DNA of 64,000 bases, from contig JAUHWL010000013.1 in NCBI GenBank assembly GCA_030424545.1, positions 1-64,000 on the forward strand. The letters are read 5' to 3'. Below the pieces are notes generated by a model that saw nothing but the letters and a program-made list of their open reading frames with translations, was not told where the DNA came from and searched no databases. Positions 1 through 64,000 of the stretch are shown here, piece after piece. A program made the position numbers and the translations under genes. This DNA is from Bacteroidia bacterium. Lineage in GTDB: Bacteria > Bacteroidota > Bacteroidia > Flavobacteriales > Schleiferiaceae. Positions within the stretch are counted from its first letter, which is position 1. Each line of letters opens with the position of its first letter.

Positions 1-144
1 AAATTATTGAAAGATATTTCTTCTCTTTTTAGAGCTAATGCCCCCCCCCCTCAACGGGTTACGGTTTTGTAATACTGTTTTCATATGATAAGATTTTAAA
101 TTTTGGTTTGACTAAGGTAAATAAAAGTGTTGAGAAAACGTGAA
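1..144 (+). other. Open frame entering from the left edge (doubtful) with a C10 tract
   Basis: Frame 1 is open from base 1 to a TGA at 142-144 (47 codons) and could be the end of a gene that starts outside the window. A run of ten C at 41-50 lies in this frame and encodes Pro residues. The predicted peptide shows no motif I recognise, and the region is AT-rich like an intergenic spacer, so it may be non-coding. Bases 145-256 hold nothing I can identify. Confidence 0.2.
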
Positions 145-256
145 AAGGGGTGGGATTGAAAGAGTTTTGAAACAATAACATAATTCAGACAACCCAAAAT
201 TTATTATCGTGTCCAATAAGAAACAAAAATCAAAGTGCCTCGTTTGGTAAAACAAT

Positions 257-264
257 TATATTTG
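257..264 (+). promoter_or_regulatory. Candidate -7 box (TATATTTG)
   Basis: TATATTTG matches the Bacteroidota -7 consensus TAnnTTTG and lies 29 bp before the ATG of the TonB-dependent receptor. A TTTG is present at 243-246, but its 10-bp spacing is too short for a -33 box, so only the -7 element supports this. Confidence 0.3.
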
Positions 265-293
265 GCTCCCTTTTCAAAAAAGGAATATTGCAT

Positions 294-2618
294 ATGAAGA
301 ACTTTAAAATCCTGCTCATACTGTTGTTAATTGTCAATTTTGCAACAGCACAAAATTCCATTTTTAGAGGTTTTGTCAAAGAAAAGACTAATGAAACGCC
401 AATTCCTTTCGCCAACATTTCGTTTAAAGGGGCTAAGATTGGCGGATCTACAGATAAGACAGGCTTTTTTCAAATCAACAATGTTCCCCCAGGCACCTAT
501 ACCGTTGTTATTTCTTTTCTAGGGTTTAAAACCATAGAAAAAGAAATAAAAATTAGAAAGGGAAAAATTACCAATGAGCTCTTTTACATGGAAGAAGAAT
601 CTCAAATGTTACAAGATGTTGTGATTAATGTAGAAAGAGCCGAAATGAAAACAAAGATTTTGACTTCTGTAGTAACCCTTTCGCCAAAAAAAATAGAACA
701 ATTTTCTGTAGGTGGCGACCCTGATTTGGTGCGTGCATTGCAAGTTTTGCCCGGTGTTATTACATCTGGCGACCAGGGTGGGCAATTGTACATTCGAGGT
801 GGTGCGCCCATACAAAACCTCACGTTGCTAGATGGTATGATTGTTTATAATCCTTTTCACAGTATTGGTTTTTTCTCTGTTTTTGATACGGATATTTTGC
901 AATCTGCAGATGTTTATACCGCAGGTTTTAACGCCCAATATGGCAGTAGAAACTCTTCTGTGATGGATGTGCGCACTAGAGATGGTAACAGAAACCGATT
1001 TGCAGGGAAAGCCTATGCCAGTACTTATATGGCTAAACTTTTGTTAGAAGCACCTATTGGCAAGAAAAACCAATATGGTTTTGCTCCGGCATCGTTTTTA
1101 ATCTCCGCAAAAACTTCGTATTTAGACAAAACATCAAAAATCTTTTACCCATATGTAGAATCTCAGTTTGGCGATGGGTTGCCATATAGTTTTACAGATT
1201 TATATGGTAAAATTTCTACCCAAAGCAATAGTGGTTCTAGAATTTCTGCGTACGGTTTTAGCTTTAATGATGATGTTAAAATTACAGCAGATAAAGGCAT
1301 TAATTGGAATACGTGGGGATTGGGACTAGATTTTAAAGTTATACCCCCTTCAAGCTCTACCATTATTCAGGGTGCTTTCTCTACCTCTTCTTATTATATA
1401 GAATCTACAGAAGTGCCAAACCAACCAAGAAACAGTAGAATTTCTGGTTTTAACGGTGGGTTAGACTTTACATATTTTGTTAGAAAGCATGACGAAATAA
1501 AATATGGTTTACAAGCCATTGGGTATAAAACAGATTACACGTATTCAAATCAATTGGGTTTACAAAACAGCCAAGTACAAAACACCACAGAAATGGGTGC
1601 CTATTTTAAATACCGCTATGTGGGTACACGTTTGTTAATAGAGCCGGGAATACGCGTTCAATATTATGGTTCATTGTCTGAATTAAGCTTAGAACCACGT
1701 TTGGGACTAAAATATAATATCAATGAAAATGTACGTCTTAAAATGGCAGGTGGATTATACTCTCAAAACTTAGTAGCGGCAAATTCTGATAGAGACGTTG
1801 TAAACTTGTTTTATGGCTTTTTAAGCGGGCCAGATAATATTCCATCTACATTTAAAGGAGAACCCATAGAATCTAAACTGCAAAAAGCAGCGCATGCTGT
1901 TGTTGGTGTAGAGGTAAGTTTAGGAACCAACTTTGATGTGAATTTAGAAGGTTATGTAAAAGACTTTAATCAAATTACCAACGTAAATAGAAATAAAATT
2001 TATCCAGACATTCCGCAATATGCAGACAAACCCGAAATCTTAAGAAAGGATTTTATTGTTGAAAAAGGGTTGGCTTATGGTGTAGATTTATTGGTAAAAT
2101 ACAATCAAAAAGATTACCGCATTTGGGCGACCTATTCTTTAAGCAAAGTTACTCGTGATGATGGTGTACAAGAATACCCACCGTTTTTTGATCGAAGACA
2201 TAACATCAATGTTGTGGCCTCTTACTTTTGGGGGAAAAAGCAAGAATGGGAAGCTTCTGCCCGTTGGAACTTTGGTAGCGGATTTCCGTTTACGCAAACA
2301 CAAGCATATTATCCAAACGTACCCTTTACAGACCCTGTAACCGGTGCACCTGTAGTTGATTATGATTATACTACAGAAAATGGTGAGGCAGGAGTGCTTT
2401 ATAGCACTTTAAATGGTGGGAGATTACCGGCATATCATCGTTTTGATGTTAGCATCAAACGTATTTTTGAGTTTTCAGAAACACAAAAACTTGAGGTTGC
2501 TGCAGGCGCCACCAACATCTACAACAGAGAAAACATTTTCTACTATGATCGTGTAAATGCACAAAGAGTAAACCAGTTGCCAATCATGCCAACCGTATCT
2601 CTTGCCTATAGTTTTTAA
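294..2618 (+). CDS. TonB-dependent outer-membrane receptor with CarboxypepD_reg-like domain
   Basis: This is an outer-membrane active transporter of unknown substrate, 774 residues from the ATG at 294; the longer frame opens at TTG 288. Residues 1-19 form a signal peptide ending at ...FATAQ. Residues ~23-105 are a carboxypeptidase-regulatory-like beta-sandwich (FRGFVKEK, PFANISFKG, GFFQINNVPPGTY), typical of Bacteroidota receptors. A plug domain follows (~110-230: LQVLPGV, LYIRGGAP, LLDGMIVYNP, GFNAQYGSRNSSVMDVRTRDG), then a beta-barrel ending in aromatic SLAYSF. The TonB box is not evident. No SusD-like lipoprotein gene follows, so this is not a classical SusCD pair. A terminator follows directly, so it is probably monocistronic. 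The family is certain; the ligand is unknown. Confidence 0.93.
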   Translation: MKNFKILLILLLIVNFATAQNSIFRGFVKEKTNETPIPFANISFKGAKIGGSTDKTGFFQINNVPPGTYTVVISFLGFKTIEKEIKIRKGKITNELFYMEEESQMLQDVVINVERAEMKTKILTSVVTLSPKKIEQFSVGGDPDLVRALQVLPGVITSGDQGGQLYIRGGAPIQNLTLLDGMIVYNPFHSIGFFSVFDTDILQSADVYTAGFNAQYGSRNSSVMDVRTRDGNRNRFAGKAYASTYMAKLLLEAPIGKKNQYGFAPASFLISAKTSYLDKTSKIFYPYVESQFGDGLPYSFTDLYGKISTQSNSGSRISAYGFSFNDDVKITADKGINWNTWGLGLDFKVIPPSSSTIIQGAFSTSSYYIESTEVPNQPRNSRISGFNGGLDFTYFVRKHDEIKYGLQAIGYKTDYTYSNQLGLQNSQVQNTTEMGAYFKYRYVGTRLLIEPGIRVQYYGSLSELSLEPRLGLKYNINENVRLKMAGGLYSQNLVAANSDRDVVNLFYGFLSGPDNIPSTFKGEPIESKLQKAAHAVVGVEVSLGTNFDVNLEGYVKDFNQITNVNRNKIYPDIPQYADKPEILRKDFIVEKGLAYGVDLLVKYNQKDYRIWATYSLSKVTRDDGVQEYPPFFDRRHNINVVASYFWGKKQEWEASARWNFGSGFPFTQTQAYYPNVPFTDPVTGAPVVDYDYTTENGEAGVLYSTLNGGRLPAYHRFDVSIKRIFEFSETQKLEVAAGATNIYNRENIFYYDRVNAQRVNQLPIMPTVSLAYSF

Positions 2619-2636
2619 AACATAATTTTCTTCTTT

Positions 2637-4307
<1,671 letters not shown>

Positions 4308-4312
4308 AACAC

Positions 4313-6094
4313 ATGGAAGAAAAAAAATTAGACCGTAACCAAATCATTGGATTTTTAATGATTGGTGCAATCATGCTTTGGTTTGCATGGTGGAGCTCTA
4401 GCAATGCGCCAGAAACCGTAGAACCGGCAGAACAAACGAAAGAAGAAACTGTAGAAACCGTACAGCCAATTTCATCTATAGAGCAGCCGATAAGTAAAGA
4501 AAATGATGTTGTTGTTCCTGCTGAAGATTCTGCTTCGGACCATACGGTTGCAGAAATAACCGATTCAATATTTTGGTTAGAAAACCAGTTAATCCGTATT
4601 GGTATAACCAACAAAGGGGCGCAAATAGTCAAAGCGCATTTAAAGGGTTTCAAAACGTGGGACTCACTTCCCCTCAATATTGTAGATTCTAACCAAATTT
4701 TGGCGTTTAGATTAGGAGATAAAAATACCTCGGCCGCTTTAATGTACAACGGTGTTTTAAGCAACAACAACAAAACGCTAACCTTAAGCGGTAAAGGAAA
4801 TAATTACGGTGGCGAATTTGAAATAACCTATGCATTGCCCGATAGTAGTTACCAACTTCAAATAAACGCTTCTGGTAAAGGCTTTACAACAAAAGAAGAC
4901 AAGGTTTATATCGATTGGCAATTAGACGCTTTTCGCACCGAAAAGAGTGTAAAAACAGAGCGTCAAAAAGCAACGGTTTATTATTGGAATGAAGATGACT
5001 CACATAGCCTATCTGTGCGTGGAGACGATGATGAAGAAGAACCTAAAGTAAGCTGGTTGGCTTATAAACAACATTTTTTTAGCAGTATTTTAGAACCTCA
5101 AGTTCCGTTTGAAAACAGCAAAATTGTTATCAAGGAGTTTACTGGCGAAGAGTATACAAAGAGTATGCGCTCAGAAAACTACATTAACGCAACAGATGGT
5201 AGTTTTAACTTGCCTCTAAGCCTCTATTATGGTCCAAACAAATACAAACTTTTAAAAACGTACGGAAACAACTACCAAGACGTTGTAGATTTTGGTTGGG
5301 GAATTTTTGGCTGGATTGGCCGAGGTGTTGTTATTCCTATTTTTAATTGGTTAGAACAATACGGCATTAATTATGGCATTATCATATTAATAATGGCATT
5401 AATCATCAAATTGGTGTTGTTCCCACTTACCTACACCAGTTACAAGAGCATGGCCAAAATGCGTGTTCTTAAGCCCGAAATAGACGAAATAAATAAAAAG
5501 TTTGAAGGAAAAGATGCGGTAAAGAAAAATCAAGCCGTAATGGAATTGTACTCACAAGCCGGTGTTAATCCGTTAGGTGGATGTATACCCATGTTAGTAC
5601 AGATGCCTATTCTTCTCGCCATGTTCAACTTTTTTCCGGCAAGTATAGAGTTGCGCCAACAATCTTTTTTGTGGGCCGATGATTTATCTAGCTACGATAG
5701 CATCATCAGCTGGCAAGCACAAATACCAATCATCAGCGAGTTTTACGGTAACCACATTAGTTTGTTTACTGTATTGATGACGATTTCTACTCTTATTTAT
5801 ACGTACATGAATAGCCAAATGCAAGGCAATAGCAACCAGATTCCAGGTATGAAGTACATCATGTACGGTATGCCCGTTATGCTGTTATTTTGGTTTAACA
5901 GCTATTCTGCAGGTTTAAGCTATTACTATTTATTGGCCAACGTTATTACGTTTAGTCAGCAATTTTTAATTAGAAGAACATTAGATGATGATGCCATACA
6001 TGCCAAGTTACAAGCAAAGCGTGCATCACCAAAAAAGAAAAGTAAGTTTCAGCAGCGCTTAGCAGAAATGCAAAAGCAACAGAAAAAAAAGTAA
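4313..6094 (+). CDS. yidC: Membrane protein insertase YidC
   Basis: Inserts and folds inner-membrane proteins, alone or with SecYEG. The protein has 593 residues. There is an N-terminal membrane helix (~10-27), an acidic linker rich in Glu/Val/Thr, a large periplasmic domain (~85-335), then the conserved five-helix insertase core (~345-560) with NYGIIILIMALIIKL, the hydrophilic cytoplasmic hairpin MRVLKPEIDEINKKF, and GVNPLGGCIPMLVQMPI. A Lys-rich tail (~575-593, ending QKQQKKK) could contact ribosomes. It lies 5 bp after pyrG and is followed by a terminator. Confidence 0.97.
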   Translation: MEEKKLDRNQIIGFLMIGAIMLWFAWWSSSNAPETVEPAEQTKEETVETVQPISSIEQPISKENDVVVPAEDSASDHTVAEITDSIFWLENQLIRIGITNKGAQIVKAHLKGFKTWDSLPLNIVDSNQILAFRLGDKNTSAALMYNGVLSNNNKTLTLSGKGNNYGGEFEITYALPDSSYQLQINASGKGFTTKEDKVYIDWQLDAFRTEKSVKTERQKATVYYWNEDDSHSLSVRGDDDEEEPKVSWLAYKQHFFSSILEPQVPFENSKIVIKEFTGEEYTKSMRSENYINATDGSFNLPLSLYYGPNKYKLLKTYGNNYQDVVDFGWGIFGWIGRGVVIPIFNWLEQYGINYGIIILIMALIIKLVLFPLTYTSYKSMAKMRVLKPEIDEINKKFEGKDAVKKNQAVMELYSQAGVNPLGGCIPMLVQMPILLAMFNFFPASIELRQQSFLWADDLSSYDSIISWQAQIPIISEFYGNHISLFTVLMTISTLIYTYMNSQMQGNSNQIPGMKYIMYGMPVMLLFWFNSYSAGLSYYYLLANVITFSQQFLIRRTLDDDAIHAKLQAKRASPKKKSKFQQRLAEMQKQQKKK

Positions 6095-6116
6095 GCTGAA
6101 TAAAGAACATTTTTTG

Positions 6117-6154
6117 AAAACCTCCTCTTGTATAATATTATGAGGAGGTTTTTT
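6117..6154 (+). terminator. Rho-independent terminator after yidC
   Basis: AACCTCCTC pairs with GAGGAGGTT around a short AT-rich loop and is followed by T-rich sequence. It begins 22 bp after the yidC stop. Confidence 0.8.
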
Positions 6155-6404
6155 ATATCCCAACACATAGATTCTTTTAATAAGAAAAATCAGCAGGCTC
6201 TGTATTTCCTTTACATTAGGCGAATGGTTTTTGTTAAGAAGGGTGTACTCCCACTCTGCTTATCACCTTGTAAACCGAGTAGCTACCAGACCTTTATACT
6301 CCCGAACTTACTTGCAAAATGCAGTGTCTATAACCTTAGTACACACCAATGAAGATGCTATTTGTCTACCGGCCTAGCACTTGTGTAGAGTTATTAGATG
6401 GCAC
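6155..6404. other. 250 bp between convergent terminators with no recognised gene
   Basis: A 74-codon frame crosses this stretch (6128-6352, plus), but it begins inside the yidC terminator and its composition does not look like a protein. The stretch is less AT-rich than other spacers here. I recognise no tRNA, tmRNA, RNase P or SRP RNA. It could be a decayed gene or an unknown RNA. Confidence 0.4.
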
Positions 6405-6433
6405 AAAAAAAACGGCCGCAAATGCGACCGTTT
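6405..6433 (-). terminator. Rho-independent terminator for the minus-strand gene
   Basis: Read on the minus strand, AAACGGTCGC pairs with GCGGCCGTTT with one mismatch around a 4-nt loop, followed by eight T. It ends the Omp28-like lipoprotein gene. Confidence 0.8.
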
Positions 6434-6460
6434 GTAATATATCTAAGTAATACTTTCTTC

Positions 6461-7393
6461 TTAGTGCTTTGCCAAATGGCTCATATAACCATTTACATAA
6501 TCATACGCTCCAGAACCATCTGTGCGCAATCTCCAGATTATAGTAACCACAGTCATTTCTGCATCTACAAAAGGTGCAGGGCTAAATTTAGGAATGCTTA
6601 ATAAAATAGGAGTGTTTTTTGTACCTAAGATATCTCCCTCAATGTATTCTGTACCAAATGGATTTGCCTCTGCAATGGCAAAACCAAAAGGATTAGATGT
6701 GTTAGAAGAAGCTACCAAGGCTTCGTTGTGCATGTAAGTAGAACCTGCTTTAATAAGTGGCTTACCATCTACAATTGCAGCATCTTGTAGCCATTTGGTT
6801 GGATTTACTCCTCCGGCAACGGCAACACTTGAAGTCTGGTTTAAATCAATAGTTCCTCCAGAATATTCTTTTGCAACAATACCACTCAATAATATATAGC
6901 TGTTTACAAGGTAATCTTCAGCCAAAGAAGACTCAAAAACCTCAATGCGTGGGTACACATTCCAAGAAGAATCTGTATTTACCACTGCATGTGTAACTCC
7001 CATTACAGGTTTTAAACTTGTTGCACCTGCAATTGCATTGCTTGGAGACTGACCCTCTTCTGTATTCATAACATAAAAGTTAGGGTAACCAGCCGCAGGA
7101 TAGTTGTCTGCAATTTTTTTAGTTGCTGGCATAGCCAAAGGATCACCATCATGTGCAACTATAGGGATAATATCGTCATTGTACGTGCCAATCATTTCAG
7201 TCATTATCACTGCGCCATTAGGGCAGTACTGACACCAAGCACCTGTATGTTCAACAACAAGAACACGTTGTTTTGCAGATACCGTTAATCCATCTGTAGG
7301 ATAAGAACTTCCGGTGGTTCCTTTGTCTTCCTCTTTTTTACAAGCACTGAAAACAACACCAATAGATAATAGAACTATTGCTAACTTTTTCAT
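6461..7393 (-). CDS. Omp28-related outer-membrane lipoprotein with thioredoxin-like CxxC
   Basis: 310 residues from the ATG at 7393; the frame continues upstream to a TTG, but MKKLAIVLLSIGVVFSAC is a clear lipoprotein signal with Cys18 as the lipidated residue. HTGAWCQYCP carries a CxxC pair (Cys54, Cys57) in a thioredoxin-like setting, followed by IVAHDGDPLAMP, as in the Omp28 family of Bacteroidota surface lipoproteins. A redox or adhesion role is possible but unproven. The upstream gene on the same strand encodes a secreted endonuclease/phosphatase, 81 bp away. A terminator follows the stop. Confidence 0.8.
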   Translation of the reverse strand: MKKLAIVLLSIGVVFSACKKEEDKGTTGSSYPTDGLTVSAKQRVLVVEHTGAWCQYCPNGAVIMTEMIGTYNDDIIPIVAHDGDPLAMPATKKIADNYPAAGYPNFYVMNTEEGQSPSNAIAGATSLKPVMGVTHAVVNTDSSWNVYPRIEVFESSLAEDYLVNSYILLSGIVAKEYSGGTIDLNQTSSVAVAGGVNPTKWLQDAAIVDGKPLIKAGSTYMHNEALVASSNTSNPFGFAIAEANPFGTEYIEGDILGTKNTPILLSIPKFSPAPFVDAEMTVVTIIWRLRTDGSGAYDYVNGYMSHLAKH

Positions 7394-7474
7394 TATTAAG
7401 AATTTGTTTTGTTCGTGGCCGAATATACTAAATACATTACTTCTAACAACATGATTTTGAGCCAAAGACAAGCA

Positions 7475-8500
7475 TCATCTTTTTAAAAGGAAATCGCAAA
7501 AAACGGGCAAGTGATCGCTAAAGCCGGCAACAAAAAAGTCGCCTTTCCATGTTCTTTTGGGGTAAGTGTCTCCGTATCTATCATCTTCTACTAGTAAAAA
7601 ATCTTCTTTAAAAACATGTGCTGCCCCATCATCTATTACAAATTTGCTTGTAGCCTTTACCGTATTTTTTGAAACCAGTATTTGATCTAAATAATCCCAT
7701 ACTCCTCTGTATTTATGACTTCCTTCGGTTGGCGGTAAATCACTCATTAAATTAACAAGGGCGAATTGGTTTTCTGCACTGCATAAAACATCTAAGCTGT
7801 TGTCGGTTGGAGCATCATTAAAATCGCCCATCACAACAATATTGGCTTGATTGTTATTTTCTTGAATAGAATCTGTAAATGTTTTTACGGTATTGGCCGC
7901 GGCAATACGCTTGTATTCTGATGCATCTTTTCCCCCTCTTCTAGACGACCAATGATTAACAAATACATGCAACGTATCTTTCTGAAAAACATAAAGCTTT
8001 GCATATAATACATCTCTTGTTCTCGAGTTTTTCATTCTTACTTTTATGGGCTCAGAATGTAAAACCTCAACCTTTTGGCTGTTGTATAACAAACCAACAT
8101 CAATGCCCCGTGGGTCTTTAGAATCGTAATGCAACACCTCTAAATTGGCTTTGCTTAAACTCGGGTGTTCTGCCAAGCTCAACATAACAGAACGGTTTTC
8201 TATTTCTGCCAAACCAATTATTTCTGGTGGTTCCCATCCGCCCACGGCCCTGATGGTTTTAGAGATATTGGCTATTTTAGTTCTGTATTTTCTAGTATCC
8301 CAATTTTTAGTTGATGTTGGTAAAAATTCTTCATCGGCAATGTTGGCATCGGCCACGGTATCAAACAAATTCTCAATGTTGTAAAACACTACGCGTATAA
8401 TGCTGTCGCCTCTTTCTTTTTCTACAATGGCATTAGACGTTTGCGCTGATAATGATAGCATTGAAATAAAAATGCTGAAGCCAATAAGTAGTTTACGCAT
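7475..8500 (-). CDS. Secreted endonuclease/exonuclease/phosphatase family protein
   Basis: 341 residues. Residues 1-19 form a signal peptide (ends LSLSAQ), so it acts in the periplasm or outside. The EEP fold is shown by RVVFYNIENLFDT (metal-binding Asn), IIGLAEIENR (metal-binding Glu), VNHWSSRRGG (catalytic His), VMGDFNDAP (Asp/Asn pair) and the C-terminal SDHLPVF (Asp-His). All catalytic motifs are present, so it should be an active phosphodiesterase or nuclease. The substrate cannot be read from sequence; extracellular DNA or phosphate-ester scavenging is plausible. It shares strand with the beta-propeller-like gene upstream (47 bp away) and the Omp28-like gene downstream. Confidence 0.88.
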   Translation of the reverse strand: MRKLLIGFSIFISMLSLSAQTSNAIVEKERGDSIIRVVFYNIENLFDTVADANIADEEFLPTSTKNWDTRKYRTKIANISKTIRAVGGWEPPEIIGLAEIENRSVMLSLAEHPSLSKANLEVLHYDSKDPRGIDVGLLYNSQKVEVLHSEPIKVRMKNSRTRDVLYAKLYVFQKDTLHVFVNHWSSRRGGKDASEYKRIAAANTVKTFTDSIQENNNQANIVVMGDFNDAPTDNSLDVLCSAENQFALVNLMSDLPPTEGSHKYRGVWDYLDQILVSKNTVKATSKFVIDDGAAHVFKEDFLLVEDDRYGDTYPKRTWKGDFFVAGFSDHLPVFCDFLLKR

Positions 8501-8547
8501 GAATAAATAGGATTTATTAAGATCAGTTTCGCTTTAAGAAGCTCTTT

Positions 8548-9789
8548 TTAATCGGCTTGTTTTACAGGTCTGCTATTTTGTTGTTTGCGAATTTCCTCTC
8601 TTCTTTTTTCGAATGATTTTTTTACTTCTTCCCAATCAACTTTGTTGTATCTGTATACAAAAAAAGCATGTGGTCTTCTTCCAACTTGTATGTTCAACAT
8701 ATAGGCACCATTGGGAAATGGTTCTACAAATAGTTTTACCTCCTGTTCTCCTTTTTCAAAATAACCCAGCGTGCCAGAACTTACACGTGCCCCTTCTCCA
8801 CTAAAAAACTCATAAAATACTTTGCCCCTCACTTGAGCATTTAAACTAAAATACAGGGTGTCTTTAAAATCTTTTATAGGTATGCTAACCTCTTTTTTTC
8901 TGAGTAGGTTGTTTGCTTTTATTTCTTCGTTTAAATCTAAACTATACATAAACCCGCCCCCTAAAACGCTTTTTTCATCGCAGATGAATATGCTAGAATC
9001 ATTAATCCAAGTAACCGATTCTTTTTGCGATAATTCTTGAAAATCTATGCGCTCTATACGGCCTCCAAATAAATCCATGTAAGGCGGATCAAAAATTAAA
9101 AAGCATTTCTCATAGCTCAGTAACATCAATCTATTGCCATCGGCACTCAAGTCTGCCGAAGTAATTTGAAACAATTCTCCGGGGCCATCTCCAACATATA
9201 AGCTGTCTAATTTTTGAGCCATATAGCGGCCAGGCGCTGCTGGTAACGAATATAATGTGGTATATCCCGTAAAAGGTTTTGTCCTGTTTTTGCTAAAGAG
9301 CATAAGGTTTCCATGGTAGTAGATCATGGCTTCCATATCAAAATTCTGTCGCTCTTTTTTCGGTGGAAATTGTAATTGATCTGCATACGAGAATGCAATA
9401 ATCTCGGCTTCAACAGAATCGTTTTTTAACAAGTCTGTTTCTTTAACAATATAGATTTTTAGGTCTTCGCGATTATTTCTATTGTTCCCGAAATCACCAA
9501 TAAAAATATTGCCTTTGTCATCTTTGGCTAATTCTTCCCAATCTATATTAAACGCGTTTGTAATGTAGCATGAGTGTATTATTCGTCCTTCTCCATCAAT
9601 CTGAAAAATTTCTGGACTATTGCCACTATCATTAATTACCCACAACGCACCCGACTGGCCTTTAACCATGCCCGATACTTCTTTAAGCGATGTGGGTAAA
9701 GTTGCTAACGTATCTAACTGCTTTTTCTGCCCAAAAAGAGTAAAAACCAACAAAATTGAGAATGTGAATACAAGTAAAATTCTTGGCAT
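8548..9789 (-). CDS. Secreted protein of unknown function, probably a beta-propeller
   Basis: 413 residues from the ATG at 9789; the frame opens at a TTG at 9810. The N-terminus (MPRILLVFTFSILLVFTLFGQ) is a signal peptide. Recurrent strand-turn motifs such as GALWVINDSGN, GNIFIGDFGNN and GNLMLFSKNR suggest a six- or seven-bladed propeller over residues ~25-300. The tail (~390-413) is charged and helical. No catalytic motif is recognised. Similar Bacteroidota proteins are annotated only as hypothetical. It overlaps nothing, and queA lies upstream on the same strand. Confidence 0.7.
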   Translation of the reverse strand: MPRILLVFTFSILLVFTLFGQKKQLDTLATLPTSLKEVSGMVKGQSGALWVINDSGNSPEIFQIDGEGRIIHSCYITNAFNIDWEELAKDDKGNIFIGDFGNNRNNREDLKIYIVKETDLLKNDSVEAEIIAFSYADQLQFPPKKERQNFDMEAMIYYHGNLMLFSKNRTKPFTGYTTLYSLPAAPGRYMAQKLDSLYVGDGPGELFQITSADLSADGNRLMLLSYEKCFLIFDPPYMDLFGGRIERIDFQELSQKESVTWINDSSIFICDEKSVLGGGFMYSLDLNEEIKANNLLRKKEVSIPIKDFKDTLYFSLNAQVRGKVFYEFFSGEGARVSSGTLGYFEKGEQEVKLFVEPFPNGAYMLNIQVGRRPHAFFVYRYNKVDWEEVKKSFEKRREEIRKQQNSRPVKQAD

Positions 9790-9829
9790 AGAAACGTTTG
9801 ATTTTAACAAATGTATTAAAGCGCGCGAG

Positions 9830-11062
9830 TTAGTCTAATTTTACTTTGTTTTTAGGTGGAATAAAAAGTAACGAGCTATCGCCATAGCTTAAAAACCGGT
9901 AGTTGTTTTGCAAGGCGTGGTTATATACATCTTTCCATTCATCGCCTATGGCAGCGGCTACAAGCAAAATTAACGTGCTTCCGGGCTGATGAAAATTGGT
10001 AAACAAACCATCTATCATTCTAAATAAATAACCGGGAGCAATAATTAATTGCGTTTGTGTAAAAATGTGCGAGGCATTTTTAGCTTCTATATATTTTAAT
10101 AATGCCGAAATTGCCTTATGGGCAGCAATGTTTTGCGGCAAAGTATAGGCATCCCATTGTGCCAAGTTCACGGTTTCTAATGCTGGGTTTTCTAGCACTT
10201 TTACGCCCAACCAATACAAGCTTTCTAGCGTTCTGGCCGAAGTAGTGCCTACACAAAAAAGTGGCTGTTGCGCAGCCAAAAGCTGCTTTAAAAAATCTGC
10301 GGTAATGTGTATTTCTTCGGCATGCATGGTGTGTTCTCTAACATCTTCTGTGCTTACCGGTTTAAACGTACCTGCCCCAACGTGCAGCGTAGTTTCTAAA
10401 ACAGCAATGTTTTTGCTAGCTATTTGGACTAGCAAATTGGGCGTAAAATGCAACCCTGCAGTTGGTGCCGCCACCGAACCATTGTGTTTTGCATATACCG
10501 TTTGGTAACGTTCTTTATCTTGGTCTTGGCTGTTTCTGTTTAAGTAAGGTGGCAACGGAACTTTACCTACCATCTCTAGAATTTCTGCAAAATGAAACTC
10601 ACCATCCCACGTAAATTCTATTAAAAACGCATCGTCCTCTCTACCCAAATTATTGGCCTTTAAGAGAATATTCTCTTGGCCAATTGTAATCTTTCTTTGC
10701 AACGTTAATCCATTGGTCCAACGTTTGGCATTGCCCACCAAACACGTAAAAACCACCTTGCCCTTTGTGGCCATGGCACCTGCTACATCCATTTTGTGCG
10801 GCTCTAAACAAAAAATTTCTATGGGCTTTGCTCCTGCTGTTTTTTCAAAAAACATGCGGGCTTGCACCACACGGGTATTGTTAAAAACCAAGGTGCTGTT
10901 TGCTGGCAATAGCTCTATCACATTTTTAAAACAATGGTCAGAAATTTCATGGTCTTTATACCGCAATAGCTTAGATAGTTCTCTTTTTTCTAGCGGAAAC
11001 TTTGCTATGCGATGTTCAGGCAAATCATACCTATAATCTTGAATGTTTAATGGCGAAATCAT
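9830..11062 (-). CDS. queA: S-adenosylmethionine:tRNA ribosyltransferase-isomerase
   Basis: Transfers and isomerises the ribosyl group of SAM onto 7-aminomethyl-7-deazaguanine in tRNA, making epoxyqueuosine, the penultimate step of queuosine synthesis. The 410 residues are longer than the ~350 of proteobacterial QueA, as is usual in Bacteroidota. Diagnostic stretches are YDLPEHRIAKFPLEKR at the N-terminus, LVFNNTRVVQARM, GSVAAPTAGLHFT, HVGAGTFKPV, VGTTSARTLES and TNFHQPGSTLILLVAA. The start is the ATG at 11062. The substrate tRNAs (GUN anticodons) include tRNA-His, one copy of which lies in this window. Confidence 0.96.
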   Translation of the reverse strand: MISPLNIQDYRYDLPEHRIAKFPLEKRELSKLLRYKDHEISDHCFKNVIELLPANSTLVFNNTRVVQARMFFEKTAGAKPIEIFCLEPHKMDVAGAMATKGKVVFTCLVGNAKRWTNGLTLQRKITIGQENILLKANNLGREDDAFLIEFTWDGEFHFAEILEMVGKVPLPPYLNRNSQDQDKERYQTVYAKHNGSVAAPTAGLHFTPNLLVQIASKNIAVLETTLHVGAGTFKPVSTEDVREHTMHAEEIHITADFLKQLLAAQQPLFCVGTTSARTLESLYWLGVKVLENPALETVNLAQWDAYTLPQNIAAHKAISALLKYIEAKNASHIFTQTQLIIAPGYLFRMIDGLFTNFHQPGSTLILLVAAAIGDEWKDVYNHALQNNYRFLSYGDSSLLFIPPKNKVKLD

Positions 11063-11122
11063 CGCGCAAAAATAAGTTTGAAACGATAGTAAAAGTGTGT
11101 AGATTTTAGATATATCTCATCT

Positions 11123-11665
11123 TTAAAATATTTTTAATAGACCTACAGTTGGATAAAACAATGCGGGATTGTAGCTGTTTTTTTCATGTAAGCGGTAGAA
11201 ATACCCCGTTTCTATTCCAACAAAAAAACTTACTATTTTGGTTTGATAAACACCTTTAAGCTCTACGTTGGGCAATATATATTTGTAATCGGGTTTGCCT
11301 CTATAGACGTTTTCTTCTCTACCTAACCCATAGGTAAATCCGGCTAAAACATACAGGTTTATTCTTTTTTCATCAAAAAACCGCAAGCCATAATTAAGTC
11401 CAAATTCTATTCTTTTATCTAATTGAACTCTATTTCCTTTTAAGAACACTTCTGTGGCCCTAAAAGAAAAATTTACATTTTGCTTATTAAACAACAACCC
11501 AACCGAAGCACCATATTGATTGCCCCAACTTTCTAAGTAATCATACCTCAATGTTTCATAATAAGGACCATAAAAAGCACTAACCACCGGCCTTGCATTG
11601 TTTTGTGAGCTCCCAAAAAATGAGGCTACCACAAATAGTAAAGCGAATAGAATTTGTTTATGCAT
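11123..11665 (-). CDS. Small outer-membrane beta-barrel protein, function unknown
   Basis: 180 residues with a signal peptide (residues 1-20, ending FFGSSQ). The mature part alternates aromatic and polar residues in short strands separated by turns (YGASVGLLF, VNFSFRATEVFL, EFGLNYGLRFF, LYVLAGFTYGLG, SFFVGIETGYFYRL) and ends with aromatic LLKIF, as expected for an eight-stranded outer-membrane barrel. No ligand or enzymatic motif is visible. It shares strand with queA, 60 bp away. Confidence 0.65.
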   Translation of the reverse strand: MHKQILFALLFVVASFFGSSQNNARPVVSAFYGPYYETLRYDYLESWGNQYGASVGLLFNKQNVNFSFRATEVFLKGNRVQLDKRIEFGLNYGLRFFDEKRINLYVLAGFTYGLGREENVYRGKPDYKYILPNVELKGVYQTKIVSFFVGIETGYFYRLHEKNSYNPALFYPTVGLLKIF

Positions 11666-11801
11666 ATTGGATTGGAAATAGTATGTGAATTAAAAAAACA
11701 ATTCTGCAAACCAGCATTGATTTTTAATTTTTTATTGTTTGACAAATAATATAACCTTGTACGCTACAGCAAACCCAATTGATTCGCGATATTCGCCACG
11801 T

Positions 11802-12935
11802 ATGGCCACCCGTATTATAGTTAGCACAAGCAACGATATTAGCACAGACAACCGTGTACATAAAGTGTGCATAGAATTGCTTGCTTTGGGGTACGATGTA
11901 ACTTGGGTGGGTCGCCAATTGCCCGGCAGCAAACCCTTAAATAGGCCGTACAAAACCAAACGCTTTTCATTGCCCTTTACCAAAGGTGCTCTTTTTTACG
12001 CTTCTTTAAATATCCGCCTGTTTTTTTACTTGCTCTTTACAAAGGCCGATGTTTTTTTGGCCAACGATTTGGATGTGCTCTTGCCCAACTTTTTAGCAAG
12101 CCGTTTAAAGCGTAAAAAATTGGTTTACGATACGCACGAATACTTTTTGGGTGTACCCGAAATTCAGCATAACCCACTGGCCAAAACCGTTTGGACCAAA
12201 ATAGAGCAGTGGATTTTCCCGAAACTCGATTATGTTTTTACTGTAAACCAAAGCATCGCCAAGCTTTATAAAAAAGATTATGGCAAAGAGTTAATGGTGT
12301 TTAGAAATATCTCAATTGCCCCAACTATTACCCGCTGGAAAACAAGAAAAGAACTGAATTTACCTGAAGATCAATTTCTATTTATCAATCAAGGATCTGG
12401 TATTAACACAGACCGCGGCATGGAAGAAGCCTTGAGTGCCATTGCCGAAATAGAAAATGCAGCACTGCTCTTGGTAGGTTCTGGCGATGTTATTCCCGCC
12501 TTAAAAAAGCAAGTAGCACAAGAACAATTATCTCATAAAGTAATTTTTGTAGATAGGGTGCCGTATGCCGAGTTAATGCAATACACCCATGCTGCCAATG
12601 TGGGATTAAGTTTAGATAAAGACACTAACATTAACTATAGATATAGCTTGCCCAATAAATTGTTTGATTATATTTTTTGCGGTATTCCTGTTTTATGCTC
12701 TAACCTAATTGAAGTAAAAAGCATTGTTGCGCATTACAATATTGGGTTAATTGCAAAATCGCACCAAAAAGAAAAGCTTAAAGCAGATATGATGCAGATG
12801 ATGCAAAAGGGCAAAGAGGTTTTTAAACACGGGCTTGCTCTTGCAAAAACCGAGTTAACCTGGGAAAAAGAAAAAGAAGTTGTGGTTGATTTTTATACCA
12901 AATTAACAAAAGAGATACATGGCAAAAAAAAGTAA
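11802..12935 (+). CDS. Glycosyltransferase, GT4-like (GT-B fold)
   Basis: 377 residues from the ATG at 11802; the frame opens earlier at a TTG. Acts on the cytosolic side, transferring an activated sugar, probably in surface polysaccharide or glycolipid synthesis. The N-terminal half has STSNDISTDNRVHK, VFLANDLDVLLPN and VYDTHEYFLG. The C-terminal half has the donor-site region INQGSGINTDRGMEEA, LLLVGSGDV, VIFVDRVPY and the loop YRYSLPNKLFDYIFCGIPVLCS. The last 17 bp overlap the SUI1-family gene, so the two are translationally coupled. Donor and acceptor are unknown. Confidence 0.82.
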   Translation: MATRIIVSTSNDISTDNRVHKVCIELLALGYDVTWVGRQLPGSKPLNRPYKTKRFSLPFTKGALFYASLNIRLFFYLLFTKADVFLANDLDVLLPNFLASRLKRKKLVYDTHEYFLGVPEIQHNPLAKTVWTKIEQWIFPKLDYVFTVNQSIAKLYKKDYGKELMVFRNISIAPTITRWKTRKELNLPEDQFLFINQGSGINTDRGMEEALSAIAEIENAALLLVGSGDVIPALKKQVAQEQLSHKVIFVDRVPYAELMQYTHAANVGLSLDKDTNINYRYSLPNKLFDYIFCGIPVLCSNLIEVKSIVAHYNIGLIAKSHQKEKLKADMMQMMQKGKEVFKHGLALAKTELTWEKEKEVVVDFYTKLTKEIHGKKK

Positions 12936-13287
12936 AAAACAAAAGTTTAAAGCCACAGAAGAAGGCGGATTTGTTTACAGCACAAATTCAAATTTTGCTT
13001 TTGAGGGATTGGCAAGTTTACTAGACGGCAATAACGAGAGCGATGCAAAACCCACTCTTGATGTACATTTAGAAAAGAAACATCGCGGGGGAAAAGCTGC
13101 CATTATTATTCGTGGTTTTGCAGGCACCGAAGACGAGTTAAATGAACTCGGCAAAAAACTAAAAACCAGCATGGGCGTTGGCGGTTCTGCCAAAGATGGT
13201 GAGATTATAATACAAGGAGACCGCAGAGACAAAGCCATGGAACTCCTAGAAAAATGGGGCTACAAAACAAAGCGCATTGGAGGTTAG
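12919..13287 (+). CDS. SUI1/YciH family translation factor
   Basis: 122 residues. Residues ~45-118 form the SUI1 (eIF1-like) domain with LEKKHRGGKAAIIIRGF, LGKKLKTSMGVGGSAKDGEIIIQGD and LLEKWGYKTKRIGG. Bacterial YciH proteins bind the 30S subunit and can influence start-codon fidelity. The N-terminus is Lys-rich. It overlaps the preceding glycosyltransferase by 17 bp and ends convergent with the FGE-domain gene, with 3 bp between stops. Confidence 0.9.
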   Translation: MAKKSKKQKFKATEEGGFVYSTNSNFAFEGLASLLDGNNESDAKPTLDVHLEKKHRGGKAAIIIRGFAGTEDELNELGKKLKTSMGVGGSAKDGEIIIQGDRRDKAMELLEKWGYKTKRIGG

Positions 13288-13290
13288 CAA

Positions 13291-14169
13291 TTATTGGTTT
13301 ATAATTTCTAAAACCGGACGAAAGCCTACAAATTTGTTGGGTTGCCCATCATAAGGCATTTCACTTTTTATGCGCACATCACCACCTAACGACATCCAAT
13401 GGCCACCCATAGCCACATTTTTGTCTGAAACCATTTCGGCAACGTTGCCACATACATCAAACAATCCATAGCCATTGGCTTTGTAATTTGCCGTTGCTGC
13501 GGGTTGAAAAACAGGTCCCAATACCCTATTCCTTTTGTTGATGATTTCGTATTGTTTGGTATCATAATTAAATGATATGTTGTTTGCACTATAGTTGCTA
13601 AACACACATTTGGGTCGGCCTTTTTTATCAAACAAATCATAACCTCCCCAAGCATATTGGAATAGCGTAAATCCTCCGCTTGCTGCATACATCCACTCTT
13701 GTTGTGTTGGTAAACGTACTTTAAATGTAAAATCGGCCTCTTTTAAATAACCTTCTTTTAGGCGCTCTTCTAACCAACTGCAATACATTTCTGCAGCCTG
13801 TTTGGTTAGGTTTATTATTGGGTGATTTTCATACGCTTCATGGTTAAAATAAAGTTGTTCTAGGGCCTCGTAATAGCCAGAATCCCCAGGGTTTCGCCAA
13901 GCGGTAGAATCATAAATGGCCGTTTTGTATTGCTCTGGGTGATTCTTTTTTAAATCATATAAAAACTCACGGTAATCTAAATTGGTAACCTCGGTTTTAA
14001 ATATGTAAAAATTGTTTATCGGCACCCGCGTTTCGTCATCAATCAATGCGCCACCGTTTATGTATAAAAATTTGCCAATTTCTTTCTTCGCCTTTTTACC
14101 TCCTTTGCCAAAAGAAAACGTTAAAAAACCAACCATTGCAAGGCTTAGGAAGAAAACTCGTTTATCCAT
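13291..14169 (-). CDS. Secreted FGE/SUMF1-domain protein (GldK/GldJ-like fold)
   Basis: 292 residues from the ATG at 14169; an ATG at 14175 is the alternative, and the frame opens at a TTG. A signal peptide precedes a Lys-rich stretch (~20-30). The formylglycine-generating-enzyme-type domain covers residues ~32-290: NNFYIFKTEVTNLDYREFL, NHPIINLTKQAAEMYCSWLE, VRLPTQQEWMYAA, GYGLFDVCGNVAEMV and the C-terminal FVGFRPVLE. Gliding/T9SS lipoproteins GldJ and GldK share this fold, but this protein lacks a lipobox Cys, so I do not call it GldK. The active-site Cys pair of true FGE is not evident, so a structural role is more likely. Confidence 0.75.
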   Translation of the reverse strand: MDKRVFFLSLAMVGFLTFSFGKGGKKAKKEIGKFLYINGGALIDDETRVPINNFYIFKTEVTNLDYREFLYDLKKNHPEQYKTAIYDSTAWRNPGDSGYYEALEQLYFNHEAYENHPIINLTKQAAEMYCSWLEERLKEGYLKEADFTFKVRLPTQQEWMYAASGGFTLFQYAWGGYDLFDKKGRPKCVFSNYSANNISFNYDTKQYEIINKRNRVLGPVFQPAATANYKANGYGLFDVCGNVAEMVSDKNVAMGGHWMSLGGDVRIKSEMPYDGQPNKFVGFRPVLEIINQ

Positions 14170-14227
14170 TCTCATTTGTATGCATTTTAATTTACCCAAT
14201 AACGAATTTAAGCTGCTTTTAATATTT

Positions 14228-14262
14228 AAAAAAAATGCAGCTCTACAAAAATGTAAAGCTGC
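14228..14262 (-). terminator. Rho-independent terminator of the bshA operon
   Basis: On the minus strand GCAGCT-t-TAC pairs with GTA-g-AGCTGC around a short T-rich loop, followed by eight T. It lies 31 bp after the bshA stop. Confidence 0.75.
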
Positions 14263-14293
14263 ACCATTAAAAAAAACTAATTTTAAACCGTAC

Positions 14294-15427
14294 TTAGTCT
14301 AATACAACGTTTTCGGCCAACGCCATTTTATATAAATCTTCATATAGCGGCAATATTTTTTCTATAGAGAATTCTTCGGCTCTTGCAAAAGCGGCAAGGC
14401 TCATTTTTTTATGCTGTTCATCGTCTTTTAAAATACTTAACCCAAACGCGGCCATGGCATCAATATCGCCCACATTTGCCGTAAAACCTGTAATGCCATG
14501 TAAGTTAACTTCTGGCAATCCACCAGTGTTAGAACTAATTACGGGGACTTTAGCGGCCATGGCTTCTAAAGCGGCCAAACCAAAACTTTCCGTTTCTGAA
14601 GGGAGCAAAAACAAATCGCTCATGCACAATACACGTTCTATTTCATTTGTTTTTCCTAAGAAAGAAACCTGTTGCTGTATGCCCAACTGTTTGGCCAATT
14701 CTTCGGCATTTTCTCTTTCTGGGCCATCGCCAAGCATGATTAGCTTGCTGGGCACTTCTTTATTAATCTGGTAAAAAATATTAACTACATCGTTAATTCT
14801 CTTCACTTTTCTAAAGTTAGAAATGTGGGTAATAATTCGCTCTCCCTCCGCAGCCAAGATAGCTTTTGCGCATTTTTTCCCTTGATATAAACTTAAGTCA
14901 ATGAAGTTTGGAATCACCTTTATATCCTTCCCAACTACGAAAAACTTTACGGTTTCTTTTTTTAAACTTTCAGAAACACTAGTTACATAATCAGAGTGAT
15001 TTATGCTAAACGTTACCGCGGGTTTATAGCTTGGATTTCGGCCTACAAGCGTAATATCTGTGCCATGCAAGGTTGTAATTACCGGAATGTTTATGCCTTT
15101 GTCTGCCAATATTTTTTTAGCCATATAGGCGGCATATGCATGAGGAATGGCGTAATGCACATGCAGTATTTCTATACCCTCATTTAACACAGTATCTACC
15201 ATTTTGCTGCTTAGAGCAAGCTCATACGGCTGGTATTGAAACAAGGGATAATCTTGCACATTTACTTCGTGGTAGTAAATATTTTCTTCTAAAATATCTA
15301 AGCGCACCGGTTGGCTATAGGTTATAAAATGAACTTTATGTCCTTTTTTGGCCAAGTACGTTCCAAGCTCTGTTGCCACAACACCGCTACCACCAAATGT
15401 AGGATAGCACACAATTCCGATGTTCAT
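14294..15427 (-). CDS. bshA: N-acetyl-alpha-D-glucosaminyl L-malate synthase (bacillithiol synthesis)
   Basis: Joins GlcNAc from UDP-GlcNAc to L-malate, the first step of bacillithiol synthesis in the cytosol. 377 residues, the family length. The N-terminal GT-B domain has IGIVCYPTFGGSGVVATELG and HVHYAIPHAYAAYMAKK. The middle shows TLHGTDITLVGRNPSYKP. The donor domain has HISNFRKVKR, LIMLGDGPER and the EX7E stretch LPSETESFGLAALEAMA. It is the last gene of a minus-strand operon after the GH3 fusion and the MORN protein, 3 bp after the latter. The other bsh genes are not in the window. Confidence 0.95.
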   Translation of the reverse strand: MNIGIVCYPTFGGSGVVATELGTYLAKKGHKVHFITYSQPVRLDILEENIYYHEVNVQDYPLFQYQPYELALSSKMVDTVLNEGIEILHVHYAIPHAYAAYMAKKILADKGINIPVITTLHGTDITLVGRNPSYKPAVTFSINHSDYVTSVSESLKKETVKFFVVGKDIKVIPNFIDLSLYQGKKCAKAILAAEGERIITHISNFRKVKRINDVVNIFYQINKEVPSKLIMLGDGPERENAEELAKQLGIQQQVSFLGKTNEIERVLCMSDLFLLPSETESFGLAALEAMAAKVPVISSNTGGLPEVNLHGITGFTANVGDIDAMAAFGLSILKDDEQHKKMSLAAFARAEEFSIEKILPLYEDLYKMALAENVVLD

Positions 15428-15430
15428 TCT

Positions 15431-16120
15431 TTACTTTTTTATTCCGTTTTTATAGCTCTCTTTTTTAAGCAATTTTCCTTCTTCGTTATAGATGTAAAAT
15501 TTGCCATGGCGCTTATCATTAACATAGTTTCCTTTTTCTTTAATCGCACCATTCTCAAAGTAATTAACAAACTCCCCTTGCTGTAAATTGTTTTTGTAAT
15601 GGGTAATTATTTTAGGGTTACCACCTTCGTAAAAGGTTTTTACAACGCCTTCAATTTTACCGTCTACATAATTATAAATTGCTGCTGTATCTCCATTTTG
15701 AAAAAACCAATCGGCCTCGCCATGTTTTATGCCCATTTTGTAATGGGTTATTTCTTGCACTTTACCTTTTGCATAGTAAACTGTTTGCTTACCATTTGGC
15801 AAGCCTTCAAACCTATTGTAAGCAGATTCTAAAGAACCGTTTTTATCAAACGATCTTTGCTCCCCGTGAGGTAAATCATCTTTATAATAATACTCGGTTT
15901 TAACCATGCCGTTATTGTAAAACGTTAATGATAGGCCTTCTTTTTTGCCGTCAACATAGTTTTCAAAGGATTTAGGCAAATCATTGTCGTGTCTTTCTCT
16001 CCAAAGACCTTGTTTTAAACCATTATTATCTGTTTGATTTACCGTTTCTAAAGATGTTTGTTCTTGTGCAAAACAAATTGTATTACTAAGACTTAATAAA
16101 GCAAGAATTATTTTTCTCAT
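15431..16120 (-). CDS. Secreted MORN-repeat (YwqK-like) protein
   Basis: 229 residues with a signal peptide (residues 1-18, ending TICFAQ). The rest is a chain of about seven MORN-type repeats of the form G...YY.NG, for example DGKKEGLSLTFYNNGMVK, DLPHGEQRSFDKNGSL and NLQQGEFVNYFENGAI. Databases label such proteins 'YwqK family antitoxin', but nothing here indicates a toxin; a secreted scaffold or membrane-associated role is as likely. Its start overlaps the stop of the GH3 fusion gene by 4 bp (ATGA) and bshA follows after 3 bp. Confidence 0.82.
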   Translation of the reverse strand: MRKIILALLSLSNTICFAQEQTSLETVNQTDNNGLKQGLWRERHDNDLPKSFENYVDGKKEGLSLTFYNNGMVKTEYYYKDDLPHGEQRSFDKNGSLESAYNRFEGLPNGKQTVYYAKGKVQEITHYKMGIKHGEADWFFQNGDTAAIYNYVDGKIEGVVKTFYEGGNPKIITHYKNNLQQGEFVNYFENGAIKEKGNYVNDKRHGKFYIYNEEGKLLKKESYKNGIKK

Positions 16121-19023
16121 TCTGTATATGTATTTAAAGCATTATATATTTCTTCTTGTATTAAAGACCTGGTGTTCATGCGGATAAGTTTTCTGTTTTC
16201 TGCATCGGGCCAGGTTCTGTTAGACAGAAAAATGTACACGATTTTTTCATCTGGGTCTGTCCAAGAAATAGTACCCGTAAATCCTGTGTGGCCAAAGCTA
16301 TTTAAACTAACACAATTGCATGTTGGCCCAGGTCCAGAAAGTTGTGGTTTATCAAATCCAGCTCCTCTTCTATTTTCATCGGCACAAAACTGACATCTAG
16401 AAAATTCTGCTACCGCTGCGGAATCTATATAGTTTGTACCCCCGTAACTGCCATAGTTTAAATACAACTGCATGAGTTTGGCCAAATCAAGTGCATTTGA
16501 AAACAATCCGGCATGTCCACCAACGCCACCCGTCATGGCTGCACCTTGGTCATGCACAGTGCCTTGTATTTTTTCAAACCTAAAATACTTATCATCTTCT
16601 GTAGGGGGAATTGCGCTTTTATCAAACTTTTTTAGTGGGTGATAGCCCATAGAAACCGCACCAAGTGGCTTGTAAAGTGTTATGTTGGTCATTTCTTCTA
16701 AAGACATGTTGTAATTTTCTTCAACAATTTTCCGAAAGAAATAATACCCTAAATCAGAATACTTATATGAGGAAGCTCCTAGAGGAGATGCCAAAATTTC
16801 GGCATACATTTTATCAACTTGCGCAACATTCATATACATATCTTCTGTAACCTGTAAACTAAATTCTTCCGTTTTCACAGGCGAATAAATGGCTGGATCT
16901 GGTTGGTTATCTTTTAACGTTTTTATGTAAAAAGGTAGCCAAGGTTGTAATCCACTTTGGTGTGCCAAAATATCTCTAATGCGCAAATGCTCTTTATTTG
17001 TGCCTTTTGCTGATGGATAGTACGTAACCAATTCTTCATCTAAATCCAATGTACCTTCTCCATACATTTTCATTAGCATAGGCAATGTAGCGCCAATTTT
17101 TGTGATACTTGCCAAATCATACACATCTGTGTTTTTTACTTTTATTTTATTGCTATACGTATGGTATCCAAAACTTTTCTGATAAAAAACCAAACCGTCT
17201 TTTGCAATTAAAACTTGGCATCCGGGAGTTGCACCAGCGGCAATGGCCTCGTTGGCCAATTTATCTATACCGGCTAATTTTAAAGAATTTATACCAACTT
17301 CTTCAGGAAAACCAAACCTTAATCTGCCAAGCTTTGTACTTTGCTGGCCATAGCCAACATCAAACAAATCGCTACCCGATACAGGCAATTTCCCTTTGGC
17401 TTGCAATGCCCCAAAAATTAACTGTGCCGCGGCCCTATTGGCTTCATCATTGTTTTGGTATGCCATAATTAAACCTTTGGCCTGTTCAGCTTCTGGCATT
17501 TTACCCAAAATGTATGGGTTGGAAAAAAGGGTAAGAATAAAATTATTCTGAAGCGATAATTTTTTAAAAAACCCGCGATCTGCAGCAGATGGTGTGTAAC
17601 TCCTCCATGGATTTTTGTTGTCGGTATGATAACTCGCGATTACCAAATCATAAGCAGAAAGTTTGTTTAAAATTTGATTTTGATCTCCTTCTACTTTAAA
17701 TGCATCAACCTGGGCATACAAGTTTAAGCTGTTTACAAACTCCTCGTTTATCTCTTTTCCCAATTGCACACAAGCAATTTTCACATCACTTAATTCTTTT
17801 ATTGGTAAAATATTTCCTCTGTTTATCAGCAGCGTAAGTGCTTCTTCCATCAATTGTTTGCGCAATAATTTAGATTTATCATCATTTAATTCTGCCACCA
17901 AATTGGTTAAGGAAACGGTTGGCTTTTTGTTAAGCTTTAAAAAGTATTTAGCCATTAATATCTTTTTAACGCGCTGATTTACGTCAGCTTCCGAAATCTC
18001 TTCTTTAGCCAGCGCTTCTAAAAGTTTTGCCTTGGCTTTAGGCACATCTTCTGCAAATAATAAAATATCATTTCCTGCTTTAAAAGCTTCTAAATCAACA
18101 TCGTCCGGTGCATACTGTGCAGAAACTCCTTTCATGTTTAAGGCATCAGTAATTACCAAACCTTTAAAACCCATTTTGTTAATCAGGGTTTCGCGTACAA
18201 TTTTTGGTGATAAAGAAGCAGGTTTTCCCGAGGGGTCTAACGCAGGAACATTAAGATGTGCCACCATAATACTTGCTAATCCGTTATCAATTAATTTCTG
18301 ATATGGATATAATTCTATGTTAGCCAATCGCGAACTATCATGCGAAACGGTAGGTAATGTTTTGTGGCTATCGCCATCGGTATCTCCATGACCCGGAAAA
18401 TGCTTGCCACAAGCCATTGTGCCGGCATCTTGCAGACCTTTCATCAATGCAAAACTATGTGCCGTTACACGATTTCTGTCTTCGCCAAAACTCCTAGCAT
18501 TAATAATGGGATTGTTGGGATTTGTATTGATATCCATAACAGGAGAAAAACTAAAATGCACACCTAATCTTTTACAATGCAATCCCATTTGATACCCCGT
18601 TTTGTAAATCAATGTGCTATCTTCCACTGCACCTAAGGTCATGGCCCACGGGAACTTGAAGGTACTATCTAATCGCATGGCCAAATCCCATTCCGCATCC
18701 ATGCCTATTAACAAAGGTATTTTGCTAATTTTTTGATAATGATTGGTGAGCTTTGCCTGCCTAACCGGGCCACCTTGCATAAATATTAGCCCACCAATAT
18801 TTTGCTCTTTTACTAATTTGCTAATTTCTTGCTGATGCGCACTTGTTTTGTTGCTATAAGCAGCAACCATAAAAAGCTGTCCGAGCTTATCTTCTATGGG
18901 CATTTTTTGCAAAACGCTGTCTGCCCAAACAGCGGCATTTGCCGAATAAAATACCGGGTTTTGTTGAGAAATAGCAAGCAATGGAAATAGAATTGGCACG
19001 GCTATCAGACGAAGAAACTTCAT
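16117..19023 (-). CDS. GH3 beta-N-acetylhexosaminidase fused to a class C-type beta-lactamase/transpeptidase-like domain
   Basis: 968 residues with a signal peptide (1-19). Residues ~35-390 are a glycoside hydrolase family 3 domain of the NagZ type (GGLIFMQGGP, LLIGMDAEWDLAMRLD, the His-loop KHFPGHGDTDGDSH, the Asp nucleophile region VITDALNMKG). An alpha/beta domain follows (~400-560). Residues ~590-960 are a serine beta-lactamase-like domain with SxxK (SITK), YSD in KYSDLGYYF and the HTG motif in GHTGFTGT. It probably releases GlcNAc from peptidoglycan fragments and hydrolyses or transfers peptide or ester bonds in the periplasm. Such fusions are known in Bacteroidota. It is the first gene of the operon with the MORN protein and bshA. 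Confidence 0.92.
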   Translation of the reverse strand: MKFLRLIAVPILFPLLAISQQNPVFYSANAAVWADSVLQKMPIEDKLGQLFMVAAYSNKTSAHQQEISKLVKEQNIGGLIFMQGGPVRQAKLTNHYQKISKIPLLIGMDAEWDLAMRLDSTFKFPWAMTLGAVEDSTLIYKTGYQMGLHCKRLGVHFSFSPVMDINTNPNNPIINARSFGEDRNRVTAHSFALMKGLQDAGTMACGKHFPGHGDTDGDSHKTLPTVSHDSSRLANIELYPYQKLIDNGLASIMVAHLNVPALDPSGKPASLSPKIVRETLINKMGFKGLVITDALNMKGVSAQYAPDDVDLEAFKAGNDILLFAEDVPKAKAKLLEALAKEEISEADVNQRVKKILMAKYFLKLNKKPTVSLTNLVAELNDDKSKLLRKQLMEEALTLLINRGNILPIKELSDVKIACVQLGKEINEEFVNSLNLYAQVDAFKVEGDQNQILNKLSAYDLVIASYHTDNKNPWRSYTPSAADRGFFKKLSLQNNFILTLFSNPYILGKMPEAEQAKGLIMAYQNNDEANRAAAQLIFGALQAKGKLPVSGSDLFDVGYGQQSTKLGRLRFGFPEEVGINSLKLAGIDKLANEAIAAGATPGCQVLIAKDGLVFYQKSFGYHTYSNKIKVKNTDVYDLASITKIGATLPMLMKMYGEGTLDLDEELVTYYPSAKGTNKEHLRIRDILAHQSGLQPWLPFYIKTLKDNQPDPAIYSPVKTEEFSLQVTEDMYMNVAQVDKMYAEILASPLGASSYKYSDLGYYFFRKIVEENYNMSLEEMTNITLYKPLGAVSMGYHPLKKFDKSAIPPTEDDKYFRFEKIQGTVHDQGAAMTGGVGGHAGLFSNALDLAKLMQLYLNYGSYGGTNYIDSAAVAEFSRCQFCADENRRGAGFDKPQLSGPGPTCNCVSLNSFGHTGFTGTISWTDPDEKIVYIFLSNRTWPDAENRKLIRMNTRSLIQEEIYNALNTYTE

Positions 19024-19306
19024 AAATACTAAATATTCAATTTTGGGTAATGTTACAATTATCTTGCCCTACATCGCATAGATTTTGCATTGTATATTAA
19101 CAAGGTTTTTAACGCCAAAAAATTGCGTTAAATTTAAAAACATATCCGGCTTGTAAATATTTTCCTACTTAATAGAAATCTTTGTTTATTGAACTTGACA
19201 GCATGTTTTCTATTTGTTTCTATTTATTATACGTGCGTTACGCGATTACTTTTGCCTCTTATAACTTAGTACTTAATGCTTATCTTGTGCAAGAATTAAT
19301 CACTAA

Positions 19307-19471
19307 ATGAAAAATGTTATGCAAGAGGAAAAAACAAAAGCGTCTACTACAGAAGTTGGGATAAACTCTAAAATTAATTCTGTAACCAGCATGGCTTCTA
19401 ATACTGAGAAAGCCAAAAACAAAACAAAAGGTGAAAATGAAGGCGGAACTTCAACCACAGAAATAGGTTAA
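19307..19471 (+). CDS. Small protein of 54 residues before the adenylate cyclase gene
   Basis: The frame from ATG 19307 (alternative ATG 19319) to TAA 19471 encodes a hydrophilic, Lys/Thr/Ser/Glu-rich peptide without membrane segment or signal peptide. It contains two near-identical elements, STTEVG (about residues 13-18) and STTEIG (49-54), the second forming the exact C-terminus. It lies 20 bp upstream of the cyclase ATG on the same strand, so co-transcription is likely. TACTTTTG at 19247-19254 matches a -7 box 52 bp upstream, without a clear -33 box. I recognise no family. Confidence 0.45.
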   Translation: MKNVMQEEKTKASTTEVGINSKINSVTSMASNTEKAKNKTKGENEGGTSTTEIG

Positions 19472-19491
19472 TAAAAAATCAAATTTATTTG

Positions 19492-21306
19492 ATGAAGAGA
19501 TTAGTTTTTATTTTTTGTTGTTTTAGTTTAATTAAGACCGCTGAAGCGCAAAATCAGAAAGAATATAATTTTAAAAACCTCACTGGAAATGGTGAGGTTT
19601 TTTATGATAATATTTTAGATGAAATTCAGAACAACAAACTAAACTTAAGCGATACAACATTTTGGTACTTAGATAGTGCCATTGCTTTTTACAGTGCGAA
19701 AAAAAACACATGTAAGTTAAGCCATGCCTATGCCGTAAAAGGCAAAATGCACTACAATCTATCGCGCTCAGATTCTGCAACAATAAATTTTATTAAAGCC
19801 TCCAAACTAATAAAGAACAATTGCCCAGATTTAGATAAATATTACTTCTATAACTCATGGTCTCTCTTAGCAAAAAGCATAAAAGATTATGCAAATAGCG
19901 ACTCTTTAAATGGCTTGGCCTACAATGCCGCATTAACAATAGATGATAAAACATATCTATTAAATGTGCTCATAAACAAATCAATTTTATATTCTGAACA
20001 AAACAATTATAAAGATGCCATTAGCGTAATAAAAGATGTTGGCAAAAAAGCAGACGCGTATAAATTAGAATTTCAAAAGCTCGTTAGTCTACAAAATTTA
20101 GGAGCCTATTATATTGATTTAGAACTCTATGATAGTGCCCTTTTTGTTTATGATCAATTAAAAAATTCTATTAACGAAGAAACCACGCCAAGAGTAATAA
20201 TGGATTTAAATAACAATATTGGTTTAATTTATTTTAATCAGGGAAATTACAAGCAAGCCGACATCCATTATAAAAAGGCCATAGATCTTGCAAGAGAAAA
20301 CAAAGAACAAAACGTATTGGCCATCTACCTAAAGAATTATTCCGATTTAAAATACCAATTAGGAGATTACAAAGCATCTAAAGATTATTTAGCGGAATAC
20401 ATAAAACTTAAAAATGCGCTATTTAGTTCAGAAAAATTTGAGATATTAAAAGATCTTGAAACGCAATACAAAACGGCTAAACAACGTGAAAAAATTCTTG
20501 AGCTTGAAAAAAGCTCGTTAGAACAAAGTCTAGAAATACAACGCAAAAATGTGAATAGAAACTATATGTTTTTTGCCCTTATTGGTATGCTTATCATACT
20601 AATTGCGGTGTATAGCAGATTGAATTATGTAAGAAAATCTAAAAGCATTGTAGAACGAGAAAAGAAAAGATCTGACGATTTGCTATTAAATATTTTGCCC
20701 GAAGAAGTGGCTGAAGAATTAAAACAAACCGGTGAGTCTGAAGCAAAGTATTTTGAAAACGTAACCGTTCTATTTACTGACTTCAAAGATTTTACATCTG
20801 CATCAGAAACCATGCAAGCAAAAGAATTAGTGGAAGAGGTAAATTTCTTTTTTAAATCTTTTGATGAAATTGTTACCGATTTTAATATTGAAAAAATAAA
20901 AACAATTGGCGATTCTTATATGGCTGCTTGCGGCATTCCGTTGAGTAATAAAAATTCAACTTTAACAATGCTTAATGCTGCTTTTAAAATGCTAGAAGTA
21001 GCAGAATCTAGAAATGCAGAAAACAAGGAACAAGGCAAGCCACAATTTGAAATGCGTATTGGTATGCATACAGGACCTATTGTGGCGGGCATAGTAGGCG
21101 TTAAAAAGTTTCAATATGATATTTGGGGAGACACGGTAAACATTGCTAGCCGTATGGAAAGTTACAGCGAAGTAGGCCGTATAAACGTTTCTAAATATGC
21201 ATATGAAATCTTAAAAAATGAGCCCGGTTTAGTATTTGAAAACCGCGGCATTATTGATGTTAAAGGAAAAGGAAAAATGGAAATGTATTACGTAAGCCGC
21301 GCATAA
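19492..21306 (+). CDS. Membrane-anchored TPR adenylate cyclase (class III)
   Basis: 604 residues from the ATG at 19492; the frame opens at a TTG at 19489. Layout: signal peptide (1-18), TPR repeats (~40-330), coiled coil (~325-352), one membrane helix (~357-374, FFALIGMLIILIAVY) and a cytosolic class III cyclase domain (~415-600). LFTDFKDF provides the metal-binding Asp residues. Lys470 in KIKTIGDSYM and Asp543 in YDIWGDTVN are the adenine-specifying pair, and Asn550 and Arg554 in NIASRM are the transition-state residues, so all parts of a homodimeric ATP cyclase are present. The TPR part presumably senses protein partners in the periplasm. It ends 10 bp from the convergent sulfotransferase gene. 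Confidence 0.92.
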   Translation: MKRLVFIFCCFSLIKTAEAQNQKEYNFKNLTGNGEVFYDNILDEIQNNKLNLSDTTFWYLDSAIAFYSAKKNTCKLSHAYAVKGKMHYNLSRSDSATINFIKASKLIKNNCPDLDKYYFYNSWSLLAKSIKDYANSDSLNGLAYNAALTIDDKTYLLNVLINKSILYSEQNNYKDAISVIKDVGKKADAYKLEFQKLVSLQNLGAYYIDLELYDSALFVYDQLKNSINEETTPRVIMDLNNNIGLIYFNQGNYKQADIHYKKAIDLARENKEQNVLAIYLKNYSDLKYQLGDYKASKDYLAEYIKLKNALFSSEKFEILKDLETQYKTAKQREKILELEKSSLEQSLEIQRKNVNRNYMFFALIGMLIILIAVYSRLNYVRKSKSIVEREKKRSDDLLLNILPEEVAEELKQTGESEAKYFENVTVLFTDFKDFTSASETMQAKELVEEVNFFFKSFDEIVTDFNIEKIKTIGDSYMAACGIPLSNKNSTLTMLNAAFKMLEVAESRNAENKEQGKPQFEMRIGMHTGPIVAGIVGVKKFQYDIWGDTVNIASRMESYSEVGRINVSKYAYEILKNEPGLVFENRGIIDVKGKGKMEMYYVSRA

Positions 21307-21316
21307 TCCATTTTAT

Positions 21317-22165
21317 TTAGATTTTTAAAAGCAAATCTTTTTTATAGAAATGCCACATAGCACCATTGTCTTGTTCTAAAAGTGCAATTAACTTTCTTGT
21401 ATCATTACCTTGATCATTTGCGTTTTTATTCGTGAGGTTTTCTTGTAATAAACTTGCACTTTTATTTATCACGCTTAGCGCCCTTCCTCTAGATGCTACC
21501 ATATCCTCATAACGAATAATATGCTCCGGCTGAATGTGTTTTTTAAATTGCTCGAAATACCAATTCAATAAAACTATTTGCCGTTGATGCTTGTTTTCAA
21601 TGCTGGCTAAATTTGCTTTTAAAGTCAGGTTTAATTTTTCTGCCGCAGGTGAAAAACCTTCGGACACGGGCAAATTGTTCGCATTCCAAGACAATAGCGT
21701 AGCTAATGGATTTCTAATAATTGCAAAACAAGCAAACTCGGTTTTTAACGTTGGCAACAAAGCTGTAAATGCTGCTGGATGCTTTACAACCAACCGAAAA
21801 TCTTTGTCTAATATTTTATTGAAGCGCACCGATCCGCGCTCTTCTATATTGGCTCTTTTCGATTGATTTTCTCCCGACTTTGCCGCTTCAAAATGATTAT
21901 CAGATACCACTCCCCCAACATGTTTACTAACAGCTACTCCATTTTTTAGCAACGATTTTCTGTTCTCCTTAAAAAAGCTATTAATCAACTTGAGCTGAGA
22001 TGTACTGCTTTGCCTAAAAAGTTTATGCACCTGCATGGGCTCATCTAGCGCAATGCAATTTTCTGTTTTATTCAACAACACACACGCAAGCGTTGTACCA
22101 GATCGGGGTAAGCCGGTTAGTATTACATTATTTTTTGGTGTTTGAAACAGCTTTCTAATCATCAT
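21317..22165 (-). CDS. Sulfotransferase family protein
   Basis: 282 residues; ATG codons at 22165 and 22162 are equally possible starts. The PAPS 5'-phosphosulfate loop is ILTGLPRSGTTLACVLL (residues ~15-31), and the 3'-phosphate motif region is AIIRNPLATLLSWN (~153-166). Transfers sulfate from PAPS to a carbohydrate or lipid acceptor; the acceptor is unknown. It stands alone between the cyclase and dnaX genes. Three more sulfotransferases lie at 29.5-33.7 kb, but their sequences are not close to this one. Confidence 0.82.
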   Translation of the reverse strand: MMIRKLFQTPKNNVILTGLPRSGTTLACVLLNKTENCIALDEPMQVHKLFRQSSTSQLKLINSFFKENRKSLLKNGVAVSKHVGGVVSDNHFEAAKSGENQSKRANIEERGSVRFNKILDKDFRLVVKHPAAFTALLPTLKTEFACFAIIRNPLATLLSWNANNLPVSEGFSPAAEKLNLTLKANLASIENKHQRQIVLLNWYFEQFKKHIQPEHIIRYEDMVASRGRALSVINKSASLLQENLTNKNANDQGNDTRKLIALLEQDNGAMWHFYKKDLLLKI

Positions 22166-22283
22166 TCTAGCGGGTTGCTAATTTCAATGTTCGGTTTCTA
22201 TAAAAAAAATAAAGGGCACATTTAATCTGTTTTAAAATTCTTGCTTGTTGATAAAAAATAACGAACAAAAAAGGCCATTACTC

Positions 22284-22291
22284 TATATTTG
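22284..22291 (+). promoter_or_regulatory. Candidate -7 box of dnaX (TATATTTG)
   Basis: TATATTTG fits TAnnTTTG and ends 6 bp before the dnaX ATG, implying a very short or absent leader. No -33 TTG is found at the usual 19-21 bp spacing. Confidence 0.35.
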
Positions 22292-22297
22292 CGGGTA

Positions 22298-24112
22298 ATG
22301 GAGCAGTTTATCGTATCAGCTAGAAAATATCGTCCACAATCGTTTGAGAGCGTTGTTGGGCAAAGTCATATTACAAACACATTAGAGAGTGCCATTGCCA
22401 ACAATCACCTAGCGCAAGCGCTGCTTTTTTGCGGGCCACGTGGTGTTGGTAAAACCACCTGCGCACGTATTCTCGCCAAAAAAATAAACGAATCGGATCA
22501 CGTAAAAGATTCTGATTTCTCTTTAAATGTTTTTGAACTTGATGCCGCGAGCAACAACTCGGTAGATGATATTAGAAACCTAATTGACCAAGTGCGGTTT
22601 GCTCCACAAGTTGGTAAATACAAAGTATATATTATAGATGAGGTTCACATGCTTTCTCAACAAGCATTTAATGCCTTTTTAAAAACGCTAGAAGAACCGC
22701 CTGCCCACGCCATTTTTATTTTGGCAACCACAGAAAAGCACAAAATAATTCCAACCATATTAAGTCGTTGTCAGATTTTTGACTTTAAACGCATAACGGT
22801 TGATGACATTGCCGGCCACCTGGCTTATGTTGCCGAACAAGAAAATGTAAAAGCCGATCCTGAAGGTCTTCATATCATTGGCCAAAAAGCTGATGGTGCC
22901 CTTAGAGACGCCCTTTCTATTTTTGATAAGTTGGTAACTTTTTCTGATAATAACATTACATACGAAAGTGTTATTAAAAATCTAGATATTTTAGATTACG
23001 ACTATTTCTTTAAGGCAACTCAATATATCTTAGAACAAAACTTATCAGCATTACTCGTTTTGTTTAGCGAAATTCTTGACAAAGGTTTTGATGGCATCCA
23101 GTTAGTAAACGGCTTGGCCGGTCATTTTAGAGATTTATTAGTAAGCAAAGATCAAGTTACCATAGAGTTGCTTGAAGTAGGCCCCAGCGTAAAAAAGCGC
23201 TATTTAGAGCAATCTAAAGTTTGCGACATGGCGTTTTTAATTTATGCGCTTCGCATTTTAAACACCTGCGATGTGCAATACAAAACATCTAGCAACCAAA
23301 GAATGTTGGTAGAAATTGCGCTGATGGATTTGGTAAGTCTGCTTGAAAAAAAAAAGCTTAGCCAAAACGTAACAAAACCCACAGCTCAAGAAATTGCGGC
23401 CGAGAGTAAACCTCAAAATAAAGTTGCCGAGCAAAAAATTACAGTTGCTCACACGCCCGTAGCAACCCGCAATAACGTTGTTTCAGAACCCGCTTCTGCC
23501 CCCTTAAAACCTGAAACTAAAGCACCGGAAGCTCATTCTGTAAAGCACGAATCACCAGCCGAGCCGTCAAATACACCTCAGAGTAGTCCGGAGCAAAACA
23601 TCGTAAAAAAACCAAGTACCAACGCGAATTGGCGCACAAAGCTAAAAGGTGGAACAAGTGGTATTAGCATTAAATCTGGCGCTGCATTACAGGTTAATCC
23701 AAAAACCACCAACGACAATAAAGACGAAGAAGAAGAAATTACAGGCCCTGTTGAGGTATTTTCTGACAAAGCCTACGAAGATGCTTGGAAAGAATATTTA
23801 GAAAGAATTAAGTCGAAAAAATCAATCTTCGGAATTTTATCGCTGCACAAGCCAAAACTTAAAAATCGCACAGAAATGCATTTTGTGTTGGATAACAAAA
23901 CACAAGAAAGTTATCTACAACAAGAGCAAACAGAAATGTTGGCCTTTTTAAGGGAAAAATTACAGAACTACAAGCTAAAAGTCTTTACAGAAATTAATCA
24001 TGTAGAGATAGAAAAAAAACCCTACACGGCAGAAGAGCGCTATTTAGCCATGGTGAAAGTAAATCCTACTTTAGAGGTGTTTAGAAAAGCGCTAGACATG
24101 GAAATTGACTAG
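22298..24112 (+). CDS. dnaX: DNA polymerase III subunit gamma/tau
   Basis: Clamp-loader ATPase and organiser of the replicative polymerase. 604 residues from the ATG at 22298; the frame opens at a TTG at 22289. The AAA+ module (~1-230) has Walker A GPRGVGKTTCA, Walker B with IIDEVHMLSQQAF, sensor 1 ILATTEKHKIIPTILSRCQ and sensor 2 GALRDALSIFDKL. The clamp-loader collar follows (~230-345). A Pro/Ala/Lys/Glu-rich linker (~360-440) and a C-terminal domain (~485-604) correspond to tau regions. The four-Cys zinc module usually inserted after Walker A is missing; the segment is only KKINESDHVKDSDFS. Confidence 0.95.
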   Translation: MEQFIVSARKYRPQSFESVVGQSHITNTLESAIANNHLAQALLFCGPRGVGKTTCARILAKKINESDHVKDSDFSLNVFELDAASNNSVDDIRNLIDQVRFAPQVGKYKVYIIDEVHMLSQQAFNAFLKTLEEPPAHAIFILATTEKHKIIPTILSRCQIFDFKRITVDDIAGHLAYVAEQENVKADPEGLHIIGQKADGALRDALSIFDKLVTFSDNNITYESVIKNLDILDYDYFFKATQYILEQNLSALLVLFSEILDKGFDGIQLVNGLAGHFRDLLVSKDQVTIELLEVGPSVKKRYLEQSKVCDMAFLIYALRILNTCDVQYKTSSNQRMLVEIALMDLVSLLEKKKLSQNVTKPTAQEIAAESKPQNKVAEQKITVAHTPVATRNNVVSEPASAPLKPETKAPEAHSVKHESPAEPSNTPQSSPEQNIVKKPSTNANWRTKLKGGTSGISIKSGAALQVNPKTTNDNKDEEEEITGPVEVFSDKAYEDAWKEYLERIKSKKSIFGILSLHKPKLKNRTEMHFVLDNKTQESYLQQEQTEMLAFLREKLQNYKLKVFTEINHVEIEKKPYTAEERYLAMVKVNPTLEVFRKALDMEID

Positions 24113-24140
24113 CCTAATTCCCCTATTTTATTATTGGTAA

Positions 24141-26417
<2,277 letters not shown>

Positions 26418-26438
26418 CATAAAATTTATTCTTTTTAC

Positions 26439-26478
26439 AAAGGGTGATGGAAAAGTATATTTCTATCACCCTTTTTTT
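26439..26478 (+). terminator. Rho-independent terminator after icd
   Basis: AAAGGGTGAT pairs with ATCACCCTTT around a 16-nt loop and is followed by seven T. Confidence 0.8.
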
Positions 26479-26535
26479 ATCTGCTTTTTTTACTTGCCAA
26501 AAAAAATTAACTTTTGCAGGATGTAGATCAAAACA

Positions 26536-26976
26536 ATGCCCATGCAACCCATCATAGACCATATCCAGATTACCGTGAAAGACATCAAACGTGCCGAAGT
26601 TTTTTACGACAAGTTAATGCCGATACTCGGGTTTGATTTATCTAAAAAATCAAAAGGTGCTGTTGCAGCGCATGATTTTGACGTTGTAGAATACATACAC
26701 CCCAATTTTGCTTTTGGCATAAACTCGCCCAGAAAAGCTTTTAAAAATGATGAAGTACACAGGCGCAAACCTGGTGCTATACACCACATTGCGTTTAAAG
26801 CAAAAAGTTGCCAGGAGGTAGACGAGCTCTATCTAAAAATTAAAAATATAGGAGCTAACATTATAAATCCGCCCCAATATTATCCGCAGCATGGCGAAAA
26901 CTATTATGCGCTTTTCTTTAAAGATGTAGATGGAATAAAATTAGAAGTTGTTTTTGAAGAGCGTGAAGATCAATAG
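26536..26976 (+). CDS. VOC-superfamily (glyoxalase-like) protein
   Basis: 146 residues, one vicinal-oxygen-chelate domain. IDHIQITVKDIKRAEVFYDKLMPILGF is the first beta-alpha-beta unit with a metal-type His (DHIQ). The second half has GAIHHIAFKAKSC (His) and DVDGIKLEVVFEE (terminal Glu). Members are metal-dependent lyases, dioxygenases or resistance proteins; the substrate cannot be predicted. It lies alone after the icd terminator and ends 14 bp from the convergent T9SS-cargo gene. Confidence 0.8.
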   Translation: MPMQPIIDHIQITVKDIKRAEVFYDKLMPILGFDLSKKSKGAVAAHDFDVVEYIHPNFAFGINSPRKAFKNDEVHRRKPGAIHHIAFKAKSCQEVDELYLKIKNIGANIINPPQYYPQHGENYYALFFKDVDGIKLEVVFEEREDQ

Positions 26977-26990
26977 AAATAAACTCCAAT

Positions 26991-27647
26991 TTATTCTATT
27001 ACTAGTTTTGTGCGCCTTAAAACACCCTCATAGTTTAAGCAAATAAAATAAACACCAGAAGGAAGGTTGCCCACATCTATGTGCACTTCGCCTGCAATAA
27101 AATAAACCATTTGGTTTACAATTTCCTGACCTTGCATATTGTACAGATAAAAGTGTGCAGGGCCTTCAGCATTTGCTAAACGCATGGTGAAAACATTAAG
27201 TGCAGGGTTAGGGAAGATTGACAATTCCTTATTTAAATTGATTTCTTGTGTAATAGAAAAAGGAGAACCAAAGAACAGGCTGTCCGTTACAATCCTATTT
27301 TTTCTAATTGGACAATTTAAAGTATCAACGGTATTTGTATCTAATGAAACTTTCATAACAAAATTGCTAAAACCCGGATATACAACTCCTAAATGCCAAA
27401 AAAGAGTATCGAAAGTAGTAATCTCAATATCACCATTACATTCTTTAAAAACATAATTAACATATGGAATGTAGTCTGTATAACCCCACTCCACATCCGT
27501 AAGTGAATAACCAAGATGTGTAAAAGTTATTTTAATGTAATGGTTAGGTGGCGATTGATGGGTTATTATACTTGCGCTATCAATAGTTTGGCCAATTGAG
27601 CTTAAGCTAAAAAACACTATGGCGATAAATAAAAGAATATTTTTCAT
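26991..27647 (-). CDS. Small secreted protein with T9SS type A sorting domain
   Basis: 218 residues. Signal peptide 1-19 (ends SLSSIGQ), an unrecognised ~115-residue middle part, and a C-terminal sorting domain (~140-218) with the characteristic SIFPNPALNVF, HFYLYNMQGQEI and LPSGVYFICL motifs. The domain directs export through the type IX system and is normally cleaved on attachment to the surface. Its role outside the cell is unknown. Confidence 0.82.
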   Translation of the reverse strand: MKNILLFIAIVFFSLSSIGQTIDSASIITHQSPPNHYIKITFTHLGYSLTDVEWGYTDYIPYVNYVFKECNGDIEITTFDTLFWHLGVVYPGFSNFVMKVSLDTNTVDTLNCPIRKNRIVTDSLFFGSPFSITQEINLNKELSIFPNPALNVFTMRLANAEGPAHFYLYNMQGQEIVNQMVYFIAGEVHIDVGNLPSGVYFICLNYEGVLRRTKLVIE

Positions 27648-27862
27648 GTTGTTTATTGAATAAAAACAGTTTCAGAACCTGCGACAACCCCATCACAAAC
27701 TAAAGAGACTAAATGCTGTGTTTAAATAAAATTTAGTGTTGCCTAAGATTACAACAATCTTATTGATTTAAAAAAAAATAGTTCACGTTTTATTTAAATA
27801 TTATGTCTTAACTAAATCTTTAAAAGTTATTTTATTGCTTTGCTTTTTGTTTTTTTGAGGCC

Positions 27863-28600
27863 ATGAAAATTGTCTTTAAAATTAGCGCTCTTTGGGTTCT
27901 TTTGATGTTCTTATCAAGTGCCAAAACATTACCAACATACACAAAAACAGATTTAATGGGGGCCTTTAACCCAGAAAGTCACGATGGGTTTACTGCCGTT
28001 TCTTCTCGGTACAGCAACCAAACCATTTACATGCGTAAAGAAGCGCACGAAGCCTTTATAAAAATGGCCAAAGCTGCGGCCAAAGATGGCATCTCCTTAA
28101 CGGTAGTTTCGGGAACCCGCAACAAAGACCGACAAGTAGAAATTTGGTCTAACAAATGGGAACGATTTAAAGGAGACGATGTAGAAAAGGCCGAAGAAAT
28201 TCTGTTGTACTCATCTATGCCCGGCACCAGCCGCCACCATTGGGGAACCGATATTGACATAAATAGTGTAGAACCCGAGTTTTTTGAACAAGGTGCAGGC
28301 GCCAAAACGTACGAGTGGCTAGATGCGAATGCACATAAGTTTGGTTACTTTCAACCCTACATTAAAAAAGGAAGCGAACGCAAAAAAGGTTACCGCGAAG
28401 AAAAATGGCATTGGAGCTATTACCCCACGGCAAACCAACTTTTAAAAGCCTACCAAAGAATGGTAACGTACCAAGATATCACGGGTTTTCCGGGTGCCGA
28501 ATATGCACAAGAGTTAAATATCTTTGATCGGTTTGTGCAAGGCATTCCAGATTTAAACGAAGAATACAACGGCTTTTTTCAAGTCTCCAAGAACCCATAA
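27863..28600 (+). CDS. M15-family D-alanyl-D-alanine carboxypeptidase (VanY-like)
   Basis: 245 residues with a signal peptide (1-22). The zinc site of the M15B/VanY type is complete: SRHHWGTDIDIN supplies His and Asp ligands, and EKWHWSYYP supplies the catalytic Glu and the third His ligand. The domain covers ~45-205. It trims D-Ala from peptidoglycan stem peptides in the periplasm. The next gene, an outer-membrane protein, starts directly at the base after the stop, and a sulfotransferase follows, so three genes form one operon. Confidence 0.9.
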   Translation: MKIVFKISALWVLLMFLSSAKTLPTYTKTDLMGAFNPESHDGFTAVSSRYSNQTIYMRKEAHEAFIKMAKAAAKDGISLTVVSGTRNKDRQVEIWSNKWERFKGDDVEKAEEILLYSSMPGTSRHHWGTDIDINSVEPEFFEQGAGAKTYEWLDANAHKFGYFQPYIKKGSERKKGYREEKWHWSYYPTANQLLKAYQRMVTYQDITGFPGAEYAQELNIFDRFVQGIPDLNEEYNGFFQVSKNP

Positions 28601-29500
28601 ATGAATAAATTCTCTCTCGTTTTATTCTTCTTTTTTGGTACTTCAATAGCGGGAGTTGCGCAATCAGACATGAATTGGTGGAACAACCGCCACAATTGGG
28701 ATGGCCAAACAAGCTGGTATTATTACATGAATTTGCAGCCCGGTGCCATGGGGCCAAATGCATTGCCCGTGCCCGATTTAAACAATGGCCGAATAAACGA
28801 TGAGCTTACTATTTTGGTAGCGCCCGAAGTACATGGGGCATACCACGATTTTACGACCGATTTATATCTACAATTAAACATCCCCATAAAAAAAGCTGTT
28901 GAACTACGCATTTGGTGGGTGCCTATAGAATATTTTAAAACAGATTCTGTAGTGCGCGATTCTAGAGTAGCCCGCACCTACGAAGCGCAGGGCATTGCTA
29001 CGGGAGATGTATATATCGGAACCAATATTCCATTGGTGCGCAATCACCTAAAATGGCCCGATATTGCGTTGAGCATCAACCTTAAAACGGCTTCTGGCTC
29101 GGGGCATGCCGATGCAAGATATACCGATACGCCCGGCTACTTTTTCGATTTAAGCTTTGGTAAAGATTACACCTTAAAAAACCAATGGATTTTGCGGCCT
29201 TATGCCATGGGCGGATTTTACGTGTACCAAACAAACCGCTCAGATTATTTGCAAAACGATGCCATTATGTGGGGTGTTGGTTGTGATTTTACCAAAAACG
29301 CTTGGGCGTTTAAATTGCAAGCAACTGGCTACAAAGGCTATTATAATGATTTAGACAATCCCATTGTTTTAAGGGCCGAGGTAAATAAAAAGCTAGAAAA
29401 ATCAACGTTGGTTTTGCGCTTACAGCAAGGCAATCAATCGTATCATTTTACAAGTGTAAGAGCTGGAGTTTCGTTCAACCTCAACAAAACAAATAAATAA
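28601..29500 (+). CDS. Outer-membrane barrel-like protein, function unknown
   Basis: 299 residues with a signal peptide (1-20, ends AGVAQ). The N-terminal part is Trp/Asn/Tyr-rich (MNWWNNRHNWDGQ). The rest shows alternating aromatic strands (VELRIWWVPIEYF, DVYIGTNIPL, ILRPYAMGGFYVYQ, FKLQATGYKGYY, SVRAGVSFNL), consistent with a 10- to 12-stranded barrel. The start abuts the M15 stop, and the stop overlaps the next start by 1 bp, so expression with a peptidoglycan enzyme and a sulfotransferase is coupled. A role at the cell surface is likely, but nothing more specific can be said. Confidence 0.65.
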   Translation: MNKFSLVLFFFFGTSIAGVAQSDMNWWNNRHNWDGQTSWYYYMNLQPGAMGPNALPVPDLNNGRINDELTILVAPEVHGAYHDFTTDLYLQLNIPIKKAVELRIWWVPIEYFKTDSVVRDSRVARTYEAQGIATGDVYIGTNIPLVRNHLKWPDIALSINLKTASGSGHADARYTDTPGYFFDLSFGKDYTLKNQWILRPYAMGGFYVYQTNRSDYLQNDAIMWGVGCDFTKNAWAFKLQATGYKGYYNDLDNPIVLRAEVNKKLEKSTLVLRLQQGNQSYHFTSVRAGVSFNLNKTNK

Positions 29501-30285
29501 TGGGCGTATTACATTGGTTTAAAAAACAAGGACGATTGCCCAACTTTTTCATCATTGGCGCGCAAAAAGGGGGTACATCTTCGCTGCACGGCTATTTACA
29601 ACATCACCCCAATTTATTTTTAAGCCAACCCAAAGAATTGCATTATTTTGATTTGTTTTACGACAAAGGCTTAAACTGGTACAAAGAGCATTTTATTACC
29701 AAAGATGCGAATAAGGTACATTTTGGAGAATCAACGCCCTTTTATTTGTATCACCCGGGCGTGCCGCATTTGATGAAAGATTTGGTGCCAAATGCAAAAT
29801 TTATTGTGCTTTTACGTAACCCTGTAGAGCGCGCTTTTTCTCAATATCAAATGGAATTTAAACGCGGAACAGAACATTTAGATTCGTTTGAAAAAGCACT
29901 TGATGCCGAAAAAGAAAGGCTAGCAAATACCGATGATTTTAAATTGGCGAAAACTGCGGTTCAAAATTCAGAACATGCCCAACACTCTTATTTTTCTCGC
30001 GGATTATATGCCAAACAAATTGCGCATTGGTTTTCGATCTTTCAAAAAGAGCAGTTTTTGTTTTTAAAAAGCGAAGATTTTTTTGCCAATCCAAAAGAAG
30101 TATTAATCAAGGTATATCAATTTTTGGGGGTTGATACCATCTATCCTGCCAATTTAAAAGCACTGAATACCGGCAACTATTCTCCGCTATCAAAAGAAGA
30201 ATTGCAACGTTATTCATCTTTTTTTGCCGAGGACCACAAAGAATTAATCAAGCTAATTGGTGAAGATTTTACGTGGGACTATTAA
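29500..30285 (+). CDS. Sulfotransferase (heparan-sulfate-type PF00685 family)
   Basis: 261 residues, cytosolic or membrane-peripheral. The PAPS loop is FFIIGAQKGGTSSLHGYL (~16-33), followed by KELHYFD, GESTPFYLYHPG and the 3'-phosphate motif FIVLLRNPVERAFSQYQ (~104-120). This arrangement is typical of sulfotransferases acting on glycan chains, like heparan N-sulfotransferases. It is the last gene of the M15 peptidase/outer-membrane protein operon and overlaps the convergent glycosyltransferase by 4 bp. The acceptor is probably a surface glycan, by context. Confidence 0.88.
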   Translation: MGVLHWFKKQGRLPNFFIIGAQKGGTSSLHGYLQHHPNLFLSQPKELHYFDLFYDKGLNWYKEHFITKDANKVHFGESTPFYLYHPGVPHLMKDLVPNAKFIVLLRNPVERAFSQYQMEFKRGTEHLDSFEKALDAEKERLANTDDFKLAKTAVQNSEHAQHSYFSRGLYAKQIAHWFSIFQKEQFLFLKSEDFFANPKEVLIKVYQFLGVDTIYPANLKALNTGNYSPLSKEELQRYSSFFAEDHKELIKLIGEDFTWDY

Positions 30286-31142
30286 ACGCGGAACTTAATC
30301 TTGCAAAGCGCAACTAAACATTTAGATTTTAGCGTAGAATGCCCTTTCTGATAAAACTCTATTGCTTGCTTAAAATCGCCTAATTTGTGTAACTGCCGAG
30401 CCGCTTCGTAATTTTTGTGGGTTAAAAAATAATCGCGTTCGGCAGCAGAGATTAACTTTTTTTGGCATGCTTCTTTTGCCGCAACTTCTACTTTTTGCAA
30501 ATGATCGTTCAAATTTGCGGTAATCCCCTCACCCATGCGATAAATAGTAAGCGGTTTGTTTATGGCCTTCATATTTATTTTAGCATCTAAGAGTGTAAAC
30601 CAAAAACCTAAGTCTTCTACTTGGTTTCTATCTTCTACAAAACCATGAAATTTTAGAAATGCATTTTTTTTAATGGCTATTGCACTGGGCACAAAAGGGT
30701 TTCCGGTGTAGATAAATCCTCGTGTATTTTGTATGGGGCGCAACTTTCTTTTTCTTAAAATGCCGTTTGCATATCGCTCAAAAATAGCGTGGTACATAAA
30801 ATCTACATCATGCTGATGGGCTATAGCACCTTCTAAAACATCAAGTTTGTTATTGCTCCAAATATCATCGGCATCTAAAAATACCAACCAAGTGCCGCTT
30901 GCTTTTTTAGCGGCAATATTTCGGGCTACACCAAGACCTTTATTTTCTTGGTTAATTAAGGTAACGTTTGACCAATCGTGGGTTATTTCTTCATATATGG
31001 CTAGGCTGTTGTCTGTAGATCCATCGTTTACAGCTATTAATTCCCATTGGGTATTTTGTTGATTTTTTATAGAAACAAGCGTTTCGGCCAACGTTTTTTG
31101 GGCATTGTAAAAGGGTACTATTATGCTAAACAGAGGCATCAA
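30282..31142 (-). CDS. Glycosyltransferase family 2
   Basis: 286 residues with a GT-A fold. IIVPFYNAQKTLAETLVSI and LIAVNDGSTDNSLAIYE form the nucleotide-sugar site, and WLVFLDADDIWSNNK carries the DXD metal motif. The C-terminal ~80 residues are helical, with no membrane anchor. Its start overlaps the stop of the next GT2 gene by 4 bp, so the two are translated together. Confidence 0.9.
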   Translation of the reverse strand: MMPLFSIIVPFYNAQKTLAETLVSIKNQQNTQWELIAVNDGSTDNSLAIYEEITHDWSNVTLINQENKGLGVARNIAAKKASGTWLVFLDADDIWSNNKLDVLEGAIAHQHDVDFMYHAIFERYANGILRKRKLRPIQNTRGFIYTGNPFVPSAIAIKKNAFLKFHGFVEDRNQVEDLGFWFTLLDAKINMKAINKPLTIYRMGEGITANLNDHLQKVEVAAKEACQKKLISAAERDYFLTHKNYEAARQLHKLGDFKQAIEFYQKGHSTLKSKCLVALCKIKFRV

Positions 31143-32173
31143 TACTCAAAGTATTTACCGGGAAAAAGTTTGGCCCTGTATTTTTTTAATGGCTTTCTTA
31201 AATGCAAGAAATCTAAAATAATAACCAAGTAATTGTGTATGATATTAAATAACAACTTGACAAACAGCCACGGTTTTTTAACTCTAAAAAATTTATAAAG
31301 CCTCCAATTTTCTTTAAAAAAAGACCAAGATTTATCTTGCCTTGCCAAACTAGAGCCCCACCAATTGGCAACTTCTATATAGGCTCCCGAAATTTTCTCA
31401 GGATCTACGCTAACATTTTCTTCTATAAATTGTAGGGTATGAATAATTTCATCATACACCACATGGTTTTCGTTTGCCTTGTGGCGTTGCGTTTGCGTAT
31501 GAAATCTAAAATAATTGAGGTGTTTGGCCACATAGGCTAAATCGCTACGCAGCAACATTTTTACGTAGAAAAACCAATCGCCATTTAGGCGCCAGCCTGT
31601 TTCTGCGCCACCACAGGCTAAAAAGGTTGATTTACGCATTAGCGCCCCAGATGCATTGGGGATGGTGTTGCTATAAATTAAATAGTTGGCACATTCATCA
31701 TGACCGCTATTTATAAAATCATGCTCCCACCTATCAGATTTATAGATGTATTTGTAATTTTCGTTGTAGCTGTTTATGGTTTTGTTGTTCTCATCTACAA
31801 TTGTGCTTTGGGCAAAGGCAATGCCCACATTTTTGTTGTTATCAAGCAGCGGAACAAGCGTTTCTAACAGGTTAAGCTCACAATAATCATCGCTTTCTGC
31901 CAACCAAATGTATTCTCCTTTTGCTAAAGCTACTCCTTTGTTCCATTGGGCAAAAGTGCTACCAGAGTTTACCTCGTTAAACGCCAATTTTATACGGCTA
32001 TCTTTCTTGGCATAATCTGCCAATATTTCTCTAGAATTGTCTGTAGAACAATCGTCTAAGAGAATTAATTCAAAATCTGTAAACGTTTGATTTAATACAC
32101 TATCTATACGCATAGGCAAAAACCTAGCGTGATTATAATTGGGGATGATTACAGAAACTTTGGGCACAGCCAT
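31139..32173 (-). CDS. Glycosyltransferase family 2
   Basis: 344 residues from the ATG at 32173; the frame opens at a TTG. GT-A motifs: VSVIIPNYNHARFLPMRID, LILLDDCSTDNSREIL and YIWLAESDDYCE (DXD-like). The C-terminal region (~255-344) contains amphipathic and hydrophobic segments (LFVKLLFNIIHNYLVIILD) that may dock on the inner membrane. It follows the sulfotransferase gene 32200-32943 by 26 bp and overlaps the next GT2 gene, so these three minus-strand genes probably form an operon. Confidence 0.9.
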   Translation of the reverse strand: MAVPKVSVIIPNYNHARFLPMRIDSVLNQTFTDFELILLDDCSTDNSREILADYAKKDSRIKLAFNEVNSGSTFAQWNKGVALAKGEYIWLAESDDYCELNLLETLVPLLDNNKNVGIAFAQSTIVDENNKTINSYNENYKYIYKSDRWEHDFINSGHDECANYLIYSNTIPNASGALMRKSTFLACGGAETGWRLNGDWFFYVKMLLRSDLAYVAKHLNYFRFHTQTQRHKANENHVVYDEIIHTLQFIEENVSVDPEKISGAYIEVANWWGSSLARQDKSWSFFKENWRLYKFFRVKKPWLFVKLLFNIIHNYLVIILDFLHLRKPLKKYRAKLFPGKYFEY

Positions 32174-32199
32174 ATTTTTAAGAATGCGCAAAAATGAAA

Positions 32200-32943
32200 C
32201 TAATTAATACGGTAACCAAGTGTAGAAAAAAGAAGACTTTCGGCAGCTATTTTGTTTAGTTGGTCTGGGTATACTTTTTCTTTTTGCGAAAAAGGGGTTA
32301 AAAATTTACTCACTTTTTTGTTGGTGAAGGCATCAACGCGTTTCAGCGTAACTGGTTTTAATTCTATTAAATCTTCATAACGCACGCGCAAAATCTGCTT
32401 GCCTAATTTTTCTTCCCAACGCAAACCTTCTTGCACGTAAGTTTCCCAAAGTTTAAAATCAAAATTTAAATCGTCTAGTCGTGGGTCATACACCTCGCCA
32501 TCTACACTATTTCTAACATTTAAGCTAAGCGCAACATCGCGCCCATCTCTTACCACATGTATAACTTTTGCCTTCGGAAAAACGCTAAGCCAATGTACCA
32601 GCGTAAAGGTATTTCTGGGGTCTTTCCACCCCCAAGGTATATTATTTAGCAGCCTTAATCGCAGCCGGTTGGCCGATAATAATTTAAGATGTTCGGCATA
32701 AATATCGTGGTACGCAATGGTTTTATTGTTTTGTGCTGAGGGAACTTTGGGGTCTAACCAAGATGCATTTTCTGCCCACAACATTTGTTGGTTTAGGCTT
32801 AAAAAATGCATTGCCTCGCCATTATGATCTCTAACCACACCCATATTTATACCCGCTTGGTTTAGCGCATTGGCCAACATTGTTGTGCCGCTGCGGTGCA
32901 TACCTATTATTATAATGGGTTTAATAATGTGGTTACGAATCAT
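32200..32943 (-). CDS. Sulfotransferase family protein
   Basis: 247 residues from the ATG at 32943; a GTG upstream opens a longer frame that would overlap the divergent gene. The PAPS loop is IIIIGMHRSGTTMLANAL (~9-26), and VIHVVRDGRDVALSLNVRN (~122-140) is the 3'-phosphate motif. The acceptor is probably a surface glycan, given the two GT2 genes downstream on the same strand. The divergent sulfotransferase starts only 12 bp away. Confidence 0.87.
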   Translation of the reverse strand: MIRNHIIKPIIIIGMHRSGTTMLANALNQAGINMGVVRDHNGEAMHFLSLNQQMLWAENASWLDPKVPSAQNNKTIAYHDIYAEHLKLLSANRLRLRLLNNIPWGWKDPRNTFTLVHWLSVFPKAKVIHVVRDGRDVALSLNVRNSVDGEVYDPRLDDLNFDFKLWETYVQEGLRWEEKLGKQILRVRYEDLIELKPVTLKRVDAFTNKKVSKFLTPFSQKEKVYPDQLNKIAAESLLFSTLGYRIN

Positions 32944-32955
32944 TTTATTTGCGCT

Positions 32956-33696
32956 ATGAAATTGAAGAGGCAAAAGAAGATTATTTTTCTGCACATCCCA
33001 AAAACTGCGGGTACTACTTTAACTACGATTATAAAACGTAATTATCGCGAAAACGAAATCGTTCAGCTTTATCAACCTCAAACATTTCATGCCGAATTAA
33101 CCGCTGCTCTTCAGAATGATGAAAAGAAAATGCTTTTCGGTCATTTTCCCTTTCATCCTGATATTGCAACAAGCCAAGCGTATGTGTTTGCTTTTATGCG
33201 CGACCCCATTGCTAGAACCGTTTCTAACTACTTTCACTTAAAAAGCAGTAAAAATCCAGAACACAAAAAGTGGCTGCAAAATGTGCCTACATTTTTAGAT
33301 TTTTTACAACAAAAACAGGCGTTTAATTGGCAGGCTCGTCATTTAAGTGGGTTTAAAGGCATTACACCTTTTAAAAGCGATCTATCAGCATCGTTAGAAA
33401 TGGCAACAAGCAATTTGTTGCGCTTGAATTTTGTTGGCTTAACCGAAAATTTTAGTGATAGCTTACTCTGTATTGGCCAAGATTTGGGCTGGATTAAGCT
33501 TAATCATTTTAACAAAAACGTACACTACCGGGGCGATGAAGCCAAAGAGTTGGCCATGAAATACTACGATGAAATTGCCGAACAAAACCAGTTAGACTTG
33601 GCCTTGTATAAAATTGCCAAACAACGCTTTGAAGAGCGCAAAGCCAAAATCTCTCTTTTTGATAGAGCGTTTTATTTGGCGAAAAACATGGTTTAA
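32956..33696 (+). CDS. Sulfotransferase family 2 (PF03567-type)
   Basis: 246 residues from the ATG at 32956; a GTG upstream would extend it across the divergent gene's start. IIFLHIPKTAGTTLTTII (~9-26) is the distinctive 5' loop of carbohydrate 2-O-type sulfotransferases, followed by FGHFPFH and the 3'-phosphate motif VFAFMRDPIARTVSNYF. It differs in family from the adjacent divergent sulfotransferase. Its stop abuts the lptB stop without a gap. Confidence 0.87.
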   Translation: MKLKRQKKIIFLHIPKTAGTTLTTIIKRNYRENEIVQLYQPQTFHAELTAALQNDEKKMLFGHFPFHPDIATSQAYVFAFMRDPIARTVSNYFHLKSSKNPEHKKWLQNVPTFLDFLQQKQAFNWQARHLSGFKGITPFKSDLSASLEMATSNLLRLNFVGLTENFSDSLLCIGQDLGWIKLNHFNKNVHYRGDEAKELAMKYYDEIAEQNQLDLALYKIAKQRFEERKAKISLFDRAFYLAKNMV

Positions 33697-34446
33697 TTAA
33701 GATTTTAGCTTGATTGGTTTGGCTCTTCTAAGCTCAAAGTTTTGTCCCAAATACACTTTTCTTACTTGCTCATCTGCAGCCAATTCTTCTGCAGAGCCCG
33801 ATTTTAAGATAGAGCCTTCAAACATTAAATAAGTACGGTCAGTAATGGCAAGTGTTTCCTGTACGTTATGGTCGGTAATGAGTATGCCAATATTTTTTTC
33901 TTTTAGCTTATAAACAATGCTCTGAATGTCTTCCACGGCAATAGGATCAACGCCTGCAAAAGGTTCGTCTAGCAGAATAAAACTTGGGTTTACAGCCAAT
34001 GCTCTGGCTATTTCTGTTCTTCTACGCTCGCCACCAGAAAGTAAATCGCCACGGTTTGTGCGTATGTGGTTTAAGCTAAACTCGTCTAAAAGTGTTTCTA
34101 GCTTTTCATGCTGTTCTTTCTTGCTGAAATTGGTCATTTGCAAAATGCCCAAAATATTGTCCTCAACACTTAATTTTCTAAACACAGAAGCTTCTTGCGC
34201 CAAGTAGCCAATCCCTTTTTGAGCACGCTTGTACATGGGTGCTTTGGTAATGTCTTCATCATCTAAAAAAACCTTGCCACCATTGGGTTTTATCAACCCT
34301 ACCACCATATAAAATGAAGTGGTTTTTCCGGCACCATTGGGTCCTAATAAGCCCACAATTTCACCTTGGTTTACCTCAAAACTAACGCCTTTAACTACCG
34401 ACCTAGATTTATACTTTTTAATGATATTATCAGCTCTCAACTTCAT
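33697..34446 (-). CDS. lptB: LPS export ABC transporter ATP-binding protein
   Basis: Cytosolic ATPase that powers LptFG to extract lipopolysaccharide from the inner membrane. 249 residues. Walker [15 protein letters not shown] (~34-47), Q-loop [17 protein letters not shown], signature [15 protein letters not shown], Walker [17 protein letters not shown] and the H-loop [10 protein letters not shown] are all intact. FAGVDPIAV is a strong LptB marker. The start overlaps the tatC stop by 4 bp. Confidence 0.96.
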
Positions 34447-35273
34447 AATTCAGCCATTTTCTTTTTTCTTTTTCGTTCAACCCGTTTAGAAACGCGAATG
34501 CTAATTTCGTATAAGAATAGCACCGGCACGGTAACCAATATTTGGCTTGTAATGTCTGGAGGGGTAATAATAGCAGACAAAATCATAATAACCACAATAG
34601 AATGCTTTCGGTATTTTCTCATAATATCTGGCGTAAGCAAGCCTACACGAGAAAGAAAATATACAATAACAGGCAATTCAAAAACAAGTCCACTGGCCAA
34701 GGTAACAGAAGTTATGGTTGATATAAAAGAACTTAAATCTATTCTGTTTATTACATCTGTACTTACACTATACGTTGCCAAAAACTGAATTGAGAACGGA
34801 GAGATTACAAAATATCCAAATGCAACACCAGCAGCAAATAAAACAGAGGTGATAAAAATTACGCCTCTTGAGTTTTTTTGCTCGTTGGCGTGTAACCCTG
34901 GTTTTATAAAACGCCAAATCTCAAAAAACACATAGGGAAAAGCAACAATAAAACCAGCCACAAAACTAACCCACAAATGCATGGTAAACTGACCCGCCAT
35001 TTTTGTGTTCATCAACTCAAAAGGCATTTCGTTAAAGCAAAATAAAGAGCCTCCAAACATTTGGGTAAGCTGGCACATGGCGCGGTAAGAAATAAAATCA
35101 GGATGTTTAGGGCCAAAAATGATTACATCAAAAACAATGTTTTTATAAACAAACGCCAATATGCTGAACAAAAAAATTGCTGCAACCGCACGTATTAAAT
35201 GCCAACGTAACTCCTCTAAATGATCCAAAAAAGACAAGTGTTCTTTTTTAGCTGTACTCTTTTTGTTGCTCAT
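34443..35273 (-). CDS. tatC: Sec-independent protein translocase TatC
   Basis: Receptor for twin-arginine signal peptides in the inner membrane. 276 residues from the ATG at 35273; the frame opens at a TTG. Family signatures are [15 protein letters not shown] near the N-terminus, the essential [18 protein letters not shown]-type loop ([19 protein letters not shown]) and [13 protein letters not shown]. Six membrane helices are visible. An insertion containing two Cys (~65-85, [14 protein letters not shown]) lies in the first periplasmic loop. The gene is translationally coupled to lptB. tatA is not in the window. Confidence 0.96.
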
Positions 35274-35318
35274 GTTTAAAATTCTGTGCGGCTGCAAATT
35301 TGATAAAATCTACGTTAT

Positions 35319-35326
35319 TATATTTG
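35319..35326 (+). promoter_or_regulatory. Candidate -7 box upstream of recQ
   Basis: TATATTTG matches TAnnTTTG. A TTTG at 35299-35302 could be the -33 box, but the spacing of 16 bp is shorter than the usual 19-21. It would give a leader of about 95 nt. Confidence 0.3.
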
Positions 35327-35430
35327 CGTAATTCATATAAAACATTGACAATTTTCTTGCGTTAATTTCTTTAACCAATCTTCTATTTTTTTGTACTTTA
35401 ATCGGATTGTTATTTTTTACATAAACTCAA

Positions 35431-37620
35431 ATGAGTAAAACACAATTAAGCCTTACAGAAACCTTAAAGCATTTTTTTGGTTTTGAAAATTTTAAAGGCG
35501 ACCAAGAAAACATCATTAAAAATTTATTAGCCGGAGAAGACTCTTTTGTTATTATGCCAACAGGTGGAGGTAAGTCCATGTGTTATCAATTACCGGCATT
35601 AATGCAAGAGGGCGTGGCCATCGTAATTTCCCCATTAATTGCTTTAATGAAAAACCAGGTAGATGCTCTCCGCGGCTTTTCTACCGAACATGGTATTGCG
35701 CATGTTTTAAACTCTTCTTTAACCAAAAGAGAAACATTGCAAGTAAAAGAAGATTTAAGAAATGGTGTTACTAAGCTTTTATATGTAGCCCCAGAATCTT
35801 TAAACAAAGCAGATAATATCGAATTTTTAAGGGAAATGAATATTTCCTTTTTTGCGATAGATGAGGCTCATTGTATTTCAGAATGGGGACATGACTTTAG
35901 GCCCGAGTACAGAAACTTAAGATCTGCTATTGATAAAATTGGTAGAAAACCAATTATTGGTTTAACCGCAACGGCAACGCCAAAAGTCCAGTACGATATT
36001 TTAAAAACATTAGGGATGGATTCTGCACGTGTTTTTAAATCATCATTTAACAGGCCCAACCTATATTATGAGATAAGACCAAAGATTAAAGTTGAACGAG
36101 AAATAATAAAATTACTTCTTGGTCAAAAAGGAAAAAGCGCCATTATTTACTGTTTGAGCAGAGCAAAGGTAGAAGAGCTGGCGCAAAGCCTTCAAGTAAA
36201 CGGCATAAAGGCACTGCCCTACCACGCTGGGTTAGATGCCAATACACGCATCAAACATCAAGATGCATTTTTAATGGAAGATACTGATGTAATTGTTGCC
36301 ACCATTGCTTTTGGTATGGGAATAGACAAGCCAGACGTTCGTTTTGTTATTCACCATGATATGCCCAAAAGCTTAGAAAGCTATTACCAAGAAACTGGCA
36401 GGGTTGGCCGCGATGGTGGTGAAGGAAATTGCATTGCTTTTTACAGTGTAAAAGACATTGAAAAACTAGAGAAATTTCTAGTTAAAAAACCTGTGGCCGA
36501 ACAAGAAATTGGTTTGCAATTGTTACAAGAATCACTTGGGTTTGCAGAAACCAGTATGTGCCGAAGAAAATATTTGCTTCATTATTTTGGCGAAGAATAT
36601 GATGAATCTCAGTGCAATGGAATGTGCGATAATCATCGCTATCCGAAAACCAAATTTGATGCAAAAGAAGATTTAATATTGGTATTGCAAACCATTAAAG
36701 AAAGCACTCAACGTTTTAAAAGCAAACAAGTTATCAATACATTATTGGGTAATTTAACGAGTGTGTTAAAAACATATTCTGCCAAGAGCATGTCAACTTG
36801 GTTAAAAGGTGCCGATAAATCTGAAGCACACTGGGACAATGTTATTCGCCAGGGTGTAGTAAATGGAATAATTGAGCGAGAAATAGAAACCTATGGCTTG
36901 CTAAAAATTTCTAAATCGGGTGCCGAATTTTTAGAAAACCCATATAGTATAATCATTCCTGAAAACACAGATTACAATACCATAGATACAGACACGAGTG
37001 ATGACAACAAACAAACTGGTGGAACTTTAGACAAGGAACTTTACAACACCTTAAAAGAAATTACGAGAAGAGTTGCAAAAGCCAAAGGAGTACCGCCTTA
37101 TGCTGTTTTTCAGGAAACGAGCTTAAACGAAATGAGCACGTATTACCCCTGTTCTATAGACGAGCTTAAAAACATAAGTGGCGTTGGAGAGGGAAAAGCC
37201 AAGAAGTTTGGGAAAGATATTGTAGCCGCCATATCTAAGCATGTAGAAGAAAAAAATATTGTGCGACCCATGGATTTGGTTGTAAAAACAGTGGCCAACA
37301 AAAGCGCTTTAAAAGTTTACATCATTACCAGCACCGATAAGAAATTACAATTAGAAGATATTGCTAAAGCAAAAGGGCTTACCATGGAAGAACTTTTGAA
37401 AGAAATGGAAATGATTGTTTATTCTGGAACGCGCATAAACATAGACTACTACTTAGATTCTATTTTAGATGAAGACTCTATTGAAGAGGTCTTTGACTTT
37501 TTTATGGATGATGCCGAAGAAGGTACGCTAGAAGAGGCTATTAAAGAATTTGGACAAGATTATTCAGAAGAAGAAATTAGACTTGTTCGTTTAAAATTCA
37601 TGAGCGAAGTAGCGAATTAA
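35431..37620 (+). CDS. recQ: ATP-dependent DNA helicase RecQ
   Basis: 3'-5' helicase in recombination and fork repair. 729 residues. The helicase core (~1-345) has Walker A PTGGGKSMCYQLPAL, the DEAH box in FAIDEAHCISEWGHDFRPEY, TATATPKVQ and the arginine-finger motif QETGRVGRDG. Zinc-binding Cys residues occur in MCRRKYLLHYF and QCNGMCDNH. The RQC winged-helix follows (~400-515), then the HRDC domain (~535-610). The tail (~620-729) has a further helix-turn-helix and an acidic end, common in Bacteroidota RecQ. A bidirectional terminator follows. Confidence 0.97.
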   Translation: MSKTQLSLTETLKHFFGFENFKGDQENIIKNLLAGEDSFVIMPTGGGKSMCYQLPALMQEGVAIVISPLIALMKNQVDALRGFSTEHGIAHVLNSSLTKRETLQVKEDLRNGVTKLLYVAPESLNKADNIEFLREMNISFFAIDEAHCISEWGHDFRPEYRNLRSAIDKIGRKPIIGLTATATPKVQYDILKTLGMDSARVFKSSFNRPNLYYEIRPKIKVEREIIKLLLGQKGKSAIIYCLSRAKVEELAQSLQVNGIKALPYHAGLDANTRIKHQDAFLMEDTDVIVATIAFGMGIDKPDVRFVIHHDMPKSLESYYQETGRVGRDGGEGNCIAFYSVKDIEKLEKFLVKKPVAEQEIGLQLLQESLGFAETSMCRRKYLLHYFGEEYDESQCNGMCDNHRYPKTKFDAKEDLILVLQTIKESTQRFKSKQVINTLLGNLTSVLKTYSAKSMSTWLKGADKSEAHWDNVIRQGVVNGIIEREIETYGLLKISKSGAEFLENPYSIIIPENTDYNTIDTDTSDDNKQTGGTLDKELYNTLKEITRRVAKAKGVPPYAVFQETSLNEMSTYYPCSIDELKNISGVGEGKAKKFGKDIVAAISKHVEEKNIVRPMDLVVKTVANKSALKVYIITSTDKKLQLEDIAKAKGLTMEELLKEMEMIVYSGTRINIDYYLDSILDEDSIEEVFDFFMDDAEEGTLEEAIKEFGQDYSEEEIRLVRLKFMSEVAN

Positions 37621-37641
37621 TTGAAGAATAGATGTAAAAAT

Positions 37642-37674
37642 AAAAAGCCCCGTGTCAATGATACGGGGCTTTTT
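37642..37674. terminator. Bidirectional terminator between recQ and a small ORF
   Basis: AAAAAGCCCCGT pairs with ACGGGGCTTTTT around a 9-nt loop, with A-runs and T-runs on both sides, so it can act for recQ and for the minus-strand 47-codon ORF. Confidence 0.8.
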
Positions 37675-37676
37675 AA

Positions 37677-37820
37677 TTAATTGAGATGAAGCCCAATTTT
37701 GTTTTTAGAAACTTCAACAACATGATAACTTTTACTGTAGTCTAAAATAAATTTTATACACTTTTTAGGTGCATTTCTTAGGGGGGCTTTATCCTTTTCT
37801 GATGATGTAATGTTGCGCAT
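37677..37820 (-). CDS. Small basic protein of 47 residues
   Basis: The minus-strand frame runs from ATG 37820 to TAA 37677. The peptide is basic; the middle segment APKKCIKFILDYSKSYHVVE (~18-37) looks like an amphipathic helix followed by a strand, and the protein ends in GLHLN. Very short Bacteroidota proteins with an 'I.F.L.YSK...V' core are, as far as I recall, common and uncharacterised; this fits that pattern. It lies between two strong hairpins, downstream of an ECF sigma gene on the same strand, so it needs its own promoter or read-through. Confidence 0.5.
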   Translation of the reverse strand: MRNITSSEKDKAPLRNAPKKCIKFILDYSKSYHVVEVSKNKIGLHLN

Positions 37821-37845
37821 AGGCCATATTAATTATTGAACATGC

Positions 37846-37884
37846 AAAGAAAACGCCCCACACAAATCTATATTGTGTGGGGCG
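37846..37884 (-). terminator. Rho-independent terminator of the ECF sigma gene
   Basis: CGCCCCACACAA (37854-37865) and TTGTGTGGGGCG (37873-37884) form a perfect 12-bp stem with a 7-nt loop. On the minus strand it is followed by a T-rich stretch. It starts 24 bp after the sigma gene stop. Confidence 0.8.
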
Positions 37885-37908
37885 CTGATAAATTATTTTT
37901 TTACCCTT

Positions 37909-38493
37909 CTACTGCGTTAAAACAATATTATGTTGCTCAATAAGTTTTCTAAGATTTATAAGTGCATACCGCATACGGCCTAATGCCGTGTTAATACTAA
38001 CATCCGTCTGTTCTGCAATTTCTTTAAAACTCATTCTGCTATAATGTCTCAATTTTAAAACTTCGCGTTGTTCATCCGGTAAAAAGTCTATTAATTTTTT
38101 CAAATCTCCCTCTATTTGATCCCATATTAAAGAACTTTCAACCGAAGGAGATTCGTCTTTAATCACATCAAAAATATCAAACTCTGCTGTTGGAGATATA
38201 GTTGGCATTCTTTTAAGTCGCCTAAAATGATCGATAACCAAATTGTGAGCTATGCGTAAAACCCAAGGTAAAAACTTACCCTCCTCATTATACTTTCCTT
38301 TTTTTAAGGTTTGGATAATTTTTAAAAACGCATCTTGAAAAACGTCATTGGCCAAATCTTCGTCTCTAATACGAACAATAATATAATTGTAAATTTTTGC
38401 TTGATGCCGATTGATTAATACTCCAAGGCACGCTTCATTGCCTTTCATGTACATTGATACCAACTTGCTATCTGGGAGTTGTAACATATCCAT
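37909..38493 (-). CDS. ECF-type RNA polymerase sigma factor
   Basis: 194 residues. Region 2 (~22-92) has INRHQAKIYNYIIVRIRDEDLANDVFQDAFLKI and the -10-binding FLPWVLRIAHNLVIDHFRR. Region 4 (~128-188) has LPDEQREVLKLRHYSRMSFKEIAE with a helix-turn-helix DVSINTALGRMRYAL. No anti-sigma gene lies beside it. This type (often encoded near housekeeping genes in Bacteroidota) may not need an anti-sigma factor. The upstream region (38494-38740, shared with uvrA) contains no other gene. Confidence 0.93.
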   Translation of the reverse strand: MDMLQLPDSKLVSMYMKGNEACLGVLINRHQAKIYNYIIVRIRDEDLANDVFQDAFLKIIQTLKKGKYNEEGKFLPWVLRIAHNLVIDHFRRLKRMPTISPTAEFDIFDVIKDESPSVESSLIWDQIEGDLKKLIDFLPDEQREVLKLRHYSRMSFKEIAEQTDVSINTALGRMRYALINLRKLIEQHNIVLTQ

Positions 38494-38715
38494 ACCCTTG
38501 AATTTAAATTAAACTTGTGTTTAGTTGGGTATAAATGTTACAATAGGCGAGAAAATTTTAATTTTTAATTAACTAAGAATAAGCCAAATATAAACGAATA
38601 TTTATATAAACAAGAAAAATGTTACCAAATTGAAACAATTGGTTGCATTTAATTAAGACTTTAAACCATACATTTTAACCACCTTATTGAGCTTTTTATG
38701 TAGATACCATTAGCT

Positions 38716-38723
38716 TAAATTTG
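38716..38723 (+). promoter_or_regulatory. Candidate -7 box of uvrA
   Basis: TAAATTTG matches TAnnTTTG and ends 17 bp before the uvrA ATG. The nearest upstream TTG (38687-38689) is 26 bp away, longer than usual, so support is partial. Confidence 0.35.
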
Positions 38724-38740
38724 CGGCCTTTTACTTATTC

Positions 38741-41548
38741 ATGCAGTCAGAAACGAAACAACTTAATCCTATTTCAATCAGTAAAATGATTGAAATAAAA
38801 GGGGCACGGGTTCATAACTTAAATAATGTTAGTTTAAATCTACCTCGTAGAAAATTAATTGTTTTTACTGGTGTTTCTGGCAGTGGCAAATCCTCTTTAG
38901 CTTTTGATACCCTATTTGCCGAAGGTCAAAGAAGGTACGTAGAGTCTTTATCATCTTATGCTCGTCAGTTTTTAGGCCGTTTAAACAAACCTGATGTTGA
39001 CCATATTAAAGGCATACCTCCTGCTGTAGCTATAGAGCAAAAAGTAATCTCTAGAAACCCAAGATCTACTGTAGGTACAACTACCGAGATTTACGATTAT
39101 TTAAAAGTGCTTTTTGCACGCGTTGGTAAAACATACTCGCCCATTTCTGGCTTAGAAGTTAAAAGGCACCAAGTAGCCGATGTACTTAAAAAAATTAGCG
39201 AAGAAAAAGAAGGCCGCAGATTCTACATTACGTCACCTATTGAAGAAGGCGAGCGAGATACAACAAGCATTCTAAGTTTACTTCACCAACAAGGGTTTTC
39301 TAGACTTTTGCATAAAAATGAAGTTGTAGAAATTTCTGAATTTTTAAAGAAGAAAAACCTTCCTGCTATAAACGAGCTTCTATTGGTAATTGATAGAGCC
39401 GTTGTTAAACACACCGATGAAGACAACGACAACCGCTTGGCAGATTCTATACAGATATCTTTTTACGAAGGGCGAGGCACGTGCAAAATTGTTTGGGCCG
39501 ATGACTTTTCTGAAATAGAGTTTTCTAATCTTTTTGAGGCGGACGGAATTTCGTTTGAAGAACCCAATATCCACTTTTTTAGTTTTAACAACCCTTATGG
39601 TGCTTGCCCACGCTGCGAAGGTTTTGGCAATATTATAGGTATTGATGAAGATTTGGTAATTCCAGACCAATCGTTAAGCGTTTTTGAAGAATGTGTTGTG
39701 GCGTGGCGCGGAGAAAAAATGAGCGAATGGAAAAACGAATTGGTAAAGAATGCCCATAAATTCGATTTCCCAATTCATCGCCCATATTATAAACTTACCA
39801 AAGAAGAGCAACAATTAATTTGGGAAGGCAACAGTTATTTTAAAGGCTTAAATGAGTTCTTTCAATACGTAGAATCTAAGTCTTATAAAATTCAATACCG
39901 CGTAATGCTCTCTCGCTACCGCGGAAAAACCACCTGTAATGTGTGCCAAGGCAAGCGTTTACGCAAAGAAACCAACTACGTAAAAATTGCCGAAAAATCT
40001 ATTTCTGATTTGGTAGAAATGCCTATTGATGAATTGATTCCTTTCTTCAAAAATTTAAAATTAGACCCTTATCAGGTTAAGGTTTCTAAAAGATTGTTGA
40101 TAGAAATAAACAACAGATTGGCCTATTTAGATAAAGTTGGTTTGGGCTATTTAACCTTAAACAGGGTTTCTAACACACTTTCTGGCGGGGAATCTCAGCG
40201 CATAAATTTGGCAACTTCTTTGGGTAGCGCTTTGGTTGGCTCTATGTATATTTTAGATGAGCCCAGCATTGGATTGCATCCCAAAGACACCGAAAATTTA
40301 ATTCAAGTAATTAAAGAGTTGCGCGATTTAGGCAACACGGTAATTGTTGTGGAGCATGACGAAGAATTTATGCAAGAGGCCGATTTTCTGGTTGATATTG
40401 GCCCCGGTGCTGGTAGCAATGGCGGTAATATTGTTGCCCTTGGCGATTATAACGAAATTGTAAACACTCCTGCTAGCTTAACGGGCGCTTACCTAAACGG
40501 CCAAAAATCTATTGAAATTCCAAAAAAGCGCAGGCCAGCAAAGAAGTTTGTTCATATAAATGGTGCAAGGCAACATAACCTTAAAGATATTGATGTGAAA
40601 TTTCCGTTGCACACCTTTACTGTGGTTACAGGCGTAAGTGGTAGCGGTAAAAGCACGTTAATTAAAAAGATTTTATACCCTGTTATTAAAAAGAAATTAG
40701 ATGGTTACGTAGAAGCACCTGGCAAGTTTTCTGCAATTAATGGCGCAGTAGATTTAATTTCTCACATAGAGTTTGTAGATCAGAACCCCATTGGTAAATC
40801 TTCTAGAAGCAACCCTGTTACCTATTTAAAGGCATTTGATGAAATAAGAACATTATTTGCCAACCAGAAATTAGCAAAAATTAGAGGGTATAAACCCAAG
40901 CATTTTTCGTTTAATACAGATGGCGGGCGATGCGATACTTGCAAAGGAGAAGGCGAAGTTGTTATTGAAATGCAGTTTATGGCAGATGTGCATTTGCTGT
41001 GCGAAACCTGCAATGGCAAACGCTTTAAAGACGAAGTTTTAGAGGTTGAAGTAAATGGTAAAAACATTTACAACATTCTAGAACTAACGGTAAACAATGC
41101 CATTACTTTTTTTGAAGAAAATAAATTATCGAAAATTGCAACCAAAATTAAACCTTTACAAGATGTTGGTTTAGGATACGTTCATTTAGGCCAAAGTAGC
41201 AGTACTTTAAGCGGTGGCGAGGCACAGCGCGTAAAACTTGCCTCGTTTTTAGCAGCCGGAAATAAAGATAATCACACGCTTTTTATTTTTGATGAACCCA
41301 CAACCGGTTTGCATTTTGATGACATTAACAAACTCCTTACAAGCTTTAATGCTTTGATAAAAAGAGGTCACAGCATAGTTGTAATAGAGCATAATCCAGA
41401 CGTAATTAAATGTGCCGATTGGATTATTGACTTAGGCCCTGGCGGAGGTAAACATGGCGGACAACTTGTTTTTGAAGGTTTACCAGAGGATTTAATTCAT
41501 TGCAAAGAATCGGCAACAGCTAAATATATTGCCCAAAAACTAAGCTAG
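38741..41548 (+). CDS. uvrA: Excinuclease ABC subunit A
   Basis: DNA-damage recognition ATPase of nucleotide excision repair. 935 residues. First ATPase: Walker A GVSGSGKSSLAFDTLFAEGQ (~44-63), insertion domain, zinc site CPRCEGFG and CNVCQGKR, signature TLSGGESQRINLA, Walker B YILDEPSIGLHP. Second ATPase: Walker A GVSGSGKSTLI (~630), zinc site CDTCKGEGEV and CETCNGKRF, signature TLSGGEAQRVKLA and FIFDEPTTGLH. The start is the ATG at 38741. It ends 1 bp from the convergent haem-binding protein gene. Confidence 0.98.
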   Translation: MQSETKQLNPISISKMIEIKGARVHNLNNVSLNLPRRKLIVFTGVSGSGKSSLAFDTLFAEGQRRYVESLSSYARQFLGRLNKPDVDHIKGIPPAVAIEQKVISRNPRSTVGTTTEIYDYLKVLFARVGKTYSPISGLEVKRHQVADVLKKISEEKEGRRFYITSPIEEGERDTTSILSLLHQQGFSRLLHKNEVVEISEFLKKKNLPAINELLLVIDRAVVKHTDEDNDNRLADSIQISFYEGRGTCKIVWADDFSEIEFSNLFEADGISFEEPNIHFFSFNNPYGACPRCEGFGNIIGIDEDLVIPDQSLSVFEECVVAWRGEKMSEWKNELVKNAHKFDFPIHRPYYKLTKEEQQLIWEGNSYFKGLNEFFQYVESKSYKIQYRVMLSRYRGKTTCNVCQGKRLRKETNYVKIAEKSISDLVEMPIDELIPFFKNLKLDPYQVKVSKRLLIEINNRLAYLDKVGLGYLTLNRVSNTLSGGESQRINLATSLGSALVGSMYILDEPSIGLHPKDTENLIQVIKELRDLGNTVIVVEHDEEFMQEADFLVDIGPGAGSNGGNIVALGDYNEIVNTPASLTGAYLNGQKSIEIPKKRRPAKKFVHINGARQHNLKDIDVKFPLHTFTVVTGVSGSGKSTLIKKILYPVIKKKLDGYVEAPGKFSAINGAVDLISHIEFVDQNPIGKSSRSNPVTYLKAFDEIRTLFANQKLAKIRGYKPKHFSFNTDGGRCDTCKGEGEVVIEMQFMADVHLLCETCNGKRFKDEVLEVEVNGKNIYNILELTVNNAITFFEENKLSKIATKIKPLQDVGLGYVHLGQSSSTLSGGEAQRVKLASFLAAGNKDNHTLFIFDEPTTGLHFDDINKLLTSFNALIKRGHSIVVIEHNPDVIKCADWIIDLGPGGGKHGGQLVFEGLPEDLIHCKESATAKYIAQKLS

Positions 41549-41549
41549 C

Positions 41550-42014
41550 TTAACGCTTTAAAGTCAACCTAATTTCTTCAAATTCTTTGGCCATGGCGCG
41601 TCTTTGTTCCAAAGTCAAGTCGGCTTCGCTGTGCAGCCAAACGTAATTGTTTAGTGGCATCCATCCTTCTTCTAAAGCCTCTATTACTTCTTCTAGCTTA
41701 TGGTCTTTCTTTTTTAAGGAGTATGAATCAAACTCACTAAAGTTTAGTTCTCCCCTACCATGCTTTATATGGTCTTCTAAAAAGAATGAAACGGGCGCAA
41801 CATGACTATACCATGGATATACAGTTTCATACGAATGGCAATCATAGCAAGCCTTTTTTAATAAACTACTCGTTGAGGATGAAAGGGTGTAATTAGACAA
41901 AAAATCGATACTCTCATCAACGGGGGGATTAGTTCTATCTATAGAAATAAACTGCATTGAAATTAATACAAATACCAAAATAAGTGCAAAAATTTTAAGA
42001 ACTCTCTTAACCAT
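41550..42014 (-). CDS. Haem-binding-domain (PF14376-type) protein
   Basis: 154 residues. An N-terminal membrane anchor or signal (KIFALILVFVLISMQFISI) precedes ~30-150. KKACYDCHSYETVYPWYSHVAP holds the single CxxCH haem-attachment motif, and GWMPLNNYVWLHSEADLT is the conserved C-terminal part with the WMP motif. It is a small periplasmic monohaem protein, probably electron transfer or haem handling. It is divergent from the ECF sigma gene of the RiPP locus; the start codons are 88 bp apart, so regulation may be shared, but this is inference. Confidence 0.85.
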   Translation of the reverse strand: MVKRVLKIFALILVFVLISMQFISIDRTNPPVDESIDFLSNYTLSSSTSSLLKKACYDCHSYETVYPWYSHVAPVSFFLEDHIKHGRGELNFSEFDSYSLKKKDHKLEEVIEALEEGWMPLNNYVWLHSEADLTLEQRRAMAKEFEEIRLTLKR

Positions 42015-42102
42015 ATTTTTCTATTTTTTTATTAAAACAATAAAAAATCTGTTGTGCTTGCAAATTTTATACTTTCCACAACATAAAAAATTAAAAACAC
42101 AA

Positions 42103-42663
42103 ATGCATAGTCTAAACCCAAATAAATGGATTGATAATTATGCTGACTATTTATATAACTACGCAAAAACACGGGTAAGCGAGAAAGAAGTAGCAGAAGA
42201 TTTAGTTCAGGAAACATTTTTAAGTGCCTATAAAGCACGAGAAAATTACCAAGGCCGGGCAACTGAAAAAACTTGGCTGATATCTATTTTAAAAAATAAA
42301 GTGATAGATCATTATCGAAAAACGCTAGTAAAAGACCCCGAAATTAGCGGGAGAAAAGAAACGCCCATTTCCTTTTTTAGCCAAGATGGCGCGTGGGATT
42401 TAGACCATGTTGGCACAGATTGGCGCATCGATGCTTCTTCGCAGCTAGAATCGGTGGAGTTTAAGGAAATATTTAAAAAATGTGTTTCTAACCTAAAAGG
42501 AAAATCGCTAGCTGCCTTTCAACTTAAATACATAGATTTTGAAGAGAGCGAAGCGATATGTAAGGCACTAAATATTAGCCCGTCAAACTTCTGGGTGATT
42601 ATTCACAGGGCCAAATTAAACTTGAGAAATTGCCTAAATAAAAACTGGTTCGATCAGATATGA
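42103..42663 (+). CDS. ECF-type sigma factor of the peptide-modification locus
   Basis: 186 residues from the ATG at 42103; the frame opens at a TTG. Region 2: YNYAKTRVSEKEVAEDLVQETFLSAYKA (~21-48) and TWLISILKNKVIDHYRK. Region 4: KGKSLAAFQLKYIDFEESEAICKALNISPSNFWVIIHRAKLNL (two parts, ~130-175). The N-F-W-V helix in region 4 recalls sigma factors that carry a small zinc anti-sigma partner. The stop overlaps the start of the anti-sigma-like gene (ATGA). The HvfA/BufA-like precursor, DUF692 enzyme and DUF2063 partner follow, so it is likely to control them, as ECF factors do for related operons elsewhere. Confidence 0.92.
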   Translation: MHSLNPNKWIDNYADYLYNYAKTRVSEKEVAEDLVQETFLSAYKARENYQGRATEKTWLISILKNKVIDHYRKTLVKDPEISGRKETPISFFSQDGAWDLDHVGTDWRIDASSQLESVEFKEIFKKCVSNLKGKSLAAFQLKYIDFEESEAICKALNISPSNFWVIIHRAKLNLRNCLNKNWFDQI

Positions 42664-42926
42664 ACATGATTCATAAAATAATTTACCCGTGCGAAAAAGC
42701 CACGAGACACTTGATAGAAAGTGATGATGTAAAATTAACGTCACTACAAAAATTGCGCATCAGAATACATTTAATTATATGCAAAAATTGTACGCGTTTT
42801 AACATCCAAAATAAATGGATGGATAAACAAATTAAAAAGTTATCTTTTGAAAGCAGCAATGAAAAGATGGAAGATTGTTGTAAAGAAAGAATAGCAAATG
42901 CATTAAAAAAAGAAATCAATTCATAA
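42660..42926 (+). CDS. Small zinc-finger-like anti-sigma factor
   Basis: 88 residues, soluble, no membrane helix. Cys/His pattern: CEKATRHLIES (~10-20), then IRIHLIICKNCTRF (~34-47; H-x3-C-x2-C), as in the small ZAS/HC2 anti-sigma domains of ECF systems, followed by a basic and acidic helix with CC at ~73. Its start overlaps the sigma stop by 4 bp, which fits a co-translated pair. The gap to the precursor gene is 53 bp. The signal sensed is unknown; redox or copper is an attractive inference. Confidence 0.8.
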   Translation: MNMIHKIIYPCEKATRHLIESDDVKLTSLQKLRIRIHLIICKNCTRFNIQNKWMDKQIKKLSFESSNEKMEDCCKERIANALKKEINS

Positions 42927-42933
42927 AAAAGAG

Positions 42934-42961
42934 GGTAAGAATTATTCTCTGCTAACGATTA
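42934..42961 (+). promoter_or_regulatory. Candidate ECF-type promoter before the precursor gene
   Basis: GGTAAG (42934-42939) and CGATTA (42956-42961) are spaced 16 bp apart, resembling the GTAACC-N16-CGAA type of ECF promoter. It lies 18 bp before the precursor ATG. No second copy was found upstream of the sigma gene, so this is speculative. Confidence 0.25.
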
Positions 42962-42979
42962 ATTTAAAAACAAATACAA

Positions 42980-43405
42980 ATGGAAAACAAATCGAAAATT
43001 ATCTTAAAAGGTTCTCTTTTAGCGGGATCAATCATTAGTCTTGGTGCATTGCAAGTTCAAGCAGAAGATTTAGTACGCGCAGAAAACCTAGGATCTGGCG
43101 GAGAAATAAGAGCAACTCTTTTGGCTAGCGAACGCATTATTGACAATGCTATTGAGTTAAAATGTGGCGAAAAGAAAGAAGAAGGCAAAGGGAGTAAGAA
43201 AAAAACGGAAACAAAAAGCGAAAATAAAGCTGAAGAACACAAGTGTGGCGAAGGCAAATGTGGCGAAGGCGAAAAGAAATTAGAAACAAAATCTGAAAGC
43301 AAATCGAAAGAGCACAAATGCGGAGAGGCTGCACCAAAAAAAGAAGCTAAAAGCGAAAGTAAAGCCGAAGAACACAAATGTGGTGAAGGCAAATGCGGAA
43401 TGTAA
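42980..43405 (+). CDS. HvfA/BufA-like cysteine-repeat RiPP precursor
   Basis: 141 residues. Residues 1-28 are a Sec-type signal peptide ending QVQA, followed by a ~30-residue segment (EDLVRAENLGSGGE...). Six Cys occur, at 62, 89, 94, 114, 134 and 139, each inside KCG, mostly as HKCGE or GKCG. Three modules of the form SE(N/S)K..EHKCGE recur (~80-98, 105-118, 125-141). This resembles HvfA peptides, in which a DUF692 enzyme modifies Cys in EGKCG motifs, giving copper-binding groups. The remaining residues are almost only Lys, Glu, Ser, Gly. It sits directly before the enzyme genes. Nearby antisense frames are shadows. Confidence 0.85.
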   Translation: MENKSKIILKGSLLAGSIISLGALQVQAEDLVRAENLGSGGEIRATLLASERIIDNAIELKCGEKKEEGKGSKKKTETKSENKAEEHKCGEGKCGEGEKKLETKSESKSKEHKCGEAAPKKEAKSESKAEEHKCGEGKCGM

Positions 43406-43416
43406 TTCACATAGAA

Positions 43417-43442
43417 GGGCCGAGCAAATCGGTCCTTTTTTT
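43417..43442 (+). terminator. Hairpin with T-run between precursor and enzyme genes
   Basis: GGGCCGA pairs with TCGGTCC (one G-T wobble) around GCAAA and is followed by seven T. It starts 12 bp after the precursor stop and ends 11 bp before the DUF692 ATG. It probably acts as a partial terminator that yields more precursor than enzyme mRNA. Confidence 0.7.
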
Positions 43443-43453
43443 ACCCTATTTAA

Positions 43454-44296
43454 ATGATTGATTTAAACGGCAAAGTTGGTTTAGGATTTAGAAGAGACCT
43501 TTCTGAAGATCTATTAACGACCAATGGTTTTAAACCCAGCTTTGTTGAGCTAGCACCAGAAAATTGGATGAACATTGGCGGATATTGGAAAAAAACTTTA
43601 GATAAGATTGTGCTGCAATATCCCGTAATTTGTCATGGATTATCGCTTTCTATTGGCAGTCCAGACAAACTAGATTTTGCCTTTTTAAAAGATTTAAAAT
43701 TATTCTTAGATCAAAATAACGTTCACATTTATTCTGAGCATTTAAGCTACAGCAAAGCAAAAAATGCGCATTTGTATGATTTGCTCCCCATACCTTTTCG
43801 GCAAGATGCCATTAAACATATTGTAGAAAGAATTACGATTGTGCAAGATTTTTTAGAGCGGAAAATTGCGCTAGAAAATGTTTCTTACTACACGCCCGTT
43901 GCCGCAGAAATTGATGAGGCCACCTTTATTTCTGAAATTGTAAATCAAGCTAATTGCAACTTACTTTTAGATGTTAACAACGTTTACGTAAACGCATTCA
44001 ATCAGCAATATAATGCCAAAGAGTTTATAAAAAACCTGCCTTTAAACCGCGTAAAATACATCCACATGGCGGGCCATGAAAAAATAGAAGACGATTTAAT
44101 TATAGATACACACGGCCAAGATATTATAGATCCTGTATTTGAATTGTTTGATTTTGCGATTAAACACTTAGATCCTGTGCCCGTTTTGTTGGAGAGAGAT
44201 TTTAATATCCCACAATTAAATACTCTGCAAAAAGAAATAAACGCTTTAGAAAACATCTGTGCAAAAAACTGGAATTTGAAACATGCAGCTATCTAA
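43454..44296 (+). CDS. DUF692/MNIO multinuclear iron enzyme (HvfB/BufB family)
   Basis: 280 residues, TIM-barrel, cytosolic. Family motifs in order: VGLGFRRDL, FVELAPENW (Glu36-type), ICHGLSLSIGSPD (His61), YSEHLSYSKA, the LENVSYYTP motif, LLLDVNNVYVNAFN (Asp-Asn), IHMAGHEKIEDD, IIDTHGQDIIDPVFEL (Asp-x-His) and LLERDFNIP. These include the His/Asp/Glu/Asn residues that bind the iron cluster in MNIO enzymes. It should oxidatively modify Cys residues of the precursor encoded just upstream. A stop-start overlap of 14 bp couples it to the DUF2063 partner. Family length is usual. Confidence 0.93.
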   Translation: MIDLNGKVGLGFRRDLSEDLLTTNGFKPSFVELAPENWMNIGGYWKKTLDKIVLQYPVICHGLSLSIGSPDKLDFAFLKDLKLFLDQNNVHIYSEHLSYSKAKNAHLYDLLPIPFRQDAIKHIVERITIVQDFLERKIALENVSYYTPVAAEIDEATFISEIVNQANCNLLLDVNNVYVNAFNQQYNAKEFIKNLPLNRVKYIHMAGHEKIEDDLIIDTHGQDIIDPVFELFDFAIKHLDPVPVLLERDFNIPQLNTLQKEINALENICAKNWNLKHAAI

Positions 44297-45032
44297 AGAA
44301 ACAAAAGATATTCAAGAGCAATTGGGACATTATTGCCAAACAGGGCAATTAATAAAACCCATTGTTGGCGCCAAACTAGAAAGGCTCCCTCATTATAGAC
44401 GCCTTGTTTTTAACGTGATTAAAGACTCTTTATCAAGCGCCTACCCGCTTACAAAATCGCTTATTGGCGATGAAAAGTTTTACCAATTATGTTTTGCGTT
44501 CTTCTCTACCCACGCCTGCAAAGAACCGCAGGTATATAAAATGACAGGCGAAATATTAACCTATTTTAAAGAACATGATGTTCTAAACCTCAAAAGTGAA
44601 TTTCCTTTTATAGAAGAACTTATGCTATTTGAGTGGACAGAAATGGAAATGTACATGATGGCAGATTTAGCACTGCCTAAGGCAAAAAAAAGTGGCGATT
44701 GGTTGCATGATATCTTGGTGCTAAACCCAGAAAGCCGATTGCTAGATTTTACCTACCCTGTTTATAAAGTTAAACCCAACCAACTTCTAAAAGAAAAAGC
44801 CGGACAACATTTTTGTGTTGCCTACCGAGAAAAAAACACAGGCAAAATTTATTTTATTGATGTATCTCCTCTAGTAGCGCTAATAATCTCTGCTATAAAC
44901 ACAGGAAATAAATTACATTCCATATTTGATGAACTTAACCAGTCGGGAATAAAATTGAATGAAGAACAAAAAGATAAAATAGTAGCATTTTTAAAAAGTG
45001 AATCATCCTTGGTACTAGGTTTTATCCATTAA
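44283..45032 (+). CDS. DUF2063 partner protein (HvfC/BufC family)
   Basis: 249 residues. The N-terminal DUF2063 helical domain (~1-95) has IVGAKLERLPHYRRLVFNVIKDSL (two parts) and YPLTKSLIGDEKFYQL. The C-terminal ~110-249 part corresponds to the peptide-recognition wing of HvfC/BufC (LLDFTYPVYKVKP, FCVAYREKNTGKIYFIDVSPL). It delivers the precursor to the DUF692 enzyme. It overlaps the enzyme gene by 14 bp. No DoxX-family gene (often the fourth member of bufferin operons) follows. Confidence 0.88.
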   Translation: MQLSKETKDIQEQLGHYCQTGQLIKPIVGAKLERLPHYRRLVFNVIKDSLSSAYPLTKSLIGDEKFYQLCFAFFSTHACKEPQVYKMTGEILTYFKEHDVLNLKSEFPFIEELMLFEWTEMEMYMMADLALPKAKKSGDWLHDILVLNPESRLLDFTYPVYKVKPNQLLKEKAGQHFCVAYREKNTGKIYFIDVSPLVALIISAINTGNKLHSIFDELNQSGIKLNEEQKDKIVAFLKSESSLVLGFIH

Positions 45033-45210
45033 AAGATTATTTCACTAAGTCTTTATACTTTGTGTCGTAAGAATATACTTTCAACAAATAATAATTATAA
45101 AACCAAGGGGCAACAAATTTTTATTTTAATACGAAAAAAACCTTGTTTTTAAGCTCAAAAAGGGGTTTGTTAAAACTCTCCCAAATATTAGTAAAACTCT
45201 GATAACCACG

Positions 45211-45240
45211 TTGATTGTATCTTAATTTTTTAGATATTTG
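45211..45240 (+). promoter_or_regulatory. Candidate promoter with -33 and -7 boxes
   Basis: TTG (45211-45213) and GATATTTG (45233-45240, seven of eight matching TAnnTTTG) are spaced 19 bp, the usual Bacteroidota distance. Transcription would begin near 45247, with no gene downstream on this strand before the terminator at 45285-45308. Confidence 0.45.
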
Positions 45241-45246
45241 CTTATA

Positions 45247-45308
45247 CCTTTTTGGGTAGCTTAGGTTTATTGGTTTGGTGTGAGGCCCCGGATTTATTCG
45301 GGGCTTTT
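45247..45308 (+). ncRNA. Candidate ~60-nt small RNA
   Basis: The stretch runs from just after a promoter with correct spacing to a rho-independent terminator, with no reading frame. It could be a trans-acting RNA or a short leader. It lies 215 bp after the DUF2063 gene and convergent to the TrmH-like gene. The hairpin could also be the terminator of the peptide operon read from upstream. Confidence 0.3.
45285..45308 (+). terminator. Rho-independent terminator
   Basis: GCCCCG and CGGGGC pair around an 8-nt loop and are followed by TTTT, then CTTT. The hairpin precedes the stop of the convergent TrmH-like gene by 7 bp. Confidence 0.75.
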
Positions 45309-45315
45309 CTTTAGA

Positions 45316-46083
45316 TTAATATCGCTGTCTAACTGCTTCTGCTAAAATAATGGCTGCTGCAACCGAAATATTTAGTGAATCTACTACCCCATTCATCTCG
45401 ATAATTACATTTTTACTAGTACTTTTTACCCATTGCTCTGAAACACCTTTTGCCTCAGACCCAAAAACCAACGCGCTGGGTTTTGTATAATCAATGTTTA
45501 GATAATTGGTAGATGCTTTTAAATGCGTAGTAATGATTTGAAATTCTTTTTCCTTTAAAAACGAAATGATTTCTGCACTAGAATTTTCAACAATCTGCAG
45601 GTTGAAAAACCCGCCCAAACTATTTCTTATCAAATTTGGGTTATACAAATCCGATGGGCAATCTGCAAGCAAAACAGCATCGGCACCTAAGGCATTGCAG
45701 GTTCTTAATACTGCGCCAATATTGCCTGGTTTTTCTATGTTTTCTAAAACTATAACAAGTGCATTTTTGGGCAATACAGTAGTTTCTAGCGAAATATTTT
45801 TGCTTTTAAAAACACCACAAATTTGCGATGCTCCATCTCTGTAAACAATTTTGTTAAAGACGTTTGTGGAGCAATACACCACCTCTGCATTGTGGTTTAA
45901 ATTTGGCAATTGCTGCTGGGCTGTAACCCAAAGCTCAACAGCATCATAACCCGATAAAATGGCACGTTCTACTTCTCTTTTACCTTCTATAACAAATAGC
46001 CCTTCTTGCTTTCTAAGTTTAGATTTTTGTTGAAGGTTTAAAATCTTTTTAACGCGCGCATTTTGCAGACTTTCAATTTTCAT
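45316..46083 (-). CDS. TrmH/SpoU-family RNA 2'-O-methyltransferase
   Basis: 255 residues. The N-terminal RNA-binding part (~1-90) has the 'L7Ae-like' start [17 protein letters not shown]. The SPOUT domain (~105-250) has the knot motifs [36 protein letters not shown] and [20 protein letters not shown]. It methylates rRNA or tRNA ribose 2'-OH in the cytosol; the exact target (for example rlmB- or tsr-like) cannot be assigned. The start overlaps the trmD stop by 4 bp. Confidence 0.9.
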
Positions 46084-46760
46084 TCTTCGTCTAATAAATC
46101 AGGTCTTCTCTCGGCTGTTCTCTTTAAAGATTGCTCCATTCGCCACTCCTCAATTTTTGCAAAATTTCCACTTAACAGTACTTCCGGAACTTTCCATCCG
46201 TTAAAATCTGCGGGCCTTGTGTACACTGGCGGTGCCAGTAAGCCGTCTTGAAAACTATCGGTTAGCGCAGATGTTTCGTCATTTAAAACACCTGGTATCA
46301 GTCTAATAATTGCATCGCTTATCACCGCTGCGGCAAGCTCGCCACCGCTTAAAACATAATCGCCAATAGAATATTCTTTGGTTACAACATAGTCTCGTAA
46401 GCGTTGGTCTATGCCTTTGTAATGGCCACAAATAATAATCAGGTTTTCTTTAAGCGAAAGGTGGTTGGCATGACCTTGATCAAACGTTTCGCCATCTGGA
46501 GATGTGTAAATTATCTCGTCATACCTGCGCTCACTCTTAAGTTTATTTATGCAATTTAAAATCGGTTCAATCATCATTACCATGCCTGCACCACCGCCAA
46601 ATTGATAATCATCAACCTGATTGTGTTTGTTTAAACCATAATGCTTTAAGTTGTGCAAATGCACTTCTGCAATGCCTTTATCTTTCGCTCTTTTTAAAAT
46701 AGACGCGCTAAAAGGCCCTGCTAGTAACTCAGGCAAAACAGTAATTATATCTATGCGCAT
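46080..46760 (-). CDS. trmD: tRNA (guanine-N1)-methyltransferase
   Basis: Methylates G37 of tRNAs that read CNN codons, preventing frameshifts. 226 residues, SPOUT-class. Markers: [15 protein letters not shown] at the N-terminus, [34 protein letters not shown] and the SAM knot [16 protein letters not shown], followed by [15 protein letters not shown]. It precedes the TrmH-like gene, with a 4-bp overlap, and follows the 2OG-oxygenase gene by 3 bp. Confidence 0.97.
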
Positions 46761-46763
46761 GGT

Positions 46764-47717
46764 TTATTTTTTTAAACCAATTTCTGCCAATCTTTCATCT
46801 AAATACTCGCCTGCAGTAATATCTTCAAATTGTTTGGGGTTTTCTTCGGTAATGCAATTTTCCAGGCAGCTTAAATCCATTTGAGCTATTGGGTGCAAGA
46901 AAAACGGAATAGAAAAGCGTGGTGTACTCCACTTGCTTTTTGGCGGGTTTACCACACGGTGTGTAGTACTTTTTAACTTTCCGTTTGTTAATCGCTGCAA
47001 CATATCGCCCACGTTTACCACTATATATCCTGGTAGCGCAGTTACGTTAATCCATTCATTACTTCTGTTTAAAACTTGAAGCCCTTCGGCCGAAGCACCC
47101 ATAAGTAGGGTAATTAAATTGATGTCTTCATGTTCTGCACTGCGCACAGCATCGCCCGGCTCGTGGGTAATTGGCGGATAGTAAATCGCTCTTAAAATAG
47201 AATTTCCATTTTCAATTTTATCATCAAAATAAAATTCATCTAACGATAAATGTAGCGCAATGGCCTGTAGCATTATTTTACCTGCATCTTCTAAAGATTT
47301 ATAAACCCGCATAGATATTGGGTTAAAACTAGGCAACTCTTTTACGGAAACATTTTTTGGGTAAAGTTCATTTAAGGGCTCATTATTTTTTACGCATTGC
47401 CCAAATTGCCAAAACTCTTTTAAATCTCCCGCATTGTGGTTTTTTGCATGCTCTTTACCAAAACTGGTAAATCCTCTTTGTCCTGCTAATCCTTCTATTT
47501 CATACCTTTCTTTAACGCTTTTTGGTAGGTTGAAAAAAGCCTCTACTTGCTCATATAATTCGGACGTGGTTGTATCATCTAACCCGTGATTTTTTATAGC
47601 CACAAAACCAATTTCTTCATATGCCTTACCAAGTTCACGCACAAACTTGCCTTTTCTTACTGCATCGCCAGATTTAAAATCGCTTAAATCTAACTGTGGG
47701 ATGCTTTTTATTGCCAT
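46764..47717 (-). CDS. 2-oxoglutarate/Fe(II)-dependent oxygenase, isopenicillin N synthase-like
   Basis: 317 residues from the ATG at 47717; the frame opens at a TTG. The N-terminal DIOX_N part starts IPQLDLSDFKSGD and FVAIKNHGL. The C-terminal domain has the metal site HEDINLITLL (His-x-Asp), the distal His in THRVVNPP and the 2-oxoglutarate Arg in RFSIPFF. All are present. The substrate is unknown. It is the first gene of a likely operon with trmD and the TrmH-like gene, 3 bp before trmD. Confidence 0.9.
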   Translation of the reverse strand: MAIKSIPQLDLSDFKSGDAVRKGKFVRELGKAYEEIGFVAIKNHGLDDTTTSELYEQVEAFFNLPKSVKERYEIEGLAGQRGFTSFGKEHAKNHNAGDLKEFWQFGQCVKNNEPLNELYPKNVSVKELPSFNPISMRVYKSLEDAGKIMLQAIALHLSLDEFYFDDKIENGNSILRAIYYPPITHEPGDAVRSAEHEDINLITLLMGASAEGLQVLNRSNEWINVTALPGYIVVNVGDMLQRLTNGKLKSTTHRVVNPPKSKWSTPRFSIPFFLHPIAQMDLSCLENCITEENPKQFEDITAGEYLDERLAEIGLKK

Positions 47718-47833
47718 AATATTGTTCTTTAAACTAAAAATCAAAGGTAACTTTCTAACTGTTTTAGCAAAGTAAAATTTGTTAGTAATAGGTAGTTCTA
47801 TTCTTTACTTTTACGGGCTATTTAACAACAAAA

Positions 47834-49825
47834 ATGACAGAATTAAATATAAATTTTGACCGCTCTAATTTGAGCGATGAAGAATTAAAATCCATATACA
47901 AAGGCATTATTAAACCTCGCCTAATAGAAGATAAAATGCTGATTTTATTGCGTCAAGGAAAAATCTCTAAATGGTTTTCTGGTATGGGGCAAGAAGGCGT
48001 TAGCGTAGGCACCACATTGGCCTTAGAACCAGAAGAATACATGCTAACCATGCACCGAAATCTTGGTGTATTTACGGCTAGAAACGTGCCTTTAAACAAA
48101 CTATTTTCTCAGTTTCAGGGCAAAGCAAATGGCTACACAAAAGGCCGAGACAGAAGCTTTCACTTTGGCACCAAAGAACACAACATTGTTGGTATGATAT
48201 CTCATTTGGGCCAACAACTTGGCGTAGCAGATGGCATTGCATTAGCCAACAAGCTAAAGCAAAATGGCAAAGCGACTGTAGTTTTTACAGGCGATGGTGG
48301 CGCCAGCGAAGGCGATTTTCATGAAGCGCTAAACGTAGCCTCAGTGTGGGGATTGCCCGTAATTTTTGTTGTAGAAAACAATTACTGGGGACTATCTACG
48401 CCAAAAGAAGAACAATACAATTTCGAAAACTTTGTTGATAAAGGCCCTGGCTACGGCATAGAAGCACACAAGGTAGATGGTAACAACATCCTTGAAGTAT
48501 ACACTAAAACAAAAGCATTGGCCGAAAGCATTCGAACCAATCCTAGGCCCATTTTATTAGAATGCGTAACCTTTAGAATACGCGGCCACGAAGAAGCCTC
48601 GGGAACAAAATATTACCCAGAAGGATTAATAGAGCTTTGGGAAAAGAAAGACCCCGTTATAAATTTTGAGCACTTTTTATTGAATGAAAAAGTAATTGCC
48701 CAAGATTTTATAGACGAATTAAAGAAGGAATTAAAACAAGAAATAGTTGATGCGATTACCGAATCTGATGCCGAGCCCAATATTGCGTTTGATTTAGAAA
48801 CCGAATTAAATGATGTTTACGCTCCTTTTGATTTTGAAGAAATAAAACCCGAAAACGCAAACGTTACTAACAAACGCCTAATTGATGCCATTAGCGATGC
48901 ACTTGGACAAAGCATGGTAAAACATCCGAACCTGATTTTAATGGGGCAAGATATTGGCGATTACGGTGGTGTATTTAAAGTAACCGAAGGGTTTGTAGAG
49001 GCCTTTGGCCGAGATCGCGTTCGCAACACACCCTTGTGTGAAAGTGCTATTTTGGGTGCCGCATTGGGGCTTTCTATAAACGGGCATAAAGCCATGGTAG
49101 AAATGCAATTTGCCGATTTTGTAACCGAAGGTTTTACCCAAATTGTAAATAATCTGGCCAAAATACATTACCGCTGGGGCCAAAATGCCGATGTGGTAGT
49201 ACGCATGCCAACAGGCGCTGGCGTTGCCGCAGGGCCGTTTCATAGCCAAAGTAACGAAGCCTGGTTTACGCATACCCCCGGTTTAAAAGTTGCATACCCT
49301 GCTTTTCCGGCCGATGCCAAAGGACTACTAAATACAGCTATTGAAGATCCAAATCCGGTGTTGTTTTTCGAGCATAAAAATTTGTATCGCTCTATTTCGC
49401 AAGATGTACCAGACGATTATTACACATTGCCTTTTGGCAAAGCCTCACTTATTACAGAGGGCGATGATGTTACAATTGTTAGCTACGGACAAGGCGTACA
49501 TTGGGCGTTAGATTATGTTAAGAAAAATAACATAAATGCCGATTTAATTGATTTACGCACACTTGTACCTTTAGATACAGAAGCAATTATAAACTCTGTA
49601 AACAAAACAGGGCGTGCCATTATCTTGCAAGAAGATTGCCTTTTTGGTGGTATCGCCAGCGATATTTCGGCATTAATTACAGAAAACTGTTTTAAGAATT
49701 TAGATGCGCCTGTAATGCGTGTAGGAAGTTTAGATACCCCCGTACCGTTTGCTGCAACACTAGAAAAAGGCTTTTTGCCCGTGCAACGTTTTGCAGAAAA
49801 GTTGGAGGAATTGCTGGCGTTTTAA
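47834..49825 (+). CDS. Branched-chain 2-oxo acid dehydrogenase E1, alpha and beta fused
   Basis: 663 residues, cytosolic thiamine-diphosphate enzyme. Residues ~10-330 are the alpha subunit with the ThDP motif TGDGGASEGDFHEALN...VENN (split, ~153-185) and GKANGYTKGRDRSFHFG. Residues ~345-663 are the beta subunit (GQDIGDYGGVFKVTEGF, TPLCESAILGAALGLSINGH, RMPTGAGVAAGPFHSQ, FEHKNLYR). The fusion is common in Bacteroidota and is probably specific for branched-chain keto acids, feeding iso-fatty acid synthesis. E2 and E3 genes are not in the window. It begins 116 bp after the divergent 2OG-oxygenase gene start. Confidence 0.92.
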   Translation: MTELNINFDRSNLSDEELKSIYKGIIKPRLIEDKMLILLRQGKISKWFSGMGQEGVSVGTTLALEPEEYMLTMHRNLGVFTARNVPLNKLFSQFQGKANGYTKGRDRSFHFGTKEHNIVGMISHLGQQLGVADGIALANKLKQNGKATVVFTGDGGASEGDFHEALNVASVWGLPVIFVVENNYWGLSTPKEEQYNFENFVDKGPGYGIEAHKVDGNNILEVYTKTKALAESIRTNPRPILLECVTFRIRGHEEASGTKYYPEGLIELWEKKDPVINFEHFLLNEKVIAQDFIDELKKELKQEIVDAITESDAEPNIAFDLETELNDVYAPFDFEEIKPENANVTNKRLIDAISDALGQSMVKHPNLILMGQDIGDYGGVFKVTEGFVEAFGRDRVRNTPLCESAILGAALGLSINGHKAMVEMQFADFVTEGFTQIVNNLAKIHYRWGQNADVVVRMPTGAGVAAGPFHSQSNEAWFTHTPGLKVAYPAFPADAKGLLNTAIEDPNPVLFFEHKNLYRSISQDVPDDYYTLPFGKASLITEGDDVTIVSYGQGVHWALDYVKKNNINADLIDLRTLVPLDTEAIINSVNKTGRAIILQEDCLFGGIASDISALITENCFKNLDAPVMRVGSLDTPVPFAATLEKGFLPVQRFAEKLEELLAF

Positions 49826-49883
49826 CCCACAGCGTATTTATATTTATAAATTATATTGCAAATTCATGAATTAGTTGAATCTC

Positions 49884-50849
49884 ATGAAAAGCATCAAACA
49901 TTTAGTATTCTTTACGCTCGTTTTTTCAACGTTTAATGTTTTGTATGCTCAAATCAACTTGATTAAAAATGGTAGTTTCGAAGTAACGGATTCTTGCCCC
50001 AATCAAGTAGGTCAGGTGTCTTTAGCCAAAGGTTGGCACAACGCAAGTGCAACTGCAGATTTACTGGATTCATGTGCTTCATTTTGGGCTGTAGATGTTC
50101 CTTCTAATTATTTCGGTTCTTCCTATGCAAAGTCAGGAAGCAGATATGTACATATAAACTTAGCTTGGTACGATTCTATTACCGTTTATAATTACGAAAC
50201 TATTTGTTATACGCTAGACGAGCCCTTAAAAGCAGGTCATAAATATTGTTTGTCTTTTTGGGTAAAACACACAAATTATTCTAGGTACGCCTACGATAGA
50301 CTTGGCGTTTTATTTACATCTACTTATTACAATCAACTTGGAGGCAGAATTACAGAAAAACCACAATTTGAAACCCCTCCTGGGCAACCCTTAACCTATG
50401 ATGAGTGGACAGAGATAACTACAGAATTTGTGGCCAACGGCACAGAAAAGTACATGTTGGTTGGCCAATTTAACAAGTTTGAAGATTTAACAATTGTAGA
50501 TGATAACCCAAATGTTCCCTTAGATTTTTTCGATTATTATGTAGATGATTTTTCGCTAATCAATTGCACAAATCCTCCAGAAATAGAAATACCAAATACC
50601 TTTTCGCCCAATGGCGATTTGGTAAATGATGAGTTTCGCATAACAGCTGCTAACATACAATCTTTGAAAATTGAGGTATATTCTAGATGGGGAACGAAAG
50701 TTTTTAAAAGCGAAGAAATTGATTTTTATTGGGATGGTACATTTAACGGAACCAATGTAGCCGAAGGTGTGTATTTCTATATCATTAATTATGTAGGCAC
50801 CAATGACGAACAAAAACAAATGAATGGATCAATTCATTTGTTTAGATAA
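49884..50849 (+). CDS. Secreted protein with CHU_C-type T9SS (type B) sorting domain
   Basis: 321 residues from the ATG at 49884; the frame opens at a TTG. Signal peptide ~1-22 (ends NVLYAQ). Residues ~23-235 form an unrecognised domain beginning INLIKNGSFEVTDSCPNQ, of a carbohydrate-binding-like type. The C-terminal ~80 residues (IPNTFSPNGDLVNDEF, VYSRWGTKVFKSEE, WDGTFNGTNVAEGVYFYII) are the gliding-motility/type B sorting domain. Surface-exposed or released; the ligand is unknown. The stop overlaps the convergent glycosyltransferase gene by 21 bp. Confidence 0.87.
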   Translation: MKSIKHLVFFTLVFSTFNVLYAQINLIKNGSFEVTDSCPNQVGQVSLAKGWHNASATADLLDSCASFWAVDVPSNYFGSSYAKSGSRYVHINLAWYDSITVYNYETICYTLDEPLKAGHKYCLSFWVKHTNYSRYAYDRLGVLFTSTYYNQLGGRITEKPQFETPPGQPLTYDEWTEITTEFVANGTEKYMLVGQFNKFEDLTIVDDNPNVPLDFFDYYVDDFSLINCTNPPEIEIPNTFSPNGDLVNDEFRITAANIQSLKIEVYSRWGTKVFKSEEIDFYWDGTFNGTNVAEGVYFYIINYVGTNDEQKQMNGSIHLFR

Positions 50850-51956
50850 TAGTTTAAAATATACCTCCCTTAACTTTTCCCCAACAGCTTCCGGCAAACA
50901 AGCTTTCCACATTTCAAACGTTACCGTTTCATTTTTGGCGGCAAAAGCAGCGTTCATGGCCTCCACCAATTCTTTTTGGTTATCAACTTCAATCGGGAAA
51001 TCGTCTTTTTCAAGCCATTCATTTGGGCCACCACAAAGGGTGGAAATCACCGGGATTCCGGCTGCATGGGCTTCTAAAACCACCACGCCAAAGCTTTCTA
51101 TACGACTGTTGCATATCAACACATGGCAACTTGGTAAGTGCTGCAAAACGTAGTCGTTTTTCTGTCGGCCAAACCAATTTATTTTATTGGCTACGCCAGA
51201 GTTTTGCACCGCTATTTCAATTCTTTTTTCATCAGGTCCACCACCAATCAAATGCAATTGGCAATCATCATTCACGGCCACAAATTCACTGAAAGCCGTA
51301 ATAATGCCACTGATGTTTTTTACTTCGTCAATAAAATCAGCCACTACCAAAAACGTAAACTTTTCTAGCTTTTTAGGGCGATGTGGGTTTTCTGCTACAA
51401 CATTTGGCACAACTGTAAACTGACCAGCAATGCCGCTGGTTTTCATGTGTTTTTCTAAAAATTGAGAAACAGGTAAAATTTGCTGTACTGCACCTAACTT
51501 TTTGTAGGCCCACTTTTTCCAAAACGGTAATTCATTAAAAATTCCGCGCATGTAGCCGCTCCAATGCTCTGAAATTACCACTGGAATTTTTCGCTTTTTT
51601 GCCCAATTTACCACCAAAAGTAAATCGGGCGAAAAGACGTGCAAATGCACTACATCGGGTAAATTTTTATTGTTGTAATGGCCGCGTATGTATTCTCTAA
51701 ACGCACTTCTTTTATACGAAATAGCTGTTTTCCGTTTAAAGTAATGCCTCGTTATGGGCAAATTATTTTCAATAGACTCTACAATTTCTGTTTTGCCACT
51801 GCTGGGTAACCAAGCCAAAATTTTTACCTCAGCAAAATTACTTGTACATGAAATATGTTTCTGTACAAAAATCCCATTTTGCACATCGTAGCGATTTGGA
51901 AACCACTTGGTAACATGCAAAATGCGTAATTTATTAGGTAAAATATTCTTGGCCAT
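50829..51956 (-). CDS. Glycosyltransferase, GT4 family
   Basis: 375 residues. RILHVTKWFPNRYDVQNGIFVQKH at the N-terminus marks the acceptor domain, VVISEHWSGYMRG follows, and the donor domain has VVADFIDEVKNISGII, LHLIGGGPDEKRIE and the EX7E stretch CNSRIESFGVVVLEAHAAGIPVI (two parts). It is cytosolic, probably in capsule, O-antigen or exopolysaccharide synthesis. The stop overlaps a T9SS-cargo gene on the other strand by 21 bp, and the start overlaps the YeiH stop by 23 bp. Confidence 0.9.
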   Translation of the reverse strand: MAKNILPNKLRILHVTKWFPNRYDVQNGIFVQKHISCTSNFAEVKILAWLPSSGKTEIVESIENNLPITRHYFKRKTAISYKRSAFREYIRGHYNNKNLPDVVHLHVFSPDLLLVVNWAKKRKIPVVISEHWSGYMRGIFNELPFWKKWAYKKLGAVQQILPVSQFLEKHMKTSGIAGQFTVVPNVVAENPHRPKKLEKFTFLVVADFIDEVKNISGIITAFSEFVAVNDDCQLHLIGGGPDEKRIEIAVQNSGVANKINWFGRQKNDYVLQHLPSCHVLICNSRIESFGVVVLEAHAAGIPVISTLCGGPNEWLEKDDFPIEVDNQKELVEAMNAAFAAKNETVTFEMWKACLPEAVGEKLREVYFKLLSKQMN

Positions 51957-52911
51957 AAATGAATCCGAGTACTACAGAAATCTGTACTACAAATATAATA
52001 GAACCCAGAAGCAGCGCTTTTGGACCTTGAGAAATAAGGTCTTTCACTTTTATTTTTAACCCAATACCCACCATGGCCGTGGTAAGCAACCATTTATCTA
52101 AAGTCTTTACAGGAGAAGTAATTTCTGTAGGAAGTTGAAATACATTGGCTAGAATAAGCAAGATGATAAATACCAACATAAATCCTGGAATCAGCTTTTT
52201 ACTTGCTGGGCCGGTTTGCTTTTTACTCATGATTAATGCCGTAATAATAACAACTGGCGCAAGCATAAGCACCCTACCTAGCTTTACTAAGGTGGCAATT
52301 TGACCAGCTTCTTCTCCAAAGGCATATCCACCCCCTACGGCATGACCAACCGCCTGCAATGTGCCACCTATTAAAATTCCTGCTTGCTCCTGAGAAAAAT
52401 GTAAGGCTACGGATAACAAAGGTAAAAGCAACATACCTACGGTACCTAGCACGTTTACAACACCAATAGAAACACCGGTTTGCGAAGATTCTGATTTAAA
52501 AAATGGAGAAACTGCAGCAATGGCCGAAGCTCCACAAATTGCATTTCCAACGCCAATAAACAATCCGCAATTGTTAGAAACACCAATGTTTTTAGCCAAA
52601 TATTTACCAAGAAAAATAGACAAACCAATCATTACCAAAATAATTGGAATTAACCAAAGTGAAAGAGATAAGCTGCGGAATGACATTTGCAAACCTAGAA
52701 GCGCCACGGCCCAAGCCAAGATTTTCTTTTCGCTAAACGTTATTCCCTCGTTAAACTGATCTCCTAGATTAATGAAATTGCCAAGTAAAAGTCCTATCAA
52801 CAATGCTGTAACCTCTGTGGTTTGAAAACCCAAATATTCTTTTGCAGCAAAAGAAACCGCTGCTACTACAACACAGAGTAAAATTCCGAGTAAATGTGTC
52901 TTGTTTGGCAT
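51934..52911 (-). CDS. YeiH-family putative sulfate exporter
   Basis: 325 residues, about ten membrane helices. Family-specific stretches are GITFSEKKILAWAVALLGLQMS, IGVGNAICGASAIAAVSPFFKS and LQAVGHAVGGGYAFGE. Members of this family (UPF0324) are called sulfate exporters on limited evidence. The 5' end is next to tRNA-His, with divergent promoters. The next gene downstream, a GT4 glycosyltransferase, overlaps by 23 bp. Confidence 0.87.
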   Translation of the reverse strand: MPNKTHLLGILLCVVVAAVSFAAKEYLGFQTTEVTALLIGLLLGNFINLGDQFNEGITFSEKKILAWAVALLGLQMSFRSLSLSLWLIPIILVMIGLSIFLGKYLAKNIGVSNNCGLFIGVGNAICGASAIAAVSPFFKSESSQTGVSIGVVNVLGTVGMLLLPLLSVALHFSQEQAGILIGGTLQAVGHAVGGGYAFGEEAGQIATLVKLGRVLMLAPVVIITALIMSKKQTGPASKKLIPGFMLVFIILLILANVFQLPTEITSPVKTLDKWLLTTAMVGIGLKIKVKDLISQGPKALLLGSIIFVVQISVVLGFIYGQEYFT

Positions 52912-52957
52912 GGCCGCGAATATACATTTTGGAATTAGAATTATTTACAAAAAATTG

Positions 52958-52988
52958 ATTGCAGAGAATAGATTAAAATTTATATTTG
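52958..52988 (+). promoter_or_regulatory. Promoter of tRNA-His
   Basis: TTG (52959-52961) and TATATTTG (52981-52988) have the canonical 19-bp spacing. The -7 box exactly matches TAnnTTTG and ends 12-13 bp before the mature tRNA. Confidence 0.6.
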
Positions 52989-53001
52989 CGCCCCTAAAAT
53001 G

Positions 53002-53075
53002 GTGATTGTAGCTCAGCTGGTTAGAGTGCCTGATTGTGGTTCAGGAGGTCGCGGGTTCGAACCCCGTCTTTCACC
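53002..53075 (+). tRNA. tRNA-His (GTG) with a mismatched acceptor stem
   Basis: All arms fold: D stem GCTC/GAGT, anticodon stem CCTGA/TCAGG with loop TTGTGGT (anticodon GTG at 53036-53038), variable AGGTC, T stem GCGGG/CCCGT with loop TTCGAAC. G at 53001 can serve as G-1 and C 53075 as position 73; CCA is not fully encoded. The acceptor stem 5' strand GTGATTG does not fit the 3' strand CTTTCAC: pairs 5-68 and 6-67 are T-T. The expected 3' strand would be CAATCAC. The 3' segment from 53063 is repeated downstream, so the tRNA may be a mosaic. Confidence 0.88.
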
Positions 53076-53204
53076 CAGAGAAAACCCCGAACATTTTTAT
53101 GTTTGGGGTTTTTTATTTTTAGACATGTTTTACGTCTATATCAGAAAATCGCAGAAAAACGGCAGTTTTTATATCGGTCAGACTAATGATTTTAATGCAC
53201 GGCT
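53063..53204 (+). repeat. Direct repeat, copy 1 (142 bp)
   Basis: This is identical to 53448-53589 except for five substitutions (137 of 142). It includes the last 13 bp of tRNA-His, the terminator and the first 27 codons of the GIY-YIG gene. The offset between copies is 385 bp. Confidence 0.95.
53081..53114 (+). terminator. Terminator after tRNA-His
   Basis: AAAACCCC-g-AACA pairs with TGTT-t-GGGGTTTT, followed by more T. It lies 6 bp after the tRNA. Because it precedes the GIY-YIG gene, expression of that gene needs read-through or another promoter. Confidence 0.8.
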
Positions 53205-53373
53205 AAAAAGGCACAACGCGGGCGAGAATAAATCAACCAAAGCATATTTACCTTGGATTGAAATTCTTGTTCTTTCTAAAAACTCCCGTAGCGAAGCGAT
53301 GATTTTAGAGAAAAAGATCAAAAACTTATCTCATAAACGTCTTTTAGATTTTATCAATAAATACAGTCGCTAG
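53125..53373 (+). CDS. Small GIY-YIG nuclease
   Basis: 82 residues from the ATG at 53125; the longer frame from 52999 only runs through the tRNA. The GIY-YIG domain fills the protein: FYVYIRKSQKNGSFYIGQT is the hallmark (YVY and YIG), with catalytic-type Arg in FNARLKRHN and a Glu in MILEKKI. Family members cut DNA; small single-domain ones sit near tRNA genes in Bacteroidota and are thought to be mobile. It directly follows the tRNA-His terminator, and its first 27 codons plus upstream sequence are repeated 385 bp downstream. Confidence 0.85.
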   Translation: MFYVYIRKSQKNGSFYIGQTNDFNARLKRHNAGENKSTKAYLPWIEILVLSKNSRSEAMILEKKIKNLSHKRLLDFINKYSR

Positions 53374-53383
53374 TTCAACTCTT

Positions 53384-53443
53384 GACGATTTTACCGAAAA
53401 GGTAAAATGTCTAGATGCAGACAACGCACACAGTGCGTTCGTC
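53384..53443 (+). other. Two adjacent hairpins after the GIY-YIG gene
   Basis: First stem: GAC-g-ATTTTACC (53384-53395) with GGTAAAAT-GTC (53401-53411). Second: AACGCAC (53423-53429) with GTGCGTT (53433-53439) around ACA, extendable by GAC/GTC. They fill the gap before repeat copy 2 and could be structured ends, nuclease sites or terminators; no T-run follows. Confidence 0.55.
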
Positions 53444-53447
53444 AGCA

Positions 53448-53589
53448 CCCGTCTTTCACCCAGAGAAAACCCCGAACATTTTTATGTTTGGGGTTTTTTA
53501 TTTTTGGACATGTTTTACGTCTATATCATAAAATCGCAGAAAAATGGCAGTTTTTATATCGGGCAGACTTATGATTTTAATGCACGGCT
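53448..53589 (+). repeat. Direct repeat, copy 2 (142 bp)
   Basis: Second copy of 53063-53204: tRNA 3' end, terminator (53466-53499) and the start of a GIY-YIG gene. There is no tRNA body in front of it. Confidence 0.95.
53466..53499 (+). terminator. Second copy of the tRNA-His terminator
   Basis: Identical hairpin and T-rich tail inside repeat copy 2. Confidence 0.7.
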
Positions 53590-53602
53590 GATAATTGATT
53601 GA
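53510..53602 (+). pseudogene. Truncated GIY-YIG nuclease copy
   Basis: The frame MFYVYI..., with 30 residues, matches residues 1-27 of the full copy with two changes (Arg7 to Ile, Asn21 to Tyr), then diverges after ARL and stops at TGA 53602. The catalytic Glu and C-terminal half are missing, so it is not functional as a nuclease. Confidence 0.85.
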
Positions 53603-53681
53603 ATACCATCTTCATAAAAAATCAATCTGCATATATAATAGCGATTGAATGCGCATTTCAGTATTATGATTATTTTCGAGT

Positions 53682-54800
53682 ATGCGCATTCTCAACAATA
53701 ATCCACCTTTTTCACTTGTATTGGCAGCCCTGCTTCTCATGGGGCCTGTTATCATTAAAGCTCAGAAAAGCAATAAGCTAAAGCACGATCATTTTGCAGA
53801 AATTAACGCAAAAGATTTGCGCGTAGATATGGATGCTTTTTACATCCACTTTAGCGGCATTGTAGAAGAAGCCGCTGACAGCATAGCGACTTTAACCCAT
53901 AATGATACCGTAGCCGCCAATGCATTGTTTTGGAAAATGAATGCTATTCCTGCCGCACAACAGGCCATATTTTCTGCAAACCCGATAGTTGCCCTTGGCG
54001 ATGCAACCGTACTTTGCATACAAATGGACCATTTTTTTAAAGATGGGGCTGGTAAAGAAATTTTTAAAGACGAGCAAAACATTGCCATAAGGGCAAGTAA
54101 AAAATTGCGAAAAGACATTATCGCGATTTCTGGCCAAATGATCCCAGAGCAGAAAGCGCAAAGTCTTGGTGATGCTATTCGGTTTTTTGCATTAAACAAC
54201 CCCATTAACTCTTTGTACTTTAATCGTAAAAATGTGAAGCCGGCAATGGCTAAACTTATTGAAGAAGAAAAGTTTAAACTTAAAAACGTTGCTCAAAACC
54301 TTGACCAAAATGTGCAAGACTTAAATAACCGAATTGTAGTTTTTTCAAACCTAATGCCGAAACAAATTCGTTGGCAAAGTGAGTATATGATTTATAAAAA
54401 CACGCCTGCACAACTCCAAAACATTGCTTTTGACTCTCTAATCTTTCAGTTTGATAGTTTAATGTTGTTTACCAACAGCATCCCCGAATTAATAGAAAGT
54501 GAACGCCAAGAAATAATAAAAACCATTGCACTTGAGCGAGAACTTATTTTAGCATCGGTGCAAAACGAGCATAAAACAGCTTGGGAAAATGTAGATGCGC
54601 AAACAAAAAATGCATTTCACAAAATTTCATCTCAGCGTGATTCTGCTTTTCTTCTTGCAGATGATTTGATTTTGAAATCAACAGAAAACGCCAAAGAAAC
54701 AAGCAAAGAATTGATAGACTTCGCCTTTTATAGAGCATTAATTATTCTAGCCTTGCTATTTATAGGCGCGCTAATTCTTATTTGGTTTTATAAGCGATAA
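53682..54800 (+). CDS. Membrane-anchored helical protein of unknown function
   Basis: 372 residues. Signal peptide ~1-27 (ends IIKAQ), an extended, mostly alpha-helical and partly coiled-coil periplasmic part (~30-340), and one C-terminal membrane helix (~347-369, FYRALIILALLFIGALILIWF) with a basic tail YKR. No family is recognised. The ATG at 53682 overlaps an ATGCGCAT palindrome, also present at 53649-53656, which might be an operator. The stop lies 2 bp from the convergent SpoIID gene stop. Confidence 0.7.
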   Translation: MRILNNNPPFSLVLAALLLMGPVIIKAQKSNKLKHDHFAEINAKDLRVDMDAFYIHFSGIVEEAADSIATLTHNDTVAANALFWKMNAIPAAQQAIFSANPIVALGDATVLCIQMDHFFKDGAGKEIFKDEQNIAIRASKKLRKDIIAISGQMIPEQKAQSLGDAIRFFALNNPINSLYFNRKNVKPAMAKLIEEEKFKLKNVAQNLDQNVQDLNNRIVVFSNLMPKQIRWQSEYMIYKNTPAQLQNIAFDSLIFQFDSLMLFTNSIPELIESERQEIIKTIALERELILASVQNEHKTAWENVDAQTKNAFHKISSQRDSAFLLADDLILKSTENAKETSKELIDFAFYRALIILALLFIGALILIWFYKR

Positions 54801-54802
54801 GG

Positions 54803-55963
54803 CTAATGGGAAACCACCCCGTATTTAACATCCTTAAAGTAGTGCGTTAAAATTTGCTTGTATGAAAACCCTAAATCTGCCATACGCATGGCGCCTTGTT
54901 GGCTAAGGCCTACTCCGTGACCAAACCCTCTACCTTTTAAAACAACTTTATCACCAGCATCTACTACACTAAAATACGTAGAGCGCAACCCAAACTTTTC
55001 GCGCACATAGCGCAGTTTTAGTTTTTTATCTGCATAAACAAAATACGCTTGACGGGTGTCTTGTTTGTAACTTAAAACCGCATTTCTAAAATTATCGTTG
55101 CTTGCATTTTGCCCAAGCTTACTGGCAAAAAAATTAACAAATCTCTGTTTGTCTATTTCCTTCTCCCAATAGGCCTTGTCCATTTTTAAGCTAAATGTAT
55201 CGGGCACCGAGCGCAAATAATCAATCTTCGCGCTCCAGGCATCTTCTGAATTTGTAGTTTCTCCACCACTGTTAGAATGAAATGCTCCCATAATAGGATC
55301 ACCGTATTTATCTATCAAAATGGTGTCTTTTGTATCTAAAACAGCTTTTTTAATTGATTCACTGTTTTGTAAATACGCCTTGCTGTAATACGCCTGAGAG
55401 CTCACATCATCGCGTACATTGTACCCTTCTTTGCTGTGTTTATTCCAATTTTTAAGCACCCAAGTACGTGCTAACACGGCTTGTGCTTTAAAGTAGGCAA
55501 ACTGTGTTTCATGTCCGCCCTCACTTTCAACAACACCGCCAACATAGTCTTCTAAATCTACCCTATTTACAACCAGTAGTTGGTTGCTACTATTTTTAAA
55601 AATTAGCGCACCTGAATAAATTCTTTCCGGCCCCTTGCCTTTAATAATAAAATGACTTTTCTGGTTTTTGGGTACAAGTAGAAGGCCGTCAAACTCACCA
55701 TACATGGCATTGCCTTGGTTGGCCTTAACTTTTCCGCTTTTTAAACCAACACGCAAAGTTTTGGAAGCTGAGTTCATTGCGAAATCTGAAACCGTATCTA
55801 TTAAATTACCTTGGGATGATAATGCAATTAAATAGAAATCTGCCCCGTGGGTTGTAACCAAACTCTCTGATAATGTTGCGGTAGAAAACAAGCGAACATC
55901 AACCGTAATGGCATTTAAAATGCTAGCTTTTACCAAAAATATTACAACTAAAAAGCGCATCAT
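54803..55963 (-). CDS. SpoIID/LytB-domain protein
   Basis: 386 residues; ATGs at 55963 and 55960. A signal peptide (~1-19) is followed by a ~80-residue beta domain and the SpoIID amidase-enhancer domain (~110-380) with [27 protein letters not shown] (two parts), [17 protein letters not shown] and the C-terminal [19 protein letters not shown]. SpoIID enzymes are lytic transglycosylases acting on denuded glycans; in non-spore formers they help cell-wall turnover. It overlaps the lpxB stop by 4 bp and is the last gene of the surE-lpxB operon. Confidence 0.9.
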
Positions 55964-57060
55964 TTTTTTGCTTCTTCTACAATAATATTTGCTGCATTGG
56001 CCGAGGCTCCAACCCCACCTAAACGCTGTCTCAATTCAATATAATTCTTTAACATATCTGTTCTATACGCACCTTCTAACAATTTTTTAAGCTCTAGTTT
56101 CAAGTTTTTTACGGTTAAATCACTTTGAATTAATTCCTTCACAATCTCCCGATCCATAACCAAATTGGCCAATGATATGTATTTAATTTTTACCAAGCGT
56201 TTGGCTATTTGATAGCTAATGGGGCTGCCTTTGTAACACACAACCTCTGGCACACCAAACAATGCCGTCTCTAATGTTGCAGTTCCCGATGTTACCAGTG
56301 CTGCGGTAGATTGCTGCAAAAGATTATACGTTTGGCCCAGCACCACAAATACATTTTTGTTTTTGGTAAAAGGTTTATAAAAAGCGGCTTCGCGCGATGG
56401 TGCACCTGCAATTACAAAATTGTACTCTTTAAAATCTGCTGCCGCCTCTAGCATTAAAGGCAGCATTTTATTTATTTCTTGTGTTCTGCTACCCGGCAAT
56501 AATGCAATGATGGGATTATCTGTAGGCACATCGGGTAGCGAAGTTGGCTCTCCACGTTTGGCAACCTCATCTAACAGTGGGTGACCAACAAAATCTACTT
56601 CCCAGTTAAATTTCTGATAAAACTCTTTTTCAAATGGCAAGATTACGAGCATTTTATCTACGTCTCGCTTAAGGGCATGCCCCCTATTTTGTTTCCAAGC
56701 CCAAATTTGTGGCGAGATATAATACACCACTTTTATGCCCTGTTGTTTTGCCCACTTGGCAATGCGCATGTTAAACCCAGGGTAATCAATCAATACCAAA
56801 ACATCCGGGGCGTAGGCTGCAATATCATTCTTGCAAAACTTAATATTTCCCAGAATTGTGCTCAAATTCATCAGCACTTCTGCAAAACCCATAAATGCCA
56901 AATCTCTGTAGTGTTTTACCACAGTGGCCCCTGCTTCTTGCATTAATTCTCCTCCCCAGCAACGCACGTTTGCGTCTTTATCTTTAATTAAAATCTCTCT
57001 AATTAAATTAGAACCGTGTAAATCTCCAGAAGCCTCACCGGCAATGATGTAGTATTTCAT
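55960..57060 (-). CDS. lpxB: Lipid-A-disaccharide synthase
   Basis: Condenses UDP-diacylglucosamine with lipid X to form the lipid A disaccharide at the inner membrane. 366 residues from the ATG at 57060; the frame opens at a TTG. Motifs: [63 protein letters not shown] and [21 protein letters not shown]. Preceded by the cytochrome gene (11 bp) and followed by the SpoIID gene with overlap. Confidence 0.97.
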
Positions 57061-57071
57061 ATTGAGCAAAA

Positions 57072-59162
57072 CTAAAGGTTTACAATACTCTGCAAACGTT
57101 GGTTTTCTGGGAATATTTGTAGCCCCGTTTGCACAGTTTGTTTCATTTCTTTTCGCATACCTTTTTTGTTGTACAACAAGGCGAGATTGTAATAATATGT
57201 GGGGTCGTATGCATCTTGTTCAATGGCCAAAATTAAATCGTCTATGGCGTTGTCTGTTTGATTCATTTCTGCCAACAAAAGACCTCTTAAATAGTATGCG
57301 CGGGCATTTGGCTCTTGCTTCAACAACAAATTAAGCTGGTTCAACGAAAGGTTATTTTGCCCATTCATATTATAAATTACGGCCAAGTTCATACGGATAT
57401 CTGTGCGCAACGAATCTATTTTTAACGCTTTTTTATAGGCCGAAATAGCACCGCTATAGTTGTTTGATTTATACTCATACTGAGCGATTTGTGCTTGTCC
57501 GTCTGGGAAATCTGCGTTAAACGCTAAAAACGTTTTATACTCATTGGTGGCTTTTTCTAATGCTTTTTTATAGCCACTCGGAATCTCGGTTGCAGGAATA
57601 TCGGCCACGTTCATTGCCGCTTCTATGCGTACTGTTCTAGCTTTATCATTTAAAGCAGGCAAGACGTACAGCATACGCTGCTCTTTGGGGAAATCTCGCA
57701 AGCTTTGCTGAGCGGCTTTTCTTACTAGTACCTCAGAGCTTCTCGTCCAACCATCTAAATTATTTACAACAACACTAATATCTTGCTGCGCCAAATAATA
57801 AATAGCCGTTGCCCTGCTAATGGCCGGTTGAGCCGTATCGTTGGCCAAGGTGGCTAAGGCGTTTGCATCTCCGTTAATTCTTCCCGGCAGTAAAAAATCA
57901 GAAAAATGTGATGTGCGTTTTTTACCATACCATTGCGAAACTTGGTTGGCTGCCCACGTGTTCGATTTTTCTGTATGGCAAGTTACGCAGGCATTTGGGG
58001 TGCCAAACGCAACACTTTGGTCTGGGCGCGGAATTCTAAAACTATGGTCGCGCCTAAAGTCGTTGCCCATGTATGTTTCGCCTGTCATATGACAATTTAC
58101 GCAGGCGGCACCTTCTGTATCCTGCTCATGAAAATGATGACCTGGGGTGTTTAATTCTGGCTCATGGCATTGCATGCACAGCTTGTTTCCTTCTAATTTT
58201 AATTTACCAGAATGGGCATTGTGGCAATCGGTACACATAACATCATTGTGAAACATTTTGCTAGAGAGAAAAGAACTCAACACATAGTCTTCATCTCTAA
58301 TTTGGCCATCGGTATGAAAGTTTCTATCGCTAATCCAAGAAACGGCAAAGGCATCGTGAAATGCATCTCCGGGTTGAACTTGGTCGTAAAACTGCTCACG
58401 TCTTGCGTGGCATCCACCGCACATATTTATCTGCGCCATATTTCCTTCACCAAAACTTGGGAAACCCGATTCTTCTTTTTTGTACGTATTATTCTCAACA
58501 ACTTTAATGTGATTGCTCCCCGCACCGTGACAACTTTCGCAGCCAACGGTTAGTTCAGAAAAGGAAGTATTATAGCTATTATTGGCCTCGTTAAATCCTT
58601 TTTTTACATCGGTAGAATGGCAGCTAGCGCACATGCTATTCCAGTTAGCACTTTGGTTAGTAAAGTGCATCCAATCTGACGGAGGTATTTTTTCTCCTGC
58701 AAATTGATGAAACCACACATATTCTTCAGAATTCCAAGTGGCACGTAAAGCCTGATATTTGCCGTTTTCTGTTTCTACTAAAAACTGTTGTAAGGGGGTA
58801 AAACCAAAAGTATGCGCTACGGTAAACGTATCTGTTTTACCGTTTTCGGTTACGTTTATTTTAAATTTATCGCGGTCTTTGTAAAAAAAGTATTTTACAT
58901 CATCTGCCCTAAATTCTACATTGTTAAAATCTGCCAATACAGTAGATTCTGTGGGCAGTTCCATAGCTTTTTTATGATGACTTTCTTGCCAACTTTCATG
59001 TTCTTTTGTGTGGCACGATTGGCATGTTGCCGTTCCAACATATTCGGGCTTTATATTGCTTACAGGTTTTGTTTGATCCTCTACTTCTACTGAGTTACAA
59101 CTTTGATAAACTAAAAACGAAGATGCAATGAGAAATAGAATGTAAATATATTTTTTACGCAT
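57072..59162 (-). CDS. Octahaem c-type cytochrome with C-terminal TPR domain
   Basis: 696 residues. N-terminal signal with Cys22 (weak lipobox, VYQSC). Eight CxxCH haem motifs: CQSCH (~47), CASCH, CESCH, CGGCH, CTDCH, CMQCH, CVNCH and CVTCH, spread over ~45-410. HEAT-like and then TPR repeats (~430-690; [41 protein letters not shown]) follow. The haem part resembles cytochrome c554/multihaem oxidoreductases. It probably carries electrons in the periplasm, with a protein-interaction tail. It is cotranscribed after surE and the small membrane protein gene (3-bp gap). Confidence 0.9.
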
Positions 59163-59165
59163 GTA

Positions 59166-59459
59166 TTAAAGAGATATTTGGAGATATCCAATGACAACAA
59201 TATAAATGGTACAAGCCCAAAGAACGCCCATTGCAATTTTTTCTTTATTGAATTTTAATGACATAAAAAACACCAACACATTAAGCATGATTCCAAACGT
59301 TGCTAGACGCATTAAGATAAGTTGCCAAGAGGGGTCATTCCACTCTGTTACCGTTTCTAATACAGGATAAATTTGTAAGAAGATTGCCATACCAAAAATT
59401 GGCGTAAGCAATCCAAATACAAACCCTATAATCCATTCTACTTTTTTACTTAGTTTCAA
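59166..59459 (-). CDS. Small integral membrane protein
   Basis: 97 residues, three predicted membrane helices (~8-30, 49-66, 75-95). No family recognised. The start overlaps the surE stop by 14 bp and the cytochrome gene follows after 3 bp. Conserved position between surE and the cytochrome/lpxB genes would suggest envelope function, but I infer nothing specific. Confidence 0.75.
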   Translation of the reverse strand: MKLSKKVEWIIGFVFGLLTPIFGMAIFLQIYPVLETVTEWNDPSWQLILMRLATFGIMLNVLVFFMSLKFNKEKIAMGVLWACTIYIVVIGYLQISL

Positions 59460-60228
59460 AATTGTATCCGTTTAGTTTTTGCATGGCGTGATGAGCTGTT
59501 AAATCTGTTGTGATGGGTACCACCGAAATAAAATTATTTTCTAGCGCCCACTCATCAGTATCTTGACCATGATCATAATTTACAAATTTTCCGGTGAGCC
59601 AGTAATATTTTCTTCCTCTCGGGTCTGTTCTTTCGTCAAACTCCTCTTCCCAATTGGCATTGGCTTGCCTACAAATTTTTATGCCTTTATAAGGCACGCC
59701 ATTTATACGTGGAATATTAACGTTTAAGCAAGTTCCTTCTGGCAAACCATGATTTAGCACTTCTTGGGCAATCGTTTTAACAAACGGTCTGGCTTCAGAA
59801 AAATTGGCTTCCCAAGAATAATCGCAAATACTAAAACCAATACTTGGTATACGCTCTAAAGCACCTTCTACAGCAGCACTCATTGTGCCCGAATAAATTA
59901 CGTTTATAGATGAATTAGAACCGTGATTAATGCCCGATACAATCATGTCAGGTTTTCGGTCTAAAATGACATTAACGGCCAACTTGACACAATCTACCGG
60001 AGTACCCGAAACGCTATATTCAACTTGCGGTCCTTCGGCAATTTTAACTTGATCTGCGCGCAAGGTTGCATTAATTGTAATGGCATGACCCATACCGCTT
60101 TGTGGTCCATCTGGCGCGACAACTATCACATCTCCAAGCTCATTCATTATTTCAACTAGGTTTCTAATCCCAGGCGCTGTTATTCCATCATCATTCACTA
60201 CCAAAATAAGCGGCTTTTTTTTACTCAT
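59446..60228 (-). CDS. surE: 5'/3'-nucleotidase SurE
   Basis: Metal-dependent phosphatase for nucleoside monophosphates. 260 residues from the ATG at 60228; the frame opens at a TTG. Motifs: ILVVNDDGITAPGIRNL (Asp-Asp), VVAPDGPQSGMGHAITI, YSVSGTPVDCVKLAV, DMIVSGINHGSNSS and YSGTMSAAVEGAL. It is the first gene of the surE, membrane protein, cytochrome, lpxB, SpoIID operon and divergent from the Zn-peptidase gene. Confidence 0.96.
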   Translation of the reverse strand: MSKKKPLILVVNDDGITAPGIRNLVEIMNELGDVIVVAPDGPQSGMGHAITINATLRADQVKIAEGPQVEYSVSGTPVDCVKLAVNVILDRKPDMIVSGINHGSNSSINVIYSGTMSAAVEGALERIPSIGFSICDYSWEANFSEARPFVKTIAQEVLNHGLPEGTCLNVNIPRINGVPYKGIKICRQANANWEEEFDERTDPRGRKYYWLTGKFVNYDHGQDTDEWALENNFISVVPITTDLTAHHAMQKLNGYNFETK

Positions 60229-60327
60229 ATTTTCAATCTCATTTAGCAAATCTATCTCTTTTAATTAACCCAGAGGCATGATTATTGTTACTTTCGCTTT
60301 AAATTATTCGACAAAAAAACAGACACA

Positions 60328-61014
60328 ATGATAGTTATCTTAATTGTATTTATGTTGGCTGGCTTTCTGGTGCAAGCTCGCCTTAAAAGTAAGTTTAATG
60401 CTTACAGCAAAATCCCTATAGCATCTGGCTTAAGCGGTAAAGAAGTAGCTGAGAAAATGCTTGCCGATTACGGCATTACTTCTGTTACCGTGCAAAGTGT
60501 TCCTGGTAAATTAACAGATCACTATAATCCAGCAGACAAGACTGTAAATTTAAGCCCTGAGGTATATGGCGGGAGAAGTATTTCTGCGGCCGCAGTTGCC
60601 TCGCATGAGTGCGGCCATGCCGTACAGCACGCTACTGCATACAAATGGTTGGGCTTAAGAAGCAAAATGGTTCCTGCTGTGAACATCAGCAACAAAGTAA
60701 TTAACGTTCTATTTATTGCTATGATTTTTGGAGCTTTTATGTTTGAGAGCTTTATATCTATAGATGCGATAATAATTACGCTAATTGTTGCGCAAGGCGC
60801 CATTACAGCATTTACGTTGGTTACACTACCCGTAGAGTATGATGCCAGTAATAGAGCATTAGCCTGGTTGCGAACAGCACACATCACTGGACAAGAAGAA
60901 CACGCAAAAGCCGAAGAAGCATTAAAATGGGCTGCAAGAACGTATTTAGTGGCTGCTTTGGCTGCCGTTACTACGTTGGCCTACTACATCATGATGCTTT
61001 TAGGTAGAGACTAA
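60328..61014 (+). CDS. Membrane zinc metallopeptidase (YugP/Zn_peptidase_2 family)
   Basis: 228 residues. N-terminal membrane segment (MIVILIVFMLAGFLVQARL), GLSGKEVAEKMLADYGI, the Zn site SHECGHAVQHA (HExxH, ~92-96) and several later helices (~125-165, 205-225). LPVEYDASNRALAWL (~170-185) is a conserved family stretch with a possible third ligand Glu. The substrate is unknown. It is followed by a strong bidirectional terminator. Confidence 0.92.
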   Translation: MIVILIVFMLAGFLVQARLKSKFNAYSKIPIASGLSGKEVAEKMLADYGITSVTVQSVPGKLTDHYNPADKTVNLSPEVYGGRSISAAAVASHECGHAVQHATAYKWLGLRSKMVPAVNISNKVINVLFIAMIFGAFMFESFISIDAIIITLIVAQGAITAFTLVTLPVEYDASNRALAWLRTAHITGQEEHAKAEEALKWAARTYLVAALAAVTTLAYYIMMLLGRD

Positions 61015-61032
61015 AAAAACTAAATAAAAACT

Positions 61033-61071
61033 AAAAAGCCCCATTTTAAAATTTAAAATGGGGCTTTTTTT
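61033..61071. terminator. Bidirectional terminator
   Basis: AAAAAGCCCCATTTTAAA pairs perfectly with TTTAAAATGGGGCTTTTT (18 bp around a single base), with T-runs on both strands. It ends the Zn-peptidase gene and the convergent T9SS-cargo gene. Confidence 0.85.
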
Positions 61072-61084
61072 ATTTACGTTTTTA

Positions 61085-63589
61085 CTATTTGGTAATAATG
61101 ATTTTCTTCATCGTTGTAGATCCATTAAGTTGCGAAACCTTCACCAGGTAAATTCCCGCTTTAAGTGCAGATACATCTACTTCTATATTATCATCTACAT
61201 TTCCTTTTAAAACTACCTGGCCTACCCCATTTACAAGCTCAAACATACCTTTTGCAGAAGATTGAATAATGAGCCTATTCGTAGCTGGATTAGGATATAC
61301 CTGAATGGCATTTACTTGGTCTTCTTGAATGCCAATAAATGATTTTAGAGATATGTTGAAGTACGGATAACTCTTTGCACTTACACTTGGTATAAAATTG
61401 CCCGCGCCTTTGGCCGCATTGTAAATATAAACGCGAGAATTATTAGCAATAACAGGGAATTTAATTGGTTTATAAAGCGGTATTTGCAGATTTGTATCGG
61501 CATAGAATGTTACCAAATAATCTTGATTTGTTGACAACGTTAAATCACCAAAAAACTTCACAAACTCAGTATTGACTCTAGAAACAGAATCTGTCTCATA
61601 AATTTTATTTTGCTGTTGATCATACACTTTGCACACCAAAGAACTTAAATCTGGAGAAATTGGATTTTTATCTAAGGCAAGTAAATAAAAACCATCTAAC
61701 CTATAAAAAGACTCTTGATCTAACCGCAAAGTTGCACCGTACGTTGTAAAATTGTTTTCGGCCGCGATAGTATGTGAAGCGCTTTCAGCACTATTTGCCG
61801 TTAAATTATCAGCAAACCAATAATCTAGGGTGTCACTTTTTACCGCACAAACTCCATTAATACCATCTACCCAATATTGGCCACTTAATAATGCTGTATA
61901 CGTACTGTTTGATGTTGGAGTAAAAGGTGCGCTGTTAAATCGCCAAACAATGGTATCGTACAAATTGGCGTTGGTTACTGTTATATTATTTCCAGATTTT
62001 GTAATGGTGGGCGCAGCACTTGGTAAATCAACAATTACATCAATATCAACGGTAAAACCAGTATTGGCATCTGTAGCCGTATAGGTTGTATTAGAAGTTG
62101 GATACAATTTTGGGTTAGCGCAAGTTGTACATGAAATTTGCGTTGCCGGGCTCCATACTAAATTGGATGTAGCGCCTCTAATTTCTGGCTTTGCCGTATC
62201 TCCTTGGCAGATCGTAAATTCAGTCTTCGGGGCATAAATAGGTCGGAGAACCACAATTTTCACCTTCACATTATTTATTCCAGGCAATATGCAATGACCA
62301 TCATTAAAATCTAGCGTAAACCAGTTTTCGCCACTTCCGTTTGATCCAACAGCATGGTTTGTATCTGGCGTCCAATTAAATTGAACTTTAGATTCTAAGG
62401 CCGCTGTAAAAGTTCCGTTTGCGTTTAACGAAGATAAATTTGCACAAGAACCAGAATAACAATCTTGAGAACCATTGTAACTCAAACTCATGTTGGCTCC
62501 GGTGGCGCTGGCTTGTATTTGTTGTGGGGTGCAATTTGGTTTTAAATCAAAATCGCTTCCCTTTACATTAAATTTTATGGGAGTGCCTGCAAAAACCGTC
62601 ATTTCATAATAAAGCGTTTTACCATTGCTTTTTACTGCGTTTAATGTATCAAAGCCAGCAACCCAATCAAACGCAATTGTTGGAATTGAATTATTTATGG
62701 TTGCGCAAACGCCCGGAGAACCTGGATCGGCAAATATTTGCATTTCAAAATCCCTATACACTTCGGCAATTTTTTGTCCTTCCCGATAACTTTCAATTTT
62801 ATAGCAGGTTGTAAATCGCCCATCCGTTTGCGAATTAAAAGCCATTAGCCCTGTGGGAGATAAAGTAACATTTGCATTGTTACTGTTTACAAGTACACCT
62901 GGCAAAGGGTTTGTGTAGGAATAGTTTGTGGCATAATTTACGGGAGTGCCGGGGAAAGTAGCCCATTGGTTCCAAGCGGGTGCCCAAGCAAATTGAATAG
63001 AATCTTGAGTATCTACATCATAGCCATCTAAATTGTAATAATTGCTGTCATTCACAAAAGCGTAGCGAGGTTTTTCTCCAAAACTGGGAGAATTATCATA
63101 ACACAAATTCGTATTCATTTTAGATCCATTAACAACATAGGGAAACATATAGGCACATAAAGTGTAACCGAAAGTTGACGCCAGATTTGTGTTTTGTCTA
63201 CGTGTTGTGTGTATAACGGAAAACGTCCAACCGTTGTTTGGAATTGTGCCGTTAAGTTGTGTTGGTGCACTATTATACACGTATCTTTTTATAGGTGAAT
63301 AAACATACGTAGAATCGCAATTGATGGAATAAAAGGGCGAATTACACGTTGGGCTGATGATTGAACTATCAACCAATGCACAATTAATTGGGGCACCGCC
63401 ATTCCAGTGTATTGGTACCGTATTTGCTACAGCACTTGTTTGCAGCGAGCAGTCTTCATAAAAAACCACTTCAAAAATGTAATTCTTATTGCCATCACAT
63501 TGCCATGTTATTTCTCCTCCAAGCATTTCGTTGGCACTTAATTGCAATGCTGCCAAACTTGTAAATACCACCAGTAACCAATTTTTCAT
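61085..63589 (-). CDS. Large T9SS type A cargo protein
   Basis: 834 residues. Signal peptide ~1-19 (ends QLSANE). N-terminal half: Cys-containing, beta-rich, starting MLGGEITWQCDGNKNYIFEV, which resembles the 'gliding motility-associated' or PKD-containing surface proteins. Residues ~440-590 contain CHU/PKD-like repeats (LSCTTCANPKLYP-like motif SCTTCANPKLY). C-terminal sorting domain (~755-834) with IQVYPNPATNRLIIQSS and LKAGIYLVKVSQL. Exported and anchored on the surface. No enzyme motif is recognised. Confidence 0.85.
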   Translation of the reverse strand: MKNWLLVVFTSLAALQLSANEMLGGEITWQCDGNKNYIFEVVFYEDCSLQTSAVANTVPIHWNGGAPINCALVDSSIISPTCNSPFYSINCDSTYVYSPIKRYVYNSAPTQLNGTIPNNGWTFSVIHTTRRQNTNLASTFGYTLCAYMFPYVVNGSKMNTNLCYDNSPSFGEKPRYAFVNDSNYYNLDGYDVDTQDSIQFAWAPAWNQWATFPGTPVNYATNYSYTNPLPGVLVNSNNANVTLSPTGLMAFNSQTDGRFTTCYKIESYREGQKIAEVYRDFEMQIFADPGSPGVCATINNSIPTIAFDWVAGFDTLNAVKSNGKTLYYEMTVFAGTPIKFNVKGSDFDLKPNCTPQQIQASATGANMSLSYNGSQDCYSGSCANLSSLNANGTFTAALESKVQFNWTPDTNHAVGSNGSGENWFTLDFNDGHCILPGINNVKVKIVVLRPIYAPKTEFTICQGDTAKPEIRGATSNLVWSPATQISCTTCANPKLYPTSNTTYTATDANTGFTVDIDVIVDLPSAAPTITKSGNNITVTNANLYDTIVWRFNSAPFTPTSNSTYTALLSGQYWVDGINGVCAVKSDTLDYWFADNLTANSAESASHTIAAENNFTTYGATLRLDQESFYRLDGFYLLALDKNPISPDLSSLVCKVYDQQQNKIYETDSVSRVNTEFVKFFGDLTLSTNQDYLVTFYADTNLQIPLYKPIKFPVIANNSRVYIYNAAKGAGNFIPSVSAKSYPYFNISLKSFIGIQEDQVNAIQVYPNPATNRLIIQSSAKGMFELVNGVGQVVLKGNVDDNIEVDVSALKAGIYLVKVSQLNGSTTMKKIIITK

Positions 63590-63631
63590 CTTTCTGTTTT
63601 AACTATTAAAATTCTTCAAATTTTATGTTTT

Positions 63632-64000
63632 TTACTGACTATTTAAAGACAAATTAGTCAACGGTTGTACACCTTTTTTATAGAACCTTATTAAGTCTTG
63701 ATTGTACATTTTTGTTAGTAAAACATAAATGCTTTTATGGTTTCTATACAATTGAAAAGGATTCTCAAAAAAAGCTTCAGAGACAACGGCAAAAAACTCC
63801 ATTGGGTTTGTTAATGCATAATTACGCAAGCCTGCTCTTTGCTGAATAATTTTTCTGAAAACTGGATTAGAAATGGTGTTCATCAGTTTGTTAAAATTAT
63901 CTTCGAAAAACCGATCTTTAAACGCATTATTATTTAATTGCTGAAGCGCCAACGTATGCGCAAATTCATGAATTCCCAGGTTAATACTGTCATTCGGAAT
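63632..64000 (-). CDS. MtfA-like (M90) zinc metallopeptidase, C-terminal part
   Basis: The frame runs off the window's right edge; the visible part has 122 codons and the N-terminus lies outside. The HExxH motif is in GIHEFAHTLALQQ, close to the edge, and the family signature VSEAFFENPFQLYRNHKSIY follows. This is the C-terminal end of an MtfA/Mlc-titration-factor-type peptidase. The stop is at 63632. Confidence 0.82.
   Translation of the reverse strand: MPNDSINLGIHEFAHTLALQQLNNNAFKDRFFEDNFNKLMNTISNPVFRKIIQQRAGLRNYALTNPMEFFAVVSEAFFENPFQLYRNHKSIYVLLTKMYNQDLIRFYKKGVQPLTNLSLNSQ

Follow-up and report, generated by a model that had tools for sequence, protein, structure and literature searches.

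A Bacteroidota HvfABC-type operon headed by an ECF sigma factor gene, with a predicted link to envelope methionine repair

HvfABC/captophorin peptides have been described mostly from Pseudomonadota, and a five-gene cluster in a Bacteroidia bacterium raises the question of what such a locus makes in Bacteroidota and what turns it on. The initial annotation of the 64,000-nucleotide stretch that we analysed (the window) described a same-direction set with overlaps of 4 bp and 14 bp. The coordinates bear this out (Table 1): all five genes lie on the plus strand, the sigma and anti-sigma genes overlap by 4 bases, gaps of 53 and 48 bases precede and follow the precursor gene, and the DUF692 and DUF2063 genes overlap by 14 bases. 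We consider it likely, with a probability of about 0.7, that the full explanation is an HvfABC RiPP operon which is complete in itself and carries a dedicated stress regulator.

Table 1. Features of the operon and its surroundings in the window
Feature	Position	Strand	Remark
Haem_bd (PF14376) gene	41550..42014	-	neighbour, judged outside the system
ECF sigma factor gene	42103..42663	+	homologue within the operon in 19/30 loci, own included
Zinc anti-sigma gene (88 aa, cytoplasmic-type)	42660..42926	+	ZAS motif C11-X25-H37-X3-C41-X2-C44
Predicted ECF promoter of precursor	42932..42965	+	GGTAAGA-N15-CGATTA
HvfA-type precursor gene	42980..43405	+	141 aa, 6 Cys
Terminator-like hairpin, then T-run	43415..43437	+	between precursor and hvfB
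HvfB gene, MNIO (DUF692) iron oxidase	43454..44296	+	Pfam, NCBIfam and 3bww match
HvfC gene, DUF2063/RRE partner protein	44283..45032	+	DUF2063 match above cut-off

Precursor and modifying enzymes

The DUF692 protein matches Pfam PF05114 (328 bits) and the NCBIfam HvfB family (378 bits), above the cut-off of 360 that all three relatives' proteins tested also pass, and structure 3bww matches it with an E value of 4.7e-64. In the enzyme tree, which holds no characterised HvfB, the HvfB-type rows branch apart from those of BufB and ChrH. Membership of BufB or ChrH was ruled out by NCBIfam score and by the tree, and the label of bufferin in the strict sense was lost at 275 bits against the BufB cut-off of 310. 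The partner protein matches Pfam DUF2063 (48.8 bits, cut-off 27.2), lies under the cut-offs of Pfam NGO1945_C (25.6 bits, cut-off 27) and NCBIfam HvfC (117.8 bits, cut-off 142), and no solved structure matching it by sequence was found.

The precursor carries an LGSGGEIR block, a signal peptide judged by eye and six cysteines, all in KCG and two of them in EGKCG. It reaches 23.3 bits with the NCBIfam KCGExKCG_twice/HvfA domain model (cut-off 19.5) and 23.5 bits with the full HvfA equivalog, below the latter's cut-off of 95, and a profile search returned no DUF2282 match in it. Three modules is a fair description of this protein, but not a departure from described types, as had been proposed, since HvfA, too, is built of three modules with six cysteines (PMC13419390). 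The Pfam and NCBIfam matches and the enzyme tree thus agree with the initial assignment to the HvfABC type: on sequence grounds, the locus belongs to the known HvfABC (oxazolin/captophorin) operons, here in a member of the Bacteroidota, and its product would be a secreted and probably chemically modified peptide.

The precursor gene adjoins an HvfB-type gene in 29 of the 30 close loci with upstream sequence, own included. A DUF692 gene with no Cys-repeat gene beside it, which the initial annotation regarded as evidence against itself, appeared among these 30 only in L062, whose DUF692 frame holds three stops. Farther away, the order contains 37 distant DUF692 places, and none of the 19 examined as loci (four of them classified, two as BufB and two as ChrH) has a KCG-repeat frame by the criterion used. 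One could suppose that the Cys-repeat protein escapes modification and serves as a metallothionein-like protein or thiol buffer, and that HvfB and HvfC act on something else, as the literature examined yielded no modification by a Bacteroidota HvfB and several Bacteroidota cores depart from EGKCG (GEGSCG in L054 and L055, GQGKCG in Chitinophaga). The near-constant pairing of precursor and HvfB and the fit of the KCG core to the HvfA-type domain model make this very improbable.

Hairpins like the one that follows the precursor gene (-15.8 kcal/mol) occur in 13 of 28 loci, against a mean of 0.3 and a maximum of 2 in shuffles; the one here was not listed by a scan tool. It is likely a partial terminator favouring precursor mRNA.

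Two neighbourhood features had been put forward as peculiar to this locus. The statement that no DoxX gene lies beside the operon holds for this genome, whose two DoxX genes are both elsewhere, but it does not set the type apart, as a DoxX-type gene comes next in 22 of the 32 related loci (Pfam check on one member). DoxX (HvfX) is a usual but not a universal part of HvfABC clusters, whose core genes are found "in various combinations" (PMC12452194, section 15), and we therefore do not take its absence beside the operon as excluding HvfABC. The divergent haem gene, whose product matches Haem_bd with 147 bits (Pfam), was dropped as a system member: among the loci compared it adjoins the operon in the window and L053-L055 alone, L057 from the same family and the loci of other families having no such neighbour, and it is kept beside uvrA in genome G030, which has no DUF692 gene. 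A haem gene match occurs in 4 of 10 DUF692-less family genomes searched, and for three of the four uvrA was not found within the 1.5-kb flanks.

Sigma pair and predicted promoters

The sigma factor matches Sigma70_r2 (61.8 bits, Pfam), and its best NCBIfam model, TIGR02943, falls below cut-off. Its small partner scores 45 bits with NCBIfam antisigmaE (cut-off 50) and lacks a membrane span, as judged by eye; all 19 homologues, ours among them, carry the ZAS motif, defined as C/H-X23-26-H-X3-C-X2-C (PMC7907618, section 24). Both genes are found in 19 of the 30 close loci, again with our own, and sigma-less rows fall in three places of the enzyme tree (L035; L037; L050-L052). In G030 the pair occupies the same place and the precursor, hvfB and hvfC are absent.

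Comparison of the upstream regions yielded a predicted ECF promoter, TGTAAGG-N15-CGTCTA; the corresponding regular expression, written after the upstreams had been read, finds a match before 11 of the 28 precursors (shuffles: 0.005). The site of the window is a weak version (7.9 bits), a score reached by 16 of 2000 shuffles, and the 64 kb hold 14 places of at least 7.8 bits on both strands. The precursor site is not recognisable in four of the 19 sigma-bearing loci (L046, L053, L054 and L055), and sites persist in L037 (20.5 bits) and L056 (15.1 bits), both without sigma.

A scan of ten genomes with the pattern, which preceded any attention to msrB, gave 17 matches against 11 in the reversed control: five precursor sites, four in the sigma gene, five in other reading frames and three before msrB, the last in three Chitinophaga genomes. 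The matches within the Chitinophaga sigma gene correspond to codons of a conserved ICK-D/E-LS segment and were rejected as an extra promoter. Further regulon members were likewise not accepted, the remaining matches lying within reading frames or, once, between genes (L152); a six-genome search, with genomes preselected for the msrB site (G430 and G432 omitted), was used only for such further targets.

The msrB gene encodes a predicted envelope methionine sulfoxide reductase and lies on another contig in our genome. A site of at least 8.8 bits, a threshold chosen after the scores were seen, precedes it in 12 of the 17 sigma-bearing genomes with an msrB match and in none of five sigma-less Chitinophaga (the Fisher test for Chitinophaga ignores kinship). 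The G029 site lies on this threshold (23/1000 shuffles), the site is absent in G037, G431, G432, G433 and G434, and sigma-bearing G024, G436 and G437, which have no msrB match, stand outside the 17. No site precedes the second Chitinophaga msrB copy (0/13, best 2.2 bits), and sigma-less C. ginsengisegetis retains the msrB flank with a decayed site. G030 has an msrB site of 15.9 bits despite its missing RiPP genes. SelR was not found on the three plasmids searched.

Strong sites before both precursor and msrB occur in six of eight sigma-bearing Chitinophaga; those of our genome are weak. Its msrB site, CGTAAGC-N15-CGACTA, scores 10.9 bits (4/1000 shuffles), its second msrB-type frame has 7.8 bits, about as many as the precursor (7.9), and a listing pattern derived from the two sites gave seven matches in the genome and eight in the reversed control. 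The new element is a predicted ECF promoter before both precursor and msrB.

Control by the sigma pair, as first proposed, gains from the conserved predicted promoter of many relatives and from an msrB site that tracks sigma, and loses from the weak sites in its own genome. The pair might also be a mere neighbour regulating something unrelated: 11 of 30 loci have no pair in the operon, and the weak sites here and the four sigma-bearing loci with no precursor site point the same way. Against this stand the promoters before precursor and msrB in relatives, the absence of the msrB promoter where sigma is missing and an identical gene order on a Pseudomonas aeruginosa plasmid, and we hold a mere neighbour to be improbable. 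Rather, the comparison of relatives suggests that a stress regulator of its own turns the operon on along with a protein-repair enzyme.

Proposed mechanism

The cytoplasmic zinc anti-sigma would hold the ECF sigma factor until the zinc site of the anti-sigma was oxidised or lost its metal and sigma was set free, whereupon RNA polymerase would start at GTAAG-N16-CG promoters before the precursor gene and msrB. The hairpin 3' of the precursor gene may keep precursor mRNA in excess. HvfC would deliver the precursor to HvfB in the cytoplasm for conversion of KCG cysteines to 5-thiooxazoles; the related FonBC removes 8 Da from a two-repeat substrate (PMC12668002). In the envelope, to which its Sec signal peptide would direct it, the modified peptide would bind and passivate copper (or soft metals akin to it), and MsrB, predicted to be lipoprotein-like, would meanwhile repair oxidised methionines there. 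A copper-binding product is plausible by analogy, given the copper binding of characterised relatives (PMC12668002, section 10; PMC13419390, introduction).

Comparison with known systems

The Haemophilus influenzae hvfABC(X) system likewise comprises a secreted KCG-repeat precursor with six cysteines, an MNIO and a DUF2063 partner (PMC13419390), and in the RpoE2/HrsE/msrAB regulon of this species an ECF sigma factor is paired with a small cytoplasmic ZAS anti-sigma (PMC7907618). Under control of that sigma stand periplasmic MsrAB and an operon of the composition DoxX/periplasmic/COG3220/DUF2063 (PMC7907618, sections 24 and 29); we infer this operon to be hvf. The two systems resemble each other in precursor, enzymes and sigma pair and, by prediction for our genome, in the msr link. 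In Haemophilus the pair lies in the msrAB region and DoxX in the RiPP operon; in our genome the pair stands at the head of the RiPP operon, the contig with msrB is a different one and DoxX is not adjacent.

The P. aeruginosa plasmid pPALO11 (L136) has the order sigma, zf-HC2, precursor, DUF692, DUF2063, with a promoter-like TGTAACG-N15-CGTCCA before the precursor. Unlike in our locus, DoxX follows, the sigma factors are 27% identical over 147 residues and the precursor carries LSSGYSVA instead of LGSGxExR. Neisseria NGO1944-1948 unites an ECF sigma, DUF2063, DUF692, a putative periplasmic protein and DoxX and is msrAB-linked (PMC2954202), but belongs to a different phylum and has another gene order by locus number, DoxX included. 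In the bufferin operons of Caulobacter, the ECF factor SigF drives precursor-DUF692-DUF2063 from a promoter, GTAACC-N16-CGAA, resembling GTAAGG-N15-CGTC; they differ in a DUF2282 precursor, a membrane DUF1109 negative regulator and YedY as second target, with no change seen in msrA (PMC3511200).

These systems bear on the inducing signal. A dedicated copper-excess, bufferin-like response, with copper itself releasing sigma, a copper-sequestering peptide and msrB as a side target, would suit the copper binding of characterised relatives and the induction of the SigF operons by dichromate (PMC3511200). We think it unlikely: none of the matches to the strict patterns lies upstream of a recognisable copper gene, it is msrB that recurs as the second target, and among studied sigmas with a ZAS anti-sigma the nearest responds to hypochlorite (PMC7907618). 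Copper as inducer found no support in the analysis. The msrB pairing mirrors the RpoE2 regulon, which makes oxidation in the envelope no less likely a cue than copper; copper also oxidises thiols, and the two readings therefore overlap. Since Bacteroidota supply natural combinations (Chitinophaga RiPP genes with or without sigma, G030 with sigma and no RiPP genes) and hosts beyond the studied pathogens, copper versus oxidant as the true signal is directly testable.

Tentatively, and at somewhat less than even odds, we propose that an ECF sigma/ZAS anti-sigma/HvfABC thiooxazole peptide/envelope Msr regulon with a GTAA(G/C)-N16-CG promoter is common to Bacteroidota and Pseudomonadota. If so, the peptide would be part of an old envelope-oxidation response, not one to copper only, and metal passivation combined with methionine repair would be its conserved logic in both phyla.

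Operon composition and family assignment

The five genes described in the initial annotation, with their overlaps, are present in the window (see the table), and Pfam and NCBIfam searches confirm them. The DUF692 protein, encoded by the single DUF692 gene found in the genome, passes the NCBIfam HvfB cut-off (378 versus 360 bits), as does the precursor for the HvfA-type domain model (23.3 versus 19.5 bits); the precursor scores below the full HvfA equivalog (23.5 versus 95 bits) and the DUF2063 protein below HvfC (117.8 versus 142 bits). The 141-residue precursor comprises a hydrophobic N-terminus ending in VQA (a signal peptide called by eye), then LGSGGEIR and six cysteines, every one in KCG. 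The 88-residue protein carries C11-X25-H37-X3-C41-X2-C44, a ZAS motif as defined in section 24 of PMC7907618, which recurs in 19/19 homologues, our own included. We interpret the operon as an HvfABC-type system from Bacteroidota that contains its own regulator (probability about 0.7). By analogy with homologues, the system would bind copper and form thiooxazoles.

Operon genes and neighboring features in the window
Feature	Position	Strand
Second ECF-like sigma gene	37909-38493	-
Haem_bd gene (haem gene)	41550-42014	-
Presumed housekeeping-like promoter	42050-42078	
ECF sigma gene	42103-42663	+
Anti-sigma gene	42660-42926	+
Precursor gene	42980-43405	+
DUF692 gene (hvfB)	43454-44296	+
DUF2063 gene (hvfC)	44283-45032	+

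The enzyme is present in 5 of 88 genomes of the family. A draw of 393 genomes from the order yielded 47 with a DUF692 match, 10 of them close (at least 58% identity, own included) and the others at most 45% identical, and a scan of named genomes added 21 loci (Chitinophaga, Draconibacterium, Puteibacter and other Bacteroidota). Excluding L034 and L047, which both start at the enzyme, the close set comprises 30 loci with upstream sequence, own included. The proposed co-occurrence of a Cys-repeat precursor with DUF692 holds in 29 of them (28 by phmmer, L061 by KCG repeats), the sole exception being L062, where the enzyme frame has three stops. That of the sigma and anti-sigma genes holds in 19 of the 30 and fails in the remainder. 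L012/L062 (G288:C4) lies in a 1.3 Mb genome, and its HvfB-like gene with three in-frame TAA is either a pseudogene or one in which TAA is read otherwise.

Nineteen of the 37 distant DUF692 places in the order were examined as loci (L013–L031); by our criterion, none has a KCG-repeat frame. Four of their enzymes were classified, two scoring above the cut-off for BufB and two above that for ChrH. L013–L019 carry DUF692 genes from a different family of the order, and the two classified, L013 and L015, are above the bufferin BufB cut-off. In an enzyme tree of 42 rows, all 31 Bacteroidota HvfB-type rows lie on one side of a branch (100/99), adjoined by the Moraxella and Acinetobacter plasmid enzymes; only six rows are from Pseudomonadota, some of them long.

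A block [LM]G(S/N/T)G...[VILA]R follows the signal peptide in 26 of the 28 phmmer-detected precursors and is missing from those of L058, L060 and L061; it may be the stretch gripped by HvfC. A terminator-like hairpin with a T-run separates precursor and hvfB at 13/28 loci (shuffles: mean 0.3, maximum 2), or 11/15 outside Chitinophaga; that of the window (-15.8 kcal/mol) is absent from the scan tool's listing. A gene from a single sequence cluster, with Pfam DoxX in the one member tested, lies downstream of the operon in 22/32 loci, including L053 of the same family, and not in the window. Precursor cores read GEGSCG instead of EGKCG in L054 and L055 (one genus; nine and seven Cys). The Chryseobacterium-like L058, L059 and L060 lack the sigma pair; upstream of their precursors lies another sigma-like gene, of cluster c67. 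The second ECF-like sigma gene of the window, which resembles the operon sigma by phmmer, lies about 5.5 kb from hvfB, a spacing also seen in L054 and L055.

A predicted promoter and its occurrence before msrB

Upstream stretches of many precursors contain TGTAAGG-N15-CGTCTA, a predicted ECF promoter; a pattern derived from those same stretches occurs in 11/28 of them (0.005 expected from shuffles). Among 19 sigma-bearing loci, no precursor site is recognizable in L046, L053, L054 and L055. Outside these 19, L037 (20.5 bits) and L056 (15.1 bits) have one despite lacking the sigma gene. Our own sites are weak at the precursor (7.9 bits, reached by 16/2000 shuffles) and at msrB (10.9 bits, 13/2000), and a second msrB-type frame scores 7.8 bits. 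Both strands of the 64-kb window hold 14 places of at least 7.8 bits, one of 16.3 within the sigma gene. A pattern written from the two own sites matches seven times (reversed control, eight); judged on same-strand frames only, the precursor and msrB matches alone lie just before a correctly oriented start, and five are inside open frames. Upstream of the window sigma gene, a TTG followed at some distance by TATACTTTC resembles the Bacteroidota housekeeping promoter consensus, so this gene may not be self-regulated.

A strict pattern gave 17 matches in ten genomes (reversed control, 11): five precursor sites, four in the sigma gene, five in other reading frames and three intergenic, the last in three Chitinophaga genomes and each upstream of the same gene, for an envelope lipoprotein-like MsrB (SelR domain). 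In six of the eight sigma-bearing Chitinophaga genomes, preselected for a visible msrB site, a looser pattern gave 23 matches (reversed control, 12): six precursor, six msrB, four sigma gene and seven other, with no recurrent further intergenic target among these seven.

We scored msrB upstreams with a matrix from 11 precursor sites only. The 20 sigma-bearing genomes include three (G024, G436, G437) with no msrB match; 12 of the 17 scored have a site of at least 8.8 bits, a threshold fixed after the scores were seen. These are 7/8 Chitinophaga and 5/9 others (our own, G029, G030, G031, G435), and G432, G037, G431, G433 and G434 have none. The G029 site scores 8.8 bits, equaled by 23/1000 shuffles. 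Chitinophaga without a sigma gene in the operon lack the site (0/5); a genome-wide search (E 1e-20) detects no sigma homologue in four, and the fifth has a 41% homologue elsewhere containing a stop. The comparison of 7/8 with 0/5 gives a Fisher p of 0.005 (0.02 without the weak G430 site), kinship being ignored, and the five sigma-less genomes occupy three places in the enzyme tree with moderate support. No site precedes the second msrB copy in 13 Chitinophaga genomes (best 2.2 bits) or the best-matching copy in five Chryseobacterium-like genomes (a name we assume from ChrH relatives; sigma homologue none or 33–39%). Nine family genomes, classed only by their lack of DUF692, have none at 8.8 bits or more (best scores 5.9 and 6.2, about 190 bases upstream).

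G030, a congener of the operon carriers G029 and G031, has no DUF692 gene; its sigma and anti-sigma genes are flanked on one side by the haem gene and on the other by a gene resembling the rRNA methyltransferase gene that adjoins the window operon, and its msrB site scores 15.9 bits. Across these comparisons, the msrB site thus tracks the sigma gene and not the RiPP genes. At the G030 locus (L183, G030:C1:499000-511500), precursor, hvfB and hvfC are missing and the sigma pair occupies the same place. Either G030 has lost the peptide genes, as a natural knock-out, or it represents a state preceding their gain. What our analysis adds, in testable form, is the predicted regulatory connection with msrB.

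Plasmids outside the phylum and published systems

Matches occur in 352 plasmid records, of which six were examined. A P. aeruginosa plasmid has a gene order identical to the window operon, an Acinetobacter ursingii plasmid has the genes rearranged, and a Moraxella plasmid nearly duplicates that rearranged set, DUF692 and DUF2063 being separated by an insertion sequence. The P. aeruginosa precursor has LSSGYSVA at a similar place to the LGSG-type block, which the other two lack. The Bacteroidota matrix detects TGTAACG-N15-CGTCCA in the P. aeruginosa plasmid (15.8 bits, 0/1000 shuffles) and TGTAATA-N15-CGTCTA in the A. ursingii and Moraxella plasmids (14.6 bits, 1 and 0 of 1000 shuffles), which count as one case because the stretch is common to both. 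Pectobacterium, P. putida and Sphingomonas plasmids, with no listed sigma gene beside the operon, have no site (at most 4.3 bits). These two independent cases tentatively suggest, at somewhat below even odds, a regulon of sigma, ZAS anti-sigma, HvfABC peptide and envelope msrB common to Bacteroidota and Pseudomonadota.

Among the main texts searched, largely open-access, we found no paper linking MNIO, Bacteroidota and a sigma factor, or Chitinophaga, ECF sigma factors and methionine sulfoxide reductase. In the available text of PMC12452194, EGKCG precursors have 31–506 residues and are mainly from Pseudomonadota, sigma genes are mentioned for Buf1 clusters, and no word of the main text begins with 'Bacteroid'; 'sigma' and 'Bacteroid' are likewise absent from passages of PMC12538549. 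The excerpted parts of further reports describe copper binding by captophorins, with a distribution figure that covers Pseudomonadota according to its legend (PMC12668002), and three AEGKCGEGKCG motifs in HvfA, whose six Cys are converted to 5-thiooxazoles (PMC13419390). Envelope oxidation is the better guess for the inducing signal. Passages of PMC2954202 treat NGO1944-1948 and msrAB, and the Caulobacter SigF promoter is given as GTAACC-N16-CGAA in those of PMC3511200. Sections of PMC7907618 describe RpoE2, paired with a 67-residue anti-sigma, as the regulator of both msrAB and a DoxX/COG3220/DUF2063 operon during hypochlorite exposure.
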